Source: an uncultured Latescibacterota bacterium (GTDB lineage: Bacteria; Latescibacterota; UBA2968). From it: 64,000 nt of DNA. Both the position numbers and the translations under genes were made by a program. The stretch is taken from the NCBI GenBank assembly GCA_951812755.1, contig OX638329.1:915339-979338 (forward strand). The letters are read 5' to 3'. Shown in pieces: positions 1 through 64,000 of this stretch; position 1 is the first letter of the stretch, and each line of letters opens with the position of its first letter. A model generated the notes under the pieces. That model ran no database searches and was not told where the DNA came from. It saw only the letters and a program-made list of their open reading frames with translations.

Positions 1-3000
1 ATGGTGAAGGTCTCGTTCGCTTCGTCTATGTCGTCGTCCTCAATCGTGATGCTGATGGTCTGCGCGTCCGTGCTGTGCGCCGGGAACGTCAGCGTCCCGT
101 TGTCTGCGGTGTAGTCCGATCCTGCGGTCGCGGTTCCATCGCCAGTTGCCCACGTCACGGTCACAGGCTGGGGGGTCGTCGGGCTCAGACTGACCGTGAA
201 CACTATCGTCCCGTCATCCTCGTCCGCACTCGTATCTGCAATCGACAGCGTCGGTGTGTCGTTCTCCACGATCAGCACGCCCACGTCCGCAGCCGTCACG
301 CCGTTCTCACCATAGTCCCCGCCGCTCACTGTATGGGTGATTGTCACCGGGGCATCCTGCACCACGTCTTCGTCCCGCGCCCCGCTGACAGTGACGGTCT
401 GTGCCGTGTTCCAGTTGTCCGCGGTGAAGGTGAGTGTCGTTTTATCTACGGATACGTCCGTGCCCGACGGCACGTTCACCGTCACGGTCACATTTGCGGT
501 CGGTTGCGAGGTCAAAACCACGGTGTAGGGTTTGCTCCTCCCCTCATTCATCCCTATCTTATCCGGTTCCACCGTCACGTTGCGCTCATCGTCGTCGGTG
601 ATCGTTCCGGTGGCCTGAGCGGTCTTCAGCGCCGCGTTCTGCGGGTTGCTCAGGGTCACGGTGAAGGTTTCGTCCACTTCGTCCATCTGGTCGTTGTGCA
701 AATCCACCCGAATGATCTTTTCCGTTTCCCCGCTCTCAAAGGTCAGGCTGCCGCTCTTTGCCACGTAGTCCGCACCCGTGGTCGCGGTGCCGTCCGCGGT
801 GGCGTAGTCAACTGTGACCTCCCCGGAAGACATCCCGGTCAGCGTCACCTTGAACGCGATCTCGTAGTCGTAGGCTTCACTCGCGCTGGCATCGGCGATC
901 GACAGTTTCGGCAGATCGTCGTCGATGATGGTCACGGTCGCCCCGGTCACGGTTAGTCCGGTCACCGTGCCTTCCACCGTCACTGTTTCGTCCAACTCAT
1001 CTGTGTCGTCATTCACCGGCGTCAGCGTCAGGGTCGCGGTGCTGCTCCTGTGCCCCGACGGAATGGTCAGGGTCGCCGTGCCCGCAGTGTAGTCATCGGT
1101 CTCCGTTGCCGTGCCCGCGCTCACCGACAGCACTGCCGTCGTGTCCGCGGCAAGCGTCGCTCCGTCCAGCGTCGCCGTCACCGTGAGATCCGTCGGGCCG
1201 GCCCCTTCGTTCACCTCCTCCGGCGACACCGACAGGGTTATGCCCGTGGACGCGGGGCGATCATTGTCGATCACCAGTACGGTAACGGTGGAGGGATCGC
1301 CGACCCCGTAGGGTGTGACTCTCCCATGCCTGGATTTACCGCTCTGGCTCTGCGCGGATTCAAAAGGGATGATTGAAAATGTCCACACCCGGTCGGGATA
1401 AACGCCACCATCATCTTCAGCAATCGTCCTTTCCACGTCATGAAATGTCAATCCCTCGTCTATGTCCTGGTACCATCGTTCTGCCGGGTGCTCTATTCCA
1501 TTCAGGTTACCTTGCACGGTGAAGTTGACGTTAGTTAAATACCCGGTCGGGCCGCTGCGGTGTATTCTCAGATCGAATTTACCCCCTTCGAGCACGACGG
1601 ATGGAAGCGCCTCGAGCGTCAGCACGGGCGGGCTGTCGTCGTACACGAAAACGGTAGCGCTCACGGGGTTGCCGAGTCGGTAGGTCAAGGGGTCGCGAAC
1701 GATTAGGGTCGCAGTCACGTTGCGCGACGACTGTCTCGCCTGGTCATTGGTGGTCGGAATGGTCACGGTGGTCTGCAACTCGCCCTCTCCGAACCGCGCC
1801 CCGGTGGGCAGTGCGCCAGCGGCGGCGGAGCCGGGATCGCTGACGTTTACGGTCACGTCCAGGGCAGCCGTGGGCCCGTTGGTGCGGGTCAGGGTAAAGA
1901 CCACGTCCTCCCCTTCTACCACGAATTCGGTGTTCCCCGCGATGGTCACCATGGCGAGGTCGTCGTCGTCGGTGACGGCGACCGTGGCGCGGCTGTGGTT
2001 CACCCCATCTACCTCGTAATTCTGGATGACGTAGGTCGCCTCGATCGACCCTGCGGTCAGGTCGTCAACCCCGTTGAGTTGCACGGTCACTGAGCCGCCG
2101 TCGCCGACGACGGCGTTCTTCAGGGTCGGAATGCTCAGGGTTTTGTGGGTCTCCGCGAGGGAGAAGGTCACCGTGGTCGGCGGGGTGCCGCTGATGACGT
2201 TTCCGTCCTGGGTCACCTCGAAGGTCACGGCCGTGGTCTCCTTCGCCAGGTTCTCCGTGTTCCAGATCCGCTCCAGGGTGAATACGGCGGGGTCGCCCTC
2301 CTCCACCGATTCGGCATCCGCCGAGACAAAGACGGTGGGGAAGCGGTTGGCCACCCGGACCGTGGTGGCACTCGGTTCGCCCACTGTGTACCGGGGGGTG
2401 AAACAAGGTTCGGTCTGGCAGTGATAGGGGAGGATTTCGGCGAACGCGTGGCCTCCCGCGGGGCCGACATAGACCCTCTGGCCTGAATCGACTTCAAACT
2501 CCCGTCTTGAGATACCTGGACCAAAAGCATGCCCTGCTGCGCTTATGTGATATGATTGGTTATAGCCGAACTGCACTCGTGGATGATTGAACGTCCGAGA
2601 TGACGCCCAGTTGAAGCGCAACAGAGTGCTCGTATAACCCGTGCGAACAAATGTGTACACGAGCGGATTCCCTTCGATGATATCGATCTCGCTCTGTTCC
2701 ATCGATATCACGGGAATATCGTCGTCTTCGACCAGAACGTGGGCCCGGGCGTCGCCGCTGATGCGGTACGTGGGGTAGCCTTTCAGTTCCGCGTAGATCT
2801 GGCCGTTTCCTTCGTTGATCTCGTCGGCTTGCGTCGTCAGGGTCAGGTCGGTGCTGGCATCCCCCGCGCCGAATTCGACCCAGAAGACCGTTCCCATCTT
2901 GTCCTCGGTCTCGGAGGTGGCGATCTTGGTGTGCCCGCCCAGGCCCACGATTACCCGCAGCGGGTTCGCGGTGCTGCCGGTTCGGGTCAGGGTGAAGACC

Positions 3001-6000
3001 GCGTCATCCCCTTCGGTGACCGTCGCTTTTTTGGGGGTGATGGACACGGCCTGCGCCTCGTCGGTCACCACGATGGTGGCGCTGGCGGGATCGCTGACCG
3101 TATATCCCGTTCCGGCGACGACCGTGGCCGCCGCCGAGCCGTTGACATCCGTGGCGGTGACGCTGGTGGGAAAACGCAGCGTGGTCGAAGTCGCCCCGGC
3201 ATCGAAGGTGGCCGTGCTCACGGGTGACGCGCCCGACAGGGACGGGCCTGTCAGAGTCACCTGTACGTTCACGGTCAGGGACCCTCTCGTGTTGTCCTCG
3301 TAACTCTGTAGTCCAAGGATCGTATAGCGCTTGAGGGTGAAGACGGCGTCGTTCCCCTCCGTCACTGTTGCCGATTCCGCCTCGAGGCTCACGGCTTGCT
3401 GCAGGTCGTCGTCGGTCACACTTACGCTGGCGCTGGCGGGACTGCCGACCGTATATCCCGTTCCGGCGACGACCGTGGCCGTGACCGGGCCGTCGGCTTC
3501 GTGGAAATCGTCGTCATTCAGGGGCACCGTCAGGGTGGTCGTGAGGTCTCCCGACGCAAAGGTGGCCGTGGTGCGCCCCGGAGAGAGGAGAAAGGCGCCG
3601 GTCTCGGTCATATCGACCTGCACCTGCATCTGCCCGGTATCGCTGGTGCGGGTGAGGGTGAAGGCCGCGTCCCCGCTCTCGGGGACCGACGTGGCCGCCG
3701 CGGCGATGGTGACCGCGGGTGGGTCGTTGTCCTTGATGAGGAAGGCGATCGCGTCTCTCCGCCAGTCGGTCCGGTACGCGTGGCCGGCATTTTCAGGGCG
3801 TTCAATGCTCGCGCTGATTTTTATATTCGGTTCATCGAGATCGTCGTCGTCCGTGGGCACGGTAAGGGTGACCGTGGCGTCCCCCGCCGGGAAGGTCGCG
3901 CTCGTCGGCCGCGAAGCGGAAATGTGGGTCGAATACTGATCGGAGAGGCTGGGGTCGATGGTGATGCTCCATACCAGGGGCACTGTCAGCGCATCGACGA
4001 TGTAGCCCACGCGCATCACGGTGAATTCGATGTTTTCCCCTTCGAACAACTCGTGCGGCGGGCCGGTATGCGTCCAATCGACGATGGTGATCAGCTGCTT
4101 TTCGTTGTCGCGCACGGCAATGCGGGCTTCGCCGGCTCCCGTCGCGATTGTGTAGGCATCCGCCTTCACCGGGATCGTCGCGATCACTGCCCCGGTGTTT
4201 TCGGACTCGTCGTCGTCGTCCGTGGACACGGTAAGGGTGGCTGTGGTAGATATCGCTTCGAAGGTTACTTCGCTCGGCGGTGTTCCGTCGATGAAGTCGC
4301 CATCGTCGGTCACCGCTACGTTCACCGTCATCGCCGTCCCGACGGTGGTGCGGGTGAGGGTGAAGACGGCGTCGCCGCCCTCGGTGATCTGTGTCGCGTT
4401 CGCGGTAATGCTGAGCTGTGGCGGGTCGCTGGCCGCGATTGTGCCAGTGGCGGTCAGGGTCTCCCCATTGCCCCTGAGTACGGCGTTTTGCGGGTTGCTC
4501 AGGGTGAAGGTGAAGGTCTCACCAGGCTCGTACAGGACATCGTCCGCCACGGGCACCCGGACCTGCTTTATTGTCTGCGACGATTGTATATCCTCCGGCG
4601 CAAAGGTCACCGTGGCGCTCGCCGACGTATAGTCGTCGTCCGCAGTCGCCGTGCCGTCCGCGGTCTGGTAATCCACCGTCGCCGCGCGCGCGATGCCGTT
4701 GGTGGGGGGGGTCATGGACAGTCTCACCGCGAACTGGATGTGGCCATTCTCTTCGGTCCCGGTCGCATCCAGGACGCTCAGCACCGGGATTTGTTCGTCG
4801 TCGAGGACCGTCACCGTGGCGGTTGCCGGATCGCCGAGCAGGTACCCGTCACTCGCGGTGATCTCCACGGTCACCGGGTGGTCGTCCTTGTAGATCAGGT
4901 CGCCTTTCGTGTTCACCGTCAGGGTGGCCGTGGCGCCAGCCTCGCCAAAGGCGACCTGCGACGGTGCGGTGCCGCTGATGGTGGCGCCCTCGTCGGTTGC
5001 GGTCAGAGCGACGGTCAACGCCGGCAGGCCTTCATCGAAGCAGGTTGGACCAGGGGGGTTGACAACTATGGGAGTGAGGTAGCGGCAGCGGGTGAAGGTG
5101 AAGGCGATCGGTGAACCTTCTCTTACCGACGCAGGAGCGTTGGAGATGAACACGGTCTGGGGAGAAGCATCGCGCACCGCCATATCGGCGTTGCGTCTGT
5201 CTTTGTCGATCATGTAGCTGCGGCTGCTGAGGATCCGCACCGTCAGGTATCCTTCGGAATTCGGGTCTTCGTCGTCGTAGGTCGGAACGCGCACCTCGGC
5301 GGTGGATTCGCCCACGGCGAGGGCCACCGTTCTGTGTTCATTGTAGGGGAGGTCCACGTACACAAGCACGTTCAGTGGGGTGTCGGTGCGGTCGCGTCTC
5401 AGGGTGAATATCGCGTCGTTTCCTTCCCAGACCACGTCTTCGCCGCGCCATCCCTCGGGATCATAACCGGACGCCTCGATCGACACCACTGCCTGGTCGT
5501 TGTCGATAATGGTGGTCGTGGCGCTGGCCGGATCGCCGGCCGTGTAGTCCGCATCCTCGGCAACGCTCACCGTCAGCGTGACCGAGCCGTTGTCTTCGGT
5601 GACCGCGTCGTCTTCGAGTCGCAGCGTGACATCGGCGGTGAGATCCCCTTTCGCGAACGTCACCTCGGTCGGCAGTGTTCCCCTAAGAAATCTGCCCTCA
5701 ATGGCCACGCTGATCTTCGCGGTGAATGCGACCCTGCTCTCCTGGCGGGTCAGGGTGAAGACCACGGTGCCGTCGCCTTCGGAGCGCGTTTCGTCCCTGG
5801 CCGCGACGGTCACTTCCTCCAGGTCGTCGTTGACGATGGAGACCGTAGCGTTGGAAGCGGCCGCCCCGGCGACATAGGAGGCCCCGGATGGGGGTTCTAT
5901 CGCGACCTCGAGATGGTCCCCCTTTTCGTATTTGTCGTCACTGGTGACGGTGACAGTCAGGGTGGCCGTGGAGGATCCTGCTGCGAAGGTGACCGTCCGG

Positions 6001-8603
6001 TATGCACTGGTCGGATTGTTGAATGGCACGGCATCGGGATGCTGCGGCTCATGGGTGTACACCCGCACGTCCAGCGCTTGACGGTTGTCGCCGGTACGGA
6101 TCAGGGTGAATGTCGCATCTCCGCCTTCGGCCACGCTCTCCTGGTCCTCGGTAATGACCACCAGCGTCGGGTCGTCGTCGATTACCGTCACCGTGGCGGC
6201 AGAACTGCCGTGGACCTGGAACGATTCGTCCGCCGTGATGGTCGCCGTGACCGATCCGTTGTTTTCGGTGACCTCGTCGTCGTCGATCGGCACCCGGATG
6301 AGCTTCGAGAACTGGTTCTTCTCCAGGACCACCTGCACGGTGGTGATGTCGCCGTCGATGAAGCTGCCGGTCTGGATCACCGACGCACTGACCTCCACTC
6401 TCACCCCGGTGTAGTTGATCACCTTGCCATCCGAGGTGCGCACGTACACCCTGCGCACCTTGAATTCTGCATAGCCGTCGCCTTCCGACACTGTCGCTTC
6501 GACCGGCGCAATATCCACCGTGACGGGGTCGTCATCGACGATTCTGATTGCAGCACCCGAGGCGGAAATCCTGTAGGTATCGGTGTCCCACGGGGATACA
6601 AACTCCGCGACGGCGAAGGGGGTGTAGCGGTACCTCGGTGACGTCAAGTCGTCTTCGGGAGATGTCGGCCAGTCATCCGGCGACGCCCATTCGTTTTGCG
6701 CGATGGCAACCGTCACCGCCACTTCCGCGCTGCCCGCGGGAATCGTGTGGTCTGCGTGGTTGACCTCGCCGTGTGCCAATATGCCCAAGGGGAAATAACC
6801 TGTGAACAATTTCACGGTAATCGGGTCGGTGGTGCTCCCTTTTCGGCGCAGCTTGAAACTGGCCGTGTCTCCCTCCGGCACGGTTTCAGAGTCGGCCACG
6901 ATGCTCAGCACGGGCAGGTCGTCGTCGAGCACGGTCGTCTTCGCGTTGCCGGGCGAGCTGATCGTATATCCTTCACTCTCGGCGATGGTCGCGGTCACCG
7001 AGCCGTGGGCTTCACCCGCGTTGTCATCTACCGTGCGCACGGTCAGGGTGGTCGTGGAGGACTGGGTCGCAAAGGTCACCTCGCTCGGCGGCGTTCCGTT
7101 GATGAAGTCGCCTTTGTCGGTCACCGTCACGTTTACGGTCAGCGTCGCCCCGAACGTGGTGCGGGTCAGGGTGAACGTCGCATCTTTGCCCTCGGCCACG
7201 CTCTCCTTATCCGCGGCAATGCTCACTTCGGGGCGCGGATCATTGTTGGTTATGGTCGTCTTGAGGCTGGAAGGGCTTCCGGCCGTGCATCCCGAACACG
7301 CACTGATGGTTGCGGTCACGGAGCCATCGGTCTGGTATAAGTGGTTGTCCCCCGTCGTTACACTGAGGGTTTTTTCGTCTATTAAACCCCGGTTGAAGGT
7401 CACCGTTTCCTGGGTAGGCTGGGTGAGAGTGAAGTATTCTCCTTTCAGAGTCCAGTCAATCGTCACGGTTATGTCGGTGCGGTCGCCGGTCCGTACCACC
7501 TTGTACTTGACAAGCGTGCCCTCAGGCACGGATGCTCCCTGTCCCTCGGTTCTCTCCAGATGCACCTGCGGGTTCTGTGTCTGTTGCTGTGTGACAAACG
7601 CTGTGACGGTGTAGGTTAATGAAGCTGTATTGGGATTGTTTGCCGCATCGGTGGCAACGCCCGCAGGCACACTGAGGGAGACCTGACCCGTGTTAGCAGG
7701 TGTAATCGTGGCGGTGTAGGTGGTGTTGTCTGTGGTATTCCACGAGGTGATGGACGCATTCGCACTGCCGGAGATGGAGACATCGGACTGCACAAAATCG
7801 GACACGGCTTCGGTGAAGGTGATGGTCACAGAAAACGCACTCGTCTGATCGTCCGATGGTCCGGAAATGCTCACATCCGGGGGATCTGTATCTGCAGGGG
7901 GTGGTGGATCCTGAGGTGGCGGATCCGGTATGGTAATATCGATGTTGGTCAGATTCGGAAGACTCGAAAGCAGATGCGCATTCGCAAGCGCATTCCCCGC
8001 AAGACGCAACGTCACAAGATTGACCAGCGTTGTCAGCGGCGAGACATCGGTAATTTGATTGTCGTTCAGGAATAACTCGGTCAGATTCGTCAAGCCAGAA
8101 AGAGTGCTGAGGCTCGTAATATCGTTGTCCTGGAGCCGCAGCTTTGTCAGTGATGTCAACCCGGAGAGCGGACTGAGGTTCGAGATCTGATTGTGCGCCA
8201 GCCTCGCAATGGTCATGTTGGTGGCGTGCTGGATGCCCGTGATGTTGCTTATGCCTCTGGCAGCGGCGCGCAGTTCGGTGAGATCTGACATTTTCGCCTG
8301 TGTGAGGGCTTCGCCATCCGCGAGTCCAAGCGAAGCGCGCACAGCGGTGCGCAGATTCTCATCAGGCATCCAGGTTGAGACATCCGGATCTTGTGCGTGT
8401 GCGCTGTGGGGGATCCAGCAGCCAAGCGCAAGTAAAATCAAAAAAACGAATGTAAAACCGCCGATGTCCGCAAACTTAGTGTCGCGGCGGTAGCTTTTTG
8501 CGCGAAATCGGAAGGGTGGGATAGAGTCGCAGGCGTTTGATCTTTTCAGACACAACCCAACAAATTTCTTGACAATAGTATTACAAGTTTTATTATTTCT
8601 CAC
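1..8603 (-). CDS. Giant secreted LRR / Calx-beta repeat surface protein (3' end outside window)
   Basis: The minus-strand frame is open without a stop from about 8650 to base 1, so at least 2,860 residues are encoded and the C-terminus lies beyond the window. After a hydrophobic signal segment ending near HSAHAQD (about 8395) there are leucine-rich repeats (for example LTKLRLQDNDITSLSTL and LTELFLNDNQITDVSPL, about 8240-7950) and a proline-rich linker (PDPPPQDPPPPADTDPPD). About twenty units of 105-120 residues follow, with Calx-beta features: TVTRT-like strands and an acidic DDD turn before TVTI, seen as cgtcgtc clusters every 330-360 bp. Calx-beta arrays bind Ca2+ and build extended adhesins; an adhesive or matrix role is inferred. 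No ATG lies in frame before the signal peptide. GTG at 8603 is used here; TTG at 8555 is the alternative. A strong AAAGGAGG at 8656-8649 precedes an in-frame ATT (8642-8640). Confidence 0.85.
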   Translation of the reverse strand, partial: MRNNKTCNTIVKKFVGLCLKRSNACDSIPPFRFRAKSYRRDTKFADIGGFTFVFLILLALGCWIPHSAHAQDPDVSTWMPDENLRTAVRASLGLADGEALTQAKMSDLTELRAAARGISNITGIQHATNMTIARLAHNQISNLSPLSGLTSLTKLRLQDNDITSLSTLSGLTNLTELFLNDNQITDVSPLTTLVNLVTLRLAGNALANAHLLSSLPNLTNIDITIPDPPPQDPPPPADTDPPDVSISGPSDDQTSAFSVTITFTEAVSDFVQSDVSISGSANASITSWNTTDNTTYTATITPANTGQVSLSVPAGVATDAANNPNTASLTYTVTAFVTQQQTQNPQVHLERTEGQGASVPEGTLVKYKVVRTGDRTDITVTIDWTLKGEYFTLTQPTQETVTFNRGLIDEKTLSVTTGDNHLYQTDGSVTATISACSGCTAGSPSSLKTTITNNDPRPEVSIAADKESVAEGKDATFTLTRTTFGATLTVNVTVTDKGDFINGTPPSEVTFATQSSTTTLTVRTVDDNAGEAHGSVTATIAESEGYTISSPGNAKTTVLDDDLPVLSIVADSETVPEGDTASFKLRRKGSTTDPITVKLFTGYFPLGILAHGEVNHADHTIPAGSAEVAVTVAIAQNEWASPDDWPTSPEDDLTSPRYRYTPFAVAEFVSPWDTDTYRISASGAAIRIVDDDPVTVDIAPVEATVSEGDGYAEFKVRRVYVRTSDGKVINYTGVRVEVSASVIQTGSFIDGDITTVQVVLEKNQFSKLIRVPIDDDEVTENNGSVTATITADESFQVHGSSAATVTVIDDDPTLVVITEDQESVAEGGDATFTLIRTGDNRQALDVRVYTHEPQHPDAVPFNNPTSAYRTVTFAAGSSTATLTVTVTSDDKYEKGDHLEVAIEPPSGASYVAGAAASNATVSIVNDDLEEVTVAARDETRSEGDGTVVFTLTRQESRVAFTAKISVAIEGRFLRGTLPTEVTFAKGDLTADVTLRLEDDAVTEDNGSVTLTVSVAEDADYTAGDPASATTTIIDNDQAVVSIEASGYDPEGWRGEDVVWEGNDAIFTLRRDRTDTPLNVLVYVDLPYNEHRTVALAVGESTAEVRVPTYDDEDPNSEGYLTVRILSSRSYMIDKDRRNADMAVRDASPQTVFISNAPASVREGSPIAFTFTRCRYLTPIVVNPPGPTCFDEGLPALTVALTATDEGATISGTAPSQVAFGEAGATATLTVNTKGDLIYKDDHPVTVEITASDGYLLGDPATATVTVLDDEQIPVLSVLDATGTEENGHIQFAVRLSMTPPTNGIARAATVDYQTADGTATADDDYTSASATVTFAPEDIQSSQTIKQVRVPVADDVLYEPGETFTFTLSNPQNAVLRGNGETLTATGTIAASDPPQLSITANATQITEGGDAVFTLTRTTVGTAMTVNVAVTDDGDFIDGTPPSEVTFEAISTTATLTVSTDDDDESENTGAVIATIPVKADAYTIATGAGEARIAVRDNEKQLITIVDWTHTGPPHELFEGENIEFTVMRVGYIVDALTVPLVWSITIDPSLSDQYSTHISASRPTSATFPAGDATVTLTVPTDDDDLDEPNIKISASIERPENAGHAYRTDWRRDAIAFLIKDNDPPAVTIAAAATSVPESGDAAFTLTRTSDTGQMQVQVDMTETGAFLLSPGRTTATFASGDLTTTLTVPLNDDDFHEADGPVTATVVAGTGYTVGSPASASVSVTDDDLQQAVSLEAESATVTEGNDAVFTLKRYTILGLQSYEDNTRGSLTVNVQVTLTGPSLSGASPVSTATFDAGATSTTLRFPTSVTATDVNGSAAATVVAGTGYTVSDPASATIVVTDEAQAVSITPKKATVTEGDDAVFTLTRTGSTANPLRVIVGLGGHTKIATSETEDKMGTVFWVEFGAGDASTDLTLTTQADEINEGNGQIYAELKGYPTYRISGDARAHVLVEDDDIPVISMEQSEIDIIEGNPLVYTFVRTGYTSTLLRFNWASSRTFNHPRVQFGYNQSYHISAAGHAFGPGISRREFEVDSGQRVYVGPAGGHAFAEILPYHCQTEPCFTPRYTVGEPSATTVRVANRFPTVFVSADAESVEEGDPAVFTLERIWNTENLAKETTAVTFEVTQDGNVISGTPPTTVTFSLAETHKTLSIPTLKNAVVGDGGSVTVQLNGVDDLTAGSIEATYVIQNYEVDGVNHSRATVAVTDDDDLAMVTIAGNTEFVVEGEDVVFTLTRTNGPTAALDVTVNVSDPGSAAAGALPTGARFGEGELQTTVTIPTTNDQARQSSRNVTATLIVRDPLTYRLGNPVSATVFVYDDSPPVLTLEALPSVVLEGGKFDLRIHRSGPTGYLTNVNFTVQGNLNGIEHPAERWYQDIDEGLTFHDVERTIAEDDGGVYPDRVWTFSIIPFESAQSQSGKSRHGRVTPYGVGDPSTVTVLVIDNDRPASTGITLSVSPEEVNEGAGPTDLTVTATLDGATLAADTTAVLSVSAGTATETDDYTAGTATLTIPSGHRSSTATLTLTPVNDDTDELDETVTVEGTVTGLTVTGATVTIIDDDLPKLSIADASASEAYDYEIAFKVTLTGMSSGEVTVDYATADGTATTGADYVAKSGSLTFESGETEKIIRVDLHNDQMDEVDETFTVTLSNPQNAALKTAQATGTITDDDERNVTVEPDKIGMNEGRSKPYTVVLTSQPTANVTVTVNVPSGTDVSVDKTTLTFTADNWNTAQTVTVSGARDEDVVQDAPVTITHTVSGGDYGENGVTAADVGVLIVENDTPTLSIADTSADEDDGTIVFTVSLSPTTPQPVTVTWATGDGTATAGSDYTADNGTLTFPAHSTDAQTISITIEDDDIDEANETFT

Positions 8604-8839
8604 ATAGACGAGGATATTTCGTATAACATATTGAATTAAAATGGATTGCCTCCTTTCCTTGCCGGTGTGACCCATTGGTATCGAGAGGAGCAAAGGTGGG
8701 TGTGTAGTTGCCTCTACGCACCCACCGCCTTAAATCACCGATAACGGACTGCCCCTCTCGACACAAAAATAATTACCCGATTTCCTTTTTAGCATATATT
8801 TTGGCTATTGTATTCGGCAAATCCTCCCATTATTTTTAG

Positions 8840-9075
8840 AACGTCATGTGTGACTTCAAGATCAGTGGTCAAATGAGCCCTGTCATTCTGAGCCTTTCGG
8901 CTTCGCTCAAGATAAACTCCGCGTAGCGGAGTCGAAGAATCTGCTGCCTCAACAGTCTGTATGGGTAACAGATGCTTCGTCAGCCTATCGGGTGTTGGGC
9001 GCAGAAGATTCATTGCGCCCGCCTCAGCATGACAGGGTGTAGTAGCACATTTATTTTAAAGTCACACATCACGTT
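8840..9075. repeat. MITE-like element, family A copy 1
   Basis: The left end AACGTCATGTGTGACTT and the right end, read inverted, AACGTGATGTGTGACTT form terminal inverted repeats of about 17 bp. The flanks repeat ATTTTTAG(AA) on both sides, a target-site duplication of 8-10 bp. No transposase is encoded. Inside is the common CTGTCATTCTGAGC...TCGAAGAATC stem-loop sequence. A second, interrupted copy lies at 24612-24955. The rest of 8604-9213 is AT-rich and holds no gene I can support. Confidence 0.8.
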
Positions 9076-9213
9076 ATTTTTAGAATTTCACATCGGTTTA
9101 TACACACGTTTTCAGAATATACCGAATACTATTATTAAGGTCAATGCCTCTTTAAACGTACATTTATTTTTTTTTAAAAATTACATCTCAGACAGTTTTC
9201 ACCTTTCTTTTTT

Positions 9214-10008
9214 ATGTTCGTTACAGCCCATAAACATTTTAAGACGATTGTCATGGTTGCCACCCGATCCCTGGATGACAAGGGGTGGGTTCTTGTCGGT
9301 GGCTCTGGTTTGCGCCTGTTGCGTGTGGTGTTTCTGCTTTCTCTGTGGCGGATGTTGTTGCCCGAGACAGGGGAGGTTTCCGGTATGACGCGCAGTGCGG
9401 TGCTTACCTATACGCTGATTGCAGAGGTTTTTGCCGGGCAGATTTCTGTGCGTACAGGTCTGGATGGGGCGCTCTGGCGCGGGGATATTGCCAATCGCTT
9501 TTTGCGTCCGGTGGGTATTTACGGTCAGTTTATTGCGGAGATGTTGGGCGCGGGTTTGCCCAATCTGATTTTGTTTTCACTGCCGCTTTTTTGTCTGGCG
9601 CCGCTTATGGGGGTTGATCCTCTGCCGGAGAGCGCGTCTGCGGGCGTTTTGTTTTTGTGTAGTTTGATGCTGGGCATTGCCATTGGCGCGGCGTTTGATT
9701 TCATTTTTGCGAGTTTTATGGTTTTGCTGGAGCAACATGTCTATGCTTTGACGCAGATTCGAGATGCGGTCAGTGTTTTGTTGTCGGGCGCGATTATCCC
9801 GCTCGCGCTGATGCCCTGGGGTATTGGGGATGTGCTGACGTTTTTGCCTTTTGCATCGCTGGCTTCTGCGCCGTTGCGCATTTATACCGGGACGGGGGAT
9901 CCCGTTTTTCTCATTGGTCTTCAAGTTTTCTGGGCTGTTGTTCTGTGGCCCGTCGCGCACTGGCTCTGGAATGCCAATCGCGAGCGCCTGGTTTCGCACG
10001 GGGGATGA
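9214..10008 (+). CDS. ABC-2 type transporter permease (first of pair)
   Basis: 264 residues with about six hydrophobic segments, an ABC-2-type integral membrane protein (the uncharacterised COG4587/COG3694 permease type). It would pair with the permease at 10178 and the ATPase at 10962 to form an exporter in the cytoplasmic membrane. The three genes lie in order on one strand, although a 170-bp repeat-bearing gap separates this one from the second permease. Typical features are the long loop after the first membrane segment (SVRTGLDGALWRGDIANRFLRPV) and the C-terminal membrane helix followed by basic NANRERLVSHGG. The start is weakly defined: ATG 9214 lacks a clear Shine-Dalgarno and ATG 9253 is possible. 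The substrate is unknown. Confidence 0.75.
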   Translation: MFVTAHKHFKTIVMVATRSLDDKGWVLVGGSGLRLLRVVFLLSLWRMLLPETGEVSGMTRSAVLTYTLIAEVFAGQISVRTGLDGALWRGDIANRFLRPVGIYGQFIAEMLGAGLPNLILFSLPLFCLAPLMGVDPLPESASAGVLFLCSLMLGIAIGAAFDFIFASFMVLLEQHVYALTQIRDAVSVLLSGAIIPLALMPWGIGDVLTFLPFASLASAPLRIYTGTGDPVFLIGLQVFWAVVLWPVAHWLWNANRERLVSHGG

Positions 10009-10012
10009 AAGA

Positions 10013-10040
10013 GAATTAAGAATTAAGAATTAAAAATTAA
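10013..10040. repeat. GAATTAA heptamer tandem repeat
   Basis: Three perfect GAATTAA units and one AAATTAA lie directly behind the permease gene. Similar GAATTA(A/G) runs occur at 38415-38442 and 43721-43753, always in intergenic space. Confidence 0.8.
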
Positions 10041-10104
10041 CAGGATAGACAGCACAACGAAGTAATCCAGTGGTTTTTGTAGGGGCGGGTCCCTGTGCCC
10101 GCCC

Positions 10105-10170
10105 GTCATCGCGGCATGGTGTAAGCATGTCCCGTAAGGGTGTAATACGGGGCCGCGATCCAGGAGGTTT
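10105..10170. repeat. REP-like palindrome, family C, with internal insert
   Basis: GTCATCGCGGCATG ... CCGCGATCCAGGAGGTTT is the family C palindrome (GCGGC/GCCGC arms). Here the loop is enlarged by about 25 bp. Its conserved tail, normally CCAGAAGGTTT, reads CCAGGAGGTTT and sits 6-7 bases before the GTG start of the next gene, so it serves as that gene's ribosome-binding site. It is preceded by a GGGCGGGTCCCTGTGCCCGCCC stem-loop. Confidence 0.7.
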
Positions 10171-10177
10171 AATTTTT

Positions 10178-11011
10178 GTGAAGACTTTGAGAAAACTTAT
10201 CGCTCGCTGGCGCGTACAGGCTTATCTGGATTTTATGTGGATGACGCGGGATTTTCGGTTTTTTTTCATTAATATTGTTTCCGATATCATTCTCAATCTC
10301 GCGGGTGTTACAGCGGTTTTTCTGCTGGCCGAACGGTTTCAGGGTATTGGCCTGTGGTCGCGCGATCAGATTATTTTTATGCTGGGTTATGCCGCGCTTG
10401 TTCGCGGTCTTTTAGATATGGGGTTTAGCTATAATGTTTTGCATATCAGCCGCCGCATTGGGCGCGGTCAGATGGATCATACGCTGGTGCAACCCCAGCC
10501 GGTGTGGATGGGGTTGTTGACCGAGGGTTTTATGCCGTTTTCCGGGTCGTGGTCTTTGCTGACGGGGATTGGTATTTGGACCTGGGCTATTTTTCAGCTC
10601 GATGCGGTATTTCCGCTGTACTGGTGGCTGATGTTTTTCTGCAATCTCGCGTCTTCCTGCGCGATTGTGCTGGCTTTTTCTTATGCGTGGGGAAGTCTGG
10701 CTTTTTGGGCGCCGGTTGCTGCTGAGGAAATTAGCAGCCGCGCGGTCAATTTTATGTTTCAGCTCAAGTCTTTTCCTCTGGATGGTTTGAGTGTTTATGT
10801 GCTTACCAGTATGCTTACGGTTTTGCCCGTTGGATTTGTCGCGTGGTATCCCTGCCGCCAGTTGCTCGGCATTGCGCCGGCGAGTTTGTGGCATACGCCG
10901 CTTGTGGCGATGGTTTTCTCTCTTATTGCCTGGATTTTGTTTAAAAAAGGAATGCAGCACTATGAACAGACCGGATCACAGCGCTACCTCGGTTTCGGAC
11001 ATCGCGGTTAA
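10178..11011 (+). CDS. ABC-2 type transporter permease (second of pair)
   Basis: 277 residues from GTG 10178, chosen because AGGAGG stands 9 bases upstream; the frame is open further back but only through repeat sequence. The N-terminus is basic (VKTLRKLIARWRVQAYLDFMWMTRDFRFF), followed by six hydrophobic segments, as in COG3694-type ABC-2 permeases. It overlaps the start of the ATPase gene by 50 bp, so the two are probably translationally coupled. With the permease at 9214 it would form the membrane part of an exporter of unknown substrate. Confidence 0.8.
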   Translation: MKTLRKLIARWRVQAYLDFMWMTRDFRFFFINIVSDIILNLAGVTAVFLLAERFQGIGLWSRDQIIFMLGYAALVRGLLDMGFSYNVLHISRRIGRGQMDHTLVQPQPVWMGLLTEGFMPFSGSWSLLTGIGIWTWAIFQLDAVFPLYWWLMFFCNLASSCAIVLAFSYAWGSLAFWAPVAAEEISSRAVNFMFQLKSFPLDGLSVYVLTSMLTVLPVGFVAWYPCRQLLGIAPASLWHTPLVAMVFSLIAWILFKKGMQHYEQTGSQRYLGFGHRG

Positions 11012-11993
11012 GCTGACCGAGGTCGATAAAATTTTTTATCAGCGCCAGCGTTCGGAGAAGGTGCGGGATGTTTTCAAGAATTTGTTTCGGCCCAATGTCC
11101 GGGAGATTCGCGCGTTGCAGAAGGTGAATCTCGAGATTCGCCGCGGGGAGATTGTCGCTTATGCGGGTCCCAATGGTGCGGGAAAATCTACGACTGTGAA
11201 GCTGCTTTCCAGTGTTCTTGCACCTACTTCTGGAACGGTTCAGTGTCTGGGCATGGATCCGATGAAGGACCGCGTGCATTATGTCGAGCGCATCGGCGTG
11301 GTTTTTGGTCAGCGGACAGAGTTGTGGTGGGATCAGCCGGTTGCGGCGAGTTTTGAGTGGAAGCGCGTGGTTTGGGATATTCCCCGGGACCGGTATAATA
11401 CGATGCTCGATTTTGTGAAGGATCTTCTGGGTATTGGCGAGTTTTTCAATAGTCTCGCGCGTCAGCTCAGTCTGGGGCAAAAGATGCGGGCGGATCTCGC
11501 GCTTATGCTTATGCACGAGCCTGAGATTCTCTTTTTGGATGAACCCACTATCGGGGTTGATGTGCTTGCGAAACGCAATATGCTGGAGTTTATCAAGAAT
11601 CTCAATGGGGAAAAGGGCGTTACGGTTATGATCACGAGCCACGATATGGATGAGCTGGAGCAACTCGCCGGGCGCATTGTGATGATCGATAAGGGACATA
11701 TCGCTTTTGACGGAGATTTTGGGCAATTGCGCGGTCAATTTGGCGACCGTCGGCATCTTATTATTGAGACTGCCGATACGTCTCCGCCGCAACTTTCAGG
11801 CGTTCAATTTATCGAGAGCGAAGGCAATCGCCATCACTTTACGTTTGATGCGGCACAAATATCGATACCCGCGCTGCTCGATCAAGCAGCCGAGCAAACC
11901 ACGATTCGCGATGTGGAAACACACCGCGCCCCGATTGACGATGTGATTGCGGATATGTATGAGGGTTGGGACGGAGAAGGAGGGGAGGAATAG
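10962..11993 (+). CDS. ABC transporter ATP-binding protein (COG4586-like)
   Basis: 343 residues. Walker A GPNGAGKST is at 69-77. The signature is LSLGQKMRADLALML, and Walker B plus the D-loop is ILFLDEPTIGVDVLAKRN. The switch histidine is in TSHDMDELEQL. The LSLGQ(x)MRAD form of the signature and the long N-terminal stretch before the Walker A (FKNLFRPNVREIRAL) match the uncharacterised ABC-2 ATPases that travel with paired permeases. The start at ATG 10962 is preceded by AAGGA; an upstream frame extension would run through the permease gene and is ignored. It energises export by the two preceding permeases. About 90 residues after the nucleotide-binding core form an accessory domain. Confidence 0.9.
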   Translation: MNRPDHSATSVSDIAVKLTEVDKIFYQRQRSEKVRDVFKNLFRPNVREIRALQKVNLEIRRGEIVAYAGPNGAGKSTTVKLLSSVLAPTSGTVQCLGMDPMKDRVHYVERIGVVFGQRTELWWDQPVAASFEWKRVVWDIPRDRYNTMLDFVKDLLGIGEFFNSLARQLSLGQKMRADLALMLMHEPEILFLDEPTIGVDVLAKRNMLEFIKNLNGEKGVTVMITSHDMDELEQLAGRIVMIDKGHIAFDGDFGQLRGQFGDRRHLIIETADTSPPQLSGVQFIESEGNRHHFTFDAAQISIPALLDQAAEQTTIRDVETHRAPIDDVIADMYEGWDGEGGEE

Positions 11994-12058
11994 GAGGGAA
12001 TGGATTTGTTAAAATAGTATCAGGCGACCTGTTCCTTCTGGAAACCTTTTACAATTTT

Positions 12059-12113
12059 ACGCGATGTGTGACTTTAAAAGTAAATGTGCTACTACGCTAT
12101 GTCATGCTGAGGA
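12059..12113. repeat. Truncated end of family A element
   Basis: This 55-bp stretch, from GCGATGTGTGACTTT to GTCATGCTGAGG, is the inverted right end of the family A element. It stops where the family B copies begin, as if the rest of the element had been lost or replaced. Confidence 0.6.
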
Positions 12114-12121
12114 AGCCGCTA

Positions 12122-12425
12122 GTGCATCGTGGCAAAAAAGGCTGTGCATATCGATCTTACTTGCGGTTGTCATTGCGGCATGGTTTAAGCCGCCACGCGA
12201 AGCACAACGCCAGTAATCCAGAAGGTTTTGCTGTTCGCTTCTATATGGGGCATGGCTTACGTCACCATGCACTAGTACATCTCGGCAAAAGAAACTGGTC
12301 ATATCAATTTGACTTGCGGTTGTCATTGCGGCATGGTTTAAGCCGCCACGCGAAGCACAACGCCAGTAATCCAGAAGGTTTTGCTGTTCATGTCTATATG
12401 GGGCATGACTTACGCCACGATGCAC
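12122..12425. repeat. Two tandem family B elements (TA-flanked)
   Basis: Copy 1 is 12122-12272 and copy 2 is 12275-12425, 151 bp each, separated and bordered by TA. The ends are GTGCATC(G) and (C)GATGCAC in inverted orientation. TA duplication with short inverted ends is the habit of Tc1/mariner-IS630 type elements, so these are probably non-autonomous relatives. Both carry the REP-like core GCGGCATGGTTTAAGCCGC and a 21-bp internal segment missing from the copies at 24736 and 43757. Open frames across this pair are repeat artefacts. Confidence 0.8.
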
Positions 12426-12952
12426 TAATTGACGGATTTGACGATTTCGATCTTGACTCTGGCAACGCCTTCATTGACCATGTCGAGTTTTTTGGCCGCG
12501 CCGAGGGAGAGGTCGAGGATGCGATCCCCAACAAAGGGCCCGCGGTCATTTACTTTGACGACGACGGATTTGCCGTTGCCAAGGTGGGTGACGCGGATTA
12601 TTGTGCCGAGGGGCAGTTCGCGGTGTGCGGCGGACAGGCCGTTCATGTCGTAGATTTCACCGCTGGCTGTTGGTCGTCCGTGAAATTTGTGCGCGTAGTA
12701 AGATGTGTAGCCTATTTGAGAAGATCGGTATTTTGGAGATGGAGACACGGCTTTGGCGGGTTTGGAGGGTTTGGGTTTGTCTGTGATGGGTTTTGTGCGA
12801 TAGCGGGGGTGCGATGCACATCCCATGATAGAGACGCAGAGGAGGATGCAGAGCAGGTGGGAAATTTTATTGCGCCGCAGGTGGTTGCATGCTGCCGACG
12901 AGGTCGGATATGCGGTCGATTTCATGTGTTTTGCAATAGTCTGCAATGCCAT
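12425..12952 (-). CDS. rlpA: RlpA-like septal ring lytic transglycosylase, lipoprotein
   Basis: 175 residues from ATG 12952, chosen for the GGAG 7 bases upstream; ATG 12925 is an alternative. A lipoprotein signal ends in IMGCAS (Cys45). The double-psi beta-barrel follows at about 79-165 with the family motifs TASGEIYD, AAHRELPLGT, VNDRGPF and RILDLS. RlpA proteins cleave naked glycan strands or bind the septum at the outer membrane. The gene overlaps the end of pyrD by 86 bp. Its TAG stop uses the TA that borders the family B insertion, so the original C-terminus may have been slightly different. No SPOR domain is present. Confidence 0.88.
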   Translation of the reverse strand: MALQTIAKHMKSTAYPTSSAACNHLRRNKISHLLCILLCVSIMGCASHPRYRTKPITDKPKPSKPAKAVSPSPKYRSSQIGYTSYYAHKFHGRPTASGEIYDMNGLSAAHRELPLGTIIRVTHLGNGKSVVVKVNDRGPFVGDRILDLSLGAAKKLDMVNEGVARVKIEIVKSVN

Positions 12953-13811
12953 CGAGTATCTCCAGGGCTGCGAGAGGGCGAACAAAGGTTGTGGTTCCGA
13001 CTTGAATGGCGGATGCGCCAATGATGAGAAATTCAATGGCGTCGCGCGCTGTGGCTATGCCGCCCATGCCGATGACCGGGATAGAGACCCGTTCGACGAC
13101 TTTCCAGAGCAGGGCGAGGGCGACGGGTTTGATCGCGGGGCCAGATAAACCGCCTGTGATATTTCCGAGGGTAGGGCGGCGCGTGTCTATGTCGATGGCC
13201 ATGCCCAGCAGGGTGTTGATGAGGGCGATGCCGTCCGCTCCGCCTTCTTCGACTGCGCCAGCTATGGCGGCGATGTCGGTTACGTTTGGGGTGAGTTTGA
13301 CGATGATGGGTAATTGCGATACGGCTTTGACGGCTCGGGTTACGTTGTGGGCGGCGCGCTCGGAACAGCCAAAGAGCATGCCGCCGTCTTTCATGTTGGG
13401 CGATGAGATGTTGAGTTCGAGTGCGTCTATTCCGTCGAGGTCGTTGAACCGGGCGGCCATGTCGGCAAATTCCCGGTCCGATGTTCCCGCTATGCTGACG
13501 ATGCGTCCGGTGTTGAGTTTAGCGAGGGGTGGGACTTTTTCGGCGATGAATGCGTCGATGCCCGGGTTGGTCAGGCCAATGGCGTTGAGCATGCCGGATG
13601 GGGTTTCGGCAGTGCGCGGCGGTGGGTTGCCCGCCCGGGGGTGATAGGTGATGGTTTTTGTGACGATGCCGCCGATTTTGCTCAGGTCAAAGAGGGATGC
13701 GTATTCGGCGCCGTGTCCAAAAGTTCCCGAGGCCATGATGACGGGGTTTTTAAGGGTGAGCCTTTTGGCGATTTTTGTCGAGAGATTCAATTGTTTGGCA
13801 GAGTTGGACAT
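12867..13811 (-). CDS. pyrD: Dihydroorotate dehydrogenase, class 1 catalytic subunit
   Basis: 314 residues, the normal length for the class 1B catalytic subunit. It oxidises dihydroorotate to orotate with FMN. Visible motifs are MASGTFG (26-32), the NPPPR region (62-66), LELNISSPN (131-139), KLTPNV and GMGGIA. The electron-transfer partner PyrK is encoded 22 kb away at 35525-36325, which supports class 1B-like chemistry with NAD. The position normally held by the catalytic Cys of class 1 enzymes (SCPN) is Ser137 here (SSPN), as in class 2 and the Sulfolobus class 1S enzyme. The gene shares its 3' end with rlpA. Confidence 0.93.
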   Translation of the reverse strand: MSNSAKQLNLSTKIAKRLTLKNPVIMASGTFGHGAEYASLFDLSKIGGIVTKTITYHPRAGNPPPRTAETPSGMLNAIGLTNPGIDAFIAEKVPPLAKLNTGRIVSIAGTSDREFADMAARFNDLDGIDALELNISSPNMKDGGMLFGCSERAAHNVTRAVKAVSQLPIIVKLTPNVTDIAAIAGAVEEGGADGIALINTLLGMAIDIDTRRPTLGNITGGLSGPAIKPVALALLWKVVERVSIPVIGMGGIATARDAIEFLIIGASAIQVGTTTFVRPLAALEILDGIADYCKTHEIDRISDLVGSMQPPAAQ

Positions 13812-13915
13812 TTGATTCAGGGCATTCCCTTTTGCGCTGTGGCTGCAAGCCCTATATACTATTTTTTTGTTCTAACTTCGTCAAGGAAAAAGCGCAAAAT
13901 TTGGAGGGTTGAACC

Positions 13916-14788
13916 ATGATTATTGACGCGCATAATCACATTTATTATCACGGCTTGAATGCCGAGGGTGTGCTGAATGAGATGGATCAGTTCGGCTATG
14001 ATGTGGCGTGGTTGCTTACGTGGTATTTGCCGCCGGGTGAGCATGTCGCGAGTAGCCATCGCGTGTTTAATCCGGTCAATGCGCGGGCCGATGGCACGCA
14101 TGCGGGAACGACGTTGAATGATCTTTCGCGGGCGTGTGAGAGATATCCGGATCGTTTTGTTGCGGGATATTGTCCCTGTCCTTCAGAGGGCGATGCGGCA
14201 GGGCTTTTTGAGGCGGCGTATTATTCGCATGGTGTTCGGGTGTGTGGGGAGTGGAGCTATCGGATGTTGTTGAATGATCCGCGTGCGATTTTGTTGTTCC
14301 GCAAGGCGGGCGAGTTGGGTGCGCCAGTGGTTTTGCATATCGATACGCCGTTTTTGAATGGGGTGTATCAGGAGAATTGGTATGGCGGGGAGATTGGCGC
14401 GCTGGAGCAGGCGTTGCAGGCGTGTCCGGATACGATATTTGTCGGTCACGCGCCCGGGTTCTGGCGGCATGTGAGTGGGGATGAGGCGACGGATGCGGAA
14501 GTATATCCTTCGGGAGAGATTGTGCCGGGGGGGCGCTTGTTCGATTTGTTTGCACACTATGCGAATCTCTGGGCGGATTTGTCGGCGGGTTCGGGTTTGA
14601 ATGCTTTGCAGCGGATGGCGGATGGGGGGCGGGATTTTTTGATTGAATATCAGGATCGTTTGCTGTTTGGGCGCGATGCTCCGGGGAATGCGTTGCAGGT
14701 GCATCTGGAGGCGTTGGATTTGCCGCGGGATGTCAGGCGGAAGATTTATTGCGAGAATGCACTGCGTCTGGTTCCTTTGGAGAGGTAA
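13916..14788 (+). CDS. Metal-dependent hydrolase, amidohydrolase 2 type
   Basis: 290 residues forming a TIM-barrel amidohydrolase. DAHNH (4-8) holds the first metal pair, VVLHID and FVGHAPGFW supply further histidines, and LLFGRDAPG supplies the terminal aspartate. This is the COG2159-like group that includes decarboxylases and lactonases; the substrate is not evident. GGAGGG precedes the ATG. It lies 18 bp before the sialidase-like gene on the same strand, suggesting joint expression and perhaps a role in handling a sugar acid or lactone. No signal peptide, hence cytoplasmic. Confidence 0.82.
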   Translation: MIIDAHNHIYYHGLNAEGVLNEMDQFGYDVAWLLTWYLPPGEHVASSHRVFNPVNARADGTHAGTTLNDLSRACERYPDRFVAGYCPCPSEGDAAGLFEAAYYSHGVRVCGEWSYRMLLNDPRAILLFRKAGELGAPVVLHIDTPFLNGVYQENWYGGEIGALEQALQACPDTIFVGHAPGFWRHVSGDEATDAEVYPSGEIVPGGRLFDLFAHYANLWADLSAGSGLNALQRMADGGRDFLIEYQDRLLFGRDAPGNALQVHLEALDLPRDVRRKIYCENALRLVPLER

Positions 14789-14806
14789 TAATATAAGGGA
14801 GAAAAA

Positions 14807-15832
14807 ATGAAAACAAATGTATTTACCAGTGGACAAGATGGATATCACACGTATCGCATTCCCGCGTTGCTGGTGACAAAGGCGGGGACGTTGCTGGCGT
14901 TTTGCGAGGGGCGGCGCACGGGGCGCGGGGATCACGGGGATCTCGATTTGCTGGTGAAGCGATCGGAGGACGGTGGGGAGACGTGGTCTGAACAGTTGTT
15001 GATTTACGGGGAGCCTGGAGAGGTGACGATTGGCAATCCGTGTCCTGTGGTGGATGGCGATACGGGTGTGATCTGGTTGCCGTTTTGTCGGGAGAATGAC
15101 GATGTGTTCATGACGCATAGTGGGGATGATGGGGAGACGTGGGCCGATCCTGTGGATATTACTGCGGATGTGAAGATGCCTGCGTGGGGTTGGTATGCGA
15201 CGGGTCCGGGGGTTGGGATTCAATTGCAACGCGGGGAACACAGGGGGCGGCTGGTGATTCCGTGCGATCATCGCGAGGATGGGAATTATGGGAATGGTTC
15301 ACATGCGATTTATAGCGATGACCACGGGGCAACTTGGCAATTGAGTGCGTTGATTGCGCCAGGTGCGAATGAGTGTCAGGTTGTCGAGTTATCAGATGGG
15401 TCGTTGAAGATGAATATTCGGATGCAGACGTATAGCGAAGGGGTGCGGGGGATTTCGGTTAGCGGGGATGGTGGACACAATTGGTCAGAGGTTGTACACG
15501 ATGCGAATTTGCCGTGTCCGAAATGTCAGGCGAGTTTGATAGGCGAAGGCGACCGGTTGTTTTTTTCAAATCCCGTGTCGCTCACGCCGCCGGAAGAACC
15601 CGAAGCAGGAACACGGTTTTATCCGGGCAAGGGACGAGGAGAGCGCGTGAATATGACTGTGCGGTTGAGCGAGGATGGCGGGCAGACGTGGTCCCGGGAA
15701 AAGCTGTTGCACGAGGGTCCGGCAGCGTATTCCTGTTTGGCTCTGTTACCCGATGGAGATGTTGGGTGTTTGTATGAGGCGGGGGAAGAACATTCGTATC
15801 AATATCTGGTTTTTGAGCGGTTTAGAATTTGA
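14807..15832 (+). CDS. Sialidase-like exo-glycosidase with five Asp-boxes
   Basis: 341 residues, a six-bladed beta-propeller of the sialidase superfamily. The YRIP motif (16-19) carries the first arginine. Five Asp-boxes are visible: SEDGGETW (53-60), SGDDGETW (105-112), SDDHGATW (170-177), SGDGGHNW (219-226) and SEDGGQTW (288-295). Glu189 in GANE and Tyr308 in AAYS fit the nucleophile pair, and ERVNMTVR may give the third arginine. It has no signal peptide, so it would act in the cytoplasm or leave by another route. GGGAG precedes the ATG. It forms a pair with the preceding amidohydrolase. Whether the substrate is sialic acid cannot be told from sequence. Confidence 0.85.
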   Translation: MKTNVFTSGQDGYHTYRIPALLVTKAGTLLAFCEGRRTGRGDHGDLDLLVKRSEDGGETWSEQLLIYGEPGEVTIGNPCPVVDGDTGVIWLPFCRENDDVFMTHSGDDGETWADPVDITADVKMPAWGWYATGPGVGIQLQRGEHRGRLVIPCDHREDGNYGNGSHAIYSDDHGATWQLSALIAPGANECQVVELSDGSLKMNIRMQTYSEGVRGISVSGDGGHNWSEVVHDANLPCPKCQASLIGEGDRLFFSNPVSLTPPEEPEAGTRFYPGKGRGERVNMTVRLSEDGGQTWSREKLLHEGPAAYSCLALLPDGDVGCLYEAGEEHSYQYLVFERFRI

Positions 15833-15836
15833 TCTA

Positions 15837-16081
15837 AGAAGCTGTTTTAAAATTAATACCTGATGCTACGGATGTCCGGCGTTTTGTCATGCTGAGCGTA
15901 GCCGAAGCATCTTTTCCACCTGAGTTGGTATGAGATGAACTGGCCTGAGAGGCGGCCAGTTGTACCCCGCTCCTTCGACTCCGCTGCGCGGAGTTTATCT
16001 TGAGCGAAGCCGAAAGGCTCAGAATGACAGGGCAATAGCGCATCGCTGAGAAGGGGCAAAATGAATTTTAAAACAGTCTCT
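15837..16081. repeat. MITE-like element, family D copy 1
   Basis: The left end AGAAGCTGTTTTAAAATT and the inverted right end AGAGACTGTTTTAAAATT match at 16 of 18 positions. The 245-bp body holds two GTCATGCTGAGC / CTCAGAATGACA type stem-loop arms and no coding sequence. The second copy, at 17379-17564, lies on the other side of the next gene. Confidence 0.78.
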
Positions 16082-16099
16082 AATTAAAGGGAGTTCAAT

Positions 16100-17380
16100 G
16101 TGACCAGATTAATCTCTCAAATTGGCAGTGAACGCGCGACTTCTGGCGCGGGGAATAAGGTTGTTACGTACGAGGATAGGACGCATGTGGTCTGGCAGGA
16201 TGTTACAGGTGAGGGCTATTTTAACAGGGTTTGCACTTTTGATCGCGATACTGGGGAATGTTCGGGACCGTTTACGCTTAATCAGGGGCGCGATAATCAC
16301 GCGCGTCCGATTATAACGGTTGATCACGAGGGCTATTTGCAAGCCGTTATGAGCGGTCACAATTCGCCAGTGACATATCGGCGGTCGGTTCGTCCAAATG
16401 ATGCGAGTGAATGGACGGAGGGAGAGCCGGCTGGGTCGGGGACTTATCCGGTTGTTGTGTGCGGTTTGGACGATGCGCTCTATTTAACGTTGCGGTCGCC
16501 CAATCGCTGGGATGGTGTGGATTTTTATTCTAAGAGCAGAGATGGTGCCTGGGAAGCACGCGGAAAATTGGTCAAACGGCGTGAGGATTATACGGGTTAC
16601 GGTGCTTTTCAGACTGGTATGGCTGTCGGTGCAGATGGCGTTCTTCATCTTGTGATAGATTTTTACGAGGGTAGGGGGATTCGCGATCAGCGAGGGCTAC
16701 ATCAGGCTGTGTGTTATATGTGCAGCCGAGATGGTGGAGAGACATGGGAGAGAGCCGATGGTACGCGCATTGAATTGCCAGCGCGGCCCGAACAGCTCGA
16801 TATTCTCGTTCGGACTGAGGAGGATGAGCGCCACGAACCTATGCCCCGTCCCGAGGTTCTCTCACAGGGTTGTATCGTGGTTTCTTCTCAGGGACCACAT
16901 ATTCTCTATGTTTCGCATCTGGATGAGCCGGGTGAGATCGTTCATGCCTGGCGCGATGCAAAGGGCGTCTGGCAGCGAGAGTCCATTGATACGGGTTTTC
17001 CAGGCCACCGGCCAACGGGATGCCGCGGTGCATTTAGTATGGATGAAGCAGGTGCTCTTTATGCTTTGCTCGAGCTTCAGCCTCTCGGCAAGGGCTGGAA
17101 TGATGGCAAACCCACGCGTGGATTAAATTGGGAGACAGAGGATAAGCGTCTGGTCTGGTTGACTTTGAACGAGGGGGATAGGGATTGGAAGACACGGCTC
17201 GCGTTGCCTCAGGGTGCGATTTTTAATGAGGCGAATCTGGAACGGCCTACTGGCGCCAATACCATTTCCGGGGGACAATATCCACCTTTTGTTTTTTTTG
17301 ATGGGGAGTCTCGTTATCCAGATAAAGAAGCAGGTGAGGTGATCAATAATCGGGTGTTTTTTTTGTGGTTCAATCATTAG
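16100..17380 (+). CDS. BNR repeat-containing protein (BNR_4 type)
   Basis: 426 residues from GTG 16100, which has AGGGAG 6 bases upstream. Propeller-like sequence contains DNHARPIITVDHEGYL near residue 64 and SRDGGETW (an Asp-box) near 210. The NxHARPxIxxDxxGxL signature fits the BNR_4 family, which includes putative polysaccharide lyases. No signal peptide is seen. The stop codon TAG is formed by the first bases of the family D repeat at 17379, and another D copy ends 18 bp before the start. The gene is therefore exactly bracketed by repeats and may have been moved by them. Confidence 0.75.
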   Translation: MTRLISQIGSERATSGAGNKVVTYEDRTHVVWQDVTGEGYFNRVCTFDRDTGECSGPFTLNQGRDNHARPIITVDHEGYLQAVMSGHNSPVTYRRSVRPNDASEWTEGEPAGSGTYPVVVCGLDDALYLTLRSPNRWDGVDFYSKSRDGAWEARGKLVKRREDYTGYGAFQTGMAVGADGVLHLVIDFYEGRGIRDQRGLHQAVCYMCSRDGGETWERADGTRIELPARPEQLDILVRTEEDERHEPMPRPEVLSQGCIVVSSQGPHILYVSHLDEPGEIVHAWRDAKGVWQRESIDTGFPGHRPTGCRGAFSMDEAGALYALLELQPLGKGWNDGKPTRGLNWETEDKRLVWLTLNEGDRDWKTRLALPQGAIFNEANLERPTGANTISGGQYPPFVFFDGESRYPDKEAGEVINNRVFFLWFNH

Positions 17381-17564
17381 AAGCTGTTTTAAAATTAATA
17401 ACTGATGTTACGCATGTCCGGCGTTTTGTCATGCTGAGCGTAGCCGAAGCATCTTTTCCACCTATTTTAGTATTAGATTCTTCGACTTCGCTGCGCTCCG
17501 CTCAGAATGACAGGGCAATAGCGCATAGCCGAGAAGGGACAAAATGAGTTTTAAAACAGTCTCT
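17379..17564. repeat. MITE-like element, family D copy 2
   Basis: This is a 186-bp shorter version of the element at 15837, with the same TGTTTTAAAATT ends and the same GTCATGCTGAGCGTAGCCGA arm. Its first bases complete the stop codon of the upstream gene. The remaining 17565-17751 contains nothing recognisable beyond a likely leader of the next gene. Confidence 0.78.
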
Positions 17565-17751
17565 TAGTTTCTGGTTAGGGATTTGCATGGAGGAGATAGC
17601 GAGGAAAGAAAAGGATTGATCTGGCAGAAATTACCATATATATTTTAAATACAAGCGTGTGTATTAATCAGCCTGCCTATACTGACTAAGAGAGGTCGTT
17701 TTTAATTGTGTGAAAACGTTTGTGTTCCACTCTATTTTCCTGGAGAAAATA

Positions 17752-19764
17752 ATGATTTATGACCAATATTCCAAATGTCGCCTCTTCACACTCAGTATCG
17801 CCTGTTTGCTGAGCCTTCTGCTTTTGATTTCTCCCTTGTCCCTTTTTTCACAGGATAGTAGCCCGCCTTCTTCGGACTTTAACAGCAACGGGACTGTGGA
17901 TATTCCCGATTTTTTGCTCTTTGTCGATGTGTTTGGGTCAAAGGAAGGTGAAGAGAAGTATGATGAGAAATACGATCTGGATGGGAATGGCGAGATTGGG
18001 ATTCCCGATTTTCTGATCTTTGTGGATAACTTCGGCAAGAAGGTGAGCAACACGCCTGTTTCTACGCCAGAGCCTCCCGGGACGGGATCAGAAGATGAGA
18101 ATATGTTAACTGCTGCAGTGCCTTCGAATGTTGTGGTGGAAAATGGTGATAGCAAATTGACAGTGCGCTGGGATGCTATGTCCGACGAGGAAGGCAAGCC
18201 GTCTATAACCGGGTATGAGGTGGGTTATCGGGAGCGCGATGCCGAGGATAGCGATGAATGGTCAGGTATTCAGAAGACAAGCAATCGGTTGGATACGAGT
18301 GTGACGATCATGGATTTGCTCAACGGTCAAGCGTATTTGGTGAGCGTGCGCACGCTCGTCGATGGCGGCGGGAGTGAGTGGTCCTCGCCTGTTTTAGGCA
18401 TTCCTGTGATACCGGCAGCGGGGCCAGTATTTATAGGTGGCGGGGGAGGTGGAGGTGGTAGTAGTGGTGGAGGTGGTAGTAGTGGTGACAGTGGCACCGA
18501 AGGTACTGCCGCGGTCGTCGAGACTCCACCGCCGACGCCACAGGTGACAATTTCGGCGGGTACTACACCCGTGACTGAGGGTACTGCTGCGACGTTTACA
18601 ATCACCGCGTCCTCAGCGCCGACTTCTGACCTGACGGTGAATGTGGATGTGGACGTCACCTATGCCGACCATCTGACCAGTGAGACACCACCCTCGACGG
18701 TGACGATCAAAGCCAACGAGACCACTGCTACGCTGACGGTCGCAACGGACGATGATGATGTAGTTGAGATCAGTGGTCAGGTAATCGCGGAAGTGCAGAC
18801 CGGGACAGGCTACACGGTGGGCAGTACATCTTCTGCGAGAGTGATCGTTCAGAGCGATGACCGTTGGACGCCGGTGGCTTCAATAGAGATCGATCCCAGT
18901 TCGATAGAATTCTCGAAGGTAGATAATTCTGTCGCCTTGACGGCACGCATCCTGGACGAGAACGGCGACGAGACTCGGGCCTCGTCCTGGGGGTGGTCTT
19001 CATCCGACGAGGGAGTGGCGACAGTAAGTACTCGTACTACTGCCACGCCGATAAGGGCGTGGGTGAGGTCTATTGGAGCCGGGAGCACCACGATAACACT
19101 GAGCGCAAGCGGGAGAGGAGGAACGGCGACCGGGACAGTCGCGGTGACGGTGACGATATCCGGGTCCTGGGTGGAGATCTCACCGGGTTCGCTGACCTTT
19201 GAAGCGCTGGGCGAGACCCAAACGGTGACGGTCAAGGTCCTGGATGAGAATGGCGATGAGGACACTGAAGCGTCATGGGAGGCCTTCGTGTTGTTCTCTG
19301 TAGTGGATGGTGGGAAAATCGGGGATGGAGGAATAGACTTAAAGGAGGTGGGTGGTGGCCTGGAGATCACGGCGAAGCAAACAGGGAGCGGAAATGTTAC
19401 GATAAGTTCGGGCAGTGCCGAACCCGCCATTCTGTTCGTGACGGTGTATCAAAAAGCAGCGTCTCTGGAGCTTTCGCCAAGTTCGGTGAGCCTGGCGGTA
19501 GGCGGGACGGTGACGCTGAGTGCGGCAATCGCGGACGCGAACGGCCATGACATGGGGAAGGTGAACGTGGGTAAAGGAGGTCTCGTGGTGTATTGGGAAA
19601 CAAGCGACTCGACGGTGGCGACGGTCGATGGTGTTACTAAAGACGACGAGAATACGGGCGGCACTGCTACGGTTACCGCGGTGGCCGCCGGTACTGTCAC
19701 GATCACTGGGCGTCATGCCGGAACCGTTGTGGGTACGGCTACGGTGACGGTGACAAGCAACTGA
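17752..19764 (+). CDS. Secreted dockerin-like / FnIII / Calx-beta / Big2 surface protein
   Basis: 670 residues from ATG 17752 (GGAG 7 bases upstream). Signal peptide 1-34. A paired EF-hand module follows: DFNSNGTVDIPDFLLF (42-57) and DLDGNGEIGIPDFLIF (75-90). A fibronectin type III domain spans about 122-220, then a Gly/Ser linker (GGGGGGGGSSGGGG). A Calx-beta domain covers about 270-370, and three Big2-type immunoglobulin-like domains follow (each with VTLSA / TVTVK and VATV or VTIT strands) to the end. This is a modular cell-surface or secreted scaffold. The EF-hand pair also opens the protein at 23037-24584. It is followed by a rho-independent terminator. Confidence 0.85.
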   Translation: MIYDQYSKCRLFTLSIACLLSLLLLISPLSLFSQDSSPPSSDFNSNGTVDIPDFLLFVDVFGSKEGEEKYDEKYDLDGNGEIGIPDFLIFVDNFGKKVSNTPVSTPEPPGTGSEDENMLTAAVPSNVVVENGDSKLTVRWDAMSDEEGKPSITGYEVGYRERDAEDSDEWSGIQKTSNRLDTSVTIMDLLNGQAYLVSVRTLVDGGGSEWSSPVLGIPVIPAAGPVFIGGGGGGGGSSGGGGSSGDSGTEGTAAVVETPPPTPQVTISAGTTPVTEGTAATFTITASSAPTSDLTVNVDVDVTYADHLTSETPPSTVTIKANETTATLTVATDDDDVVEISGQVIAEVQTGTGYTVGSTSSARVIVQSDDRWTPVASIEIDPSSIEFSKVDNSVALTARILDENGDETRASSWGWSSSDEGVATVSTRTTATPIRAWVRSIGAGSTTITLSASGRGGTATGTVAVTVTISGSWVEISPGSLTFEALGETQTVTVKVLDENGDEDTEASWEAFVLFSVVDGGKIGDGGIDLKEVGGGLEITAKQTGSGNVTISSGSAEPAILFVTVYQKAASLELSPSSVSLAVGGTVTLSAAIADANGHDMGKVNVGKGGLVVYWETSDSTVATVDGVTKDDENTGGTATVTAVAAGTVTITGRHAGTVVGTATVTVTSN

Positions 19765-19880
19765 TGTGGTTGAGGGGCCTTTCGCGTGATCGGTTCGTTG
19801 ATGGTTTATGTATGGTGGCCCCATTTGGACTTGAAGCCTATGCTGTTGCAGGGAAACGATGAGTCGCTGACAGCATGTAG

Positions 19881-19919
19881 CGGCGCTGGTGATATTTATC
19901 GCCAGTGCCGCCTTTTTTT
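19881..19919 (+). terminator. Rho-independent terminator before sensor kinase gene
   Basis: CGGCGCTGGTGA and TCGCCAGTGCCG form a 12-bp stem, followed by CCTTTTTTT. It ends transcription from the surface-protein gene and lies only 15 bp before the kinase start, so it could also attenuate kinase expression. Confidence 0.82.
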
Positions 19920-19933
19920 ATAAAGGGATTGAA

Positions 19934-22900
19934 ATGATTGACCAATATACAAAATGTCTGATTTTTCTGATGCTCGTGGGTGCGAGTGCGTGTTTTGCGG
20001 CAGAGCCTTTTACGCCTCGTCATCCAGACCCTGTGCATGAGTCCTGGCGCTGGCGATCTTTTCCAGAATTGAAGGGGCAGGGGTTGTCGTGTTTGGCGCA
20101 GGATGGGGATGGCAATTTTTTATTTGGGACGGATGAGGGTATCTATCGCTATGACGGAATAAACTGGCATCTCTTTCCGTTTGATGAGGGGATGGTTGGA
20201 GCGCGGATCAACGCGCTTTATGTCGCTCGGGACGGAAGTGTTTATGTGGGGTCTGATCGGGGTGTTGGTCGTTTCGAGAATGGGATGTGGGAACGGGTAT
20301 TTCCATCTGAGGGAGAATGGAATACATGGGATTTGATGGAGGCACGGGATGGGAGTTTGTGGGCGGGTACGGAATGGGGTGCGCTCAGGTTGACGCCGGA
20401 TGGGGCAAGGCTGTATGTGGCTGCGGAAGATACAACAGGTATTCGGAAGATGGTATCCGATGCCGTGACTTTTGTTGCGGTTCCAGGTCGCGTTTTGCCC
20501 GGGAGGCCCGATCAGCGTTTTATGGTGTATGATGTGTGTGAAGCACCGGACGGAGCGATCTGGTTTGGAGATCTCCACGGCGATTTGATTCGATTCACAT
20601 CAGGAGATGTTTATCAACGTTTTGACGGGGAGATAGATCAGGGCGTGTATCCGAGTATTTGTGTGACAGGAGACGGCGCTGTTTGGGTTGTGTATGGCGA
20701 TAATAGCAAGAGTATCAACCGGTTTGACGGCGAGAAGTGGGAAGCTTTTGAAATTGGTGATGTCAGGCGTGTTCACCATTATACATCGATCATAGAAAGC
20801 CGCGATGGGACGCTCTGGATTGGCGGTAGTCGTCTGATTGTCCATAAGGATGGTGTGTGGCGCATCTATGATCCGAAGGATACTGTGCCTTTGCCTTCGA
20901 ACCGCATGGAACTTCACGAGGCGGCGGATGGGGCGCTATGGATTATGGGAAGGGGAGAGGAGACCGTGCGTTTGGATCTGGGTGAGAGCTACTATCAGAC
21001 TTATGAGGGTCTCATTTTTCAGTGTGAGACCGACGGGGCACAGTGGTTTATCTCGCAAGATAACGGTGTTGTGCGTCGTGATGGGCAGGGGTGGACGCGG
21101 TTTGGTGTGGTGGATGGTTTGATGGATATGCCGAGTAAGCTGATTGTGACCCGAGAGGGCGCGTTGTGGGCTGCGGGGAGTCATGAGCATGTCGCCGCTA
21201 CAGCGCGGTTGGATGGTTATAGATGGGTTATGGAACGCCATCCCTATCTTTCATGGAGTGTTGATCCGCGCGCGGTTTACGAAGCGTTCGATGGCACTTT
21301 GTGGTTTGCCGCGGCGGCGGATTGGTGGTTATATGGCTTTCTCGGCGGGGTTGTGGTATTTGATGGGACGAGCTGGACGCATCACATTCCTCCGAGTATG
21401 ACGAGTTATGCTTATGGGATCGGGCAGAGTTCTGATGGGGTCTTGTGGTTTGGCGGGCAACTGTTCGGTTTTGACGGGACGCGAGAGGTGCAATTTACTG
21501 GACCGGGGGAACTGACCAAAGATTTTATTGATGTTGTTTATACCGCGCCACAGGGAGACCTCTATCTGGGGTCTCGAGCTTTTGGGATATCCCGGTATGA
21601 TGGGAGGACCTGGCAGCGGTTCGATTATGGAGACGGGTTGGCGGACAACAGGGTTCACAGCATTTTCCAGGATCGAGATGGCGCGATCTGGGTGGGGACA
21701 GCAGAGGGTGTCAGCCGGTTTGATGGGCGCACCTGGTTCCCGCAAGTCTTACCTCGTAAGCTCCCGCGCACGGAGTTTTACGATCCGATTCTTCAGTCTG
21801 GAGATGGAAAATTCTGGCTCAATTTTGTATCTGATACAGATGCCTGGATCAGACGATCAGAACCTGAGCGTGTAGCAACGCCTTATACCCTGCGTACTAT
21901 TCGATATGTGCCAGAGACCGACCCACCTGAGGCCCTGATGACCATTGCTCCGGATGAAGTTTCTCAGGGCGGAATGATAACTTTCGCCTGGACAGGGATA
22001 GATCTTTGGCGAAACACATTGCGCGAAGATCTGCAATACGCCCATCGTTTGGACGGTGGGGCGTGGTCGCCGTATGGCGGGAACACGATCCGATCTTTTG
22101 AGGGTTTGGATGTAGGGACGCATCTGTTTGAGGTTAAGGCGCGCGATCTGGCGTTTAACGAAGATCCCACACCGGCTGTGAAGTCGTTTCGCGTTGTTCC
22201 GCAGGTGTGGCGCCGTCCGTGGTTTATTGGGTTGATTCTGGGATTTGTGGTCATCACGGGGTATCTGATCACGCGGATTATTGTGAGGGATCGGAGATTG
22301 CGGCAGGCAAATGAAGATCTCGCATCTGCTAACGAGACGCAGCTTTTGCAGTCCGCGCGTCTGGTGTCGCTGGGGCAGATGACTGCGGGCGTGGCGCACG
22401 AACTCAATCAGCCGCTGACGGTTGTCGAGACAACGGCTGGGGATATTTGTTTGCGTTTGATGGAGGGTAGGCCGCTTGAGACAGACGAGTTGAGGGAGAT
22501 GATGGAGGATGTTCGGGATGTGGTCGATAGGATGGCGGGTACTGTTGATCACTTGCGCGTGTTTTCGCGCGATGTGTCCGAGGAGCCGCGTCAGGCGATG
22601 GATGTGAATGAGGTGATCGAGAGTGGTCTGAGGTTGATGGGTACACAGCTTGGAAATCACGGGGTCGATCTGGTGCTGGATCTTTCTGACGCGCTTCCAA
22701 AGGTCTGGGGGCATCCGCATCCGCTCGAGCAGGTGGTTCTCAATTTGCTGTCGAATGCTCGGGATGCCGTGGATGATCGCGCTGAGATGGAGGGGGCGGG
22801 TTATGATAAGCGGGTCTGGATCAGAACGCACGTTGAGGACGATGCGGTTGTTATTGAGGTGGAGGATAATGGGGTTGGGATGGATGAAACGATCCGGCAG

Positions 22901-23065
22901 CGTCTTTTTGAGCCGTTTTTTACGACAAAAGAGGCCGATCGGGGTACGGGTTTGGGGTTGTCGATTATTTATGCTATTGTTCGCAAGCACGAAGGACAGA
23001 TCACCGTGGAGAGTGAGGTGGGTGTGGGGACGATGTTCAGGGTGGTGTTGCCGGTGGTGGAGTAG
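19934..23065 (+). CDS. Sensor histidine kinase with Reg_prop propeller and Y_Y_Y domain
   Basis: 1,043 residues from ATG 19934 (AAAGGG upstream). Signal peptide about 1-23. A periplasmic propeller follows with many two-component-propeller repeats (W-F--DGLxxNxVxxI-like; examples DGTLWIGG, DGAIWVGTAEGVSRFDG). A Y_Y_Y-like domain lies at about 660-750 and a membrane helix at about 761-784. The kinase core has HisKA SLGQMTAGVAHELNQPL (His822) and HATPase boxes NLLSNARDAV, VEDNGVGMD and GTGLGLSI. The ELNQPL form is typical of NtrB/DctB-type kinases, which pair with NtrC-type regulators such as the one at 30889. Unlike many Reg_prop hybrids it carries no receiver or HTH. It overlaps the convergent gene by 29 bp. 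Ligands are likely polysaccharide-derived, by family analogy only. Confidence 0.9.
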   Translation: MIDQYTKCLIFLMLVGASACFAAEPFTPRHPDPVHESWRWRSFPELKGQGLSCLAQDGDGNFLFGTDEGIYRYDGINWHLFPFDEGMVGARINALYVARDGSVYVGSDRGVGRFENGMWERVFPSEGEWNTWDLMEARDGSLWAGTEWGALRLTPDGARLYVAAEDTTGIRKMVSDAVTFVAVPGRVLPGRPDQRFMVYDVCEAPDGAIWFGDLHGDLIRFTSGDVYQRFDGEIDQGVYPSICVTGDGAVWVVYGDNSKSINRFDGEKWEAFEIGDVRRVHHYTSIIESRDGTLWIGGSRLIVHKDGVWRIYDPKDTVPLPSNRMELHEAADGALWIMGRGEETVRLDLGESYYQTYEGLIFQCETDGAQWFISQDNGVVRRDGQGWTRFGVVDGLMDMPSKLIVTREGALWAAGSHEHVAATARLDGYRWVMERHPYLSWSVDPRAVYEAFDGTLWFAAAADWWLYGFLGGVVVFDGTSWTHHIPPSMTSYAYGIGQSSDGVLWFGGQLFGFDGTREVQFTGPGELTKDFIDVVYTAPQGDLYLGSRAFGISRYDGRTWQRFDYGDGLADNRVHSIFQDRDGAIWVGTAEGVSRFDGRTWFPQVLPRKLPRTEFYDPILQSGDGKFWLNFVSDTDAWIRRSEPERVATPYTLRTIRYVPETDPPEALMTIAPDEVSQGGMITFAWTGIDLWRNTLREDLQYAHRLDGGAWSPYGGNTIRSFEGLDVGTHLFEVKARDLAFNEDPTPAVKSFRVVPQVWRRPWFIGLILGFVVITGYLITRIIVRDRRLRQANEDLASANETQLLQSARLVSLGQMTAGVAHELNQPLTVVETTAGDICLRLMEGRPLETDELREMMEDVRDVVDRMAGTVDHLRVFSRDVSEEPRQAMDVNEVIESGLRLMGTQLGNHGVDLVLDLSDALPKVWGHPHPLEQVVLNLLSNARDAVDDRAEMEGAGYDKRVWIRTHVEDDAVVIEVEDNGVGMDETIRQRLFEPFFTTKEADRGTGLGLSIIYAIVRKHEGQITVESEVGVGTMFRVVLPVVE

Positions 23066-24584
23066 CAGGGTTTTCTATATAGGAGGCATAAGCCGATCGC
23101 ACGATTTCTTCGGACCGCTTGCCGCGGATGGCATAATTGCGGCGGCGTGCCCAGTATCTCGCCCATTGTTCGTTGCTGGCTATCCAATTATCCCAATAGA
23201 AGACACCATTTACTATTCCGGGGTACTGGTCTATGGTGTTGATGAGTGCCTCGTAGATGTTGGCCTGAGTTTCTCGCCCGTCATCCAGTCCATTGCGGTT
23301 TGAGTCGGTAAATACGAATCGTCGGTTTTGCGCTGATGTATCACCTGGTCGTTCGGGTGTTTCAACCACATCCATAGCACCGTATTCGGTAAACACAATG
23401 GGCCGGTCGGGATTTGTGTTCGCAAGCGGAATAAGCTGATTTTGGAATATCCACCTGTAACGCGCCTGGAAACTCTCGACGCTCAGTACCGTTGACGGAC
23501 GCGAGTCCGTCAGTGGAAACCACGCACTGATCCCCACGATGTCGAGATCGAGGTCTGCCCATAGATGACCTGCGCCCGATCCCGGTCCGTAAAAATGGGA
23601 TGCTGTGAGTACGTCGTAGTGCATGTCATAGGTTAGCAGGCCACTGTACACGGCGCGCACACTTTCCACCATTGATCTGAGTTCTCGGCCAAAATCATTT
23701 GTCATATAACGTCCTGAACGCGTGCGAAAGAGCCGGTCAGTCTCCGTGCCCAAAGAGTATAAACGCACGCCTTCGTCCTCTGCTATTCTGGCAAAGTGTA
23801 CCGCCTGTTGCGTATAGGTTGCCCAAAATTCGGCGACAAAACGCTGGTGATTTGGATGATCGGGACGCCAGGGCCAGTATTGGGGCAATATCTTCCCGAA
23901 GACATTCGGATCATCGGGAGGAACGCCGGTAGGTGCCGGGTCTCCGAGTTGCCACCTCCGTACCGGGCGTGCGGCGGTTTCAGCCTCATAGGCCTCGAAT
24001 GCCAGGGTCAGATATACGTCAATCCCGTGATTTCTAAATTCCCGGATCAATTGTCTGAGTGCGCTATCTGAAAAAGTGCGAATATCTACATTTGATGAGT
24101 ACACGCGCTCGACCGTGCTGTCCATGCTGTTGTCGTAATGCAGCGCGACGGAAAGGCCGATCCAGTTTATATGCAGGCTCTTTAGCCATTCGATATAGTC
24201 CAGTGGGATGAGCGCTCCAACCCTCCCAGCGGCTTCCCATCTATCTACGACATCGCCAGTATCTCCCCAATTACCCGCGGCATGAATGGCGCGCAGTGGA
24301 AATTTTATTATTGTGTCCATCGTCTGGGGTACTGTTTTCCCAAAGTTGCTGGCAAAGATCAGAAAATCTGAAAAATTAATTGCGCCATCGCCATCCAGAT
24401 CGAATCGGTCTTCATAAGTCTCATCACCACGACTTGTCCCGAAGTGTTCGACAAATAGCAAGAAGTCTGGAAGATCCACAACGCCGTTTTGGTCAAAGTC
24501 GGGGAGAGGGCTGGATTGTGATGCGTGTGCCCAGGTCCATAGACAACTTGCAATGATCACAAGCTGGATACACAAATGCTTCAT
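23037..24584 (-). CDS. Secreted TIM-barrel glycoside hydrolase-like protein with dockerin-like module
   Basis: 515 residues. Signal peptide 1-22. An EF-hand pair follows, DFDQNGVVDLPDFLLF (29-44) and DLDGDGAINFSDFLIF (62-77). The main domain (about 95-500) reads as a GH-A clan TIM barrel. SLGTETD contains Glu281, in the place of the acid/base, and IVFTEYG contains Glu400, in the place of the nucleophile. YSLGTE and FTEYG resemble GH113-like mannanases, but the family assignment is tentative. The C-terminus is a Pro/Thr tail. It is transcribed toward the sensor kinase and overlaps its last 29 bp. Confidence 0.75.
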   Translation of the reverse strand: MKHLCIQLVIIASCLWTWAHASQSSPLPDFDQNGVVDLPDFLLFVEHFGTSRGDETYEDRFDLDGDGAINFSDFLIFASNFGKTVPQTMDTIIKFPLRAIHAAGNWGDTGDVVDRWEAAGRVGALIPLDYIEWLKSLHINWIGLSVALHYDNSMDSTVERVYSSNVDIRTFSDSALRQLIREFRNHGIDVYLTLAFEAYEAETAARPVRRWQLGDPAPTGVPPDDPNVFGKILPQYWPWRPDHPNHQRFVAEFWATYTQQAVHFARIAEDEGVRLYSLGTETDRLFRTRSGRYMTNDFGRELRSMVESVRAVYSGLLTYDMHYDVLTASHFYGPGSGAGHLWADLDLDIVGISAWFPLTDSRPSTVLSVESFQARYRWIFQNQLIPLANTNPDRPIVFTEYGAMDVVETPERPGDTSAQNRRFVFTDSNRNGLDDGRETQANIYEALINTIDQYPGIVNGVFYWDNWIASNEQWARYWARRRNYAIRGKRSEEIVRSAYASYIENPATPPPATPP

Positions 24585-24611
24585 ACTTCACCTTTTCTAA
24601 GTAGTAGATAC

Positions 24612-24955
24612 AACGTCATGTGTGACTTCAAGATCAAAGGTCAAATGAGCACTGTCATTCTGAGCGGAGCGCAGCGGAGTCGAAGAATCTGCTGTCTAAA
24701 CAGTGTGCATGGGTAACAGATGCTTCGTCAGCCTAGCGCATCTCGGCAAAAGAAACTGGTCATATCAATTTGACTTGCGGTTGTCATTGCGGCATGGTTT
24801 AAGCCGCAATCCAGAAGGTTTTGATGTTCACTTCTATATGTCGCAAGACTTACGCCACGATGCACTAGCGGGTGTTGGGCGCAGAAGGTTCATTGCGCCC
24901 GCCTCAGCATGACAGGGTGTATAGCGTATTTATTTTTAAAGTCACACATCGCGTT
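24612..24955. repeat. Family A copy 2, interrupted by a family B element
   Basis: The ends AACGTCATGTGTGACTT and (inverted) AACGCGATGTGTGACTT match copy 1. The flanks repeat AGATAC(AA) on both sides. The interior follows copy 1 until 24735, where the B element begins, and resumes at 24866 with GCGGGTGTTGGGCGCAGAAG. Confidence 0.85.
24736..24865. repeat. Family B copy 3, nested in family A
   Basis: 130 bp from GCGCATCTCGGC to CGATGCAC, flanked by TA at 24734-24735 and 24866-24867. Removing it with one TA restores the uninterrupted family A sequence seen at 8840-9075, direct evidence of insertion at a TA dinucleotide. Confidence 0.85.
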
Positions 24956-25085
24956 AGATACAATGAAAATATATTGAAAATCGAATTTATCAAGACCGAT
25001 TTTGCATCTCTCATGCAGTGTAAATGTGCGGACTTGTGTAAATTATCACAAATAAAAATAATAATTTATATTAATTTTTGTTTTT

Positions 25086-25160
25086 ACAACAAATCGGTTG
25101 ACAACAGATTTGTTGTTTAATATATTATTACAACAAACTCGTTGACAACAATTTTGTTGA
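25086..25160 (+). promoter_or_regulatory. Promoter and tandem operator palindromes of ATPase cassette 1
   Basis: Two near-perfect 31-bp palindromes, 25086-25116 and 25130-25160, share the layout CAACAAA-N4-GTTGACAAC-N4-TTTGTTG. They contain four CAAC-N6-GTTG sites. The first overlaps a near-consensus sigma-70 promoter, TTGACA (25098-25103), 17-bp spacer, TATATT (25121-25126). A repressor bound here would block the promoter. The same CAAC-N6-GTTG motif occurs twice upstream of the paralogue at 28325. Confidence 0.75.
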
Positions 25161-25182
25161 ATAAAAAAGAAAGCGAGGAGCA

Positions 25183-25442
25183 ATGAATTCATCAACCGGC
25201 CGCTGGGTAAGCGGCGATAACTTTTTTGATCGCGAACGCGAGTTGCAGATATTGGAGACGCGGGTCCGCGACCGCAACCACATATTGTTGACTGGTCAGC
25301 GGCGCATCTCGAAGATAGTGACGATGGGTATCGCTTTCCATCGCGCCTGCTTAAGGACTGGTGGTCAGCGCGTTTCCGCGATCACCACATCTCCCTCGAA
25401 AACCGCCATTCTGACGACGAATCACCGGGAGACGCGCAATGA
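25183..25442 (+). pseudogene. Internally deleted ATPase gene, partner of cassette 1
   Basis: Behind GAGGAG, ATG 25183 opens a frame that reads GRWVSGDNFFDRERELQILETR and HILLTGQRRI. This is the N-terminus of an AAA-type ATPase up to the start of its Walker A (GQRRIGKT expected). The frame then breaks. A second frame (from about 25305) reads HLEDSDDGYRFPSRLLKDWW and ends in ESPGDAQ, a typical C-terminus of the same kind of ATPase, with its TGA overlapping the ATG of the next gene. The whole centre is missing and the halves are out of frame, so this is a remnant. Its promoter and coupling to the next gene persist. Confidence 0.75.
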
Positions 25443-27535
25443 ACAAGTCTAATCAACGAATTCGCAAGTTCAATCCGGGAACATTCCAATCCGACGAAGA
25501 AGTGATTGAGCAGTTTGAGGTCAGGAAACGCGAACTCGATATCGTGCTTGAGGTCCTGCGCGGAAATATCGATTCACCATCGTGCCAGCACGTTCTGGTC
25601 GTTGCGCCTCGGGGGCGGGGAAAGACTATGTTACTCGCGCGGATCGCGGCGGAGTTAAACCCTCAGATCGCGGCAGATTTGAAAATTGATGACAAACTCT
25701 CTGAGTGTCTTCTGCCTGTTCGATTCATGGAAGAGAGTCACGAGATATTCAATATCGCTGATTTCTGGCTCGAAACCTTGTTTTACCTTGCGCGGGAGAG
25801 CGTTAAGCACGATTCTGCCCTCGCACTGGAACTGCGAGAAACGCACGCCGACCTGATCGATCACTGGCCCGAGAAAATGCCCGCGGATCGCGTTCTTGCC
25901 ACTGTTCTGGACGCAGCAGACCGACTGGGCAAGAAACTCGTTCTCATGGTCGAGAACCTGCAGACGCTCTGCGAAGACGTAGATGAAGATTTCGGCTGGC
26001 AGCTACGCGGCACATTGCAATCAGAGCCTCAGATTATGCTGCTCGCCACCGCCACGAGTCGCTTCAAGGGTCTGGACGATGCGGAGGAGCCATTCTTCGA
26101 GCAGTTCCGGATACTGGATCTGGAACCATTGAATACCGAAGAATGCCGCCATCTGTGGCAGGTCGCCACCGGCGACGCGGTGAGCGAAGACGGGATCAGA
26201 CCGCTCGAGATTCTGACCGGAGGTAGTCCTCGCCTTCTGGTAATTGTCGCCGGGTTCGCGCAGCACCGATCACTGTGCCAGTTGATGGAAGAACTGGTGA
26301 CGCTGATTGACGAGCATACCGAATATTTCCGCGGTCATCTGGAGGTCTTGCCTAAGAGCGAACGTCGCGTGTACCTTTCGGTGATTGACCTTTGGCAGCC
26401 GTCGAGTGCGGGCGAGATTGCAGTGCGGGCACGCATGGATGTTCGGTACGTATCGACCATGCTCGGACGATTGGCCAACCGGGGTGCGGTCATCTTTGAG
26501 GGTACTGGCAGAAAACGACTGCACGTTGCCTCCGAACGTCTCTACAGCATCTACTACAAGATACGGCGCGAACGCGATGAGGTGGCGGTTGTAGCAAATC
26601 TAATCCACTTTATGGCAGTGTTCTATAGCGAAGCGGAATTGGCTAAAATGTCCGACAAGCTGATTGCGGAGGCGGCGCGATTACCGGTGATTCGCGAGGG
26701 TTTTGAACGGGCAATCGCTGAACAGCCGCAAGTCGGCAATGTGTTCTCTAACATAGTACGGCCAAGCATTGATCAGGCATCTAACCTCGCTACGTCAATC
26801 GAGAATGAGAGCGTCGAACGACTGTTCGAAGAGATTACTACAGCTTTAACAGAAGGGGCATTCGAGAAGGTTATCGAGACTGTGGGGCAAGCTTTTACTG
26901 CTCGGAGTGCAAATTGGTCTCGAGTGCCAGAACCATTAATAGCTTTGGCATTTATTCACAAGGCGTTAGCACACGAACAACTGAGCGATTACGCTGCGGC
27001 GGTAGAGAGTTACGATGAAGTGATCGCACGCTTTGGTGATAGTGATGTTCCCTATCTCCAGGTTCTGGTCGCTTTGGCGTTGTGCAAAAAGGGTATAGGA
27101 CAAATCAATATGGACCAGGTGGAAGAAGCGCTACACACATGTGAAGAGATTGAAATAAGACTCGGTGCCTTGACTGGCAATGAGAAGATCGAGTTTACAT
27201 GGCGCGTAAGGTATGTGCAGGCTTTGGCACTGATGGCCCAGAAAAAATATCGAGTCGCCATGGACGTGTTTAGATCGGCGTATGCTGCGTTCCCACTCAA
27301 CAATGAAGTAACCATGGACGATATGCAAAAAATTGTGCCCGATTTTATTGCAAATGGTGCTTCGGAACGCGAGCTTTTAGAAATCCTGTCCAGCGATAGG
27401 GAGAAAGCGGACGCATTAGTACCCCTTATCGTTGCTCTGAGACTACGTACCGGCGAGGAGGTTCGTGCGCCTGTGGAAGTCCTTGAGGTCGCGAAGGATA
27501 TTGACAAGGATATCGAGAGGAGAATGGCGGGTTGA
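25439..27535 (+). CDS. P-loop ATPase with winged helix and TPR-like repeats, paralogue 1
   Basis: 698 residues. Walker A APRGRGKT is at 56-63. The hydrophobic strand KKLVLMVEN (166-174) carries Glu in place of the usual Walker B Asp. Sensor strand QIMLLATATSR is at 198-208 and a GGSPR box at 261-265, as in Orc/STAND-like ATPases. A winged helix follows at about 308-378 (SAGEIAVRARMDVRYVSTMLGRL). A helical TPR-like region fills the C-terminal half, with one clear unit near 515-560 (YAAAVESYDEVIARFGDS). The ATG overlaps the stop of the decayed upstream ATPase (ATGA), and GGGAG precedes it. It is an uncharacterised family; a regulatory or defence ATPase role is inferred. A strong terminator follows. 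Confidence 0.85.
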   Translation: MNKSNQRIRKFNPGTFQSDEEVIEQFEVRKRELDIVLEVLRGNIDSPSCQHVLVVAPRGRGKTMLLARIAAELNPQIAADLKIDDKLSECLLPVRFMEESHEIFNIADFWLETLFYLARESVKHDSALALELRETHADLIDHWPEKMPADRVLATVLDAADRLGKKLVLMVENLQTLCEDVDEDFGWQLRGTLQSEPQIMLLATATSRFKGLDDAEEPFFEQFRILDLEPLNTEECRHLWQVATGDAVSEDGIRPLEILTGGSPRLLVIVAGFAQHRSLCQLMEELVTLIDEHTEYFRGHLEVLPKSERRVYLSVIDLWQPSSAGEIAVRARMDVRYVSTMLGRLANRGAVIFEGTGRKRLHVASERLYSIYYKIRRERDEVAVVANLIHFMAVFYSEAELAKMSDKLIAEAARLPVIREGFERAIAEQPQVGNVFSNIVRPSIDQASNLATSIENESVERLFEEITTALTEGAFEKVIETVGQAFTARSANWSRVPEPLIALAFIHKALAHEQLSDYAAAVESYDEVIARFGDSDVPYLQVLVALALCKKGIGQINMDQVEEALHTCEEIEIRLGALTGNEKIEFTWRVRYVQALALMAQKKYRVAMDVFRSAYAAFPLNNEVTMDDMQKIVPDFIANGASERELLEILSSDREKADALVPLIVALRLRTGEEVRAPVEVLEVAKDIDKDIERRMAG

Positions 27536-27553
27536 AATGATGTCGATAATCAT

Positions 27554-27597
27554 TAAAAAAAAGCCCAACGGTCTATAGGAGGCCGTTGGGCTTTTTG
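27554..27597 (+). terminator. Rho-independent terminator after ATPase paralogue 1
   Basis: AGCCCAACGG and CCGTTGGGCT form a perfect stem with a loop of about 11 bases, preceded by an A-run and followed by TTTTT. The A-run makes it potentially bidirectional. A copy of the right arm and flank (GACCGTTGGGCTTTTGTGTGG) recurs at about 28147-28167, upstream of the paralogue. Confidence 0.88.
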
Positions 27598-27667
27598 TGT
27601 GGTTTTCTATGCTCATTACATTCAGTACTCTTTCAAAAAAATTTGTTGATATGTTTTTTCGATAGAC

Positions 27668-27770
27668 TGGATTACTGGCGTTGTGCCTTCGGCGTGGCGG
27701 CTAACACCATGCCGCAATGACAACCGCCGTTCGTCACTCCGGCGCAGGCCGGAGTCCAGTGAATTTAGAC
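27668..27770. repeat. Inverted partial family B/REP-like repeat
   Basis: Read on the minus strand, this contains GCGGTTGTCATTGCGGCATG, then TTAGCCGCCACGC and ACAACGCCAGTAATCC, the long form of the family B core found at 12122-12425. It is followed by a CTCCGGCGCAGGCCGGAG hairpin. The GTGCATC ends are absent. Confidence 0.65.
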
Positions 27771-27799
27771 ACAAAACTTATTTGAAAGAGCATTCAGGG

Positions 27800-28069
27800 T
27801 TAAGGCCGAAAGATTTTTAGATTGAGTTCGTTGATTTGGCGGCCTTTTCTCAAATTGCGGACGTAAGCATCGACATCTGTCATGTCTTTTCTGTCTCGCC
27901 ACATCCCAAAAGCTTCGTGGTCTTTTACAGATTTGTCTGTTCGCTGTCGGCTGGGAGATAGGATGGCTTTTTCTTTGCCGCGATAAAAAATGGTGACCGA
28001 TTCGTTGCGGTCAAGCGCGCGCAAGACATCTTTCATGCGTCGTCTTAAGTCGAGAATAGATGCTTTCAT
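27800..28069 (-). CDS. Phd/YefM-like antitoxin without adjacent toxin
   Basis: 89 residues. The N-terminus MKASILDLRRRMKDVLRALDRNESVTIFYRGKEKAILSP has the pattern of the prevent-host-death antitoxin fold: a short helix-strand DNA-binding half with VTIFYRGKEKAIL. AAGGAGG precedes the ATG. Upstream lies a palindrome suited to autorepression (28081-28107). No PIN, RelE or Doc-type toxin frame lies on either side. It is either an orphan antitoxin or one acting on a distant toxin. Confidence 0.7.
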   Translation of the reverse strand: MKASILDLRRRMKDVLRALDRNESVTIFYRGKEKAILSPSRQRTDKSVKDHEAFGMWRDRKDMTDVDAYVRNLRKGRQINELNLKIFRP

Positions 28070-28080
28070 AATTCCTCCTT

Positions 28081-28107
28081 AAAGTGTACACATAATGTGT
28101 GCACTTT
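28081..28107 (-). promoter_or_regulatory. Operator palindrome of the orphan antitoxin
   Basis: The arms AAAGTGTACACAT and ATGTGTGCACTTT differ at one position. The palindrome lies 12 bp upstream of the antitoxin start on the minus strand, where such genes are usually self-repressed. Confidence 0.7.
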
Positions 28108-28233
28108 AAGATAAAATGTCAAGCGGTGAATGGGTTTCTGCGAGGAGACCGTTGGGCTTTTGTGTGGTTTATTCTCATTTATTGCGTGTCATATCTCAAT
28201 GATATAGAACGATTTGTATTATTTCTCGGTTTT

Positions 28234-28297
28234 TGTCAACTATTTTGTTGACATTTTTTTTTGGAATATTATTTTGTCAACAGTTTAGTTGACAAAA
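28234..28297 (+). promoter_or_regulatory. Operator palindromes of ATPase cassette 2
   Basis: TGTCAAC-TATTTT-GTTGACA (28234-28253) and TTTTGTCAAC-AGTTTA-GTTGACAAAA (28272-28297) are both perfect in their arms. Each contains the CAAC-N6-GTTG motif seen four times before paralogue 1. TTGACA at 28248-28253 with TATTTT about 16 bases on is a plausible promoter. Confidence 0.72.
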
Positions 28298-28298
28298 A

Positions 28299-28324
28299 TT
28301 TAATGAATCACCGGGAGATGCGTA
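28299..28324 (+). pseudogene. Footprint of the lost upstream ATPase gene, cassette 2
   Basis: AATGAATCACCGGGAGATGC immediately before paralogue 2 matches the end of the decayed ATPase gene before paralogue 1 (GAATCACCGGGAGACGCGCA). It would encode the last residues ESPGDA. All other coding sequence of that partner is gone here, but the segment survives as the ribosome-binding region (GGGAG) of the next gene. Confidence 0.6.
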
Positions 28325-30772
28325 ATGAACAAGTCTGATCAATCAATCCGCAAGTTCAATCCGGGGACTTTTCAGTCCGATGAGGAAGTGATTGAGCAGT
28401 TTGCGGTGAGGAAACGCGAGCTTGATATGGTGCTTGAGGTTTTGCGCGGAAATATCAATTCCCTATCGTGTCAGGATGTTCTGGTGGTCGCGTCTCGGGG
28501 TCGGGGAAAGACGATGTTGCTCGCGCGCGTTGCGGCGGAGTTGAATACTGATGAGGGATTTTCCAATTTTCTTTTGCCGGTTCGGTTTATGGAAGAGAGT
28601 CACGAGGTATTTAATCTCGCGGATTTCTGGCTCGATACCCTGTTTCATCTTGCGCGGGAGAGTGTAGAGCACGATCCCGATCTGGCAGGGGAATTGCGAG
28701 AGACGTATGCCGATCTGACCGATCGCTGGCGCGAGGAGGCGCTTGCGGATCGCGTCCTTGCCGCTGTCTTGGATGCGGCGGACCGGTTGGGTAAAAAACT
28801 CGTTCTCATGGTGGAAAATCTGCAGACGCTTTGCGAAAATGTGGAAGATGATTTTGGCTGGAAGTTGCGCGACGCGTTGGCGTCAGAAGCCCGGATTATG
28901 CTGCTTGCTACTGCGACGAGTCGCTTTGAGGGTTTGGAAGATGCGGGCGGGCCGTTTTTTGAGTTGTTCCGAGTCGTCGATCTGGAACCGCTGAGTACCG
29001 AGGAATGCTGCCACCTTTGGGAGGTCGTTAGCGGCGATGCGGTGACTGAGCAGGAGATCAGGCCGCTCGAGATCCTGACGGGTGGTAATCCCCGCCTTCT
29101 GGTTATCGTTGCCGAGTTCGCGCAGCACCGATCACTGCGCCAGTTGATGGAAGAACTGGTGATGCTGATCGACGATCATACCGAGTATTTTCGCGGTCAT
29201 CTGGAGGTCCTGGGCAGGGGAGAACGCCGCGTGTATCTCGCGTTGATTGACCTTTGGCGACCATCGAGTACGGGCGAGATTGCGGCGCGCGCGCGTATGG
29301 AGGTTCGGCCTGTATCGGCTATGCTCGGACGACTTGTCAACCGGGGTGCGGTCGTCTTTGAGGGGACTGGCAGGAAGCGATTGTACGCCGCCGCGGAACC
29401 TCTCTACAGTATTTACTACAAGCTGCGACGCGAGCGCGACGAGGTGGTTGTTGTGAGAAATCTGATTCATTTCATGGTGGCGTTCTACGGGATAGGCGAA
29501 TTGTACCAGATGTTCGGTCAGCCGGGTTTGGAGGCGGCGATTGTTCACGAGGGTATCGAGCGCGCGCTGGCCGAACAACCGCATGTTGAGGATAGTTTTT
29601 TGCGCGTGGCATGGTCGGCGATCAGACATATATCGGACAAAGCAACGGAAAATGTTCAATTCACGGCGGAACTGCGTTTAAAAGAGGAAATCCAAACAGC
29701 GCTCAAGGAGAAAGAATTCGAAAGGGTTATCGAGATTGGTGACCATTTTATGGCTTCAGGAGGCGTGGATTCATCTCTTATGCCAGAGTCACTCATCGCC
29801 TACATATTGGATATGAAGGCTATTGCTTATGAGAATTTAGAAGATTTTCAGGGGGTGGTCGCGGTTTGCGATGAGATGGTTGAGCGATTCGACGATACGG
29901 GGGACCAAACACTCCTGGCGCGGATGGCCCGAGTATTGATCCACGGGGCAAGAGCGCGGCAGGAATTGGGAGAGTTGGGATTGACAGTAGGGGCGTATGA
30001 GGAAGTGATCACCCGCTTTGGCAGCAGCAAATCTCCCGACTTTCAGTTCCCGGTCGCGTTGGCGTTGATAAAAAAAGGAGATGTGCAAGTCCAACTGGGC
30101 GAGTTGGGCCTGGCGGTAGGGGCGTATGGGGAAGTGATCACCCGCTTTGGCAGCAGCGATACACCAGAAATCCAGGTTCTGGTCGCGCTGGCGTTGTCCC
30201 AAAGGGGAGATATGCAAGTCCAACTGGGCGAGTTGGACCTCGCGGTAGGGGCTTATGGGGAAGTGATTGAGCGTTTTGGCAGCAGCGATATACCAGAGAT
30301 TCGGGTTCTGGTCGCCTGGGCGTTGTCCCAAAAGGGTATGATGCAAATCAAAATGGAGCGTTCGGAAGAAGCTCTGCAGATGTGTGAAGAGCTTGAAGGA
30401 AGACTTGGTGCCTTGACCGATAATGAGAAGGTGGTGTTTACATGGCGAACAAGGTATATACATGCTTTGGCACTGCTGCTGAGGAAAAGACATATGATGG
30501 CTATGGGTGTGTTCCGTTCGGCGTATGCTGTGTTCGTAGCAGATAATGAGATGATGATGTCCGAGATGCTACAGTTTGTGCCCGAGTTGATCGCTAATGG
30601 CGTCTCGGAGCGCGATCTTATCGAGGTCCTGTCGAGAGAGAATGCCGGCGCGTTGGCACCTCTTGTCGTTGCTCTGCGACAGCGTACTGGTGAAGTCGTT
30701 CGCGCGCCGGTGGAGATGCTTGAGGTCGCGAGGGATATTAACAAGCGGATTGCGTTTTGTCGCAATGTATAA
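28325..30772 (+). CDS. P-loop ATPase with winged helix and expanded TPR array, paralogue 2
   Basis: 815 residues, closely related along its length to the protein at 25439-27535. It has the same Walker A (ASRGRGKT), the same KKLVLMVENLQTL strand with Glu, the sensor strand RIMLLATATSR, GGNPR, a winged helix and a C-terminal helical region. The extra length comes largely from tandem 43-residue TPR-like units (for example LGELGLAVGAYGEVITRFGS) between about 550 and 690; two are nearly identical at DNA level with a 129-bp period. GGGAG precedes ATG 28325. It is controlled by CAAC-N6-GTTG palindromes. Function unknown; a signal-sensing ATPase is the likeliest reading. Confidence 0.85.
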   Translation: MNKSDQSIRKFNPGTFQSDEEVIEQFAVRKRELDMVLEVLRGNINSLSCQDVLVVASRGRGKTMLLARVAAELNTDEGFSNFLLPVRFMEESHEVFNLADFWLDTLFHLARESVEHDPDLAGELRETYADLTDRWREEALADRVLAAVLDAADRLGKKLVLMVENLQTLCENVEDDFGWKLRDALASEARIMLLATATSRFEGLEDAGGPFFELFRVVDLEPLSTEECCHLWEVVSGDAVTEQEIRPLEILTGGNPRLLVIVAEFAQHRSLRQLMEELVMLIDDHTEYFRGHLEVLGRGERRVYLALIDLWRPSSTGEIAARARMEVRPVSAMLGRLVNRGAVVFEGTGRKRLYAAAEPLYSIYYKLRRERDEVVVVRNLIHFMVAFYGIGELYQMFGQPGLEAAIVHEGIERALAEQPHVEDSFLRVAWSAIRHISDKATENVQFTAELRLKEEIQTALKEKEFERVIEIGDHFMASGGVDSSLMPESLIAYILDMKAIAYENLEDFQGVVAVCDEMVERFDDTGDQTLLARMARVLIHGARARQELGELGLTVGAYEEVITRFGSSKSPDFQFPVALALIKKGDVQVQLGELGLAVGAYGEVITRFGSSDTPEIQVLVALALSQRGDMQVQLGELDLAVGAYGEVIERFGSSDIPEIRVLVAWALSQKGMMQIKMERSEEALQMCEELEGRLGALTDNEKVVFTWRTRYIHALALLLRKRHMMAMGVFRSAYAVFVADNEMMMSEMLQFVPELIANGVSERDLIEVLSRENAGALAPLVVALRQRTGEVVRAPVEMLEVARDINKRIAFCRNV
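30083..30340 (+). repeat. 129-bp tandem coding repeats in TPR region
   Basis: CAAGTCCAACTGGGCGAGTT recurs 129 bp apart (about 30083 and 30212) together with its downstream sequence up to TTTGGCAGCAGCGAT. A more diverged unit precedes at about 29955. Paralogue 1 has a single equivalent unit, so the array expanded after duplication. Confidence 0.8.
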
Positions 30773-30888
30773 GGACATTAAAATGCACGAAAACATAAAA
30801 TGCCTATGTTCTGAATGAGTGATCTTGCTTTTTGTAAATTCCGTCTTATTTTCCCAAAAACAAACGATTGTAAATGGAGAGAATAAGA

Positions 30889-32292
30889 ATGGTCGAGCAA
30901 GTCAGCATGACGATTTTGGTGATTGATGATGATGTGCATATCCGAACTGCGATTGGGAAGTTTCTCATTGCGAGGGGTCATACGGTTATCGAAGCGGCAA
31001 ATGGCGAGAAGGGTGTGGCGGTGGTGGAGAGCCAGGCTGTGGATATTGTGATTACGGATGTGAAGATGCCCGGTGTGGATGGGTTTGAGGTGCTTCGGCG
31101 GGTGCGGTCTGTTGCTCCTGAGACCGAGGTGATTGTGATTACCGGGGTCAAAGAGGCGGAGAATGCGTTTCGGGCGTTGCGAGAAGGAGCGTTTGATTTT
31201 TTTAATAAGCCTTTCAAGGTAGAAGAGATAGATGCCGCTATACAGCGCACGGTGCGCTATCAGGTGCTTCGCAAAGAAAAGGACAGGGTACAGGCGAGGT
31301 TGGACCGGTTTGAGGCGCAGGAGCGAAAGAAAAGCGGTTTAAATGCGATTATAGGGGAGAGTGAGGCGGTTGTGAAGATGAAAGCGGAGATTCTGCAGGT
31401 GGCCGCGACTGATCATACGACGGTGCTTATTGTTGGGGAGACGGGTACGGGGAAAGAACTGGTTGCGCGGGCTGTGCATTTCGAGAGTGATCGCGCTGGC
31501 GGTCCGTTTGTTCCCGTGAATTGTTCTGCGATTCCGGGCAATTTGTTCGAGAGCGCGTTTTTCGGGCACAAGAAGGGCGCGTTTACGGGCGCGATGGCAG
31601 ATCAGAAGGGCCATTTTGAGTTGGCAGATGGGGGTACGCTGTTTCTGGATGAGATCGGAGATATGCCGCTCGAGATGCAGGTGCGCCTGTTGCGTACGCT
31701 GGAGGATCGATGCATCCGACCCGTGGGGAGTAGTCGTGAGATAGAAGTGGATGTGCGCGTGGTTGCAGCGACCAATAGGGTGCTTGCTGCAGCGGTGAGG
31801 GAAGGGTCTTTTAGAGAGGATCTCTACTACAGGTTGAATGTGTTCGCGATTCAGGTGCCGCCATTGCGCGAGCGGGTGGGAGATGTTCTGTTCCTATCGC
31901 GGTATTTTTTGGCTGGTTATGCCCGCGATTTGCAGAAGCCGCTGGTGGGGTTTTCGAAAGAGGCGGAGGATTTGCTCCAGCGGCAGATGTTTCCGGGTAA
32001 TGTTCGCATGTTGAAGAGTGCGGTTGAACGGGCAGCTATTTTGTGCGGGGATGGGGAGATTGATGCGGATGATCTGGAGTTTGATCTATTTGAGGGTGGT
32101 TCGACCGCAGATAGTGGCGTGGACAGCATGGTGCAAGCTCTTTCCGAGGACCAGATGAATCTGTCCGTGGTCGAGAAGGCTATGCTCAGGGAGGCGTTGC
32201 GGCGAACAGAGAGGAATCAGGTCCACGCTGCCGCGCTTCTGGGTATTTCGAGGATGGTGTTGAGGAATAGGATGAAGAGGTATGGGTTGTAA
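30889..32292 (+). CDS. NtrC-family sigma-54-dependent response regulator
   Basis: 467 residues from ATG 30889 (GGAGAG 8 bases upstream; an earlier in-frame ATG at 30874 overlaps that site). The receiver domain has DDD (13-15), phospho-acceptor Asp57 in ITDVKMPG and Lys107 in FNKPF. The AAA+ domain has Walker A GETGTGKE (183-190), the sigma-54 contact loop GAFTGA (230-235) and Walker B GGTLFLDEIG (248-257). A Fis-type helix-turn-helix closes the protein (NQVHAAALLGISRMVLRNRMKRYG). It activates sigma-54 promoters. The nearest fitting kinase is the NtrB-like Reg_prop kinase ending at 23065; the ATPase cassettes lie between them. Confidence 0.94.
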   Translation: MVEQVSMTILVIDDDVHIRTAIGKFLIARGHTVIEAANGEKGVAVVESQAVDIVITDVKMPGVDGFEVLRRVRSVAPETEVIVITGVKEAENAFRALREGAFDFFNKPFKVEEIDAAIQRTVRYQVLRKEKDRVQARLDRFEAQERKKSGLNAIIGESEAVVKMKAEILQVAATDHTTVLIVGETGTGKELVARAVHFESDRAGGPFVPVNCSAIPGNLFESAFFGHKKGAFTGAMADQKGHFELADGGTLFLDEIGDMPLEMQVRLLRTLEDRCIRPVGSSREIEVDVRVVAATNRVLAAAVREGSFREDLYYRLNVFAIQVPPLRERVGDVLFLSRYFLAGYARDLQKPLVGFSKEAEDLLQRQMFPGNVRMLKSAVERAAILCGDGEIDADDLEFDLFEGGSTADSGVDSMVQALSEDQMNLSVVEKAMLREALRRTERNQVHAAALLGISRMVLRNRMKRYGL

Positions 32293-32296
32293 AGCC

Positions 32297-32338
32297 GTCA
32301 TCGCGGCAGGATTTCAGCCGCGATCCAGAAGGTTTTGG
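32297..32338. repeat. REP-like palindrome, family C
   Basis: GTCATCGCGGCAGGATTTCA followed by GCCGCGATCCAGAAGGTTTTG, just after the regulator gene. The arms TCGCGGC and GCCGCGA pair. The same unit is at 41797-41835 and, enlarged, at 10105-10170. Confidence 0.75.
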
Positions 32339-32353
32339 TTATCATTTTTGGCC

Positions 32354-33538
32354 TTATGACATGTCTCCCGGTATGCGAATAAATAATGTGCCGCTAAATC
32401 GCATTTGTGTGCGTTTCAGTGTTTCGATTTTTTGTTTTTTTTCTGTAAGTTCTTGTTCCATTCGCCTCAGTTCAAGATAGTGAATGGGTGGATAAGCCAT
32501 TTTTGCGGTTTCCAGTTTTTCACGAATTCTCCATATTTCTTCTGATAGTTTTTTTATGCGTTCTGATAAATTTTGAAGAACTGGCTGAAGCCGCGAGATG
32601 TCCCCTTTTCGGGCAAATTGAAATTTCAATGACCGGGGTGTGATGGTGATGGTACTGGTGGCTTCATGCCCGGGGGAGAATGTATCAGATGCTTTGAGCT
32701 GTCCAGATACAAAGCTGTTTTCGGGGAGCTGATTTACCAGTTGCTCATAGGTTTTGTCTTTTAACTGGAGCATCTGCACTTGCACGGGGCGATCTGTTTC
32801 TCGCACGCGCACTTTGTCCGGTAAGATGGCGCCGTGTTCTCCGCAGGTTTGAACCTGTCCGTTGTATATGATCCAGAACATGGCGGGTCTGGCATCGAGG
32901 ATTACGCCTTCTCCGCGTACGTGCTCCCGCGTGTGTCGCCAGCGTCCTTCAAAGGTTAAGATGGTTTCTGTGTCAGCGCTTCGGTAATCTGCATACGCAG
33001 CAGAGGGCGTGGCCATCAGGTATCTGAATGATTTCCAGATGCCTCCCATGTGCAATATAGGCATGAATATTAGGAGCATAAGCAGAAGTCCGATTAACAG
33101 AATACCCTCTCCAGGAGACCCAGTTTTGATTCTGTATTTCGCGCTGCCGGGGAAAACACAGGCCGCGGGATGGGGATAAAACACAGGTACACCGCTTTTG
33201 GTGGCGCAATCGGCGACTATATGGCTCATATAGCCCAGGAGTACGGCTGCATAACACGCGGGTTGCCAGATGAGCAGGGGCCAGGTCATAACCGATAGGG
33301 CGAACAGACAGAGCAGCGAGTGTGTGATGGTGCGATGCCCCCATTGCTTCTCGATTGGGATGGACGCATAAGGGAGCACGCGACCGATATAACTGTTCGG
33401 AGAATCCACATCTGGGAGCACGCTTCCTATGATGGCACATGTGACCGCGGGGAGGTTGCGGTGAAGGGGCAGGGAGAAGAATGAAAAGGATCCCGCTACT
33501 GTGAGCAGGCCAAAGGCGATGTGTGTGGGTGCTGTCAT
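32354..33538 (-). CDS. YdjM/DUF457-like membrane metal-dependent hydrolase with coiled-coil tail
   Basis: 394 residues from ATG 33538, which overlaps the TGA of the upstream ATPase gene (ATGA). The frame is open much further upstream but only through the ATPase gene in another frame. The membrane part (1-220) carries the family motifs PTHIAFG, LPDVDSP, WGHRTITHS and GYMSHIVADCAT, whose His and Asp residues are the proposed metal ligands. A soluble domain follows, and the last about 80 residues form a charged coiled coil (LSERIKKLSEEIWRIREKLE). The family is poorly characterised. Tight coupling to the ATPase suggests joint function at the membrane. Confidence 0.8.
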   Translation of the reverse strand: MTAPTHIAFGLLTVAGSFSFFSLPLHRNLPAVTCAIIGSVLPDVDSPNSYIGRVLPYASIPIEKQWGHRTITHSLLCLFALSVMTWPLLIWQPACYAAVLLGYMSHIVADCATKSGVPVFYPHPAACVFPGSAKYRIKTGSPGEGILLIGLLLMLLIFMPILHMGGIWKSFRYLMATPSAAYADYRSADTETILTFEGRWRHTREHVRGEGVILDARPAMFWIIYNGQVQTCGEHGAILPDKVRVRETDRPVQVQMLQLKDKTYEQLVNQLPENSFVSGQLKASDTFSPGHEATSTITITPRSLKFQFARKGDISRLQPVLQNLSERIKKLSEEIWRIREKLETAKMAYPPIHYLELRRMEQELTEKKQKIETLKRTQMRFSGTLFIRIPGDMS

Positions 33539-34380
33539 CGTTTGAACCTGTACATGAAGAATCGAATGCCTACGAGTATCGCGCTGCCAATGCCGGCGAG
33601 TACATAGCCTTCCATGCTCCCGATGCCACGCATAAAGAATCGGGCCGCGACGACTGCGAGTAAGAGGAGGACGACTACGACGGTGAGGTCGATCTGGTTT
33701 CGGGCACCTGTGTGAGATATATGTCGCACGGCAGATCGGGTTACGGCGGGTTCTTTGCGTAGCCGTTCCACCATTTCGATGATGGCGCGCGGGTTGCCAG
33801 CACTTTGTTGCAAGATGTAAGTTTCGGTCATGTGGTAGTCTTCTATGTCGGCGCCAATAGCACATTGTTGGATGAGTTGTTTTGCTTCGGGGGTGGATAG
33901 GTTCTCTATCTCTATGCGGTCGAATTTCCAGAAGTGTTTTTCATACGTTTTTTTGATTTCGTGCAGGGCGGCTATGATGATGAATTTGCGGTTGAGTTTG
34001 TCGATTAGTCGCCCGACGGAGGGTGTTATGTAGGACAGGTCATCTACGATTAGTACGAGTTCGTTTTTTTGTACTGAGTCGAGTACCATATCTGTCCAGG
34101 CTTGAATGGTTTCGCGGGCGTGTCGTTTTTTTATTTTTTCAAAGTCCTCAATATGCGGATAGAGTTTTCCGTGTTTGTGAAGTTCTTCCGCAATATTTAT
34201 GAGGGCTTCTTTTATTGGGGATAGGGTTTTTACTTTGAGCGCATGTTCTGCATCGAGTTGCGCGAGGAGATGACTTTTGCCTGTGCCGATGGGACCGATG
34301 AGCAGGGTGTCGATGCGTTTTGTCAGGTTTTCTTTTAACAGAAGCAGTTTTTCTTCGCGTGTCACTGGCTGATGTATCAT
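33535..34380 (-). CDS. Small membrane-anchored AAA/STAND-like ATPase
   Basis: 281 residues. Walker A GPIGTGKS is at 29-36. Walker B is ELVLIVDDLS, with Asp112 and Asp113. A sensor strand is FIIIAALHE, and a QSAGNPR box lies near 192-198. The C-terminus has two membrane helices, about 228-246 and 255-275, each ending in basic residues. It resembles ORC/STAND P-loop switches tethered to the membrane. It is translationally coupled to the DUF457-like gene by a 4-bp overlap. Three phased palindromes upstream (34524-34590) suggest tight regulation. Confidence 0.75.
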   Translation of the reverse strand: MIHQPVTREEKLLLLKENLTKRIDTLLIGPIGTGKSHLLAQLDAEHALKVKTLSPIKEALINIAEELHKHGKLYPHIEDFEKIKKRHARETIQAWTDMVLDSVQKNELVLIVDDLSYITPSVGRLIDKLNRKFIIIAALHEIKKTYEKHFWKFDRIEIENLSTPEAKQLIQQCAIGADIEDYHMTETYILQQSAGNPRAIIEMVERLRKEPAVTRSAVRHISHTGARNQIDLTVVVVLLLLAVVAARFFMRGIGSMEGYVLAGIGSAILVGIRFFMYRFKR

Positions 34381-34523
34381 GAGAAATGCCCTCCTGTGTG
34401 GGTTGGAATTGAAACTTCGTGCCCTTTATATGGTGCAAAAACCGTGCCAAAATCTGCAAAAAACCCGTAACTGCTTGCAGGAGAGCGTGTTTTTGAAAAA
34501 TGCCGCGAAAAGGGTATGTGGAA

Positions 34524-34590
34524 AACTGTTTCAAATGAAACAGTTGGTGTGTCATATGACACAGTAAGTGTTCCAAATGAAACAGTTGGG
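34524..34590 (-). promoter_or_regulatory. Three phased palindromic operator-like sites
   Basis: AACTGTTTCA-AATGAAACAGTT (34524-34545) is a palindrome apart from its two central bases. GTGTCATATGACAC is a perfect palindrome centred near 34556. A third, diverged site (GTGTTCCAAATGAAACAGTT) lies about 34569-34588. Site spacing is about 21 bp, two helical turns, so a protein could bind all three on one face. They lie 145-210 bp upstream of the ATPase gene start. Confidence 0.65.
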
Positions 34591-34900
34591 ATAGGAATGA
34601 AATAGGGGAAATTACAGGGGGAGATCACGCGAAAAATGCCCTGAATAACACAGGGCATGTTGGAGGGTAGTAATGGTGATCGGATGAACGCCATGCTGGA
34701 AATGTCGCAGTCGTCCGAGGCAGTAGCCAGCGCACCGTGCCACCGAAACGGGTCAAGTCCAGTTCCGTATTCTGCCCTCTCCTCACCTGACTACTCGAAC
34801 GCCACGGTGTGCTGCCCGATTATCCAATACGCAGGGTCGCCTGGCAATGTGGTAGCGGACCTCTGGAATGGCGGCGCATCAGGAAAATACTTTTTTGGGG
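34591..34900. other. Intergenic stretch without recognisable gene
   Basis: About 310 bp between the operator sites and the coiled-coil gene. Short open frames exist on both strands, but none has a convincing start or recognisable sequence. Confidence 0.5.
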
Positions 34901-35143
34901 CTATTTGTTGAGTGTCAAAACAATTGTGATGGCTGTGCCGATATTGGCAAGCAACACAGTGATCAACAAACCAACAATCCACTTGAAATTGCTGTCGATT
35001 CGATTGGACAACTCACTCCGTCCTTGTTCGATTCGATTGGACAACTCATGCTGGCCTTGCTCAATGTTGCCCAAACGTTCATTGATTTGCGCCTGGACAG
35101 CTTCGAGAGAAGCAACGCGGCTTTCAAGGCTTGGCATCTGCAT
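34901..35143 (-). CDS. Small coiled-coil membrane protein
   Basis: 80 residues. Heptad-rich helices (SLESRVASLEAVQAQINERL) and a short internal repeat (HELSNRIEQG / SELSNRIDSN) are followed by one membrane helix, IVGLLITVLLANIGTAITIVL, near the C-terminus. AAGGGAG stands at good spacing before the ATG. Similar small coiled-coil/membrane proteins occur beside phage or toxin genes (hemolysin XhlA-like), but no specific role can be assigned. Confidence 0.7.
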   Translation of the reverse strand: MQMPSLESRVASLEAVQAQINERLGNIEQGQHELSNRIEQGRSELSNRIDSNFKWIVGLLITVLLANIGTAITIVLTLNK

Positions 35144-35170
35144 GGTAAAACTCCCTTTGTGTTGAGTTTT

Positions 35171-35382
35171 TTAGGGAATACTGGCAAAAAAGGCGTGGAA
35201 TAAGGTTTCAAGGCCAGCAAAATCATTGGCCTCCAGCAGGCGGTAGAGTTGGACGCTGTTCGCCATCTGGCTCGACGAGTCTTTCACCAGGTAGCGCAAT
35301 AGGCTTCGGTTGAGGCTCTGGCGCACTTCCCGATTGGGATAACCCAATCTGTACAGGGCTTCGCGCAGATACGCAATGCCTC
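35171..35382 (-). pseudogene. Fragment of an AAA-ATPase/PD-(D/E)XK nuclease-like (DUF1703) gene
   Basis: The minus-strand frame reads REALYRLGYPNREVRQSLNR and continues to LETLFHAFFASIP before a TAA. YPNxEVRxS...LL and the FFASIP box belong to the C-terminal part of the widespread AAA-ATPase-like proteins with a PD-(D/E)XK nuclease domain. Intact members run on past SIP for over 100 residues and have a large N-terminal ATPase, so only an internal piece remains, preceded by an in-frame stop. Confidence 0.6.
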
Positions 35383-35524
35383 AATGGATATTATCCGAGG
35401 AGGGGTCGCTTGAGATTCGGGTGTTTCGGCGATGGCAGACCACCTGTTCTCTCTGGATAGAGGGGCAGATCCATATGAAGAAGATATGCTCTCACAGCAA
35501 AAAGTCAATGGCCTATGCCCGCTA

Positions 35525-36325
35525 TCACCACACAATTTCGTGTGCGTTGACGACGGGTCCTTCGAGGCAGACGCAGCGATAGCGACGGTCTTCGGTGGGA
35601 TAGGTTTTGTATTCGACCACGCATCCGACACAGGCGCCAAAACCACAGGCCATGTGATTTTCGAGGGAAGCAAAGCAGGGGGTGTTTTGTTCGGCGGCGA
35701 TGTCTGCTACGCGCGCCATCATGGGATGCGGTCCGCAGGTGAGGATGGTGGTGTGGTTTGGAAGGGTGTGTTCGGCAATGAGTTCTGTGACAAATCCGCG
35801 GTGTCCTACACTGCCGTCATCGGTGGCGATGTGGAGGGGTAGATCATCGGGCAAAAGTGCGGACATGTCGGGCAGGCGCGAGGCATTTGCCGCGCCCATC
35901 AGGTAGATCATGTCGGGACGGTGGTCGGGGTGTTCCCACGCCAGAAATGCGAGGGGGACGAGACCAACGCCACCTGCGACGAGGAGGATGCGTTTGGATT
36001 TTGGAGGATCAAAAGGGTTGCCCAGTGGTCCGCTGATATCAAATTGGTCGCCGCATTGGGCGGCGGATAAGCGCTCGGTGCCGGGTCCGATGACGTCGTA
36101 GATGAGGTCGAGCCAGCCGGCTTTGCGATCTGCGCGCAATACGCTGAAGGGTCGGCGAAGAAATGGGGATAGGTCAGGGTCGGTGAGGATTTGCAGGAAT
36201 TGCGCTGGGCGAGAGGCGGTTGCAAGTTCGGGCGCGTGCAGGCGCATGAGATAGACGCCCTGTGCAATGGGGTCGTTTTTTTGTACGATGGCAGTTTCGG
36301 AGATGAAATTTGGGATTTCGGGCAT
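35525..36325 (-). CDS. pyrK: Dihydroorotate dehydrogenase electron-transfer subunit
   Basis: 266 residues. The FAD-binding barrel carries FLRRPFSV near residue 55, a nucleotide-binding stretch carries ILLVAGGVGLVPLAFLA, and a C-terminal [2Fe-2S] cluster motif is ACGFGACVGC with a distal CVC. PyrK passes electrons from dihydroorotate dehydrogenase to NAD. Its partner pyrD lies at 12867-13811. Here it ends a minus-strand series nnrDE - carB N half - carB C half - TPR/TonB lipoprotein - pyrK, with only 2 bp between it and the upstream lipoprotein gene. Confidence 0.92.
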   Translation of the reverse strand: MPEIPNFISETAIVQKNDPIAQGVYLMRLHAPELATASRPAQFLQILTDPDLSPFLRRPFSVLRADRKAGWLDLIYDVIGPGTERLSAAQCGDQFDISGPLGNPFDPPKSKRILLVAGGVGLVPLAFLAWEHPDHRPDMIYLMGAANASRLPDMSALLPDDLPLHIATDDGSVGHRGFVTELIAEHTLPNHTTILTCGPHPMMARVADIAAEQNTPCFASLENHMACGFGACVGCVVEYKTYPTEDRRYRCVCLEGPVVNAHEIVW

Positions 36326-36327
36326 TA

Positions 36328-38412
36328 TTACTCTGGTGGTTCAAAATAGATGGCTATATCTATCCACATATCGCGCGGGGTGTCTTCGTGTATGCCGGGT
36401 TCAAAGGTGTATTGTTTTGCTGCTTCCACTGCGGCACTGTGAAATAGTTCGGGTCCAGAGATTACGTGGACTTCGCCCACGCTGCCGTTTTTTACGACCA
36501 GCAATCGCAAGAAGACTGTGGCGGGTTTGCCATCGGCTCTGGCTTCTTCGGGATATTCGGGTTCGATTTCTTCTATGATCTGAGGTTCTTCATCGGCATC
36601 TACGGCTTCCATGATACCGCCTCCGATAGTCACGTTGGGTTTAAAGGCGGGTTTTGGGGAGACGGTTTTTTGTGTTCGGGTTATTTTTTGCGTTCTCGTC
36701 TGTGTTGTGTCGGGCTGGGTATCCGACGGTTGCGTCTGGGTGGAATCTGCTGGCTCAGGCGGGGGGTCGAGAAATTTGCCTTTGAGTTTGTCGGTTGCAA
36801 TTTTGCCGTATTGTGTGAGGGGGTATCGCTCCTGCACTTGTTCGTAAATGGTTTTTGCCTGTTCGCGTTGGTCCAGGTCATTTTCATAGGTCCAGGCGAG
36901 GGCAAAAAGTGCCTTTGGAGCAAAGAGGCTGTTGGGATATTCGTCGGCTATTTGTCGATAGATGGGTGCGATATCCTGTGCGGGTATGCCTTCCTGGATG
37001 CGTTTTTCAGCTTGCAGAAATTGTGTTTCAGCCAGGGCATCATCGGCGTGTTTTTGGTTGAGGCGCGTCCTGGCTTCAACGGTATAAGGCGTGTTGGGGT
37101 GTCGGTCGAGGAGCAGTTGGAAGTGTTCGCGCGCTGCGCTTTCGTTTTTCAGGCTGTCGGCGTAAATAAGCCCGATGACATAATGCGCTTTGGGCGCGAG
37201 ATCAGAACTGTCGGACAGGGTCAATACGCGCTGATAAATACTCAGGGCCGAATCGGGTTCGCCGAGATTAAAGAGGTATAGTTCGGCGAGATCGACAAGC
37301 GGTCCCAATGCTTTTTGCGGGTCTTCGACTTTCTCGATCTGATTCTGATAGCGTTCGAGTGCTACGAGATCTTTTTGCCGTTGTAAGGCCAGTTTGCCCT
37401 CGTCCGAGCTTCGATCTTCGCGAACGGCTTTTTCGAATAGCTCTTTGGCTTTTTCCAGGTTTTTACGCGATTTTTGTTCGATGAGGCCCAGGCGATAAAA
37501 AGCTTCTGCGCTGTATTCACTGCGGGGGTATTTTTTTCCGACGTCGCTGTAGATTTCTTCCGCGGTTTCAACCTGATCTTTCAGTTGGTATATACGCGCC
37601 TGTTCGAGGCGGATTTCGGCTTCGTAAATGCGAAGCCGTTTGATTTTTAATATTTTTTGGTACGCGTCCAGCGCCCCGTCGTATTTCTGCTGGCGCTTGA
37701 GGGTTTCGCCAATTTTGACGCGGGTTTCAAAATTTGTTCTGGTATCGGGTTTTGATTTTAGGACGTTTTCGTAGGCTTCAAGTGCTTCGTCGTATCGGTT
37801 CAATTCGAGGAGGTTATTGCCCACGCCTTGCCAGGCCCGCGCGCGCAATTTGTGCTTTTTGTCGAGTGTTTCAAGCAGTGCTTTATAGGATATGATCGCG
37901 TCTTCTCTGTTGCCCTGTGAGGCTTCCATTTCCGCGAGTGCCAGATTTGATAGACCGTACAATTCGGGATTGGTTTTTTTGTCGAAAAGAGAAAATGAAG
38001 TCCGGGCTTCATTGGTGCGGTTCATTGCCCAGAGTGCGAGGCCCTGCCAGTAGCGCGTTTCGGGGATTAGTTCGCTTTCTGGGAAGAGTTTTTGCAGTTC
38101 TTGAAATTTGGTCAGTGCTTCGGTGTAATCTTCGCGCCGATAAGACGCTTTGCCGATGAGTAGCAAGCTGTCGTCGAACCATTTGCTATCGGGAAAGTAT
38201 TTGAGCACGATGGATGCTTTGGCAATAGCCCGCTGGTAGAGCGCGTTATAGGTCGCAGATGTTATTCGGCTGCCGGGGTTTTCGGATTCGACGCGTTTTT
38301 GCTCGGCGATATTGTACTGTTGTTTGGCATTGTAAAACGTGTTGTAATACACGCTTTTGCAGGATGCCAGACAGAGGAAGCAGAGGAACGCGATGTATAT
38401 GAGACGAGACAT
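36328..38412 (-). CDS. TPR lipoprotein with C-terminal TonB domain
   Basis: 694 residues. A lipoprotein signal ends in CLASC (Cys18). About twelve TPR-type units follow (for example YREDYTEALTKFQELQKLFPES and APIYRQIADEYPNSLFAPKAL), in the YbgF/BamD style. A Thr/Gln-rich linker follows, and from about residue 615 there is a TonB C-terminal domain (PEYPEEARADGKPATVFLRLLV and AAVEAAKQYTFEPG). Such fusions appear in envelope-transport complexes; here the lipid anchor replaces the usual transmembrane helix of TonB. It lies inside the pyrimidine gene series, 2 bp before pyrK. The start codon is followed directly by the signal peptide. Confidence 0.82.
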   Translation of the reverse strand: MSRLIYIAFLCFLCLASCKSVYYNTFYNAKQQYNIAEQKRVESENPGSRITSATYNALYQRAIAKASIVLKYFPDSKWFDDSLLLIGKASYRREDYTEALTKFQELQKLFPESELIPETRYWQGLALWAMNRTNEARTSFSLFDKKTNPELYGLSNLALAEMEASQGNREDAIISYKALLETLDKKHKLRARAWQGVGNNLLELNRYDEALEAYENVLKSKPDTRTNFETRVKIGETLKRQQKYDGALDAYQKILKIKRLRIYEAEIRLEQARIYQLKDQVETAEEIYSDVGKKYPRSEYSAEAFYRLGLIEQKSRKNLEKAKELFEKAVREDRSSDEGKLALQRQKDLVALERYQNQIEKVEDPQKALGPLVDLAELYLFNLGEPDSALSIYQRVLTLSDSSDLAPKAHYVIGLIYADSLKNESAAREHFQLLLDRHPNTPYTVEARTRLNQKHADDALAETQFLQAEKRIQEGIPAQDIAPIYRQIADEYPNSLFAPKALFALAWTYENDLDQREQAKTIYEQVQERYPLTQYGKIATDKLKGKFLDPPPEPADSTQTQPSDTQPDTTQTRTQKITRTQKTVSPKPAFKPNVTIGGGIMEAVDADEEPQIIEEIEPEYPEEARADGKPATVFLRLLVVKNGSVGEVHVISGPELFHSAAVEAAKQYTFEPGIHEDTPRDMWIDIAIYFEPPE

Positions 38413-38414
38413 GG

Positions 38415-38442
38415 GAATTAATAATTAGGAATTAGGAATTAG
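38415..38442. repeat. GAATTA(A/G) heptamer repeat
   Basis: GAATTAATAATTAGGAATTA followed by GGAATTAGG in the 55-bp gap between the carB C-half and the TPR/TonB gene. Same type as at 10013 and 43721. Confidence 0.7.
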
Positions 38443-38467
38443 GGAGTGGTTTTCAACTGGTCGATGT

Positions 38468-40285
38468 TCAGACCAGTTCATTGTGAAAGTCCTGGAGTGA
38501 ACGGATGCGAATTGTGCTGTTGTTTTTGAGCGATTGGATGCCGGCAACAGCGGCGGCGGCTCCCGATAAGGTGGTTGTGTAGGGCAGGCCATATTGAACG
38601 GCGGCCTTGCGAATTTCAGGGTCGGCGGCTTGAGATTGTTCTCCTGCGGGTGTGTTGATCATGAGAGAAATTTCGCCGTTTTTGATGGCGTCGAGGATGT
38701 TTGGGCGCCCTTCTTGAATTTTGAAGATCCGATTACAGGCAATGTTGTGGTTTTTGAGAAAGGCGCATGTTCCCCCTGTGGCGATCAGGCGAAAGTTCAT
38801 GTCGGATAGTTGTTGGGCAATCGGTATAAGTCCTTCTTTGTCGCGGTCGTTGACGCTTAAAAATACCGTTCCTTCCTGGGGCAGGCGCACGCCTGCGCCG
38901 AGTTGCGCTTTTTGGAAGCTGAGGCCAAAGTCGGTATCTATGCCCATGACTTCGCCCGTGGATTTCATTTCGGGACCGAGTACGGTGTCAACGCCGGGAA
39001 ATTTGTTGAAGGGCAAGACGGCTTCTTTGACAGCGATGTGGTTGATGGGCACTTCCCGGGTAAAGCCCTGTTCTACAAGTGTGCGTCCGACCATTGCGCG
39101 GACAGCGACTTTGGCCAGGGGCACGCCAATGGCTTTGCTGACAAAGGGTACAGTGCGCGATGCTCTGGGGTTGACTTCAATAATAAATACGTCTTCGCCT
39201 TGAATTGCAAACTGAATGTTCATAAGGCCGACCACGTTGAGTGCTCTGGCGAGTGCGTGGGTGTGACTTCGCAGTTCATCGAGGTTGGCGTCGGAGATCT
39301 GATAGGGGGGCAATACGCAGGCGCTATCGCCAGAGTGAACGCCCGCACTTTCGATGTGTTGCATGATGCCGCCGATGACGACTGCTGTTGGGTCTGCTAC
39401 GGCATCGACATCAAATTCGTGTGCGTCTTCTAAAAATCGGTCGATGAGGATAGGCCGTTCAGGAGAGGCTTCTATGGCATTGCGCATATAGGCGATGAGG
39501 GCTTCGCGGTCATATACGATTGCCATTGCGCGGCCCCCGAGTACGTAAGAGGGGCGCACGAGGACGGGATATCCGATTTGTTCGGCAATGGCGATTGCTT
39601 CGTCGGTGCTTACTGCGGTGCCGTTTTCGGGTTGTCGGATGCCCAGTTCTTTGATGAGTGCGCCAAAGCGCTTGCGGTCTTCGGCCAGGTCAATGGCGTC
39701 GGGGGATGTGCCGGCGATGTTGAGGCCCCCGCGTTCGAGGTCGCGCGCGAGGTTGAGCGGTGTTTGCCCGCCGAATTGAACGATGACGCCGTCGGGTTGT
39801 TCAACGTCGGCAATGCTGAGTACGTCTTCGGCAGTGAGCGGTTCAAAGTAGAGTTTGTCAGATGTGTCGTAGTCGGTGGAGACGGTTTCGGGATTGGAGT
39901 TGACCATGATGGTCTCAAAACCGTCTTCTTTGAGGGCATAAGAGGCGTGGCAACAACAATAGTCGAATTCGATGCCCTGTCCAATGCGATTGGGGCCGCC
40001 GCCGAGGATCATAATTTTTTGGCGATTGGATTGAATGGCTTCGGTTTCTGTCTCATAAGTTGAGTAGTGATACGGTGTATAGGCTTCAAATTCGGCCGCG
40101 CATGTATCTACGGTTTTGAAAACGGGTGCGACGCCGAGTTCTTTGCGCAGGGCGCGAATAGTCCATTCATCACTTTGCCACAGGTGTGCCAGTTGACGGT
40201 CGGAAAAGCCGTGGCGTTTGGCTTTGAGCAGGTCTGTGCGGGAGATACGCGATTTCAGGTCGTTGAGTGTGTGCTGTTTTTTCAT
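38468..40285 (-). CDS. carB: Carbamoyl phosphate synthase large subunit, C-terminal half
   Basis: 605 residues. The end of the oligomerisation region (LKAKRHGFSDRQLAHLW and FKTVDTCAAEFEAYTPYHYSTYE) opens the protein. The second ATP-grasp domain follows (MILGGGPNRIGQGIEFDYCC, VNSNPETVSTDYDTSDKLYFEP, VIEVNPRASRTVPF), and the MGS-like allosteric domain closes it (FRLIATGGTCAFLK ... INTPAGEQS). This half makes carbamoyl phosphate from carbamate and binds effectors. It begins 2 bp after the stop of the N-half gene and in another frame, so the two are separate polypeptides that must assemble, as in Aquifex and Methanocaldococcus. Confidence 0.93.
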   Translation of the reverse strand: MKKQHTLNDLKSRISRTDLLKAKRHGFSDRQLAHLWQSDEWTIRALRKELGVAPVFKTVDTCAAEFEAYTPYHYSTYETETEAIQSNRQKIMILGGGPNRIGQGIEFDYCCCHASYALKEDGFETIMVNSNPETVSTDYDTSDKLYFEPLTAEDVLSIADVEQPDGVIVQFGGQTPLNLARDLERGGLNIAGTSPDAIDLAEDRKRFGALIKELGIRQPENGTAVSTDEAIAIAEQIGYPVLVRPSYVLGGRAMAIVYDREALIAYMRNAIEASPERPILIDRFLEDAHEFDVDAVADPTAVVIGGIMQHIESAGVHSGDSACVLPPYQISDANLDELRSHTHALARALNVVGLMNIQFAIQGEDVFIIEVNPRASRTVPFVSKAIGVPLAKVAVRAMVGRTLVEQGFTREVPINHIAVKEAVLPFNKFPGVDTVLGPEMKSTGEVMGIDTDFGLSFQKAQLGAGVRLPQEGTVFLSVNDRDKEGLIPIAQQLSDMNFRLIATGGTCAFLKNHNIACNRIFKIQEGRPNILDAIKNGEISLMINTPAGEQSQAADPEIRKAAVQYGLPYTTTLSGAAAAVAGIQSLKNNSTIRIRSLQDFHNELV

Positions 40286-40287
40286 GG

Positions 40288-41736
40288 TTAGTCCATCAGG
40301 GCAGCGAGTTCTTTTTCGACTTCGACGAGTTGTCGCATGTTGTCGAGGAACCAGGGATCTATTTTGGTTGCGTCAAAGATTTCCCGTACGGATAGTCCGG
40401 CGTCATAAGCCGTTTTGAGATAGGCCAATCGCTGCGAGTTGGGTTCGCGCAGGCCGCGTTCGAGGGCTTCGCGCGAGAGGGTGTTGGGGTGGATGTCTTT
40501 GCCGTCTGCGCCAAAACCCGCGCGCCCGATTTCGAGAGAGCGCAAGCCTTTTTGCAGTGCTTCCTTAAACGTGCGACCTATGGCCATGGTTTCACCTACT
40601 GATTTCATTTGTGTGCCCAGGAGGTCAGCGGTTTGGGGAAATTTTTCAAATGTCCAGCGCGGGATTTTGATGACGCAATAGTCGATGGTGGGTTCAAATG
40701 AGGCGGGTGTTTCGCGCGTGATGTCGTTTTGTATTTCATCAAGGGTGTATCCAGTGGCGAGTTTGGCGGCTATTTTGGCAATGGGAAAGCCCGTGGCTTT
40801 GGAGGCGAGCGCAGAACTGCGGGATACGCGGGGGTTCATTTCTATGACGACGCGCCGGCCCGTGTTGGGATCTACTGCGAACTGGATATTGGAGCCGCCG
40901 GTTTCCACGCCGATTTCACGGATGCAGGCGATGGCGTCATCGCGCATTTCCTGGTATTCTTTGTCGGTGAGCGTTTGCGCAGGCGCCACGGTGATGGAGT
41001 CGCCCGTGTGTACGCCCATTGGGTCGAAGTTTTCTATGGAGCAGATGATGACGACGTTGTCGTTTTGATCGCGCATGACTTCGAGTTCAAATTCTTTCCA
41101 GCCGATGATGGATTCTTCTACGAGGATCTCAGATGTGGGCGATAGGCTGAGTCCGTGTGCGGCAGCGTGTCTAAATTCTTCGATATTGTACGCGGTGCCA
41201 GCGCCTGTGCCGCCCAGGGTGTAGGACGGGCGGATGATGGCTGGAAATCCGATCTCAGCAGTGATGGCGAGTGCTTCTTTGAGGGTGTAGGCGAATCGGC
41301 CTTTGGGGAAGTCGAGGCCAATTTTGCCCATGGCTTTTTGAAAGGCTTCGCGGTTTTCCGCTTTTTCAATGGCGTGTGGTTTTGCGCCGATCATTTCGAC
41401 ATCGAATTTTTCGAGTGTTCCCTGTTCGTGCAAGGCCATGGCGGTGTTGAGGCCGGTTTGTCCGCCCAGTGTTGGAAGAAGGGCATCGGGGCGTTCTTTT
41501 TCGATGATCGCAGCGCATACTTCGGGTGTGACGGGTTCGACATAAGTCTGGTCTGCCATTTCGGGGTCGGTCATGATGGTGGCGGGGTTGCTGTTGACCA
41601 GCACGACTTCGTATCCCTCTTCTTTGAGGGCTTTGCAGGCTTGCGTGCCGGAGTAGTCAAATTCACAGGCTTGTCCGATGACGATGGGACCAGAGCCGAT
41701 GAGCATTATTTTTTTGAGGTCGGTTCGTTTGGGCAT
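40288..41736 (-). CDS. carB: Carbamoyl phosphate synthase large subunit, N-terminal half
   Basis: 482 residues. The first ATP-grasp domain is complete ([64 protein letters not shown]). It is followed by part of the oligomerisation region ([24 protein letters not shown]), where the gene stops. This half phosphorylates bicarbonate and makes carbamate with ammonia from CarA, which is not in the window. Together the two halves total 1,087 residues, the normal length of intact CarB. The break is CTGATGGACTAACCATG: stop, two bases, new ATG. Confidence 0.94.
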
Positions 41737-41796
41737 TGAGAGCTTTCAGTAGTCAGTAGTCAGCAAAAGGTGGTTAGAGGTGAAACCCCAGTACCC

Positions 41797-41835
41797 GTCA
41801 TCGCGGCATGCTTAAAGCCGCGATCCAGAAGGTTT
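41797..41835. repeat. REP-like palindrome, family C, overlapping nnrDE 3' end
   Basis: GTCATCGCGGCATGCTTAAA followed by GCCGCGATCCAGAAGGTTT. The unit extends into the end of the NAD(P)HX repair gene and encodes its last residues, KPSGSRL and stop. Confidence 0.75.
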
Positions 41836-43383
41836 ATTGTCATTACTGTTGCATATCTGGTGAATGGCAGAAGCAAAATTTTCGATGATGTCGCTGGCAA
41901 TGAGGCTTATATGTCCGGTTTTTTTTGCTGCGATATCAGCGGCGAGGCCGTGGAGATAGACGGCTGTGCATGCAGCGTCTGAGGTGTTGAGTCCTTGACC
42001 TATGAGTGCTGCCAATAGGCCCGTGAGTACGTCTCCTGTGCCGCCAGTGGCCATTCCCGGGTTGCCGGTTGGGTTGATGTGCGTTTCGCCTTCTGGCGTT
42101 GCGACAATGGTCGGCGCGCCTTTCAGGACGATGGTGGCTCCGACATCGGCGGCGAATTTCAGGGCGCGTGCTATGGGGTCGCGCTGTATTTCGGCGATGC
42201 TGTATCCGGTCAGGCGCGCAAATTCCCCGATGTGCGGGGTGAGCACCAGAGGTGTCTCGCAGGCGCGGATTGCATCGAGGTCGCCGGCGAGGGCGTTGAG
42301 TGCGTCGGCGTCGATGACTGCGGGACAAACGCAGTCGCGCACGAGGCGGCGGATGAGTTCGACGGTTTCTCTATGGGTGCCTAACCCGGGACCTATCGCC
42401 ACACTGTCGGCTGTGCGACATGCGCGTTGAATATCGCCCCGAGCGCGCAGGGATAGGCATCTGACTTTTTTTACTTCGGGTAGCGGTTGGGTCATTGCTT
42501 CGGTGACTTTGGTTTCGAGTATGTCGTTGAGGCTTTTGGGTACGCCGAGTGTGACGAGGCCCGCGCCTCCTCTTATTGCTGCGTTTGCAGAGAGTGCGGC
42601 CGCGCCTGTGAGTCCCACGGATCCGGCGAGGATATATATTCTGCCGCAGTCTCCTTTGTGTGCGTCGGGTTCCCGGTGGGGAAGCAGGCGCGCGCAGCGG
42701 CGGTTGTCGATCAGGTACGTGCTGATGCGTTCGCGCTCAATCGCCGAGGGGGGGATCCCGATGTCGATGAGGTGCAATTTGCCGCATTGGGCGCGTCCGG
42801 GGTAGAAGAAGTGTCCAATGCGAGGTAATGCAAATGTGACTGTGCATGTTGCGGTTGCACAGGGTCCTTCGATTTTGCCTGTGTCGGCGTTGAGTCCAGA
42901 GGGTATATCTACGGCGACGATGGGGCATTTGACGCGGGTGAGTGCGTTTATGAGGTCGGCGTATATGCCGCGGGCAGGACCTCGAATGCCTGTGCCCAAA
43001 AGCGCGTCAACGGCGATGTCGGCATTGGTCAGGGCGTTTTGCACTGTTGCGATACGGTCAACTGACTGCACAATGTCCGGGGACAGTCGGTCGAAGTTGG
43101 TTTTGGCATCGCCTGTTATTTCCTGGGCGGATGTGGCTGTGAATACCTGGACTTTGGCACCGCTTTGGGCAGCTTGCCTGGCGACGACAAAACCGTCGCC
43201 ACCATTGTTGCCTTTGCCACAGAGGATGACGATGTGCTGATTTTGGAGTTCGCCCAAAAGGTTTTCTACAACCCGGGTTACGCCTTGCCCGGCGGTTTCC
43301 ATAAGTTCAATGCCCGGCACACCACTGTCAATTGCCCGACGGTCGATAGATGCCATCTGGGAGCCGGTGATTAGCTCAGTCAT
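41812..43383 (-). CDS. nnr: Bifunctional NAD(P)HX epimerase / ADP-dependent dehydratase
   Basis: 523 residues. The N-terminal YjeF/NnrE domain has CGKGNNGGDGFVVAR, AVDALLGTG and VAVDIPSGLNADTG; it epimerises the damaged hydrate forms of NADH and NADPH. The C-terminal NnrD domain has GRIYILAGSVGLTGAAAL, AIGPGLG, IDADALNAL, LTPHIGEFARL and GTGDVLTGLLAAL; it removes water with ADP. The last residues, KPSGSRL, come from a family C repeat that has replaced or extended the original C-terminus. The gene lies at the head of the minus-strand series leading to carB and pyrK, with a 75-bp gap to carB. Confidence 0.93.
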   Translation of the reverse strand: MTELITGSQMASIDRRAIDSGVPGIELMETAGQGVTRVVENLLGELQNQHIVILCGKGNNGGDGFVVARQAAQSGAKVQVFTATSAQEITGDAKTNFDRLSPDIVQSVDRIATVQNALTNADIAVDALLGTGIRGPARGIYADLINALTRVKCPIVAVDIPSGLNADTGKIEGPCATATCTVTFALPRIGHFFYPGRAQCGKLHLIDIGIPPSAIERERISTYLIDNRRCARLLPHREPDAHKGDCGRIYILAGSVGLTGAAALSANAAIRGGAGLVTLGVPKSLNDILETKVTEAMTQPLPEVKKVRCLSLRARGDIQRACRTADSVAIGPGLGTHRETVELIRRLVRDCVCPAVIDADALNALAGDLDAIRACETPLVLTPHIGEFARLTGYSIAEIQRDPIARALKFAADVGATIVLKGAPTIVATPEGETHINPTGNPGMATGGTGDVLTGLLAALIGQGLNTSDAACTAVYLHGLAADIAAKKTGHISLIASDIIENFASAIHQICNSNDNKPSGSRL

Positions 43384-43586
43384 TATGGGAGGGTGCGAGG
43401 TTGTGCGCGCGGTGTGAGATTCTCTGGGTTGTTTTGCAGTTTGAATTTCCTAAAAATACAGGAAGGGCACGGGCAACGCAAACCCTTTTTTGGCGGATGG
43501 AAGCATTGGAGATTATTGGGTATGTGATTGCTAAATAAAAGAAAAACAAAGTTTAAGTGTGGTAAAGCGGAATTGATACAAACCGC

Positions 43587-43615
43587 TTGACAGAGATGGT
43601 GCGCTTGTCTATACT
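43587..43615 (+). promoter_or_regulatory. Sigma-70 promoter of tRNA-Ser(UGA)
   Basis: TTGACA (43587-43592) and TATACT (43610-43615) are separated by exactly 17 bp, with the tRNA starting 13 bp after the -10 box. Confidence 0.85.
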
Positions 43616-43628
43616 TTTCGGATGATGT

Positions 43629-43716
43629 GGTGGGGTGCGAGAGCGGTCGAATCGGGCGGTCTTGAAAACCGTTGACCTTCACGGGTCCGTGGGTTCGAAT
43701 CCCACCCCCACCGCCA
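43629..43716 (+). tRNA. tRNA-Ser(UGA)
   Basis: 88 nt. Acceptor GGTGGGG pairs with CCCCACC. The anticodon stem CGGT/ACCG holds loop CTTGAAA (anticodon TGA). The long variable arm of class II tRNAs is present, the T-loop is GTTCGAATCC, and CCA is encoded. Confidence 0.95.
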
Positions 43717-43720
43717 TATT

Positions 43721-43753
43721 AATTAGGAATTAGGAATTAGGAATTAAAAATTG
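43721..43753. repeat. GAATTAG heptamer repeat
   Basis: AATTAG, GAATTAG, GAATTAG, GAATTAA in tandem directly behind the tRNA-Ser gene. Confidence 0.8.
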
Positions 43754-43756
43754 GTA

Positions 43757-43886
43757 GTGCATCTCGGCAAAAGAAACTGGTCATATCAATTTGACTTGCG
43801 GTTGTCATTGCGGCATGGTTTAAGCCGCAATCCAGAAGGTTTTGATGTTCACTTCTATATGTCGCAAGACTTACGCCACGATGCAG
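43757..43886. repeat. Family B element copy 4
   Basis: 130 bp, from GTGCATCTCGGC to CGATGCAG, flanked by TA. It is almost identical to the nested copy at 24736-24865, so movement was recent. Confidence 0.82.
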
Positions 43887-44007
43887 TAGTAGGGCGAGCT
43901 ACACGCGTATCACAACGCCAGTAAAGCTGATGGCTGATCGCTGAAAGCTGCTTTTACTTGCCTTTACACACTACCTTTGTTACTTTCTGCTGTTCGTTTT
44001 TGATCGC

Positions 44008-44099
<92 letters not shown>

Positions 44100-44121
44100 A
44101 ATAATTCACAGGTCACTATCA

Positions 44122-45537
44122 ATGTCTGATACGGTTTTGCGTTTCGCGCCGTCGCCTACAGGTGGGTTTCATGTGGGGAATGCGCGAACGGCGATTTTTA
44201 ATCATCTTTACGCGGAGCACTACAAGGCAAAGTTGTTGTTGCGCGTTGAGGATACGGATCGAGAGCGTTTTACAGAGTCGTCGCTTCAGACGATTCTGGA
44301 TGGTTTGAACTGGCTCGGTGTTGATTTTGACGCCGAGCCAGTGTTTCAGTCGGATAATGCCGAGGCGCATAAGCAAGCTGCGGCGCGTCTGGTGGAGACG
44401 GGTCATGCGTATTATGGCTATGAGACTGCGGAAGAGCTCGATGCGATGCGCAGGCAGGCGCAGGTCGAGAAGCGGCGCGTGCGCTATAATCGGGATTTGA
44501 CGCCGGAACAGCAGGCGGCTTATGAGGGGCGGCCCAGGGTTGTGCGGTTTAAGGTGCCTGTGGGTGAGACGGTTTGGCACGATCGCATTCGGGGGGTGCA
44601 GCGTTGGGATAATGCGGAGGTTGAGGATTTTGTTTTGTTGCGGCCCGATGGGTCCCCTGTTTACAATCTTGCGGTGGTGGTGGATGATCGCGATATGGGT
44701 GTGAATCTGGTGTTGCGGTCTGCGGACCATTTGTCGAATACACCCAAGCAGATTATGCTGTTTGAGGCACTTTCGTGGATGGTGCCGGAGTATGGACATT
44801 CGACGCTGATTTTAGGTCCCGATGGCAGCAAGTTGTCAAAGCGCCATGGTGCGACGACGATTTCGGAGTATCGGGAGCGGGGTTTTTTGTCGGATGCGAT
44901 GTTCAATTATCTCGCGCTGTTGGGATGGGCGCCCGGGGATGAGCGCGAGGTGTTTGCGCGGGATGAGTTGGTGGAGGTGTTTTCTGTTGAGGGGTTGCTC
45001 AAGAGAGACGCGATTTTTGATGAGAAGAAGCTGGTCTGGCTCAATGGCGAGCAGATGCGTCTTCGTCCGGTGGATGCGGTTCTGGACGATGCTGTTCCGA
45101 TCTGGATTGCGGAGGGGTGGCTTACAGAGGCAGAGGCTTCTGAGCGGCGGGATGAGTTGATGAAGATTGCGGAGTTGTTGCAGCCGCGGTTGCATACGCT
45201 TGAGGATTTGAAGCATACGGGTTATTTTTTTGTGGATCCGGATGTGTATGATGCAAAGACGGCAAAGAAGAACTGGAAGACGGATACGCCCGAGCGCGTT
45301 GAGTTGATGATTGAGCGTTTGCAGGATTTGGATTCGTTTGGCGAAGGCGAGATTGAGGGTGTGACGCGCACGCTATCTGGTGAATTGGGGATTTCGGCTT
45401 CCAGGCTGATTCATCCAACGCGGCTCGCGCTTTGCGGCGTTGGGTTTGGGCCGGGGTTGTTTGAGTTGATGGCTGTGCTCGGGCGGGAGACGTGTGTTCG
45501 CAGGCTGAAGAAGGCTCTGGAGGTTTTGGGGTCGTGA
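44122..45537 (+). CDS. gltX: Glutamyl-tRNA synthetase
   Basis: 471 residues, normal bacterial length. The HIGH-type signature is PSPTGGFHVGNARTA (11-25) and the KMSKS-type signature is GSKLSKRHG (about 234-242). LLRVEDTDRERF, YNLAVVVDD and ADHLSNTPKQ are further family boxes. It charges tRNA-Glu; as no glutaminyl-tRNA synthetase is visible it might also charge tRNA-Gln, which cannot be decided here. It sits between tRNA-Ser(GCU) and tRNA-Gln(CUG) on the same strand and may share their transcript. Confidence 0.95.
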   Translation: MSDTVLRFAPSPTGGFHVGNARTAIFNHLYAEHYKAKLLLRVEDTDRERFTESSLQTILDGLNWLGVDFDAEPVFQSDNAEAHKQAAARLVETGHAYYGYETAEELDAMRRQAQVEKRRVRYNRDLTPEQQAAYEGRPRVVRFKVPVGETVWHDRIRGVQRWDNAEVEDFVLLRPDGSPVYNLAVVVDDRDMGVNLVLRSADHLSNTPKQIMLFEALSWMVPEYGHSTLILGPDGSKLSKRHGATTISEYRERGFLSDAMFNYLALLGWAPGDEREVFARDELVEVFSVEGLLKRDAIFDEKKLVWLNGEQMRLRPVDAVLDDAVPIWIAEGWLTEAEASERRDELMKIAELLQPRLHTLEDLKHTGYFFVDPDVYDAKTAKKNWKTDTPERVELMIERLQDLDSFGEGEIEGVTRTLSGELGISASRLIHPTRLALCGVGFGPGLFELMAVLGRETCVRRLKKALEVLGS

Positions 45538-45563
45538 TGGGGAGCGTCATCCCGAAACATTAA

Positions 45564-47195
45564 TTATATATTTTTGCCCCCTCGTCTAATGGCAAGACAT
45601 GCGGCTCTGGACCGTAGGATCGGGGTTCGAATCCCTGGGGGGCAACCAACTACATCTTCTCGCTGAACTTTGATTCTGTCCGTTTCACTGGCAGAATCAA
45701 ACAAGGCGAGTTGAATCCCATCAGGGGTATAGATCAGATGGTTGATATGCATTTTTAGGAGGTCTTTTCGTTCCTCTGGTGTGGCTTCACCATATAGTTC
45801 CTCAAAGGTCGTAAGTTTTTGTTCCAACTGAGCAATTCTTGCGGCCTTTTGTTTTACCTCTGCCAGAGTTACTTCATTATCCATCATCTCCTGCTCTATT
45901 TGGCTTTTTTGCTTTTCTAAGTCCATAATTTTCTGAATGATGGTTTTAATGACATCCTTCCGTCCGGCGATACTTTCCACCAGAGCATCCAGCTTATTCT
46001 CGATATCTTTGAGAAGTCTTTGATAATTTTTCTGTGCTTGCATCAAGGATTTCATACGCTCTGAGTTATTTGTTGTCGCCTCAGCAACAAGGTCCTGGAC
46101 ACGTTTTTGATCATCACTGAGTTGAATTAACCGACCAGCGACTACTTTTTCAAGGGCTTGTGCGGACACAGGCTTCATTTTGCATTCCTTGTTGCCACGA
46201 TGAATTTTGCAGGTGCATTGATAGTAGAAATACGGCTTTTTCTGGTGGTTCATGCCGTAATAGGGTGTCATATAGAACTTGCACCATCCACATTTCACCA
46301 GACCTTGCAATAAGAAGGTATGCAGGTTTTGTTTTCTGCTTTTTGAGCGTTTGGCCCGTTTGGATTCTATAATGGCTTGCACTTTATTCCACAATTCCAT
46401 GGGAATAATGGGTTCCTGCTGGCCTTCATATACTTCACCGTTGTAATCAATTTTCCCAATATAAAATTGATTTTGCAGAATACGCATAATGTGTGTGTTA
46501 TTGAATTTTTTGCCAGAATGGACCTTATCCCTTCTCGATACATACGATTTCGTGCGATACCCTTTTTTGTTTATAACCTGTGCCGTGGCTCTAAAACTCT
46601 GCTCTTTCACATACGTACGAAAAATCAAGAGTACCAATTCTCGCTCTGCCTCATTGGGCTTTGGTACGCCTTTGTCATCTGGATCATTGTCATACCCAAG
46701 AACCTGCCCGCCATTATGCAGGCCCTTCTCTGCACGCCACAGCATTTTTTCTTTTGTACGCTCACTGGTGCGCTCCCGCTCAAATTCTGCTAAAGCCAAA
46801 GATTGTTTGAGAAGATACCGGCCTTCAGCGATTGATGTATCCCAATTTTCGTGTAGAGATATCAATTTTACTTTATGTTGCTCCAAAAATTCGTGAAAAT
46901 GGCAAAAGTCGATGAGAGACCTGCTGACACGATCACTCTTTGTGCATAACACCGCGTCAATCTTCCCCTGCTTAATGTCTTGAATCATTCGCTTGTATTC
47001 AGGACGATCCACGTTCTTGCCAGATTTGCCTTCTTCACGATAGATTGCCACCGCTTTCCATTCTTCCTCTGGCGGTGTGGTATTCTTGAGTTCGACATAT
47101 TTTTGAAGCTGATCAATTTGGGTATCCAGACTGCCATTTTTCACTTCGGCTTGCAGGTCGGTGGAAACCCGTGCATACAGACCATATTTAATCAC
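45564..47195 (-). CDS. Large serine recombinase at tRNA-Gln (integrase)
   Basis: 543 residues from GTG 47195, fixed by AAAGGAGG 5 bases upstream. The catalytic domain opens YGLYARVS (Ser11), with LCTKSDRVSRS and EFERERTSERTKE. The recombinase domain and a zinc ribbon follow (LVKCGWCKFYMTP ... QCTCKIHRGNKEC), then a long coiled coil at about 380-500. The final residues (GCPPGIRTPILRSRAACLAI onward) are the antisense translation of the tRNA-Gln gene, so the gene reads across the attachment site. It catalyses integration and excision of the element that fills the right part of the window. Confidence 0.92.
   Translation of the reverse strand: MIKYGLYARVSTDLQAEVKNGSLDTQIDQLQKYVELKNTTPPEEEWKAVAIYREEGKSGKNVDRPEYKRMIQDIKQGKIDAVLCTKSDRVSRSLIDFCHFHEFLEQHKVKLISLHENWDTSIAEGRYLLKQSLALAEFERERTSERTKEKMLWRAEKGLHNGGQVLGYDNDPDDKGVPKPNEAERELVLLIFRTYVKEQSFRATAQVINKKGYRTKSYVSRRDKVHSGKKFNNTHIMRILQNQFYIGKIDYNGEVYEGQQEPIIPMELWNKVQAIIESKRAKRSKSRKQNLHTFLLQGLVKCGWCKFYMTPYYGMNHQKKPYFYYQCTCKIHRGNKECKMKPVSAQALEKVVAGRLIQLSDDQKRVQDLVAEATTNNSERMKSLMQAQKNYQRLLKDIENKLDALVESIAGRKDVIKTIIQKIMDLEKQKSQIEQEMMDNEVTLAEVKQKAARIAQLEQKLTTFEELYGEATPEERKDLLKMHINHLIYTPDGIQLALFDSASETDRIKVQREDVVGCPPGIRTPILRSRAACLAIRRGGKNI
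45575..45648 (+). tRNA. tRNA-Gln(CUG), attachment site of the element
   Basis: 74 nt. Acceptor TGCCCCC pairs with GGGGGCA. The anticodon loop is CTCTGGA (anticodon CTG) in a TGCGG/CCGTA stem. The T-loop GTTCGAATCC is present, with discriminator A and CCA encoded. It lies entirely within the antisense 3' end of the serine recombinase gene. No second copy of the tRNA 3' end is visible in the window. Confidence 0.95.
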
Positions 47196-47381
47196 ATCTG
47201 CCTCCTTTGCCCTGTATTGTTTTATTTGGGAATTATATCCGATAATAACCATAAAACGGATTACGAATATATGCCCTGTTTATTTATCACAAATATAATT
47301 AAAAACAATACTTTATGCAATATCATTATTGTATATAATCTCCTTTTATTCTCTCGGGGCTTCCACTTATAGGAATACTGT

Positions 47382-47552
47382 TCATGAATGGTTTTCCAAC
47401 CATCGGAGATAAATAGTTTGGCAGAGATTTCGCAAGTGAGTTGTCCGCTCTTCGGGAGATAATTGAGCATAGGGGTTTTCGAGATTTGGAGAGCCTTCAT
47501 CTATGACCGTAACAGGGATATTGTCCCAGTCGATTTTTTTTCGTTTTGCCAT
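47382..47552 (-). CDS. Small conserved-looking protein of recombinase operon
   Basis: 56 residues, MAKRKKIDWDNIPVTVIDEG ... RNLCQTIYLRWLENHS. The charged N-terminus and LSPEERTTHL suggest a soluble small protein. It lies between the 54-residue gene and the recombinase on the same strand. A partly overlapping frame (47261-47500) is less likely because it has no ribosome-binding site. Function unknown, possibly a regulator of recombination. Confidence 0.6.
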   Translation of the reverse strand: MAKRKKIDWDNIPVTVIDEGSPNLENPYAQLSPEERTTHLRNLCQTIYLRWLENHS

Positions 47553-47638
47553 AACCACACTTGCCTTTCTTATCAGGTGTGGTTTTTCCTACTCCCTGAT
47601 ATGGTTTTTTGGGTTTTACTGCGGTTATTTTTCGAGTC

Positions 47639-47803
47639 TTATTTGTGTTGCATATCTTGCGCCGGGGCGTCTATTTTGATGCTTTGTTCTTGTACGACAT
47701 TGACCAGCTCACCTCGTTGAATGCGCAACGTAATCGAACCCCAGAAAGAGGTATCGAGTTCTTCCAGAAGTTGTGAAATTTTTTTGATTGTTTGTGTTTT
47801 CAT
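47639..47803 (-). CDS. YezD-like (DUF2292) small protein
   Basis: 54 residues, starting MKTQTIKKISQLLEELDTSF. The pattern ISQLLEEL..SFWGSITLRIQRGELVNVVQEQSIKI fits the YezD/DUF2292 family of tiny basic beta-strand proteins. GGAG precedes the ATG. It is first of three minus-strand genes ending with the recombinase. Family role unknown. Confidence 0.65.
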   Translation of the reverse strand: MKTQTIKKISQLLEELDTSFWGSITLRIQRGELVNVVQEQSIKIDAPAQDMQHK

Positions 47804-48509
47804 TTCTTCATCTCCTTCTGCTTGTTTTGTGAATTTTTAAATTTTAATTTGCGTTTCTTGGTATGCACCAGCATCTACGTTGCCGCACGCAGCGTTGGCA
47901 TTCAGCTTGGCCCACCCACTCGTGAGGGCTGACTCTGTCAACGTCACCTGCCAGTACAGGGAATGCATTAATTGTTCACGCTAATAAAATAAGCCCTACG
48001 AAAATAGATTTCCAACAAATTTAAGTGTAAAAAATGAACCGTTGGCTCAAGCAGACGCATACGGGGTAGCATCATTTGCCCCTTTGATCCCAGCATAATA
48101 TCCCGTGCGACTGCATGGGGACAACGCCTGCTGGGACATCATCTAATAGGGTGTCGTTTTGAGTACAATACACAAGCCCGTTGATCACAAACGATGAACA
48201 GGCCTGGGGGATAGGGTAAAATAAGCCGTCCCTCAGGCTCATTTACCGACCTGTTTTATACCGATTGATGGGCTGTTTTATTTAATCATTGATGCCAGCG
48301 CATGGCAGGCGTTGGGAGGTTAGCAAGTACGAAGTGAGGCGGGAAAATAAGACTCGACAAGGCGGGACCACCTATACTTCTCCTGTATAAAAAAAAGCGG
48401 GCCGTGTTTACGCACAGCCCAACATTTTAAATATGTCTTGGCACCAGACATCTATACGATACCAAATTCAGATGTTTGGGGTAAGCAAAGAAGTGTAGGA
48501 GATTGTAAT
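47804..48509. other. Non-coding stretch with hairpins
   Basis: No convincing gene. It contains an imperfect GCCCGTTGATC ... GATGAACAGGC hairpin near 48177-48215 and a partial GGGCCGTG ... CACAGCCC hairpin near 48401-48420, the latter probably a terminator remnant (A-run before it). Confidence 0.5.
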
Positions 48510-49010
48510 ATGATCAAAAAAATGCTTAAAATCTTTGGTTGCCTCTTGGTCATCGTGATCGTCTTTCGGATATTTTTCCCATATAAGAGCCACGACACAC
48601 AAGGGCAGTCACAGCAACCCGATGTATCTACGACTACACAACAGCCAGCACACACTCAAAAAGCGAAAGCTGCAATACAACAAGTCTTAAATGGCACACC
48701 TAAAGCCTCTACAGAAAAAATAACTGGTGAATGATGGGATCCAAAATGGAAACATTCTCTCAAGATTTACAAACGATCAGATAAGTTTTTTATGGATGAC
48801 AAATGGGGCACATCAGAAATGGAAAAGTGTTCTCCACCAAAATCTCACATGAAATTATCTGACTGGACAACATTTACTGAGATAGATCGTATCGGAGATC
48901 CCGACATCAAATATGCCATCAAGCATAGCGATGGGAGATTGTATTTTCATCTGAACTGTGAATTCGGACCTTGTGATCTCAACAGGGTTATGGAGAAAAT
49001 TAAAAAATAA
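48510..49010 (+). pseudogene. Small membrane protein gene interrupted by in-frame TGA
   Basis: From ATG 48510 (AGGAG upstream) a 74-residue protein begins with a membrane helix (MIKKMLKIFGCLLVIVIVFR) and a Ser/Thr/Gln linker, then meets TGA at 48732-48734. The same frame continues without a further stop for 91 codons (WDPKWKHSLKIYKRSDKFFM ... CDLNRVMEKIKK). Either one gene has acquired a nonsense codon or two small proteins are made, the second from ATG 48792, which lacks a good ribosome-binding site. Function unknown. Confidence 0.6.
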
Positions 49011-49040
49011 GGAAACTTTTCAATGGGGCGATAGTCAGAG

Positions 49041-49427
49041 TCAACGCCTTTCTCTCTTTCTTTTTTTTTCTCTTTGCCTACGTCTTTCTGCGACAATCTC
49101 GTAATATGGCCTTTTTCTTTTTGGCCGATCAATTAGCCAACATATGAGTGCTCCAGCACCTACTGATAGTGTGACAAGCCCAGCCTCCAATAAGTTACCA
49201 CTGGACTGCGTTGTTGTAGATGTTTGGACAGCCAAATTGAGAGAATCGTTCTCGTTCAGGAATGAACTATCTCCGGTAAAATACTGTGCTTGCTCCTCTT
49301 CTGTGGCAAACTTTTGCATATCACTCCTGGCAGCATCTTCTGCCAAGCCCATCGCATAGTCTCCATCGCCATATTCCTGTCTATAATCCTCGTAATACTC
49401 ATCACGTAAGGCAAAATAATCGGGCAT
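49041..49427 (-). CDS. Hypothetical single-pass membrane protein
   Basis: 128 residues from ATG 49427 (TAAGGAG upstream). The N-terminal half is acidic and soluble (MPDYFALRDEYYEDYRQEYG). One membrane helix, LLEAGLVTLSVGAGALICWLI, is followed by a highly basic Arg/Lys tail (RRRQREKKRKRERR). It lies 10 bp after the gene at 49438 and is probably in its operon. No family recognised. Confidence 0.6.
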   Translation of the reverse strand: MPDYFALRDEYYEDYRQEYGDGDYAMGLAEDAARSDMQKFATEEEQAQYFTGDSSFLNENDSLNLAVQTSTTTQSSGNLLEAGLVTLSVGAGALICWLIDRPKRKRPYYEIVAERRRQREKKRKRERR

Positions 49428-49437
49428 GGTTATCTCC

Positions 49438-50121
49438 TTAGAAATTAGACGCGGCTGCCTCATACTTCTGTCTCGCTGCTTCCCTTCTTTGTGCGAGCTC
49501 CGCTTGTTTCTTGGCTTTGTTTTCTTTCTCCTTTTTCGCAAAATGCACTGGATCCCTCACTGGCAACTCGGTGCTACTATAATGGATTGAGACCCCATAT
49601 TTACCGCTGTTACCTCTCAAAGCTTCATATTTATCATAGTTATGTGATAAGCTAATGCTTGTCTTACCATCCCTTGTATTCCAATACCAGGTAGGCTCTT
49701 TTGAGCTTATCCTATATACTCCATATTTATCTGCCAAAATGCTTGCAATTTGCACTTTAAGCGCAAAAGCCTCTGATTTTTCTAAACCATCGAAACGATA
49801 CATCCCCGTCCGAAGAGGTTGATCTTTAATAGGCCCACCATCCACATATAGGTAATACAATGAACATTTTTTACCGAAAATTTTCCCATCATACGTATCT
49901 GGCGCTAGTTCATCGGGCCCCCACGCCTCAGAGACTTCAACTTGCGCCCGCGTCATACCCCAATAAATGTTACGAAAATCACGGGCACGGTCCTTATCAA
50001 TGGACTCGAGAACAGCAGCTTTTAGTTCTGCATCCTGATAGTGGTCTGCTATAAACAAAAAGCATACCACTGCAAGACATACGGCGGCAAACATCGTTTT
50101 GCGATATTTAAGCTTAAACAC
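49438..50121 (-). CDS. Hypothetical membrane-anchored protein
   Basis: 227 residues from GTG 50121, chosen because AAAGGGAGG lies just upstream. An N-terminal membrane segment (MFAAVCLAVVCFLFIADHY) acts as anchor or signal. The periplasmic part has IYWGMTRAQVEVSEAWGPDE, a pattern seen in outer-membrane assembly and Ca-binding small proteins, and the C-terminus is a charged helix (KKEKENKAKKQAELAQRREA). No function can be given. It is followed by the 128-residue membrane protein. Confidence 0.6.
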   Translation of the reverse strand: MFKLKYRKTMFAAVCLAVVCFLFIADHYQDAELKAAVLESIDKDRARDFRNIYWGMTRAQVEVSEAWGPDELAPDTYDGKIFGKKCSLYYLYVDGGPIKDQPLRTGMYRFDGLEKSEAFALKVQIASILADKYGVYRISSKEPTWYWNTRDGKTSISLSHNYDKYEALRGNSGKYGVSIHYSSTELPVRDPVHFAKKEKENKAKKQAELAQRREAARQKYEAAASNF

Positions 50122-51393
50122 GGGACACCTCCCTTTGTAAGATGAACCGCCGCACCCACCTGTGAGTGTAAGGTAAAGTGCCTAAAATTCAGCACCTTGA
50201 CACAAAGTCAGCATTGACTTACCTTGCATCCACATTTATGATCTTGGTGAGTGCGATGGCTAAAAAATGTTACGGACATTTATGCTATGTATTCGCCATC
50301 TGCTGGAGGTCCCTGCACGGATCTCCAGTTTTTTATAAAATTATGGTGAAAAAGTTTAAGCTACCGACAAACAGAAAGCCCTGGCATTGCAAACTGTTTT
50401 GCAACTTGTCCGCCAGGGCTTAAGGATATTTCAGGAAGAAGAGTAAGGGTGTAACGGGTTGCCCCTATCGGCACTTAAAAAGGTGCCGGGCGGAGTTCAC
50501 CATTACGCAAACACATCTACGGAAGGTCCTACCTATTCACCTGAGCCGGGTGATCAAGACCGACCTTTGGTAAGGCTCTTATATTTAGTAGGTCACCCGA
50601 CCTGCGGGTGTTTGCCTAATGATGAACAAGAGCAATATAACCACACAGTGATACGTGTCAAAGAAATTATGGTACTGAACCTTCGGTACTTTTGTCTATG
50701 ATCCCAGAAAAATGGCACAAAAAGGCCCGTCAGTCATCACAGATTGATGGGCTTTTAGTTTTCTACATGAAGCATGCGCTCGTATGTATCGGCAGCAGGC
50801 TACGCATCCTTTGCCATTTTTGGGGGATTTTGTGGAGAAACGCGCTCTATTACCATGGCAACGCTGTTTTTTTGCTTTGCCCAACCCATTTATAGCTGTT
50901 CAGTGCCGACCAACGCACAAATAGACCGCGCAGTGAAAGCCTCAAATGTTGTCCAAGGCCCCTCGATAGCCCCTTTTCGCGTGTCACAGGCCCGCAAGTT
51001 GGCAGTTTTTTTCTGCAACACACCGCCAGGAAGGCCCCGAAAAAATAGATTTCCACCAAAAAGAAGGTACTCATTGAGAAAAAAATCGGTCAGGTGTCTG
51101 GACTTGACCCATTTTGGATGCTGTTGCCGAATGAGGAATTGGCAACAGGCGTCATTGCCACCATCCTGGGCGAATAGACTCGCCCTCGAGTACAAACAAA
51201 AGCCCGCCGATCTGTCATAGATCAGTGGGCTTTTTCTTTTGCGAATATCAGCATTTCCTGGCACAAAAACATTGACGGGGAATTGCCCGCCCTCAGTGAC
51301 AGGCAAAAAAGCTCTGGCAAGTGCCGATACACTCACCAGAGCAGATGAAACATGCACACCTTGACAGGTGCATCACCAAGAAAGGACAAGGCT
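50122..51393. other. 1.3-kb region with three terminator-like hairpins, no firm gene
   Basis: Hairpins: AAGCCCTGGC/GCCAGGGCTT (50376-50421, no T-run); GCCCGTCA/TGATGGGC with TTTT (50725-50756); GCCCGCCGATCT/AGATCAGTGGGC with a T-run (51202-51240). One short frame (about 51071-51179, ending LPNEELATGVIATILGE) looks protein-like but has no start codon with a ribosome-binding site. Three separate hairpins without genes suggest decayed or RNA-only units. Confidence 0.5.
51202..51240 (+). terminator. Rho-independent terminator
   Basis: GCCCGCCGATCT (51202-51213) pairs with AGATCAGTGGGC (51219-51230), followed by TTTTTCTTTT. An A-run on the left makes it possibly bidirectional. Confidence 0.8.
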
Positions 51394-51846
51394 ATGGACA
51401 CCGCAACAGAAAAACCCTCGCCACGCCAACGCGCTTTGCTCTCAAAGCTGATATTGTCCTCGGTCTTTTCGGCAGAGGAAGCACACAGAATAGCCGTATG
51501 GCTCGCTTCACCTGGCGCAACCAAAGAGAGAGCGACCGAAGTGATCGGCGACGCATTGTCGCGCATCAAAAAGCGGAATGAGGCTCAGAAAGATTCTGCC
51601 GGCCGCAAGGCCGAATATCACGCCAACAAAGACAATGGCGGTGGGGAATATCCCCCCAAACGCTACTCGCAAGATCATCCCCCCAATGGTGTAGATTCGG
51701 CCAATGGATCCGCACCTGAAACTTCACCAGTTCCATCACCAACTCGCAAAGCTGAAGATGAGCAGAAAATCTACCGCATCAATGGCGTGGATTACACCGA
51801 CAAAAACAAAGCTGCCGCCGCTGCATCAAAGGCAATTTTCGGATAA
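51394..51846 (+). CDS. Hypothetical element protein upstream of radC
   Basis: 150 residues from ATG 51394 (AAAGGA upstream). A helical N-terminal domain (SPRQRALLSKLILSSVFSAE and AHRIAVWLASPGATKERATE) is followed by a disordered Pro/Ser-rich middle and a C-terminal motif, IYRINGVDYTDKNKAAAAAS. The next gene, radC, begins with a similar phrase (MYKINGVHEVEQ). No known family. It starts a plus-strand run of element genes. Confidence 0.6.
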   Translation: MDTATEKPSPRQRALLSKLILSSVFSAEEAHRIAVWLASPGATKERATEVIGDALSRIKKRNEAQKDSAGRKAEYHANKDNGGGEYPPKRYSQDHPPNGVDSANGSAPETSPVPSPTRKAEDEQKIYRINGVDYTDKNKAAAAASKAIFG

Positions 51847-51856
51847 GGAGACTGGC

Positions 51857-52555
51857 ATGTATAAAATCAACGGAGTCCACGAAGTCGAACAGCCGATCTA
51901 CAAGATTCAACAGCGCGGTGCCGAGTCTCTACCCGATGAGGAATTGTTAGCGCTCGTCTTGCGAATCCCACAAAAGAATGACTGCAATGTGCTGGCAAAA
52001 CTGCGCGGCTTCTTAAGACGTAATCCCCTTCAATCCCTTGCCGACTTTCAGCTTGCGACACCACCAGGGCAAATTGTCAACCGCCAGCTTGTCGGCAATG
52101 ATTTGACAAAAGCGCAGTTGTTGAATTTGAAGGCCGTCATCGAGTTTGCCCGCCGCGTGCTTGACAAAGGGTTGGGCACAGAGCCGAGTATCACTTCGCC
52201 TGTTGATGTACTTCCCGAACTGCGCGGCATCAAAGACAAAAAGAGAGAATATTTTGTCGCTGTCTTTCTGAATGCTCGCAATCAGATCATCAATACGGAA
52301 ATCGTCAGCGTTGGCAGTCTATCTGCCTCTCTTGTGCATCCCCGCGAAGTTTTCTCCCCTGCCGTAGCATCTTCAGCCGCGAGTGTGATATTGGGACACA
52401 ACCATCCCAGTGGTGATGTAACACCGAGCCGTGAAGATATTGAACTTACGCGCCGCATTGTGCAGGCCGGTGAGATTATGGGCATTGAGGTACTTGACCA
52501 TCTAATCGTCGGTTCAGAGCGATTTCTTTCAATGAAAGAGGCCAACGTATTTTGA
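51857..52555 (+). CDS. radC: RadC-like JAMM/MPN domain protein
   Basis: 232 residues from ATG 51857 (AAGGAG). An N-terminal helix-hairpin-helix-like part (GAESLPDEELLALVLRI) is followed by the MPN+ domain with EIVSVGSL and the metal motif HNHPSGDVTPSREDIELT. RadC proteins are frequent on plasmids and integrative elements; a metal-dependent hydrolase or DNA role is proposed but unproven. GLGTEPSITSPVDVL marks the domain junction. It is part of the element's DNA-processing set with the Rad52-like gene. Confidence 0.92.
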   Translation: MYKINGVHEVEQPIYKIQQRGAESLPDEELLALVLRIPQKNDCNVLAKLRGFLRRNPLQSLADFQLATPPGQIVNRQLVGNDLTKAQLLNLKAVIEFARRVLDKGLGTEPSITSPVDVLPELRGIKDKKREYFVAVFLNARNQIINTEIVSVGSLSASLVHPREVFSPAVASSAASVILGHNHPSGDVTPSREDIELTRRIVQAGEIMGIEVLDHLIVGSERFLSMKEANVF

Positions 52556-52564
52556 ACACTCCCA

Positions 52565-52589
52565 GGCGGCGACCTGAAAAGTCGCCGCC
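52565..52589 (+). other. Perfect 9-bp stem-loop after radC
   Basis: GGCGGCGAC and GTCGCCGCC enclose a 7-base loop. No T-run follows, so it may be an mRNA processing or stability element rather than a terminator. Confidence 0.6.
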
Positions 52590-52610
52590 ACACACAAGAG
52601 GACTTTGACC

Positions 52611-52805
52611 ATGTGGATAGAGAATGGCAGACGATTGATTGCTCTTGAAGGCCGAGACATCAAACTGCATTGCCACGATATAGTCTTTGAAGGTGGCCGG
52701 AACATCGAAATTCTGCGCTATGAATCACCACAGGCCGCCAGCGTCCAATATGAGGCTATACGTGAACGTCTGGCCGTACAGAACAGAATCATTGTGCAGG
52801 AATAG
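52611..52805 (+). CDS. Small hypothetical protein
   Basis: 64 residues from ATG 52611 (AGAGGA upstream), beginning MWIENGRRLIALEGRDIKLH and containing EGGRNIEILRYESPQAASVQYEAI. It reads as a compact beta-rich protein. Similar short proteins with aspects of a sequence-context sensor occur in phage-like elements, but no family is recognised. Confidence 0.55.
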   Translation: MWIENGRRLIALEGRDIKLHCHDIVFEGGRNIEILRYESPQAASVQYEAIRERLAVQNRIIVQE

Positions 52806-52818
52806 AAAGGAACGTACA

Positions 52819-52993
52819 TGGCAGAAAAGACACCCCCCATCAGCCCGAAAAGTTCGTTGTCCGTTTGAAGTTCTTCGGGCTGGTCACATTAAAGCCAGAG
52901 GAATTTGTCGATAAACTCGAAAAGCTATGCCAGGAGTACACCGAATCGAAAGAGGAATACAACTTTTCGTGGGATACAGACTTTGCGGCCTGA
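52819..52993 (+). pseudogene. Small gene with frameshift at a C6 run
   Basis: ATG 52819 (AAAGGAA upstream) opens MAEKTP and then meets CCCCCC. In the starting frame it stops after 16 codons. The adjacent frame continues as a coherent protein, QPEKFVVRLKFFGLVTLKPE ... YNFSWDTDFAA. One extra C would join them into 58 residues. This is a sequence error, a real frameshift or slippage-controlled expression. Confidence 0.5.
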
Positions 52994-53013
52994 CCATTGA
53001 AAGGATCGCACCA

Positions 53014-53361
53014 ATGGCAAAATATGAAGATGCACCACCAGAGATCGCCGAGGCAATCAAACAATCCACCATCATCAAGGAGCCACACATGCCACAACCA
53101 GAGATCACATTCCGACATGGTTTGTGCAGTGCGAGTATCTTCGAGCAGGACTTCGACCGAGGCGGTGAGAAATTGACCGTCCGCACCGTCAGCTTTCAGC
53201 GCAGTTATTTGGACAAAGAGGGCAACTGGCAACAGACCAATTCCCTCAAGGTGAACGATATTCCCAAAGCAATTCTCGTTCTCCAAAAAAGTTACGAGTT
53301 TCTCACCAGCAACAGCTTTGCCGATGCTGGCGCCGATGTTGAACCAGATGTGGCGGCCTAA
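53014..53361 (+). CDS. Hypothetical element protein
   Basis: 115 residues from ATG 53014 (GAAAGGA upstream). The N-terminus MAKYEDAPPEIAEAIKQS is acidic. The core, ITFRHGLCSASIFEQDFDRG followed by LTVRTVSFQRSYLDKEGNWQ, predicts beta strands, and the end PKAILVLQKSYEFLTS is helical. It resembles small single-domain proteins that accompany recombination genes in integrative elements, but no family is named. The Rad52-like gene follows after a short doubtful frame. Confidence 0.55.
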   Translation: MAKYEDAPPEIAEAIKQSTIIKEPHMPQPEITFRHGLCSASIFEQDFDRGGEKLTVRTVSFQRSYLDKEGNWQQTNSLKVNDIPKAILVLQKSYEFLTSNSFADAGADVEPDVAA

Positions 53362-53412
53362 CGACCACCTGGGGCGGCCTTGTACCGCCCGCAATCATTG
53401 AAAGGATCCAAA

Positions 53413-53601
53413 GTGTTCGAGGATACCGACACACACCCCGCAAAGACGGATATAAATTTCATCAACTACGAATACGGCCCGTCGATCTGCGTGATGCAGG
53501 AGGGCTTTTCAATCAAAGCCCACAGGCGACTTTGCGCCAAAAGACACCTTGATCCAGGCAGCCCAACGTGCGCTTTCCCTGACGCACAAGACGAAGTTTA
53601 A
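53413..53601 (+). CDS. Doubtful small ORF before Rad52-like gene
   Basis: 62 residues from GTG 53413 (GAAAGGAT upstream), VFEDTDTHPAKTDINFINYE onward. The second half reads more naturally in another frame (PKDTLIQAAQRALSLTHKTK), so this may be another frameshifted small gene. Confidence 0.3.
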   Translation: MFEDTDTHPAKTDINFINYEYGPSICVMQEGFSIKAHRRLCAKRHLDPGSPTCAFPDAQDEV

Positions 53602-53631
53602 CAACCACCCCAACCGATAAAGGAAATTACA

Positions 53632-54381
53632 ATGGCTATAACCGACGCCGATCTGCTTCCTGAAGTCGATGTTGAGCAACTTATCGGAGAGTGCTATACA
53701 CCCTTTCCTCAAAACGTGATAAAGATTCGCCAGGATGCAGGTACAGGCAACAAGCCGCTGTCCTATGTTGGACACCCCGAATATACCCGGCGCCTCGATG
53801 CGCTCTTTCCATTCGCCTGGGACTTCCTAACCGAAGTGGCAGGATTGACTGACACAACCGTTGCAGTCAAAGGCTCGCTGTCTATCACCCTGGCCGATGG
53901 GCGCACGATCACGCGAGAAAACTTTGGCAATGGCGCAATCAACCGGGGCTTCCCCCTGGGCGATGCAATGAAGGTCGCCGCTGTCGATGCCCTCAAGAAG
54001 TGTTGCAGTACGTTTGGCATTGGTCTGCACCTCTACGATGGGGATACCGAGCTTGACAATCGCCAGCACCAGGCCAGCAACAACGGTCAGCACAACAACG
54101 GTCAGCATTATGACTCTCCCCAGGATGATCCCTATTCTCCTGATTGGGAGCCGCCGCCGCGCGAGCAAGGCCCTGAGCGTTACGAGTTTGGTGATGATCC
54201 GTCACCGGCTACCAGCCGCCAGATCGTAGCGTTGCAGAACATCGCAAAGAGCAACAAAACGGATCCGGCCCTGGCGAAAAAAATTAAGCATAAGCTGGAG
54301 ACTCCCGCGCCAGATGGTGGTGTGCGCGTCAGTAAGAAAGAGGCCAGCGATTTGATCAGTAAGGCATTCGATAAAGATTAG
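53632..54381 (+). CDS. Rad52/Rad22-like single-strand annealing protein
   Basis: 249 residues. The N-terminal domain (about 15-140) has the Rad52-type pattern: PLSYVGHPEYTRRLDALFPF, a basic beta-sheet (GSLSITLADGRTITRENFGN) and GDAMKVAAVDALKKCCSTFG. It would anneal complementary single strands in homologous recombination. A polar Gln/Asn/His linker leads to a C-terminal helical tail (TSRQIVALQNIAKSNKTDPA ... KKEASDLISKAF), often a protein-binding module. GGAAA precedes the ATG. With RadC it forms the recombination set of the element. Confidence 0.82.
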   Translation: MAITDADLLPEVDVEQLIGECYTPFPQNVIKIRQDAGTGNKPLSYVGHPEYTRRLDALFPFAWDFLTEVAGLTDTTVAVKGSLSITLADGRTITRENFGNGAINRGFPLGDAMKVAAVDALKKCCSTFGIGLHLYDGDTELDNRQHQASNNGQHNNGQHYDSPQDDPYSPDWEPPPREQGPERYEFGDDPSPATSRQIVALQNIAKSNKTDPALAKKIKHKLETPAPDGGVRVSKKEASDLISKAFDKD

Positions 54382-54547
54382 AAGCGTCTGAGAGCGATTA
54401 ATCGAAAGTGTTGTTGGGGAGACTTGTTAATTGCTCTCAGATAGCTTAAAAATAGGGGTTTCAGCCCTTTTTGTGCATCGAGGACGTGAGCCGCGTAGAA
54501 CAGTCCCCTATCATCGGCGCCGCGCGCGCGAGCAGACCAACACACAC

Positions 54548-54580
54548 AAGCCCCTGGTAGCGATTACCAGGGGCTTTTTC
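54548..54580 (+). terminator. Rho-independent terminator
   Basis: AAGCCCCTGGTA and TACCAGGGGCTT form a perfect 12-bp stem followed by TTTTTC, closing the recombination gene run. Confidence 0.9.
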
Positions 54581-54613
54581 TGTTTCCATCAACCCTATCA
54601 ATGGAGAACACAC

Positions 54614-54808
54614 ATGACAACACCAGCCCGCCCGATTGAGCGACACGACAAAGACGAGCTTCAGATCGTTGCTATCAAAATCCCGCGCGTCCTTATTGCT
54701 CTGCTCGACAATGCCGCGAGTAATGATTGGGATACTCGCAATAGCGTCATTCGGCGCATTCTTGAGAAACACTTCGAGAATGCCCAAACGTCCACAGACG
54801 CCGGTTAA
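54614..54808 (+). CDS. Ribbon-helix-helix-like small DNA-binding protein
   Basis: 64 residues from ATG 54614 (GGAGAA upstream). The strand ELQIVAIKIPRVLIALLDNA followed by the helix TRNSVIRRILEKHF fits a CopG/Arc-type ribbon-helix-helix fold. It is probably a regulator of the element, flanked by a terminator on each side and therefore independently transcribed. Confidence 0.6.
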   Translation: MTTPARPIERHDKDELQIVAIKIPRVLIALLDNAASNDWDTRNSVIRRILEKHFENAQTSTDAG

Positions 54809-54871
54809 GGCGTTCTAATGCACGATCTGTCTGACCCGCCCCACCGGAACAATACTGACCTATAAAACACG

Positions 54872-54903
54872 CCCCACAGGTTTAAGCCTGGTGGGGGTTT
54901 TTC
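54872..54903 (+). terminator. Rho-independent terminator
   Basis: CCCCACAGG and CCTGGTGGGG form the stem, followed by a run of seven T residues. It lies between the ribbon-helix-helix gene and the DUF1232 gene. Confidence 0.82.
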
Positions 54904-54916
54904 ATTGGAGAACTGT

Positions 54917-55246
54917 ATGGGAGAAAACACCTATTACACAGATGACGACTTTTGGGAGAAGCTCAACAGCTATGCCAGAAAAGCCGGGCGCAAGGTTGTC
55001 GAGAAAGCCCTACAACTCTACTATGCCGCCGCCGATCCAAAGACGCCCGCATGGGCAAAGAGCGTGATATGGGGCGCGCTGATGTATTTCGTTGCGCCGG
55101 TCGATGCCATCCCTGACGTGGTTCCGTTTGCTGGATTCAGCGACGACATGGGGGTGCTGGTCTGTGCGATCATAACCGTCAATGCGCACATCACGGAAAA
55201 GATTGAAAAGCGAGCGACCGAGAAATTGAAGGAGTGGTTCGGCTGA
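54917..55246 (+). CDS. DUF1232 (YkvA-like) membrane protein
   Basis: 109 residues from ATG 54917 (GGAG upstream). The family core is present: AKSVIWGALMYFVAPVDAIPDVVPFAGFSDDMGVL, with YFxxPxDxIPDxxPxxGxxDD. A membrane hairpin and an amphipathic C-terminal helix (EKIEKRATEKLKEWFG) complete it. Function unknown; common on chromosomes and mobile elements. Confidence 0.85.
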   Translation: MGENTYYTDDDFWEKLNSYARKAGRKVVEKALQLYYAAADPKTPAWAKSVIWGALMYFVAPVDAIPDVVPFAGFSDDMGVLVCAIITVNAHITEKIEKRATEKLKEWFG

Positions 55247-55254
55247 TTTGTGTT

Positions 55255-55475
55255 GACGGCCCCGTCTATCGTTGTATTCTGACAACGATTCATTGTCAGG
55301 CAGACACCCGTTTTGTCGGGTATCCTGCTGAATACAACAGCCCACCAACGGGACGGATTAGCTACCCATCTCAGGGCAAATAGGCGGGGGCTTTCTCGCA
55401 TCACTCTGCGTGACGGTGAATCGTGCCCGGCACTCATTTTTGTGAGTGCCACAACCACCTCACGCGAAAGCCCAC
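55255..55475. ncRNA. Highly structured RNA-like segment, possibly C4 antisense RNA-related
   Basis: Nested complementary segments: GGGCTTTC-CGC (55388-55399) with GCGAAAGCCC (55464-55473); GCGTGA (55408-55413) with TCACGC (55460-55465); GGCACTCA (55429-55436) with TGAGTGCC (55443-55450). Upstream are TGACAACGATTCATTGTCA and ACCCGTTTTGTCGGGT. Its minus-strand translation (RWVANPSRWWAVVFSRIP, KTGVCLTMNRCQ) recalls Icd-like ORFs of P1/P4-type phage elements, which overlap C4 antisense RNA loci. That link is from memory and unverified; the folding is seen directly. The strand is not determined. Confidence 0.45.
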
Positions 55476-55476
55476 C

Positions 55477-55575
55477 ATGCGGAAAACAACCGTAAAGCTG
55501 CACAGTTCAACTGGTAAGAACGACTGGCCCTACTGCTTTAACGAAGACAAGAAAGCGAGCGTCACGACGCGATGA
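55477..55575 (+). CDS. Very short ORF after the structured segment
   Basis: 32 residues, starting MRKTTVKLHSSTGKNDWPYC. The initiation region falls within the hairpin foot, and the frame ends inside the convergent gene. It may be a truncated gene start. Low support. Confidence 0.25.
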   Translation: MRKTTVKLHSSTGKNDWPYCFNEDKKASVTTR

Positions 55576-55996
55576 ATCTTCTCAGGAAATGATCTTCTTC
55601 TTGTCTTGTGTTACAATGATATGTATCTCTGATCATCTTCCTAAGTGTCTCTCCATTTGGGCCGCATACCTTCTCAGCTTCCGAAAGATCTACATTGTTT
55701 AGTTTCTCTTCAGAAATTCCTCCCTTTGGCATAGGATTGATTGTCCATATTTCGGTCAATCCTATGTGTTGATCATTAGACAATCGAATGTTATCTAGTT
55801 TGTCCTTTAGGGCAACTGGTCCGGCACCGTATGCAAGGGCAAGGTTAATCTGGGAGTCAATCTTCACGTCTATAGCAGGCTTACGCTTGAAAAAGGTAAT
55901 GTCGCAGGGATGCCCTGTCATGGAAAGCTGGCATACCTGATAGCCAAGGAAAGCCAAACGGGATCCAAAAATCTCTTCCAGTTTCTCAATATTCAT
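55562..55996 (-). CDS. Hypothetical protein, possibly nuclease-like
   Basis: 144 residues from ATG 55996 (AAAGGA upstream). MTGHPCDITFFKRKPAIDVKID gives a D...(x)DxK pattern that could be a PD-(D/E)XK-type core, but the remaining motifs are not clear. Its start overlaps the end of the preceding small gene by 11 bp, indicating an operon. The base composition is more AT-rich than the plus-strand recombination genes. Confidence 0.5.
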   Translation of the reverse strand: MNIEKLEEIFGSRLAFLGYQVCQLSMTGHPCDITFFKRKPAIDVKIDSQINLALAYGAGPVALKDKLDNIRLSNDQHIGLTEIWTINPMPKGGISEEKLNNVDLSEAEKVCGPNGETLRKMIRDTYHCNTRQEEDHFLRRFIAS

Positions 55997-56246
55997 TTGT
56001 AATCCTTTCTTTGTCCCGTCTCCGTTCTGTCAGTGTCTTTCCCCTATATACCCACCATCTCGGCCCATTCCCGCCACTTTTTACATTGCGGATGATTGTC
56101 GTCGCTCTGCTCAGTGACATCTTTTCGCCATTGAACAGAATGTGGCGATCATCGTAGACTTCGGCAATGATGGTGGGATTATCCTTGAATGATATGATGG
56201 TGCCAGGGCTTATATTAGCCATCGAAAAACGAAACTTTGGTCGCAT
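55986..56246 (-). CDS. Small RAMA/DUF4357-like protein
   Basis: 86 residues from ATG 56246, chosen for GGAGGAGG 7 bases upstream; ATG 56309 is the alternative. The core, SPGTIISFKDNPTIIAEVYD, then DRHILFNGEKMSLSRATTII and GPRWWVYRGKTL, follows the RAMA-type scheme (GxxL...A.V...I.F.G...SLS.A...W.Y.G). That module accompanies restriction and modification enzymes and may read modified DNA. The assignment rests on pattern only. It is upstream of, and overlapping, the 144-residue gene. Confidence 0.5.
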   Translation of the reverse strand: MRPKFRFSMANISPGTIISFKDNPTIIAEVYDDRHILFNGEKMSLSRATTIIRNVKSGGNGPRWWVYRGKTLTERRRDKERITNEY

Positions 56247-56352
56247 GGCAAAACCTCCTCCTTCAAGGTGCTTGTTGGTTTTTGGATTGAAAGGACCGTG
56301 TTCACGCATGGCCCTCTCTTTTTGCCTTATTGTTCTTGTTTTCCTCGCTCCT

Positions 56353-56643
56353 TTATTTGTTATATTGTAAATAGTGATCTTCCGCGGCACTAATTGCCTC
56401 GTCCCAGGAGCCGTAAATGCCGATGCGGGAGCCAATACTCTCTGCCGGATCATGAGGGCCGCGCGGTACATCATTTTCGGAGGGTGATTCCGTTGTCTCT
56501 TTGTAGTACAAGCTGTAACGGTCATCTGGCCCTGATCTTTTGTGATGGTGAATGTAATAGTATCCGTCCTCTATATGGCAAACTCTCATGCATCCATTGA
56601 GTATGTCGGAAAAAACTAGCTTTTTATCTGCCTGTGCCTCCAT
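56353..56643 (-). CDS. Hypothetical small protein
   Basis: 96 residues. GGAGG precedes the ATG. HIEDGYYYIHHHKRSGPDDR and IGIYGSWDEAISAAEDHYLQ suggest a small mixed alpha/beta protein. No family recognised. It heads the minus-strand series with the RAMA-like gene. Confidence 0.55.
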   Translation of the reverse strand: MEAQADKKLVFSDILNGCMRVCHIEDGYYYIHHHKRSGPDDRYSLYYKETTESPSENDVPRGPHDPAESIGSRIGIYGSWDEAISAAEDHYLQYNK

Positions 56644-56825
56644 GTTTTACCTCCATCCGAGAAAATTTTGTTCTCTGCACTTCCCAACGTTAGCATAACC
56701 CTCCGATCTTGTCAACCCTGATTGATCTCACCTTACATTTTGGTATTATCGCACCTATCTTTAGAACAACTCACGGTACTATTTTCGGCACTTTCGTATA
56801 TAATTCCTAGTCCAGTCTCACCTCG

Positions 56826-56950
56826 CTAAAAGTCCATTGATTCCTGACTCACCAGATCCAACAAATATCCCATCGTACGATTTCCTTTACTCCCATTACA
56901 AGTGGGACACAACAACGGTAAGTTCTCATCAACATTAAGTCTTTCTATTT
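56826..56950 (-). pseudogene. C-terminal fragment of an HNH endonuclease
   Basis: The minus-strand frame reads RLNVDENLPLLCPTCNGSKG and continues NRTMGYLL before its TAG. LLCPTCNxxKGNR is the C-terminal zinc/metal half of an HNH nuclease. No N-terminal part is in frame; the fragment begins where the CoiA-like gene ends. It could be a lost C-terminal domain of that gene or the relic of a separate gene. Confidence 0.55.
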
Positions 56951-58117
56951 TTCAGAACGTTCACGCAAATACTGAGATACTGCAAGAATCTTATCCGTAC
57001 TGCTATAACGGGGTACCTCCATGTCCGTATCCTTAAAAATGACATCTTGTTCCATGTTCATTACTAAGGATTTTAATTTCTCTTTTTCAGATTCAGATAA
57101 ATTATATGTCTCCGTCCATTCTTTAATGTTGTAATAATAGTAATTGCCGACTTGAAAGTAACATCCATTCTCCGCACATCTCTCCGGATAAAAGCACTCT
57201 CTATCTGTTTTATTGGGACACATGTTTCTCTCTGATTCTGCAACACATACAGGACATTGAGCATTTCCTGTATAGTCAAAATATTCATTGTGAGACGGAC
57301 AAAAACGAATCGAACATTTGTCACATGGCCCATACGCTTGTCTTTCTGTCTTATTTAGATTAAACCTATCGTGATAAGGGTCCATATACAGAAACCAATT
57401 TCCTTGAATACTATCACAATGAGGACAAACATTGGCAAGATATTTTGCCTTAAGTGTGTTGCTAAAACGACGTTCTAACATTACTCCATTATCTCTTGAA
57501 AATTTAAGTTCTTCATTGGTAAAATAATCCTGCATTAAGTCATGGCCATCTTTGTAGCCTACTGCCACATTTATATTTTGGTCACATTTCCAACAATTTT
57601 TGACGTTAATAATTATTTTTCTTTGTGGTAGTGGTGATGAACACTTACTACATTTTGGACGTTGACATAACAAGGTATGTGCATCAATTTCAAAACGCTT
57701 TTCCTTTAGGTCTTGTAGTCTGGACTTCACTGTTAGAGAAGCGTCTAATGCCTTATTTCTTCTCTGTCCGGTAAATTCTTTTCTGGCATTCAGGTGGAAT
57801 TCAATCACTTCAATCTTGTTTTCCAGCGCATATTTGTGGACGTTTGACTCTGGCTTGTGGCTGTCCACGATCTCAATGAATCGTATAGGACGATCATTAG
57901 AGTCAAAGATTGATAAGTCGGGACGCACAGATCCTACATTCTTATTCCTTGCCACTCTGTTTGCATCTTCCACAAGATTGATTCTGAGTGAATCTCCGCA
58001 CTCGTTACATATAGCACCCGCTTCTAAAGTCGCACCGATGCTTTCCATAATGTGTTGCTCCATAATTGAGACTGCCTGTTCATGGAGGCTGTCATTGCTC
58101 TGTCTTTTCCTATTCAT
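56945..58117 (-). CDS. CoiA-like protein with nuclease-type core and zinc ribbons
   Basis: 390 residues. The N-terminal third contains ICNECGD, VRPDLSIFDSNDRPIRFIEI and KYALENKIEVIEFHL: a D-(x)n-ExV layout like the PD-(D/E)XK core of competence protein CoiA. Four or more CxxC pairs follow (CQRPKCSKCSSPL, CWKCDQNIN, CPHCDS, CDKCSIRFCPSH, CPVC), giving a series of zinc ribbons. GGAGAA precedes the ATG. It may act on incoming or damaged DNA. It lies just before an HNH fragment and upstream, divergently, of the methylase gene, in AT-rich DNA. Confidence 0.65.
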   Translation of the reverse strand: MNRKRQSNDSLHEQAVSIMEQHIMESIGATLEAGAICNECGDSLRINLVEDANRVARNKNVGSVRPDLSIFDSNDRPIRFIEIVDSHKPESNVHKYALENKIEVIEFHLNARKEFTGQRRNKALDASLTVKSRLQDLKEKRFEIDAHTLLCQRPKCSKCSSPLPQRKIIINVKNCWKCDQNINVAVGYKDGHDLMQDYFTNEELKFSRDNGVMLERRFSNTLKAKYLANVCPHCDSIQGNWFLYMDPYHDRFNLNKTERQAYGPCDKCSIRFCPSHNEYFDYTGNAQCPVCVAESERNMCPNKTDRECFYPERCAENGCYFQVGNYYYYNIKEWTETYNLSESEKEKLKSLVMNMEQDVIFKDTDMEVPRYSSTDKILAVSQYLRERSEK

Positions 58118-58398
58118 TGATAGTTCTCCTTACCAACATTTGGAATTATCCCACTTGAGTGGATAGTGTAGAAGGTTCTACCCAATTATCCTGAGCCATT
58201 AGTTTTACATAGGATGGATGATTTATAATGTTATACACCAAAATGGATCAAGTCCACTTGCTACATAATCGTTGAGAATGCATGGGATCAAGATATATTA
58301 AAAATCATGGACAAGCATGAAAAATGAGTGTAATTTTCAATGCCCAATAACCACAACTCCTTCAACGGGACAGACTTTGGAATAAAAAAAGGAAAGAG
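58118..58398. other. AT-rich divergent promoter region
   Basis: 281 bp between the divergent CoiA-like and methylase genes. A short frame (YIIVENAWDQDILKIMDKHE, near 58260-58325) looks protein-like and may be a gene relic. Promoters for both genes must lie here, but no clear consensus box pair was found. Confidence 0.4.
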
Positions 58399-61296
58399 AT
58401 GCCCAAAACCAACGAAATCGCCTTCAATGTCCGGCTATTAGATGTACTACAGACCAAGCATCCACGCTGGCGCGATCATGTCGGTGTGGAGCAACGGGAT
58501 GTCTTCCGCGAGACCGCCCTGCAACCGGATATTGTCATTCGTCCTCCAGGCGGTGTACCAGTCATTATCGAGACAGAGTTTATGCCAGCGCGTAGCGTCG
58601 AAGCAGACGCTACGGCCCGTTTGGGGAAGTTCTTGGAGTACAACGGCGACTTGATAGAGCAGACTATAGCTGTCCAGGTCCCACAAGAACTGAGCCGTGC
58701 GCCGCAGAAAGACCTGGAGCGGCTAATCGAAGCCGCTGAGTTCCGTTACTGTACCTTTTCACTGCAAGAAAAGGATACTGTCGTGCGCTGGCCGTCTGAG
58801 GGTTGGCTTATCGGCAATATTGATGATCTTGCTGCCTGCATTGAAAACGTTGCATTGTCCGAACGGCTGCTTGCTGAGGGAACACAAATTCTGGAACAGA
58901 GCATAGGCGAAGCCGCAGGCAAACTGCGCGAAACAGCCAGCATCCATGCGCTGGAGAGAATGGCGCAGTCCCTCCATCAAGAAGATGGCGAGCAAACCTC
59001 GCGTATGGCCATGGCCATTGTTGCCAACGCCCTCGTATTCCACACCGCTATTGTTGACGCTCACGGTATCCCAACCATCGACGAATTGCGTATTCCTGGC
59101 CGCAATGATGTCAGCAAGAGCCGTTTGCTCGAATGTTGGCAGCATATTCTCGACAACATCAATTACTATCCGATCTTCCGCATTGCCTCCGACCTGCTCC
59201 TGCCTATCGCCGACAGCACCGCGCATGCAGTTCTCAATCGTCTCGCTCAGGCAGCCGGTGATTTAGCGGGCTTAGGAGCTACCACCTTGCACGACCTCTC
59301 AGGGCGCATGTTTCAAAGGCTTATTGCTGACCGGAAGTTCCTCGCCACGTTCTACACGCTACCGACATCTGCTGCGCTACTCGGTGAGTTGGCCGTATCA
59401 CGCCTCGACGAGGTAACGGATTGGTCCAACCCCGATGCTCTCACCCGTCTTCAGGTCGCTGACCTTGCCTGTGGAACCGGAATTCTGCTCTCGGCGGCGT
59501 ATCGTGCCCTGGCCTCGCGCTACCGGCGAACAGGCGGCGACGATCAGGTGCTACACACTCAGATGATGGAACGTGCTCTCATCGCTGCCGACATCATGCC
59601 AGCCGCAACGCATCTGACCGCATCCATGTTGTCGAGCACTCATCCGGGCACGACCTTTGGCAACACTCGTGTCCACACTTTGCCCTATGGACAGCAAAGC
59701 CAGGAAAAGCGGCACACCATGGCCTTGGGTGCTCTCGACCTCATTGAGGATGACACCGCACCATCGCTGTTTGGGACTGGTATCCATGTAGCGCGAGGTA
59801 CGGGCGCAGATGTGGAAGCCGAGGGAAGCCAGGACATGATCCTGCCCCCCGAAATGGCTGATCTGGTAATTATGAATCCTCCCTTCACGCGACCGACCAA
59901 CCATGAGAAGGCCGAGGTGCCGGTGCCGTCATTTGCCGGTTTGGGCACAAGCAAAGACGAACAACAAGCCATGTCCAAGCGGTTAGCTGAGATACGTCGG
60001 CGGTTAGCCAATCCAGTAGGACACGGTAATGCAGGACTGGCCTCTAACTTCATTGACCTCGCCCACGTCAAGACTAGGCCCGGCGGTGTCCTCGCGCTGG
60101 TACTGCCAGCGGCGTGTGTGAGCGGTAGTTCATGGAAGAACGCTCGTCGCTTACTGGAAAGCAAGTACAAGGACTTGGTCGTGCTGACTATTGCTGCGCA
60201 CGGTCAGACAGATCGAGCCTTTTCGGCTGACACAGGCATGGCCGAAGTCCTCGTGGTAGCCAACAAGTGCCGCGGTGGACAACAGGGATGTGGAGAAACG
60301 CTATTTGTCAATCTCTATCACCGACCACGCAGTCTCGCGGAAGCCTTTGAGGTAGCGCGGGCGGTGAGTCACCTCTCACCTCAAGATCGGCAGGGGCGGC
60401 TACAGGTGGGAGATCACCAGACCATCGGCACGTACATTCGGGCACCTTTAAGCCAGGGCGGTTGTGCGTCCCTCCGCGAAACCACGCTCGCCGATACTGC
60501 CCTTGGGCTGGAAGCGGGAAGGCTCCGGTTGCCCCAAGGCTACTCCACGCCACTTTCCACAATTCATCTCGGAGCTATCGGCAAGACGGGTCTGCTTCAC
60601 CGCGACATCTCCGGAACTACCAATGGAGCACCGCGAGGACCGTTTGAAATCATCCCCATTCAAGGCGTGCCGCAGTATCCGGTTTTATGGGGCCACGATG
60701 CCCAGCGTGAACGGAGCCTCGTCGTCCTCCCCGATAGCGAGGGAGAAGTACGCCCCGACTGTGATGCTCACGCTATTGAGGTGTGGAACATAACCGCCTC
60801 GCAGCTACACTTCAACCTCGATTTCCAGATCAACTCACAAAGCCTCACCGCCTGCCTCACGCCGACTGAAGCCATCGGCGGCACAGCGTGGCCTAACTTC
60901 ATTCCGTCTCAAGACAAGTGGACCTTACCCCTCGTCTTGTGGGCCAACACTACATTGGGCCTCCTCGCCTTCTGGTGGATTGGATCTCGACAGCAACAAG
61001 GCCGCGCACGGCTCACGATCACTCAGCTACCTCGTTTGACGGTGTTGGACCCACGCCATCTCAGCGAGGGACAGATCGCTCAAGCCGAGGACATCTTTGA
61101 AGCATTTAAGGGAGCGGAGTTTCTACCAGCCAACGAAGCGTATCGGGACGACGCTCGGAAAGCTCTCGACCGTGCGGTCCTGGTGGACCTGTTGCGCCTG
61201 CCCGAAGCAACTCTTGAACCCCTCTCCATTTTGCGCGACCAATGGTGCGCTGAACCGAGCATTCATGGCGGTAAATCGACGCGGATTGACGTTTAA
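58399..61296 (+). CDS. Large N6-adenine DNA methyltransferase with nuclease-like N-terminus
   Basis: 965 residues. The N-terminus has LQPDIVIRPPGGVPVIIETE (P43-D44 and E58/E60), which fits a PD-(D/E)XK-type site. A helical region follows, then the methylase: SAM motif ADLACGTG (about 354-361) and catalytic NPPF (493-496), the N6-adenine gamma type, with LALVLPAACVSG further on. The last about 350 residues resemble a target-recognition part. One polypeptide with cutting and modifying halves suggests a Type IIG-like restriction enzyme. ETE instead of ExK leaves cleavage unproven. GGAAAG precedes the ATG. A terminator follows at 61363. Confidence 0.82.
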   Translation: MPKTNEIAFNVRLLDVLQTKHPRWRDHVGVEQRDVFRETALQPDIVIRPPGGVPVIIETEFMPARSVEADATARLGKFLEYNGDLIEQTIAVQVPQELSRAPQKDLERLIEAAEFRYCTFSLQEKDTVVRWPSEGWLIGNIDDLAACIENVALSERLLAEGTQILEQSIGEAAGKLRETASIHALERMAQSLHQEDGEQTSRMAMAIVANALVFHTAIVDAHGIPTIDELRIPGRNDVSKSRLLECWQHILDNINYYPIFRIASDLLLPIADSTAHAVLNRLAQAAGDLAGLGATTLHDLSGRMFQRLIADRKFLATFYTLPTSAALLGELAVSRLDEVTDWSNPDALTRLQVADLACGTGILLSAAYRALASRYRRTGGDDQVLHTQMMERALIAADIMPAATHLTASMLSSTHPGTTFGNTRVHTLPYGQQSQEKRHTMALGALDLIEDDTAPSLFGTGIHVARGTGADVEAEGSQDMILPPEMADLVIMNPPFTRPTNHEKAEVPVPSFAGLGTSKDEQQAMSKRLAEIRRRLANPVGHGNAGLASNFIDLAHVKTRPGGVLALVLPAACVSGSSWKNARRLLESKYKDLVVLTIAAHGQTDRAFSADTGMAEVLVVANKCRGGQQGCGETLFVNLYHRPRSLAEAFEVARAVSHLSPQDRQGRLQVGDHQTIGTYIRAPLSQGGCASLRETTLADTALGLEAGRLRLPQGYSTPLSTIHLGAIGKTGLLHRDISGTTNGAPRGPFEIIPIQGVPQYPVLWGHDAQRERSLVVLPDSEGEVRPDCDAHAIEVWNITASQLHFNLDFQINSQSLTACLTPTEAIGGTAWPNFIPSQDKWTLPLVLWANTTLGLLAFWWIGSRQQQGRARLTITQLPRLTVLDPRHLSEGQIAQAEDIFEAFKGAEFLPANEAYRDDARKALDRAVLVDLLRLPEATLEPLSILRDQWCAEPSIHGGKSTRIDV

Positions 61297-61362
61297 ATAA
61301 TAGGTGTCGAGGGGATAGAGGACCTATACGGTAAAAAGTTTAGTGAATGCATCAGGCGGTAA

Positions 61363-61446
61363 TTTTTTAAGGCCGTAAGTTTTTGCTGTAAATGCACAGC
61401 ACTTACGGCCTTTTGTTTTAGTTCTGCCAAAGTTGCTTCATTGCGT
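61363..61446 (+). terminator. Terminator hairpin built in a serine-recombinase gene fragment
   Basis: AAGGCCGTAAG and CTTACGGCCTT pair, followed by TTGTTTT, a good terminator for the methylase gene. The same 80 bp match, at roughly three positions in four, the recombinase gene at about 45805-45885 (GTCGTAAGTTTTTG ... GCGGCCTTTTGTTTTA ... TCTGCCAGAGTTACTTCATT), which encodes part of its coiled coil. No more of the gene is found. Confidence 0.7.
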
Positions 61447-61788
61447 AACAATCACAATAAAGGCTCTGTAAGCCCTAAATACTCCACCAAAGCGGGGTAA
61501 ATCCAAGGGAGCATCATGTAGGATAGTGCCGAAAAAAATAAAGGAAAAAGGTGCAACTTTTTTGCAACTTTTTGTGGGACCTCAAAAATACTGCTCAACA
61601 GCACGCACTGATGGTGGTATATTCTGCCTCAGTGCGTCAGGTTCCACGAAAACACTGCTCGACAGGATCGCTCTTGTATGGTATCTTTGTCGCACAGTGT
61701 AGAGGTGGGTTGACTTTTAGCTGTTGAGGTATTTTTCAGAATCCTTAAGACATTTATTCATTCTTTTTTCCAAAGGAGGTAGATCACA
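61447..61788. other. Intergenic stretch with short direct repeat
   Basis: AAATACTGCTCAACAG (about 61587) and AAACACTGCTCGACAG (about 61649) recur about 62 bp apart, with CACTGATGGTGG / CAGTGCGTCAGG between. No gene is apparent. It may hold the promoter of the downstream defence-like genes. Confidence 0.45.
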
Positions 61789-62409
61789 GTGTATAAATAC
61801 TATCCCCCGAGCAAAATGAATGAATGGTGTCCTATATGGGATACTCCAGCTTCTTTTATGCCCTCTGACAGCTATGACGGAAAATACGTAAGCTCCCCGC
61901 GGGCAGGTGGTCAGTATCGTATTGACAGAACAGCTATATCCTGTATGTCCCGGTTAGATGATCGTGCTAAAGCTCGGCTAACCTCGTGGTTAGTAGAGCA
62001 ACGAGACAGAGAAGGACAGGATATTCCAGTCGTATCGACAGATACACTCAAAACAGAGGGAGAACAACGAGAAAGTCTGCCTATCCCTATCCGTGCAGAT
62101 CGGCTTCTTCAGTGGATAGAAAGCGAAATAGAAAATATAGGAACAATTTTGGTTTTTACAAGCCAAGAAATGAATACGACAACAGCAGCTGCATGGTCTG
62201 AATCTATAAACTTTCAGGAAGTGAAATTTTTACTAGACCATTTGTGCGAACAAGGTTGGCTAGAAAGACCTCAGCCATCTCTTACCAATAACTATCTCGT
62301 AACAGTTGAGGGTTACAACCGGCTTGCAGAGCTTAAGACAATGAATGACGATTCAACATCAGGAGATGAGAATGATGATTCGTCAATTAGGGTGTTTGGA
62401 CTAAAATAA
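61789..62409 (+). CDS. Truncated sensor module of a TIR-like/deoxyribosyltransferase-like defence protein
   Basis: 206 residues from GTG 61789 (AAAGGAGG upstream). The opening has NEWCPIWDTPASFM (a degraded Cys ribbon), then VSSPRAGGQYRIDRTAI and RLTSWLVEQRDREGQDIP. The later LPIPIRADRLLQWIESE, AAAWSESINFQEVKFLLDHL and TVEGYNRLAEL follow the N-terminal module of proteins that normally continue into DSSxAFVAMWF, a TIR-like nucleoside-processing domain. Here the protein ends at DDSSIRVFGLK, exactly where that effector should begin. The family link is from memory. Confidence 0.55.
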   Translation: MYKYYPPSKMNEWCPIWDTPASFMPSDSYDGKYVSSPRAGGQYRIDRTAISCMSRLDDRAKARLTSWLVEQRDREGQDIPVVSTDTLKTEGEQRESLPIPIRADRLLQWIESEIENIGTILVFTSQEMNTTTAAAWSESINFQEVKFLLDHLCEQGWLERPQPSLTNNYLVTVEGYNRLAELKTMNDDSTSGDENDDSSIRVFGLK

Positions 62410-62447
62410 TGATAAGTTAGATGCTATAATATAGAAAGGAGAATACA

Positions 62448-63170
62448 GTGTTTGGGGGAGAAGCAAGTGTTGTTATTGCTCTTATTGGGATTATTAGCGC
62501 CTTTGTAATAGCAGGGCTATACATAGGAGAGAGATTGGTATATTATTGTATTGCGAGAAAAGAAAAGAGACGGAATAGGGCAATAGAAGATTTAGATAAG
62601 ATGCTTAGTGATTTCCGTGTTCTTGCAGAGCGTGTCGTATCCGGTAAAGAAAAAAAGGAATGGCTACAGGTAAAAGCACAGGGAAAAGTGATTAAGCATA
62701 GAGAAAGAAGAACAAATGATTTGCTAATAGGGCAAATGGCATTTGATGATCTTTCAAAAAGAATGTCGAAAAAGTTCGATGAGTCTCGTGAATGGGAGTT
62801 TAAGATAATGGAAAACCAATTAAATCACTATTTTGTAAACTTATATGATTTAATTGAGCGAATCGAAAAAGATAAAAATCTCGATAAGCAAGATAAAATC
62901 TTTTATATAGACCGAGTGAGACGGTCCCTATCTACCCATGAGATACTTACTCTGTTTTATTTTTGTATGGGGGAGAATGATTTTTGTAGACAGCTAAAGT
63001 GTTGGGTAAAAAAATACTATCTTTTTGAAGCTTGGCCTTTCTATTTATTTGACACTGAATGGAGTCATATAAAATATTTGAAATGCTACGGTCCCAGCGC
63101 TTTTGGTAAAAGAGGAAAATTCTTGTCACAACTCAATGGCGCAACCCCTAACCATAAGGAAGATATTTAA
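62448..63170 (+). CDS. Membrane protein resembling phage abortive infection protein (putAbiC)
   Basis: 240 residues from GTG 62448 (AAAGGAG upstream). One N-terminal membrane helix (VVIALIGIISAFVIAGLYI) is followed by a basic segment and a helical region. NQLNHYFVNLYDLIERIEKD, then QDKIFYIDRVRRSLSTHEIL and LFYFCMGENDF, match the general form of putative AbiC-type proteins (Y..LY.ll..I........Y..i.RsqLS..El.LlFY). Such proteins are thought to stop phage growth by killing the host cell. It overlaps the DUF4145 gene by 1 bp (ATG in TAATG), so the two are co-translated. Confidence 0.6.
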   Translation: MFGGEASVVIALIGIISAFVIAGLYIGERLVYYCIARKEKRRNRAIEDLDKMLSDFRVLAERVVSGKEKKEWLQVKAQGKVIKHRERRTNDLLIGQMAFDDLSKRMSKKFDESREWEFKIMENQLNHYFVNLYDLIERIEKDKNLDKQDKIFYIDRVRRSLSTHEILTLFYFCMGENDFCRQLKCWVKKYYLFEAWPFYLFDTEWSHIKYLKCYGPSAFGKRGKFLSQLNGATPNHKEDI

Positions 63171-63835
63171 TGTCTGCACATAATCCACCCGAATACAAGA
63201 AGACAGCATTTGATTGCCCTTATTGCGAAGCGTATGCACATCAACATTGGTATGATTGTTTGATCATGGATCCTGAAGAGCACATTTCCTCGGCACTGAT
63301 TACGGAGACAAATAATACAAAAGAAATAAAAGTTTCTAAGTGCTCACACTGTAATAATCCAACATTATGGTCGGTCTTTCCTGATAGGGGTGTAGGTGGG
63401 ATAAACGGGCAAATTATATATCCCCGTATTCGCACAACACCACTACCAAATGACGATTTGAATGAGAAAATAAAGGAGATTTACAATGAGGCTGCTGACA
63501 TTATGAATCAGTCTCCCCGTGGGGCCTGTGCTTTATTGCGATTAGCGGTGCAGATGCTTCTTAAGCAGCTAGGAGAAAAGGGTGATAATATCTATGAAGA
63601 CATAAAAAATCTGACGGAACAAAAAGTGCTTGATCCGAAATTGCATAAAGTATTAGAATCCGTGAGAATAATAGGAAATAACGCAGTTCATCCGGGAAAA
63701 ATTGATTTTGACGATACTGTTCATACTACTTTGAATCTTTTTAAGTGGATCAATCTAGTCGCAAATGATTTAATTACTCAACCTAAACAAATTGACGAGG
63801 TTTTTGAGAATCTTCCAGGCAAGACGAAGAGATGA
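63170..63835 (+). CDS. DUF4145 protein with N-terminal zinc ribbon
   Basis: 221 residues. The zinc ribbon is FDCPYCEAYAHQHWYD with distal KCSHCNNPTLW. The DUF4145 helical domain spans about 100-210: AADIMNQSPRGACALLRLAV, QMLLKQLGEKGDNI and IIGNNAVHPGKIDFDDTVHT. DUF4145 occurs alone and fused to restriction or other defence enzymes and is HEPN-related in shape, but its activity is not known. It starts on the stop of the AbiC-like gene, so both act together. The frame continues after two consecutive TGA codons into the next reading frame. Confidence 0.78.
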   Translation: MSAHNPPEYKKTAFDCPYCEAYAHQHWYDCLIMDPEEHISSALITETNNTKEIKVSKCSHCNNPTLWSVFPDRGVGGINGQIIYPRIRTTPLPNDDLNEKIKEIYNEAADIMNQSPRGACALLRLAVQMLLKQLGEKGDNIYEDIKNLTEQKVLDPKLHKVLESVRIIGNNAVHPGKIDFDDTVHTTLNLFKWINLVANDLITQPKQIDEVFENLPGKTKR

Positions 63836-63922
63836 TGAGACGAAAATGACTTAAAAGCCGATCTACTTGCGAAGTGGCTCGACTTCTTTTTTCGAAGTTA
63901 CATATTTGACGTTTCTCTTGCT

Positions 63923-64000
63923 ATGGCGTCAGGGGTTTCAGAAATGGTCACAGAAGTTAAAATATTGGGAGAAACAATTGCTTCTGGCCAATTTTCGCGG
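63923..64000 (+). CDS. Partial ORF at right edge
   Basis: From ATG 63923 the frame reads MASGVSEMVTEVKILGETIA and leaves the window. The open frame starts earlier, just after the two TGA stops of the DUF4145 gene (DENDLKADLLAKWLDFFFRS), without a start codon. It is too short to identify. Confidence 0.3.
   Translation, partial: MASGVSEMVTEVKILGETIASGQFSR

Follow-up and report, generated by a model that had tools for sequence, protein, structure and literature searches.

What a strongly folded segment (positions 55255-55475) that seems to lack any credible gene might be doing in the genome of an uncultured Latescibacterota bacterium was the question raised by the DNA studied here, a continuous stretch of 64,000 nucleotides that we refer to as the window. 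A preliminary description had noted the folding, several complementary arms and hairpins, and had likened the segment to a C4 antisense RNA overlain by an Icd-like frame on the minus strand. The folding was borne out on both strands: the plus strand attains -88.9 kcal/mol against a mean of -63.7 (sd 4.3, z = -5.84) in 200 dinucleotide shuffles, none of which (0/200) folded as low as the native sequence, and the minus strand gives z = -5.43 against shuffles. The arms and hairpins are likewise present by sequence (Table 1), and the absence of a credible gene stands, the best match of the four reading frames to a known family having an E value of 0.12. The C4 identity was not recovered: at gathering thresholds Rfam recognizes three tRNAs only in the whole window, and the C4 model (RF01695) has no match in the window, nor in the segment even at E<=10. 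The Icd resemblance is unsupported because the best match of the 160-aa minus-strand frame among phage proteins is a PHROG at E 0.12, and none exists in Pfam, the comparison being with family profiles rather than with an Icd sequence. With no match to RF01695, and no family of phage proteins for the minus strand, the C4/Icd interpretation was rejected. At E<=10 the top-scoring Rfam entry for the segment is instead sRNA-Xcc1, at 18.1 bits (E 1.8).

With positions 55240-55580 as query, blastn matched the own genome at four places, as well as 15 of the 60 genomes searched as relatives. A covariance model of the conserved core, R1, recovers seven copies in the own genome, two of them inside the window, and matches 23 of the 64 genomes of the phylum Latescibacterota, with a patchy distribution and no more than nine per genome. 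Further, scanning the GTDB collection with a pattern of two conserved blocks gave 39 stretches, whose records bear the names Latescibacterota, Gemmatimonadota, Gammaproteobacteria, Rhodospirillales, Poribacteria, Chloroflexi, Nitrospira and Acidobacteria, among others; many of the MAG series carrying it are presumably sponge-associated. A conserved structured RNA that is scattered over many phyla has one of its copies at 55285-55434. For comparisons between copies we used 80 of the 81 R1 matches (loci are given L numbers; L108 repeats L032), of which 17 were dropped as more than 88% alike, leaving 63. At two loci, L091 (1501-1740, minus strand) and L092 (1387-1619, plus strand), a second, weaker copy immediately precedes the first in a tandem-like arrangement.

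Table 1. Features predicted in and around the folded segment (window coordinates).
Feature	Position	Strand	Remarks
Sigma-70-like promoter TTGACG-16-TATTCT	55253-55280	+	9/12 matches; transcription start expected near 55285
Arm pair	55271-55279 x 55330-55338		9/9 nt; -10 region exactly complementary to the conserved core motif
Hairpin	55279-55299		
P1 5' strand	55285-55304	+	pairs with 55405-55424; arm pair of 20 nt, 85%
P2 hairpin ACCCG/CGGGT	55306-55321	+	from sequence; swap test
Conserved core (R1)	55315-55434	+	99 bits, E 1.3e-16 in own genome
Pk 5' strand GTCGGGT	55315-55321	+	within core
P3	55324-55329 x 55383-55388	+	within core
Conserved loop GAATACAACA / AAATA	55330-55339 / 55378-55382	+	within core
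P4	55340-55342 x 55375-55377	+	within core; hairpin P5 also in core
Putative switching strand X	55388-55424	+	includes P1 3' strand 55405-55424; alternative partner ~55453-55475 before ATG
Arm pair	55388-55398 x 55463-55473		91%
Pk 3' strand GCCCGGC	55425-55431	+	within core
Hairpin GGCACTCA/TGAGTGCC	55429-55450	+	between core and start codon
Short ORF, 32 aa	55477-55575	+	directly after RNA
DUF1232 (YkvA-like) gene	54905-55246	+	directly upstream of RNA; common to L012, L015, L016
Second RNA copy	50482-50601	-	78 bits (R1)

Covariation among homologues, which the preliminary description had named as something to look for, was found over 40 core sequences: the covariation score is 0.270 against 0.188 in shuffled controls (0/500) and 0.057-0.084 when slid, double changes number 66 against 27 in shuffles, and 90.5% of the cells in Pk, P3, P4 and P5 are paired. 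RNAalifold on the untrimmed alignment A1 returned nine pairs only, the sequence of P1 being too variable for alignment, and P1 was therefore studied by swapping partners between copies. Over the 63 non-redundant copies its duplex with the own X averages -29.5 kcal/mol versus -15.8 for mismatched partners, and the own partner is the best in both row and column in 44 of them; P1 is specific to each copy. Support for P2 is modest (own -9.76 versus -8.55, p = 1e-5, 61 copies). Since P1 and Pk cross, a pseudoknot would form, and since CGGG is common to P2 and Pk, these two appear from their sequence to be mutually exclusive. In one of the arm pairs the 5' arm (55271-55279) overlaps the predicted -10 box and is probably untranscribed, and the pair is a minority feature among the copies, with complementarity of at least 8 nt between the -10 region and the core motif at the same place in 4/60 copies versus a background of 3/2221. 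This complementarity reaches 12 nt in L012 and 11 nt in L035.

In most copies about 30-35 nt separate the core from the end of a sigma-70-like promoter upstream of it. The best promoter score there averages 8.29 versus 6.61 at random positions (63 copies, p = 5e-24), with scores of at least 9 in 25/63 copies versus 57/1748 random positions. On the other side, a start codon immediately follows the RNA in most copies, and an ATG or GTG with a Shine-Dalgarno-like motif stands 15-80 nt past the core in 26/63 copies versus 63/1064 random positions. Over the copies the element has a predicted 5' leader position between promoter and start codon, as judged from sequence. Promoter, covariation and gene order together indicate an RNA on the plus strand that serves as a leader and not an antisense RNA. 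The genes that follow are mostly unrelated and often encode secreted proteins: signal-like N-termini, called by a crude hydrophobicity rule and not by a trained predictor, mark 24/40 downstream products versus 37/301 other genes of the same loci (p = 1e-10). Among the 30 of 52 downstream proteins scanned against Pfam, most have no family and no pathway is held in common; those with a family include ankyrin repeats (L018), leucine-rich repeats (L041), reprolysin with fibronectin III (L063), dockerin (L017), staphylococcal-nuclease homologues (L021, L042), CsgG (L056) and the MunI restriction enzyme (L027). The first four of these secreted products we take to recall the eukaryote-like proteins of sponge symbionts.

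The strand X, which lies between P3 and GCCCGG and includes the 3' strand of P1, is also complementary to the ribosome-binding site (RBS) in a number of copies. Across 38 of the 63 copies, picked by eye after the duplex positions were already visible, and from start codons whose scoring rewarded Shine-Dalgarno motif, ATG, length, closeness and signal-like N-termini but not X, the pairing of X with the RBS falls within the best 5% of own-locus windows in 16 (p = 1e-11), leaving 22 outside, and surpasses that with 95% of the other copies' RBSs in 11 (p = 2e-6). The complementarity has its peak from -35 to +5 relative to the start codon, and outside this range the signal is close to zero. A rule-based repeat, which kept the same start codons as the by-eye set, gave a longest run of 6.15 versus 4.81 (39/63 copies, p = 8e-7), and p = 0.005 for the 21 GTDB pattern loci alone; prominent single cases are L055 with 14 nt, and L022 and L035 with 10 nt each. 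In the swap test neither of the two window copies stands out, 28 (for the copy at 55285-55434) and 45 of 62 mismatched partners being equally good. Alternative pairings by which the RBS is either exposed or hidden are seen statistically over the copies and not for the window copy alone. An X strand that alternates between P1 and the RBS appears to have the anatomy of a translational switch.

The nearest Rfam family to this RNA is sRNA-Xcc1 (RF02221). Copies such as those of the window may be termed the long branch, and sRNA-Xcc1-type copies the short branch. Both share the core motif and the closing helix GUCGGG x CCCGGC in alignments, and the same order of elements, namely Pk 5' strand, GAAUACAA loop, CC..GG hairpin, GAAUA, RBS-complementary strand and Pk 3' strand. 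Cross-matches between the branches occur at E 0.0003-0.002: L064 matches RF02221 with 33.0 bits (E 0.0003), and R1 in turn detects one of three RF02221 copies scoring above the cut-off (E 0.0019). The long branch nevertheless differs in remaining at 18-33 bits, below the RF02221 gathering cut-off of 53 (window 18.1, L013 26.5, L064 33.0; the intermediate L242 32.4), and in having an additional upstream P1 strand and an enlarged P4/P5. Moreover, its RBS-complementary element is the region of the P1 3' strand, whereas that of sRNA-Xcc1 is a hairpin loop, and it precedes many genes for secreted proteins, whereas sRNA-Xcc1 precedes phage antirepressors. The viral contig L242 is matched by both R1 (49.0 bits) and RF02221 (32.4 bits) and has an intermediate layout. 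By eye, this intermediate form (5855-5950, minus strand) lies between RecT-like and exonuclease-like frames. L242 is the single match of a shorter long-branch pattern in viral contigs; the strict long-branch pattern has 0 matches there, and the long-branch core of L064 has none among plasmid and phage records. The exact sRNA-Xcc1-type core pattern is found in at least 120 viral contigs.

Pk behaves differently in the two branches. In the long branch it is nearly invariant and has no two-sided covariation (99.3% of cells paired; five of seven pairs invariant, two varying on one side only), and in 40 short-branch copies the own partner gives -21.1 versus -14.7 kcal/mol and is the best in its row in 13. 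For the short-branch loop, the 118 copies among the matches listed reduced to 40 non-redundant ones, 34 of them with a usable start; in these 34 the complementary run between the loop and the own Shine-Dalgarno region averages 6.79 versus 4.34 nt (p = 6e-21). Runs of at least 6 nt are present in 31/34 own versus 127/1122 mismatched combinations of these phage-borne copies among the matches listed, all 34 run sequences are different, and the peak lies between -24 and 0. Such covariation argues for cis action of the sRNA-Xcc1-type copies. Ten of the 32 listed downstream proteins were scanned against Pfam, and seven of these proved to be phage regulators of the antirepressor type or similar (AntA, P22_AR, Bro-N, KilA-N, Rha). 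The original description of 2011 reportedly presented sRNA-Xcc1 as integron-encoded and trans-acting. In our search of the open-access literature we met no earlier statement of cis action by sRNA-Xcc1. Published accounts describe it as a discrete 88-nt RNA of Xanthomonas by Northern and RACE (PMC2996969), as accompanying symE, upstream of that gene, in the integron cassette most widespread in Xanthomonas (PMC12444791), and as present in seven copies in Xylella (PMC12189769). An integron cassette in the own genome was rejected on a search for integrases, which gave no integron integrase over the cut-off.

The surroundings of the window copies differ from those of a typical member. The short ORF after the copy at 55285-55434 runs into convergent genes, so that this copy looks orphaned; a 32-codon ORF is the most that it now controls, and it has the look of a remnant. 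L015 and L016 are homologous to this region across the DUF1232 gene and the RNA and for about 30 nt into the short ORF, and L012 is similar in two pieces. By eye, the short ORF of L012 and L015 has a terminator-like hairpin within it and stops at the start codon of the next, longer gene, which suggests translational coupling, and that of L016 stops earlier. Comparable intrinsic-terminator-like hairpins at 54549-54580 and 54871-54905, again by eye, stand just before the starts of small genes at 54615 and 54905, an arrangement as in L012, L015 and L016; read-through or attenuation at these sites is possible. The second copy (50601..50482) is followed by an intrinsic-terminator-like hairpin and then by a gene (50121..49438) with a signal-like N-terminus. 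Elsewhere in the genome L079 is 85% identical to it over 278 nt. RadC and Rad52 genes at 51704-54381, upstream of the copy at 55285-55434, suggest that a mobile element surrounds the RNA copies.

We consider it probable, at roughly 0.7, that the segment is a cis-acting 5' leader RNA functioning as a translational switch, and that it belongs to the long branch of a superfamily including sRNA-Xcc1. Structure, covariation, promoter position, gene position and RBS complementarity furnish the computational support; the direction of the switch and the existence of a signal we infer. Transcription would begin at P1, and the core, comprising the GAAUACAA / GAAUA internal loop, P3-P4-P5 and Pk (GUCGGG/CCCGGC), would frame strand X. 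With X held by the P1 5' strand the RBS would be free, and with X paired to the RBS translation would be blocked; the conserved unpaired core presumably senses a metabolite, ion or protein that chooses between both states. As in translational riboswitches, a promoter-proximal conserved core is followed by mutually exclusive pairing of the RBS, but here any ligand is hypothetical and the downstream genes have no common pathway. Against such a leader speak, besides this lack of a pathway, the copies in which X is not outstanding for the RBS, the two window copies included, and the finding of an ORF of at least 80 aa starting 15-80 nt past the core in 40/63 copies only.

That the core responds to a bound protein in place of a small molecule is a variant of the same proposal and does not exclude it; its conserved unpaired sequence and the lack of a metabolic pathway common to the downstream genes are in line with this, but the spread over many phyla would require a very widespread protein, and we regard it as rather unlikely. 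The discrete 88-nt transcript of sRNA-Xcc1 (PMC2996969) counts against a leader and in favor of a stand-alone trans-acting small RNA, as published for that family, whose position before genes would be incidental. So does the second window copy, which meets a terminator-like hairpin before any gene start, with L079 alike over 278 nt. However, start codons at a set distance, and the better complementarity of both branches to their own RBS than to those of other copies, make a trans-acting RNA improbable. RNAs such as the phage HK022 put RNA and the Bacillus EAR element make RNA polymerase ignore downstream terminators. A similar promoter-proximal role would suit an RNA that starts at the promoter and is separated from the gene by terminator-like hairpins (by eye) in L012, L015, L016 and past the second copy; yet in most other copies the start codon directly follows, and the RBS complementarity would be left unexplained, so that we give this little credence.

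C4 RNAs control antirepressor-type genes in P1-type elements, and a C4-type antisense RNA with an Icd-like frame could invoke the strong fold of both strands and the antirepressor genes behind the short-branch relatives, but, already refuted as family membership by the searches above and lacking any sequence or structure match to an RNA here read as cis-acting on the sense strand, it has a negligible chance of being correct. The wider guess of a phage-type regulatory RNA in the preliminary description was a fair one: the RNA is conserved and covarying, and its nearest relative is phage-borne before antirepressor genes, although it is not C4.

If the segment is indeed a leader of this kind, a family filed as trans-acting sRNAs would become a testable class of cis-acting translation switches, with the covariation of loop and Shine-Dalgarno region making cis action directly accessible to experiment, and would gain a branch with its own architecture spread across many phyla. 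We tentatively suggest, as a proposal to which we would give somewhat less than even odds, that sRNA-Xcc1 and the long branch may constitute one unrecognised riboswitch superclass, in which a mobile aptamer core with interchangeable RBS-pairing strands responds to a widespread signal and gates prophage antirepressors on the one hand, and, in many phyla, including several apparent sponge symbionts, secreted and sometimes eukaryote-like proteins on the other. An orphan sensor core would thereby be named, and its signal might connect the induction of prophages with the secretion of host-interaction proteins.
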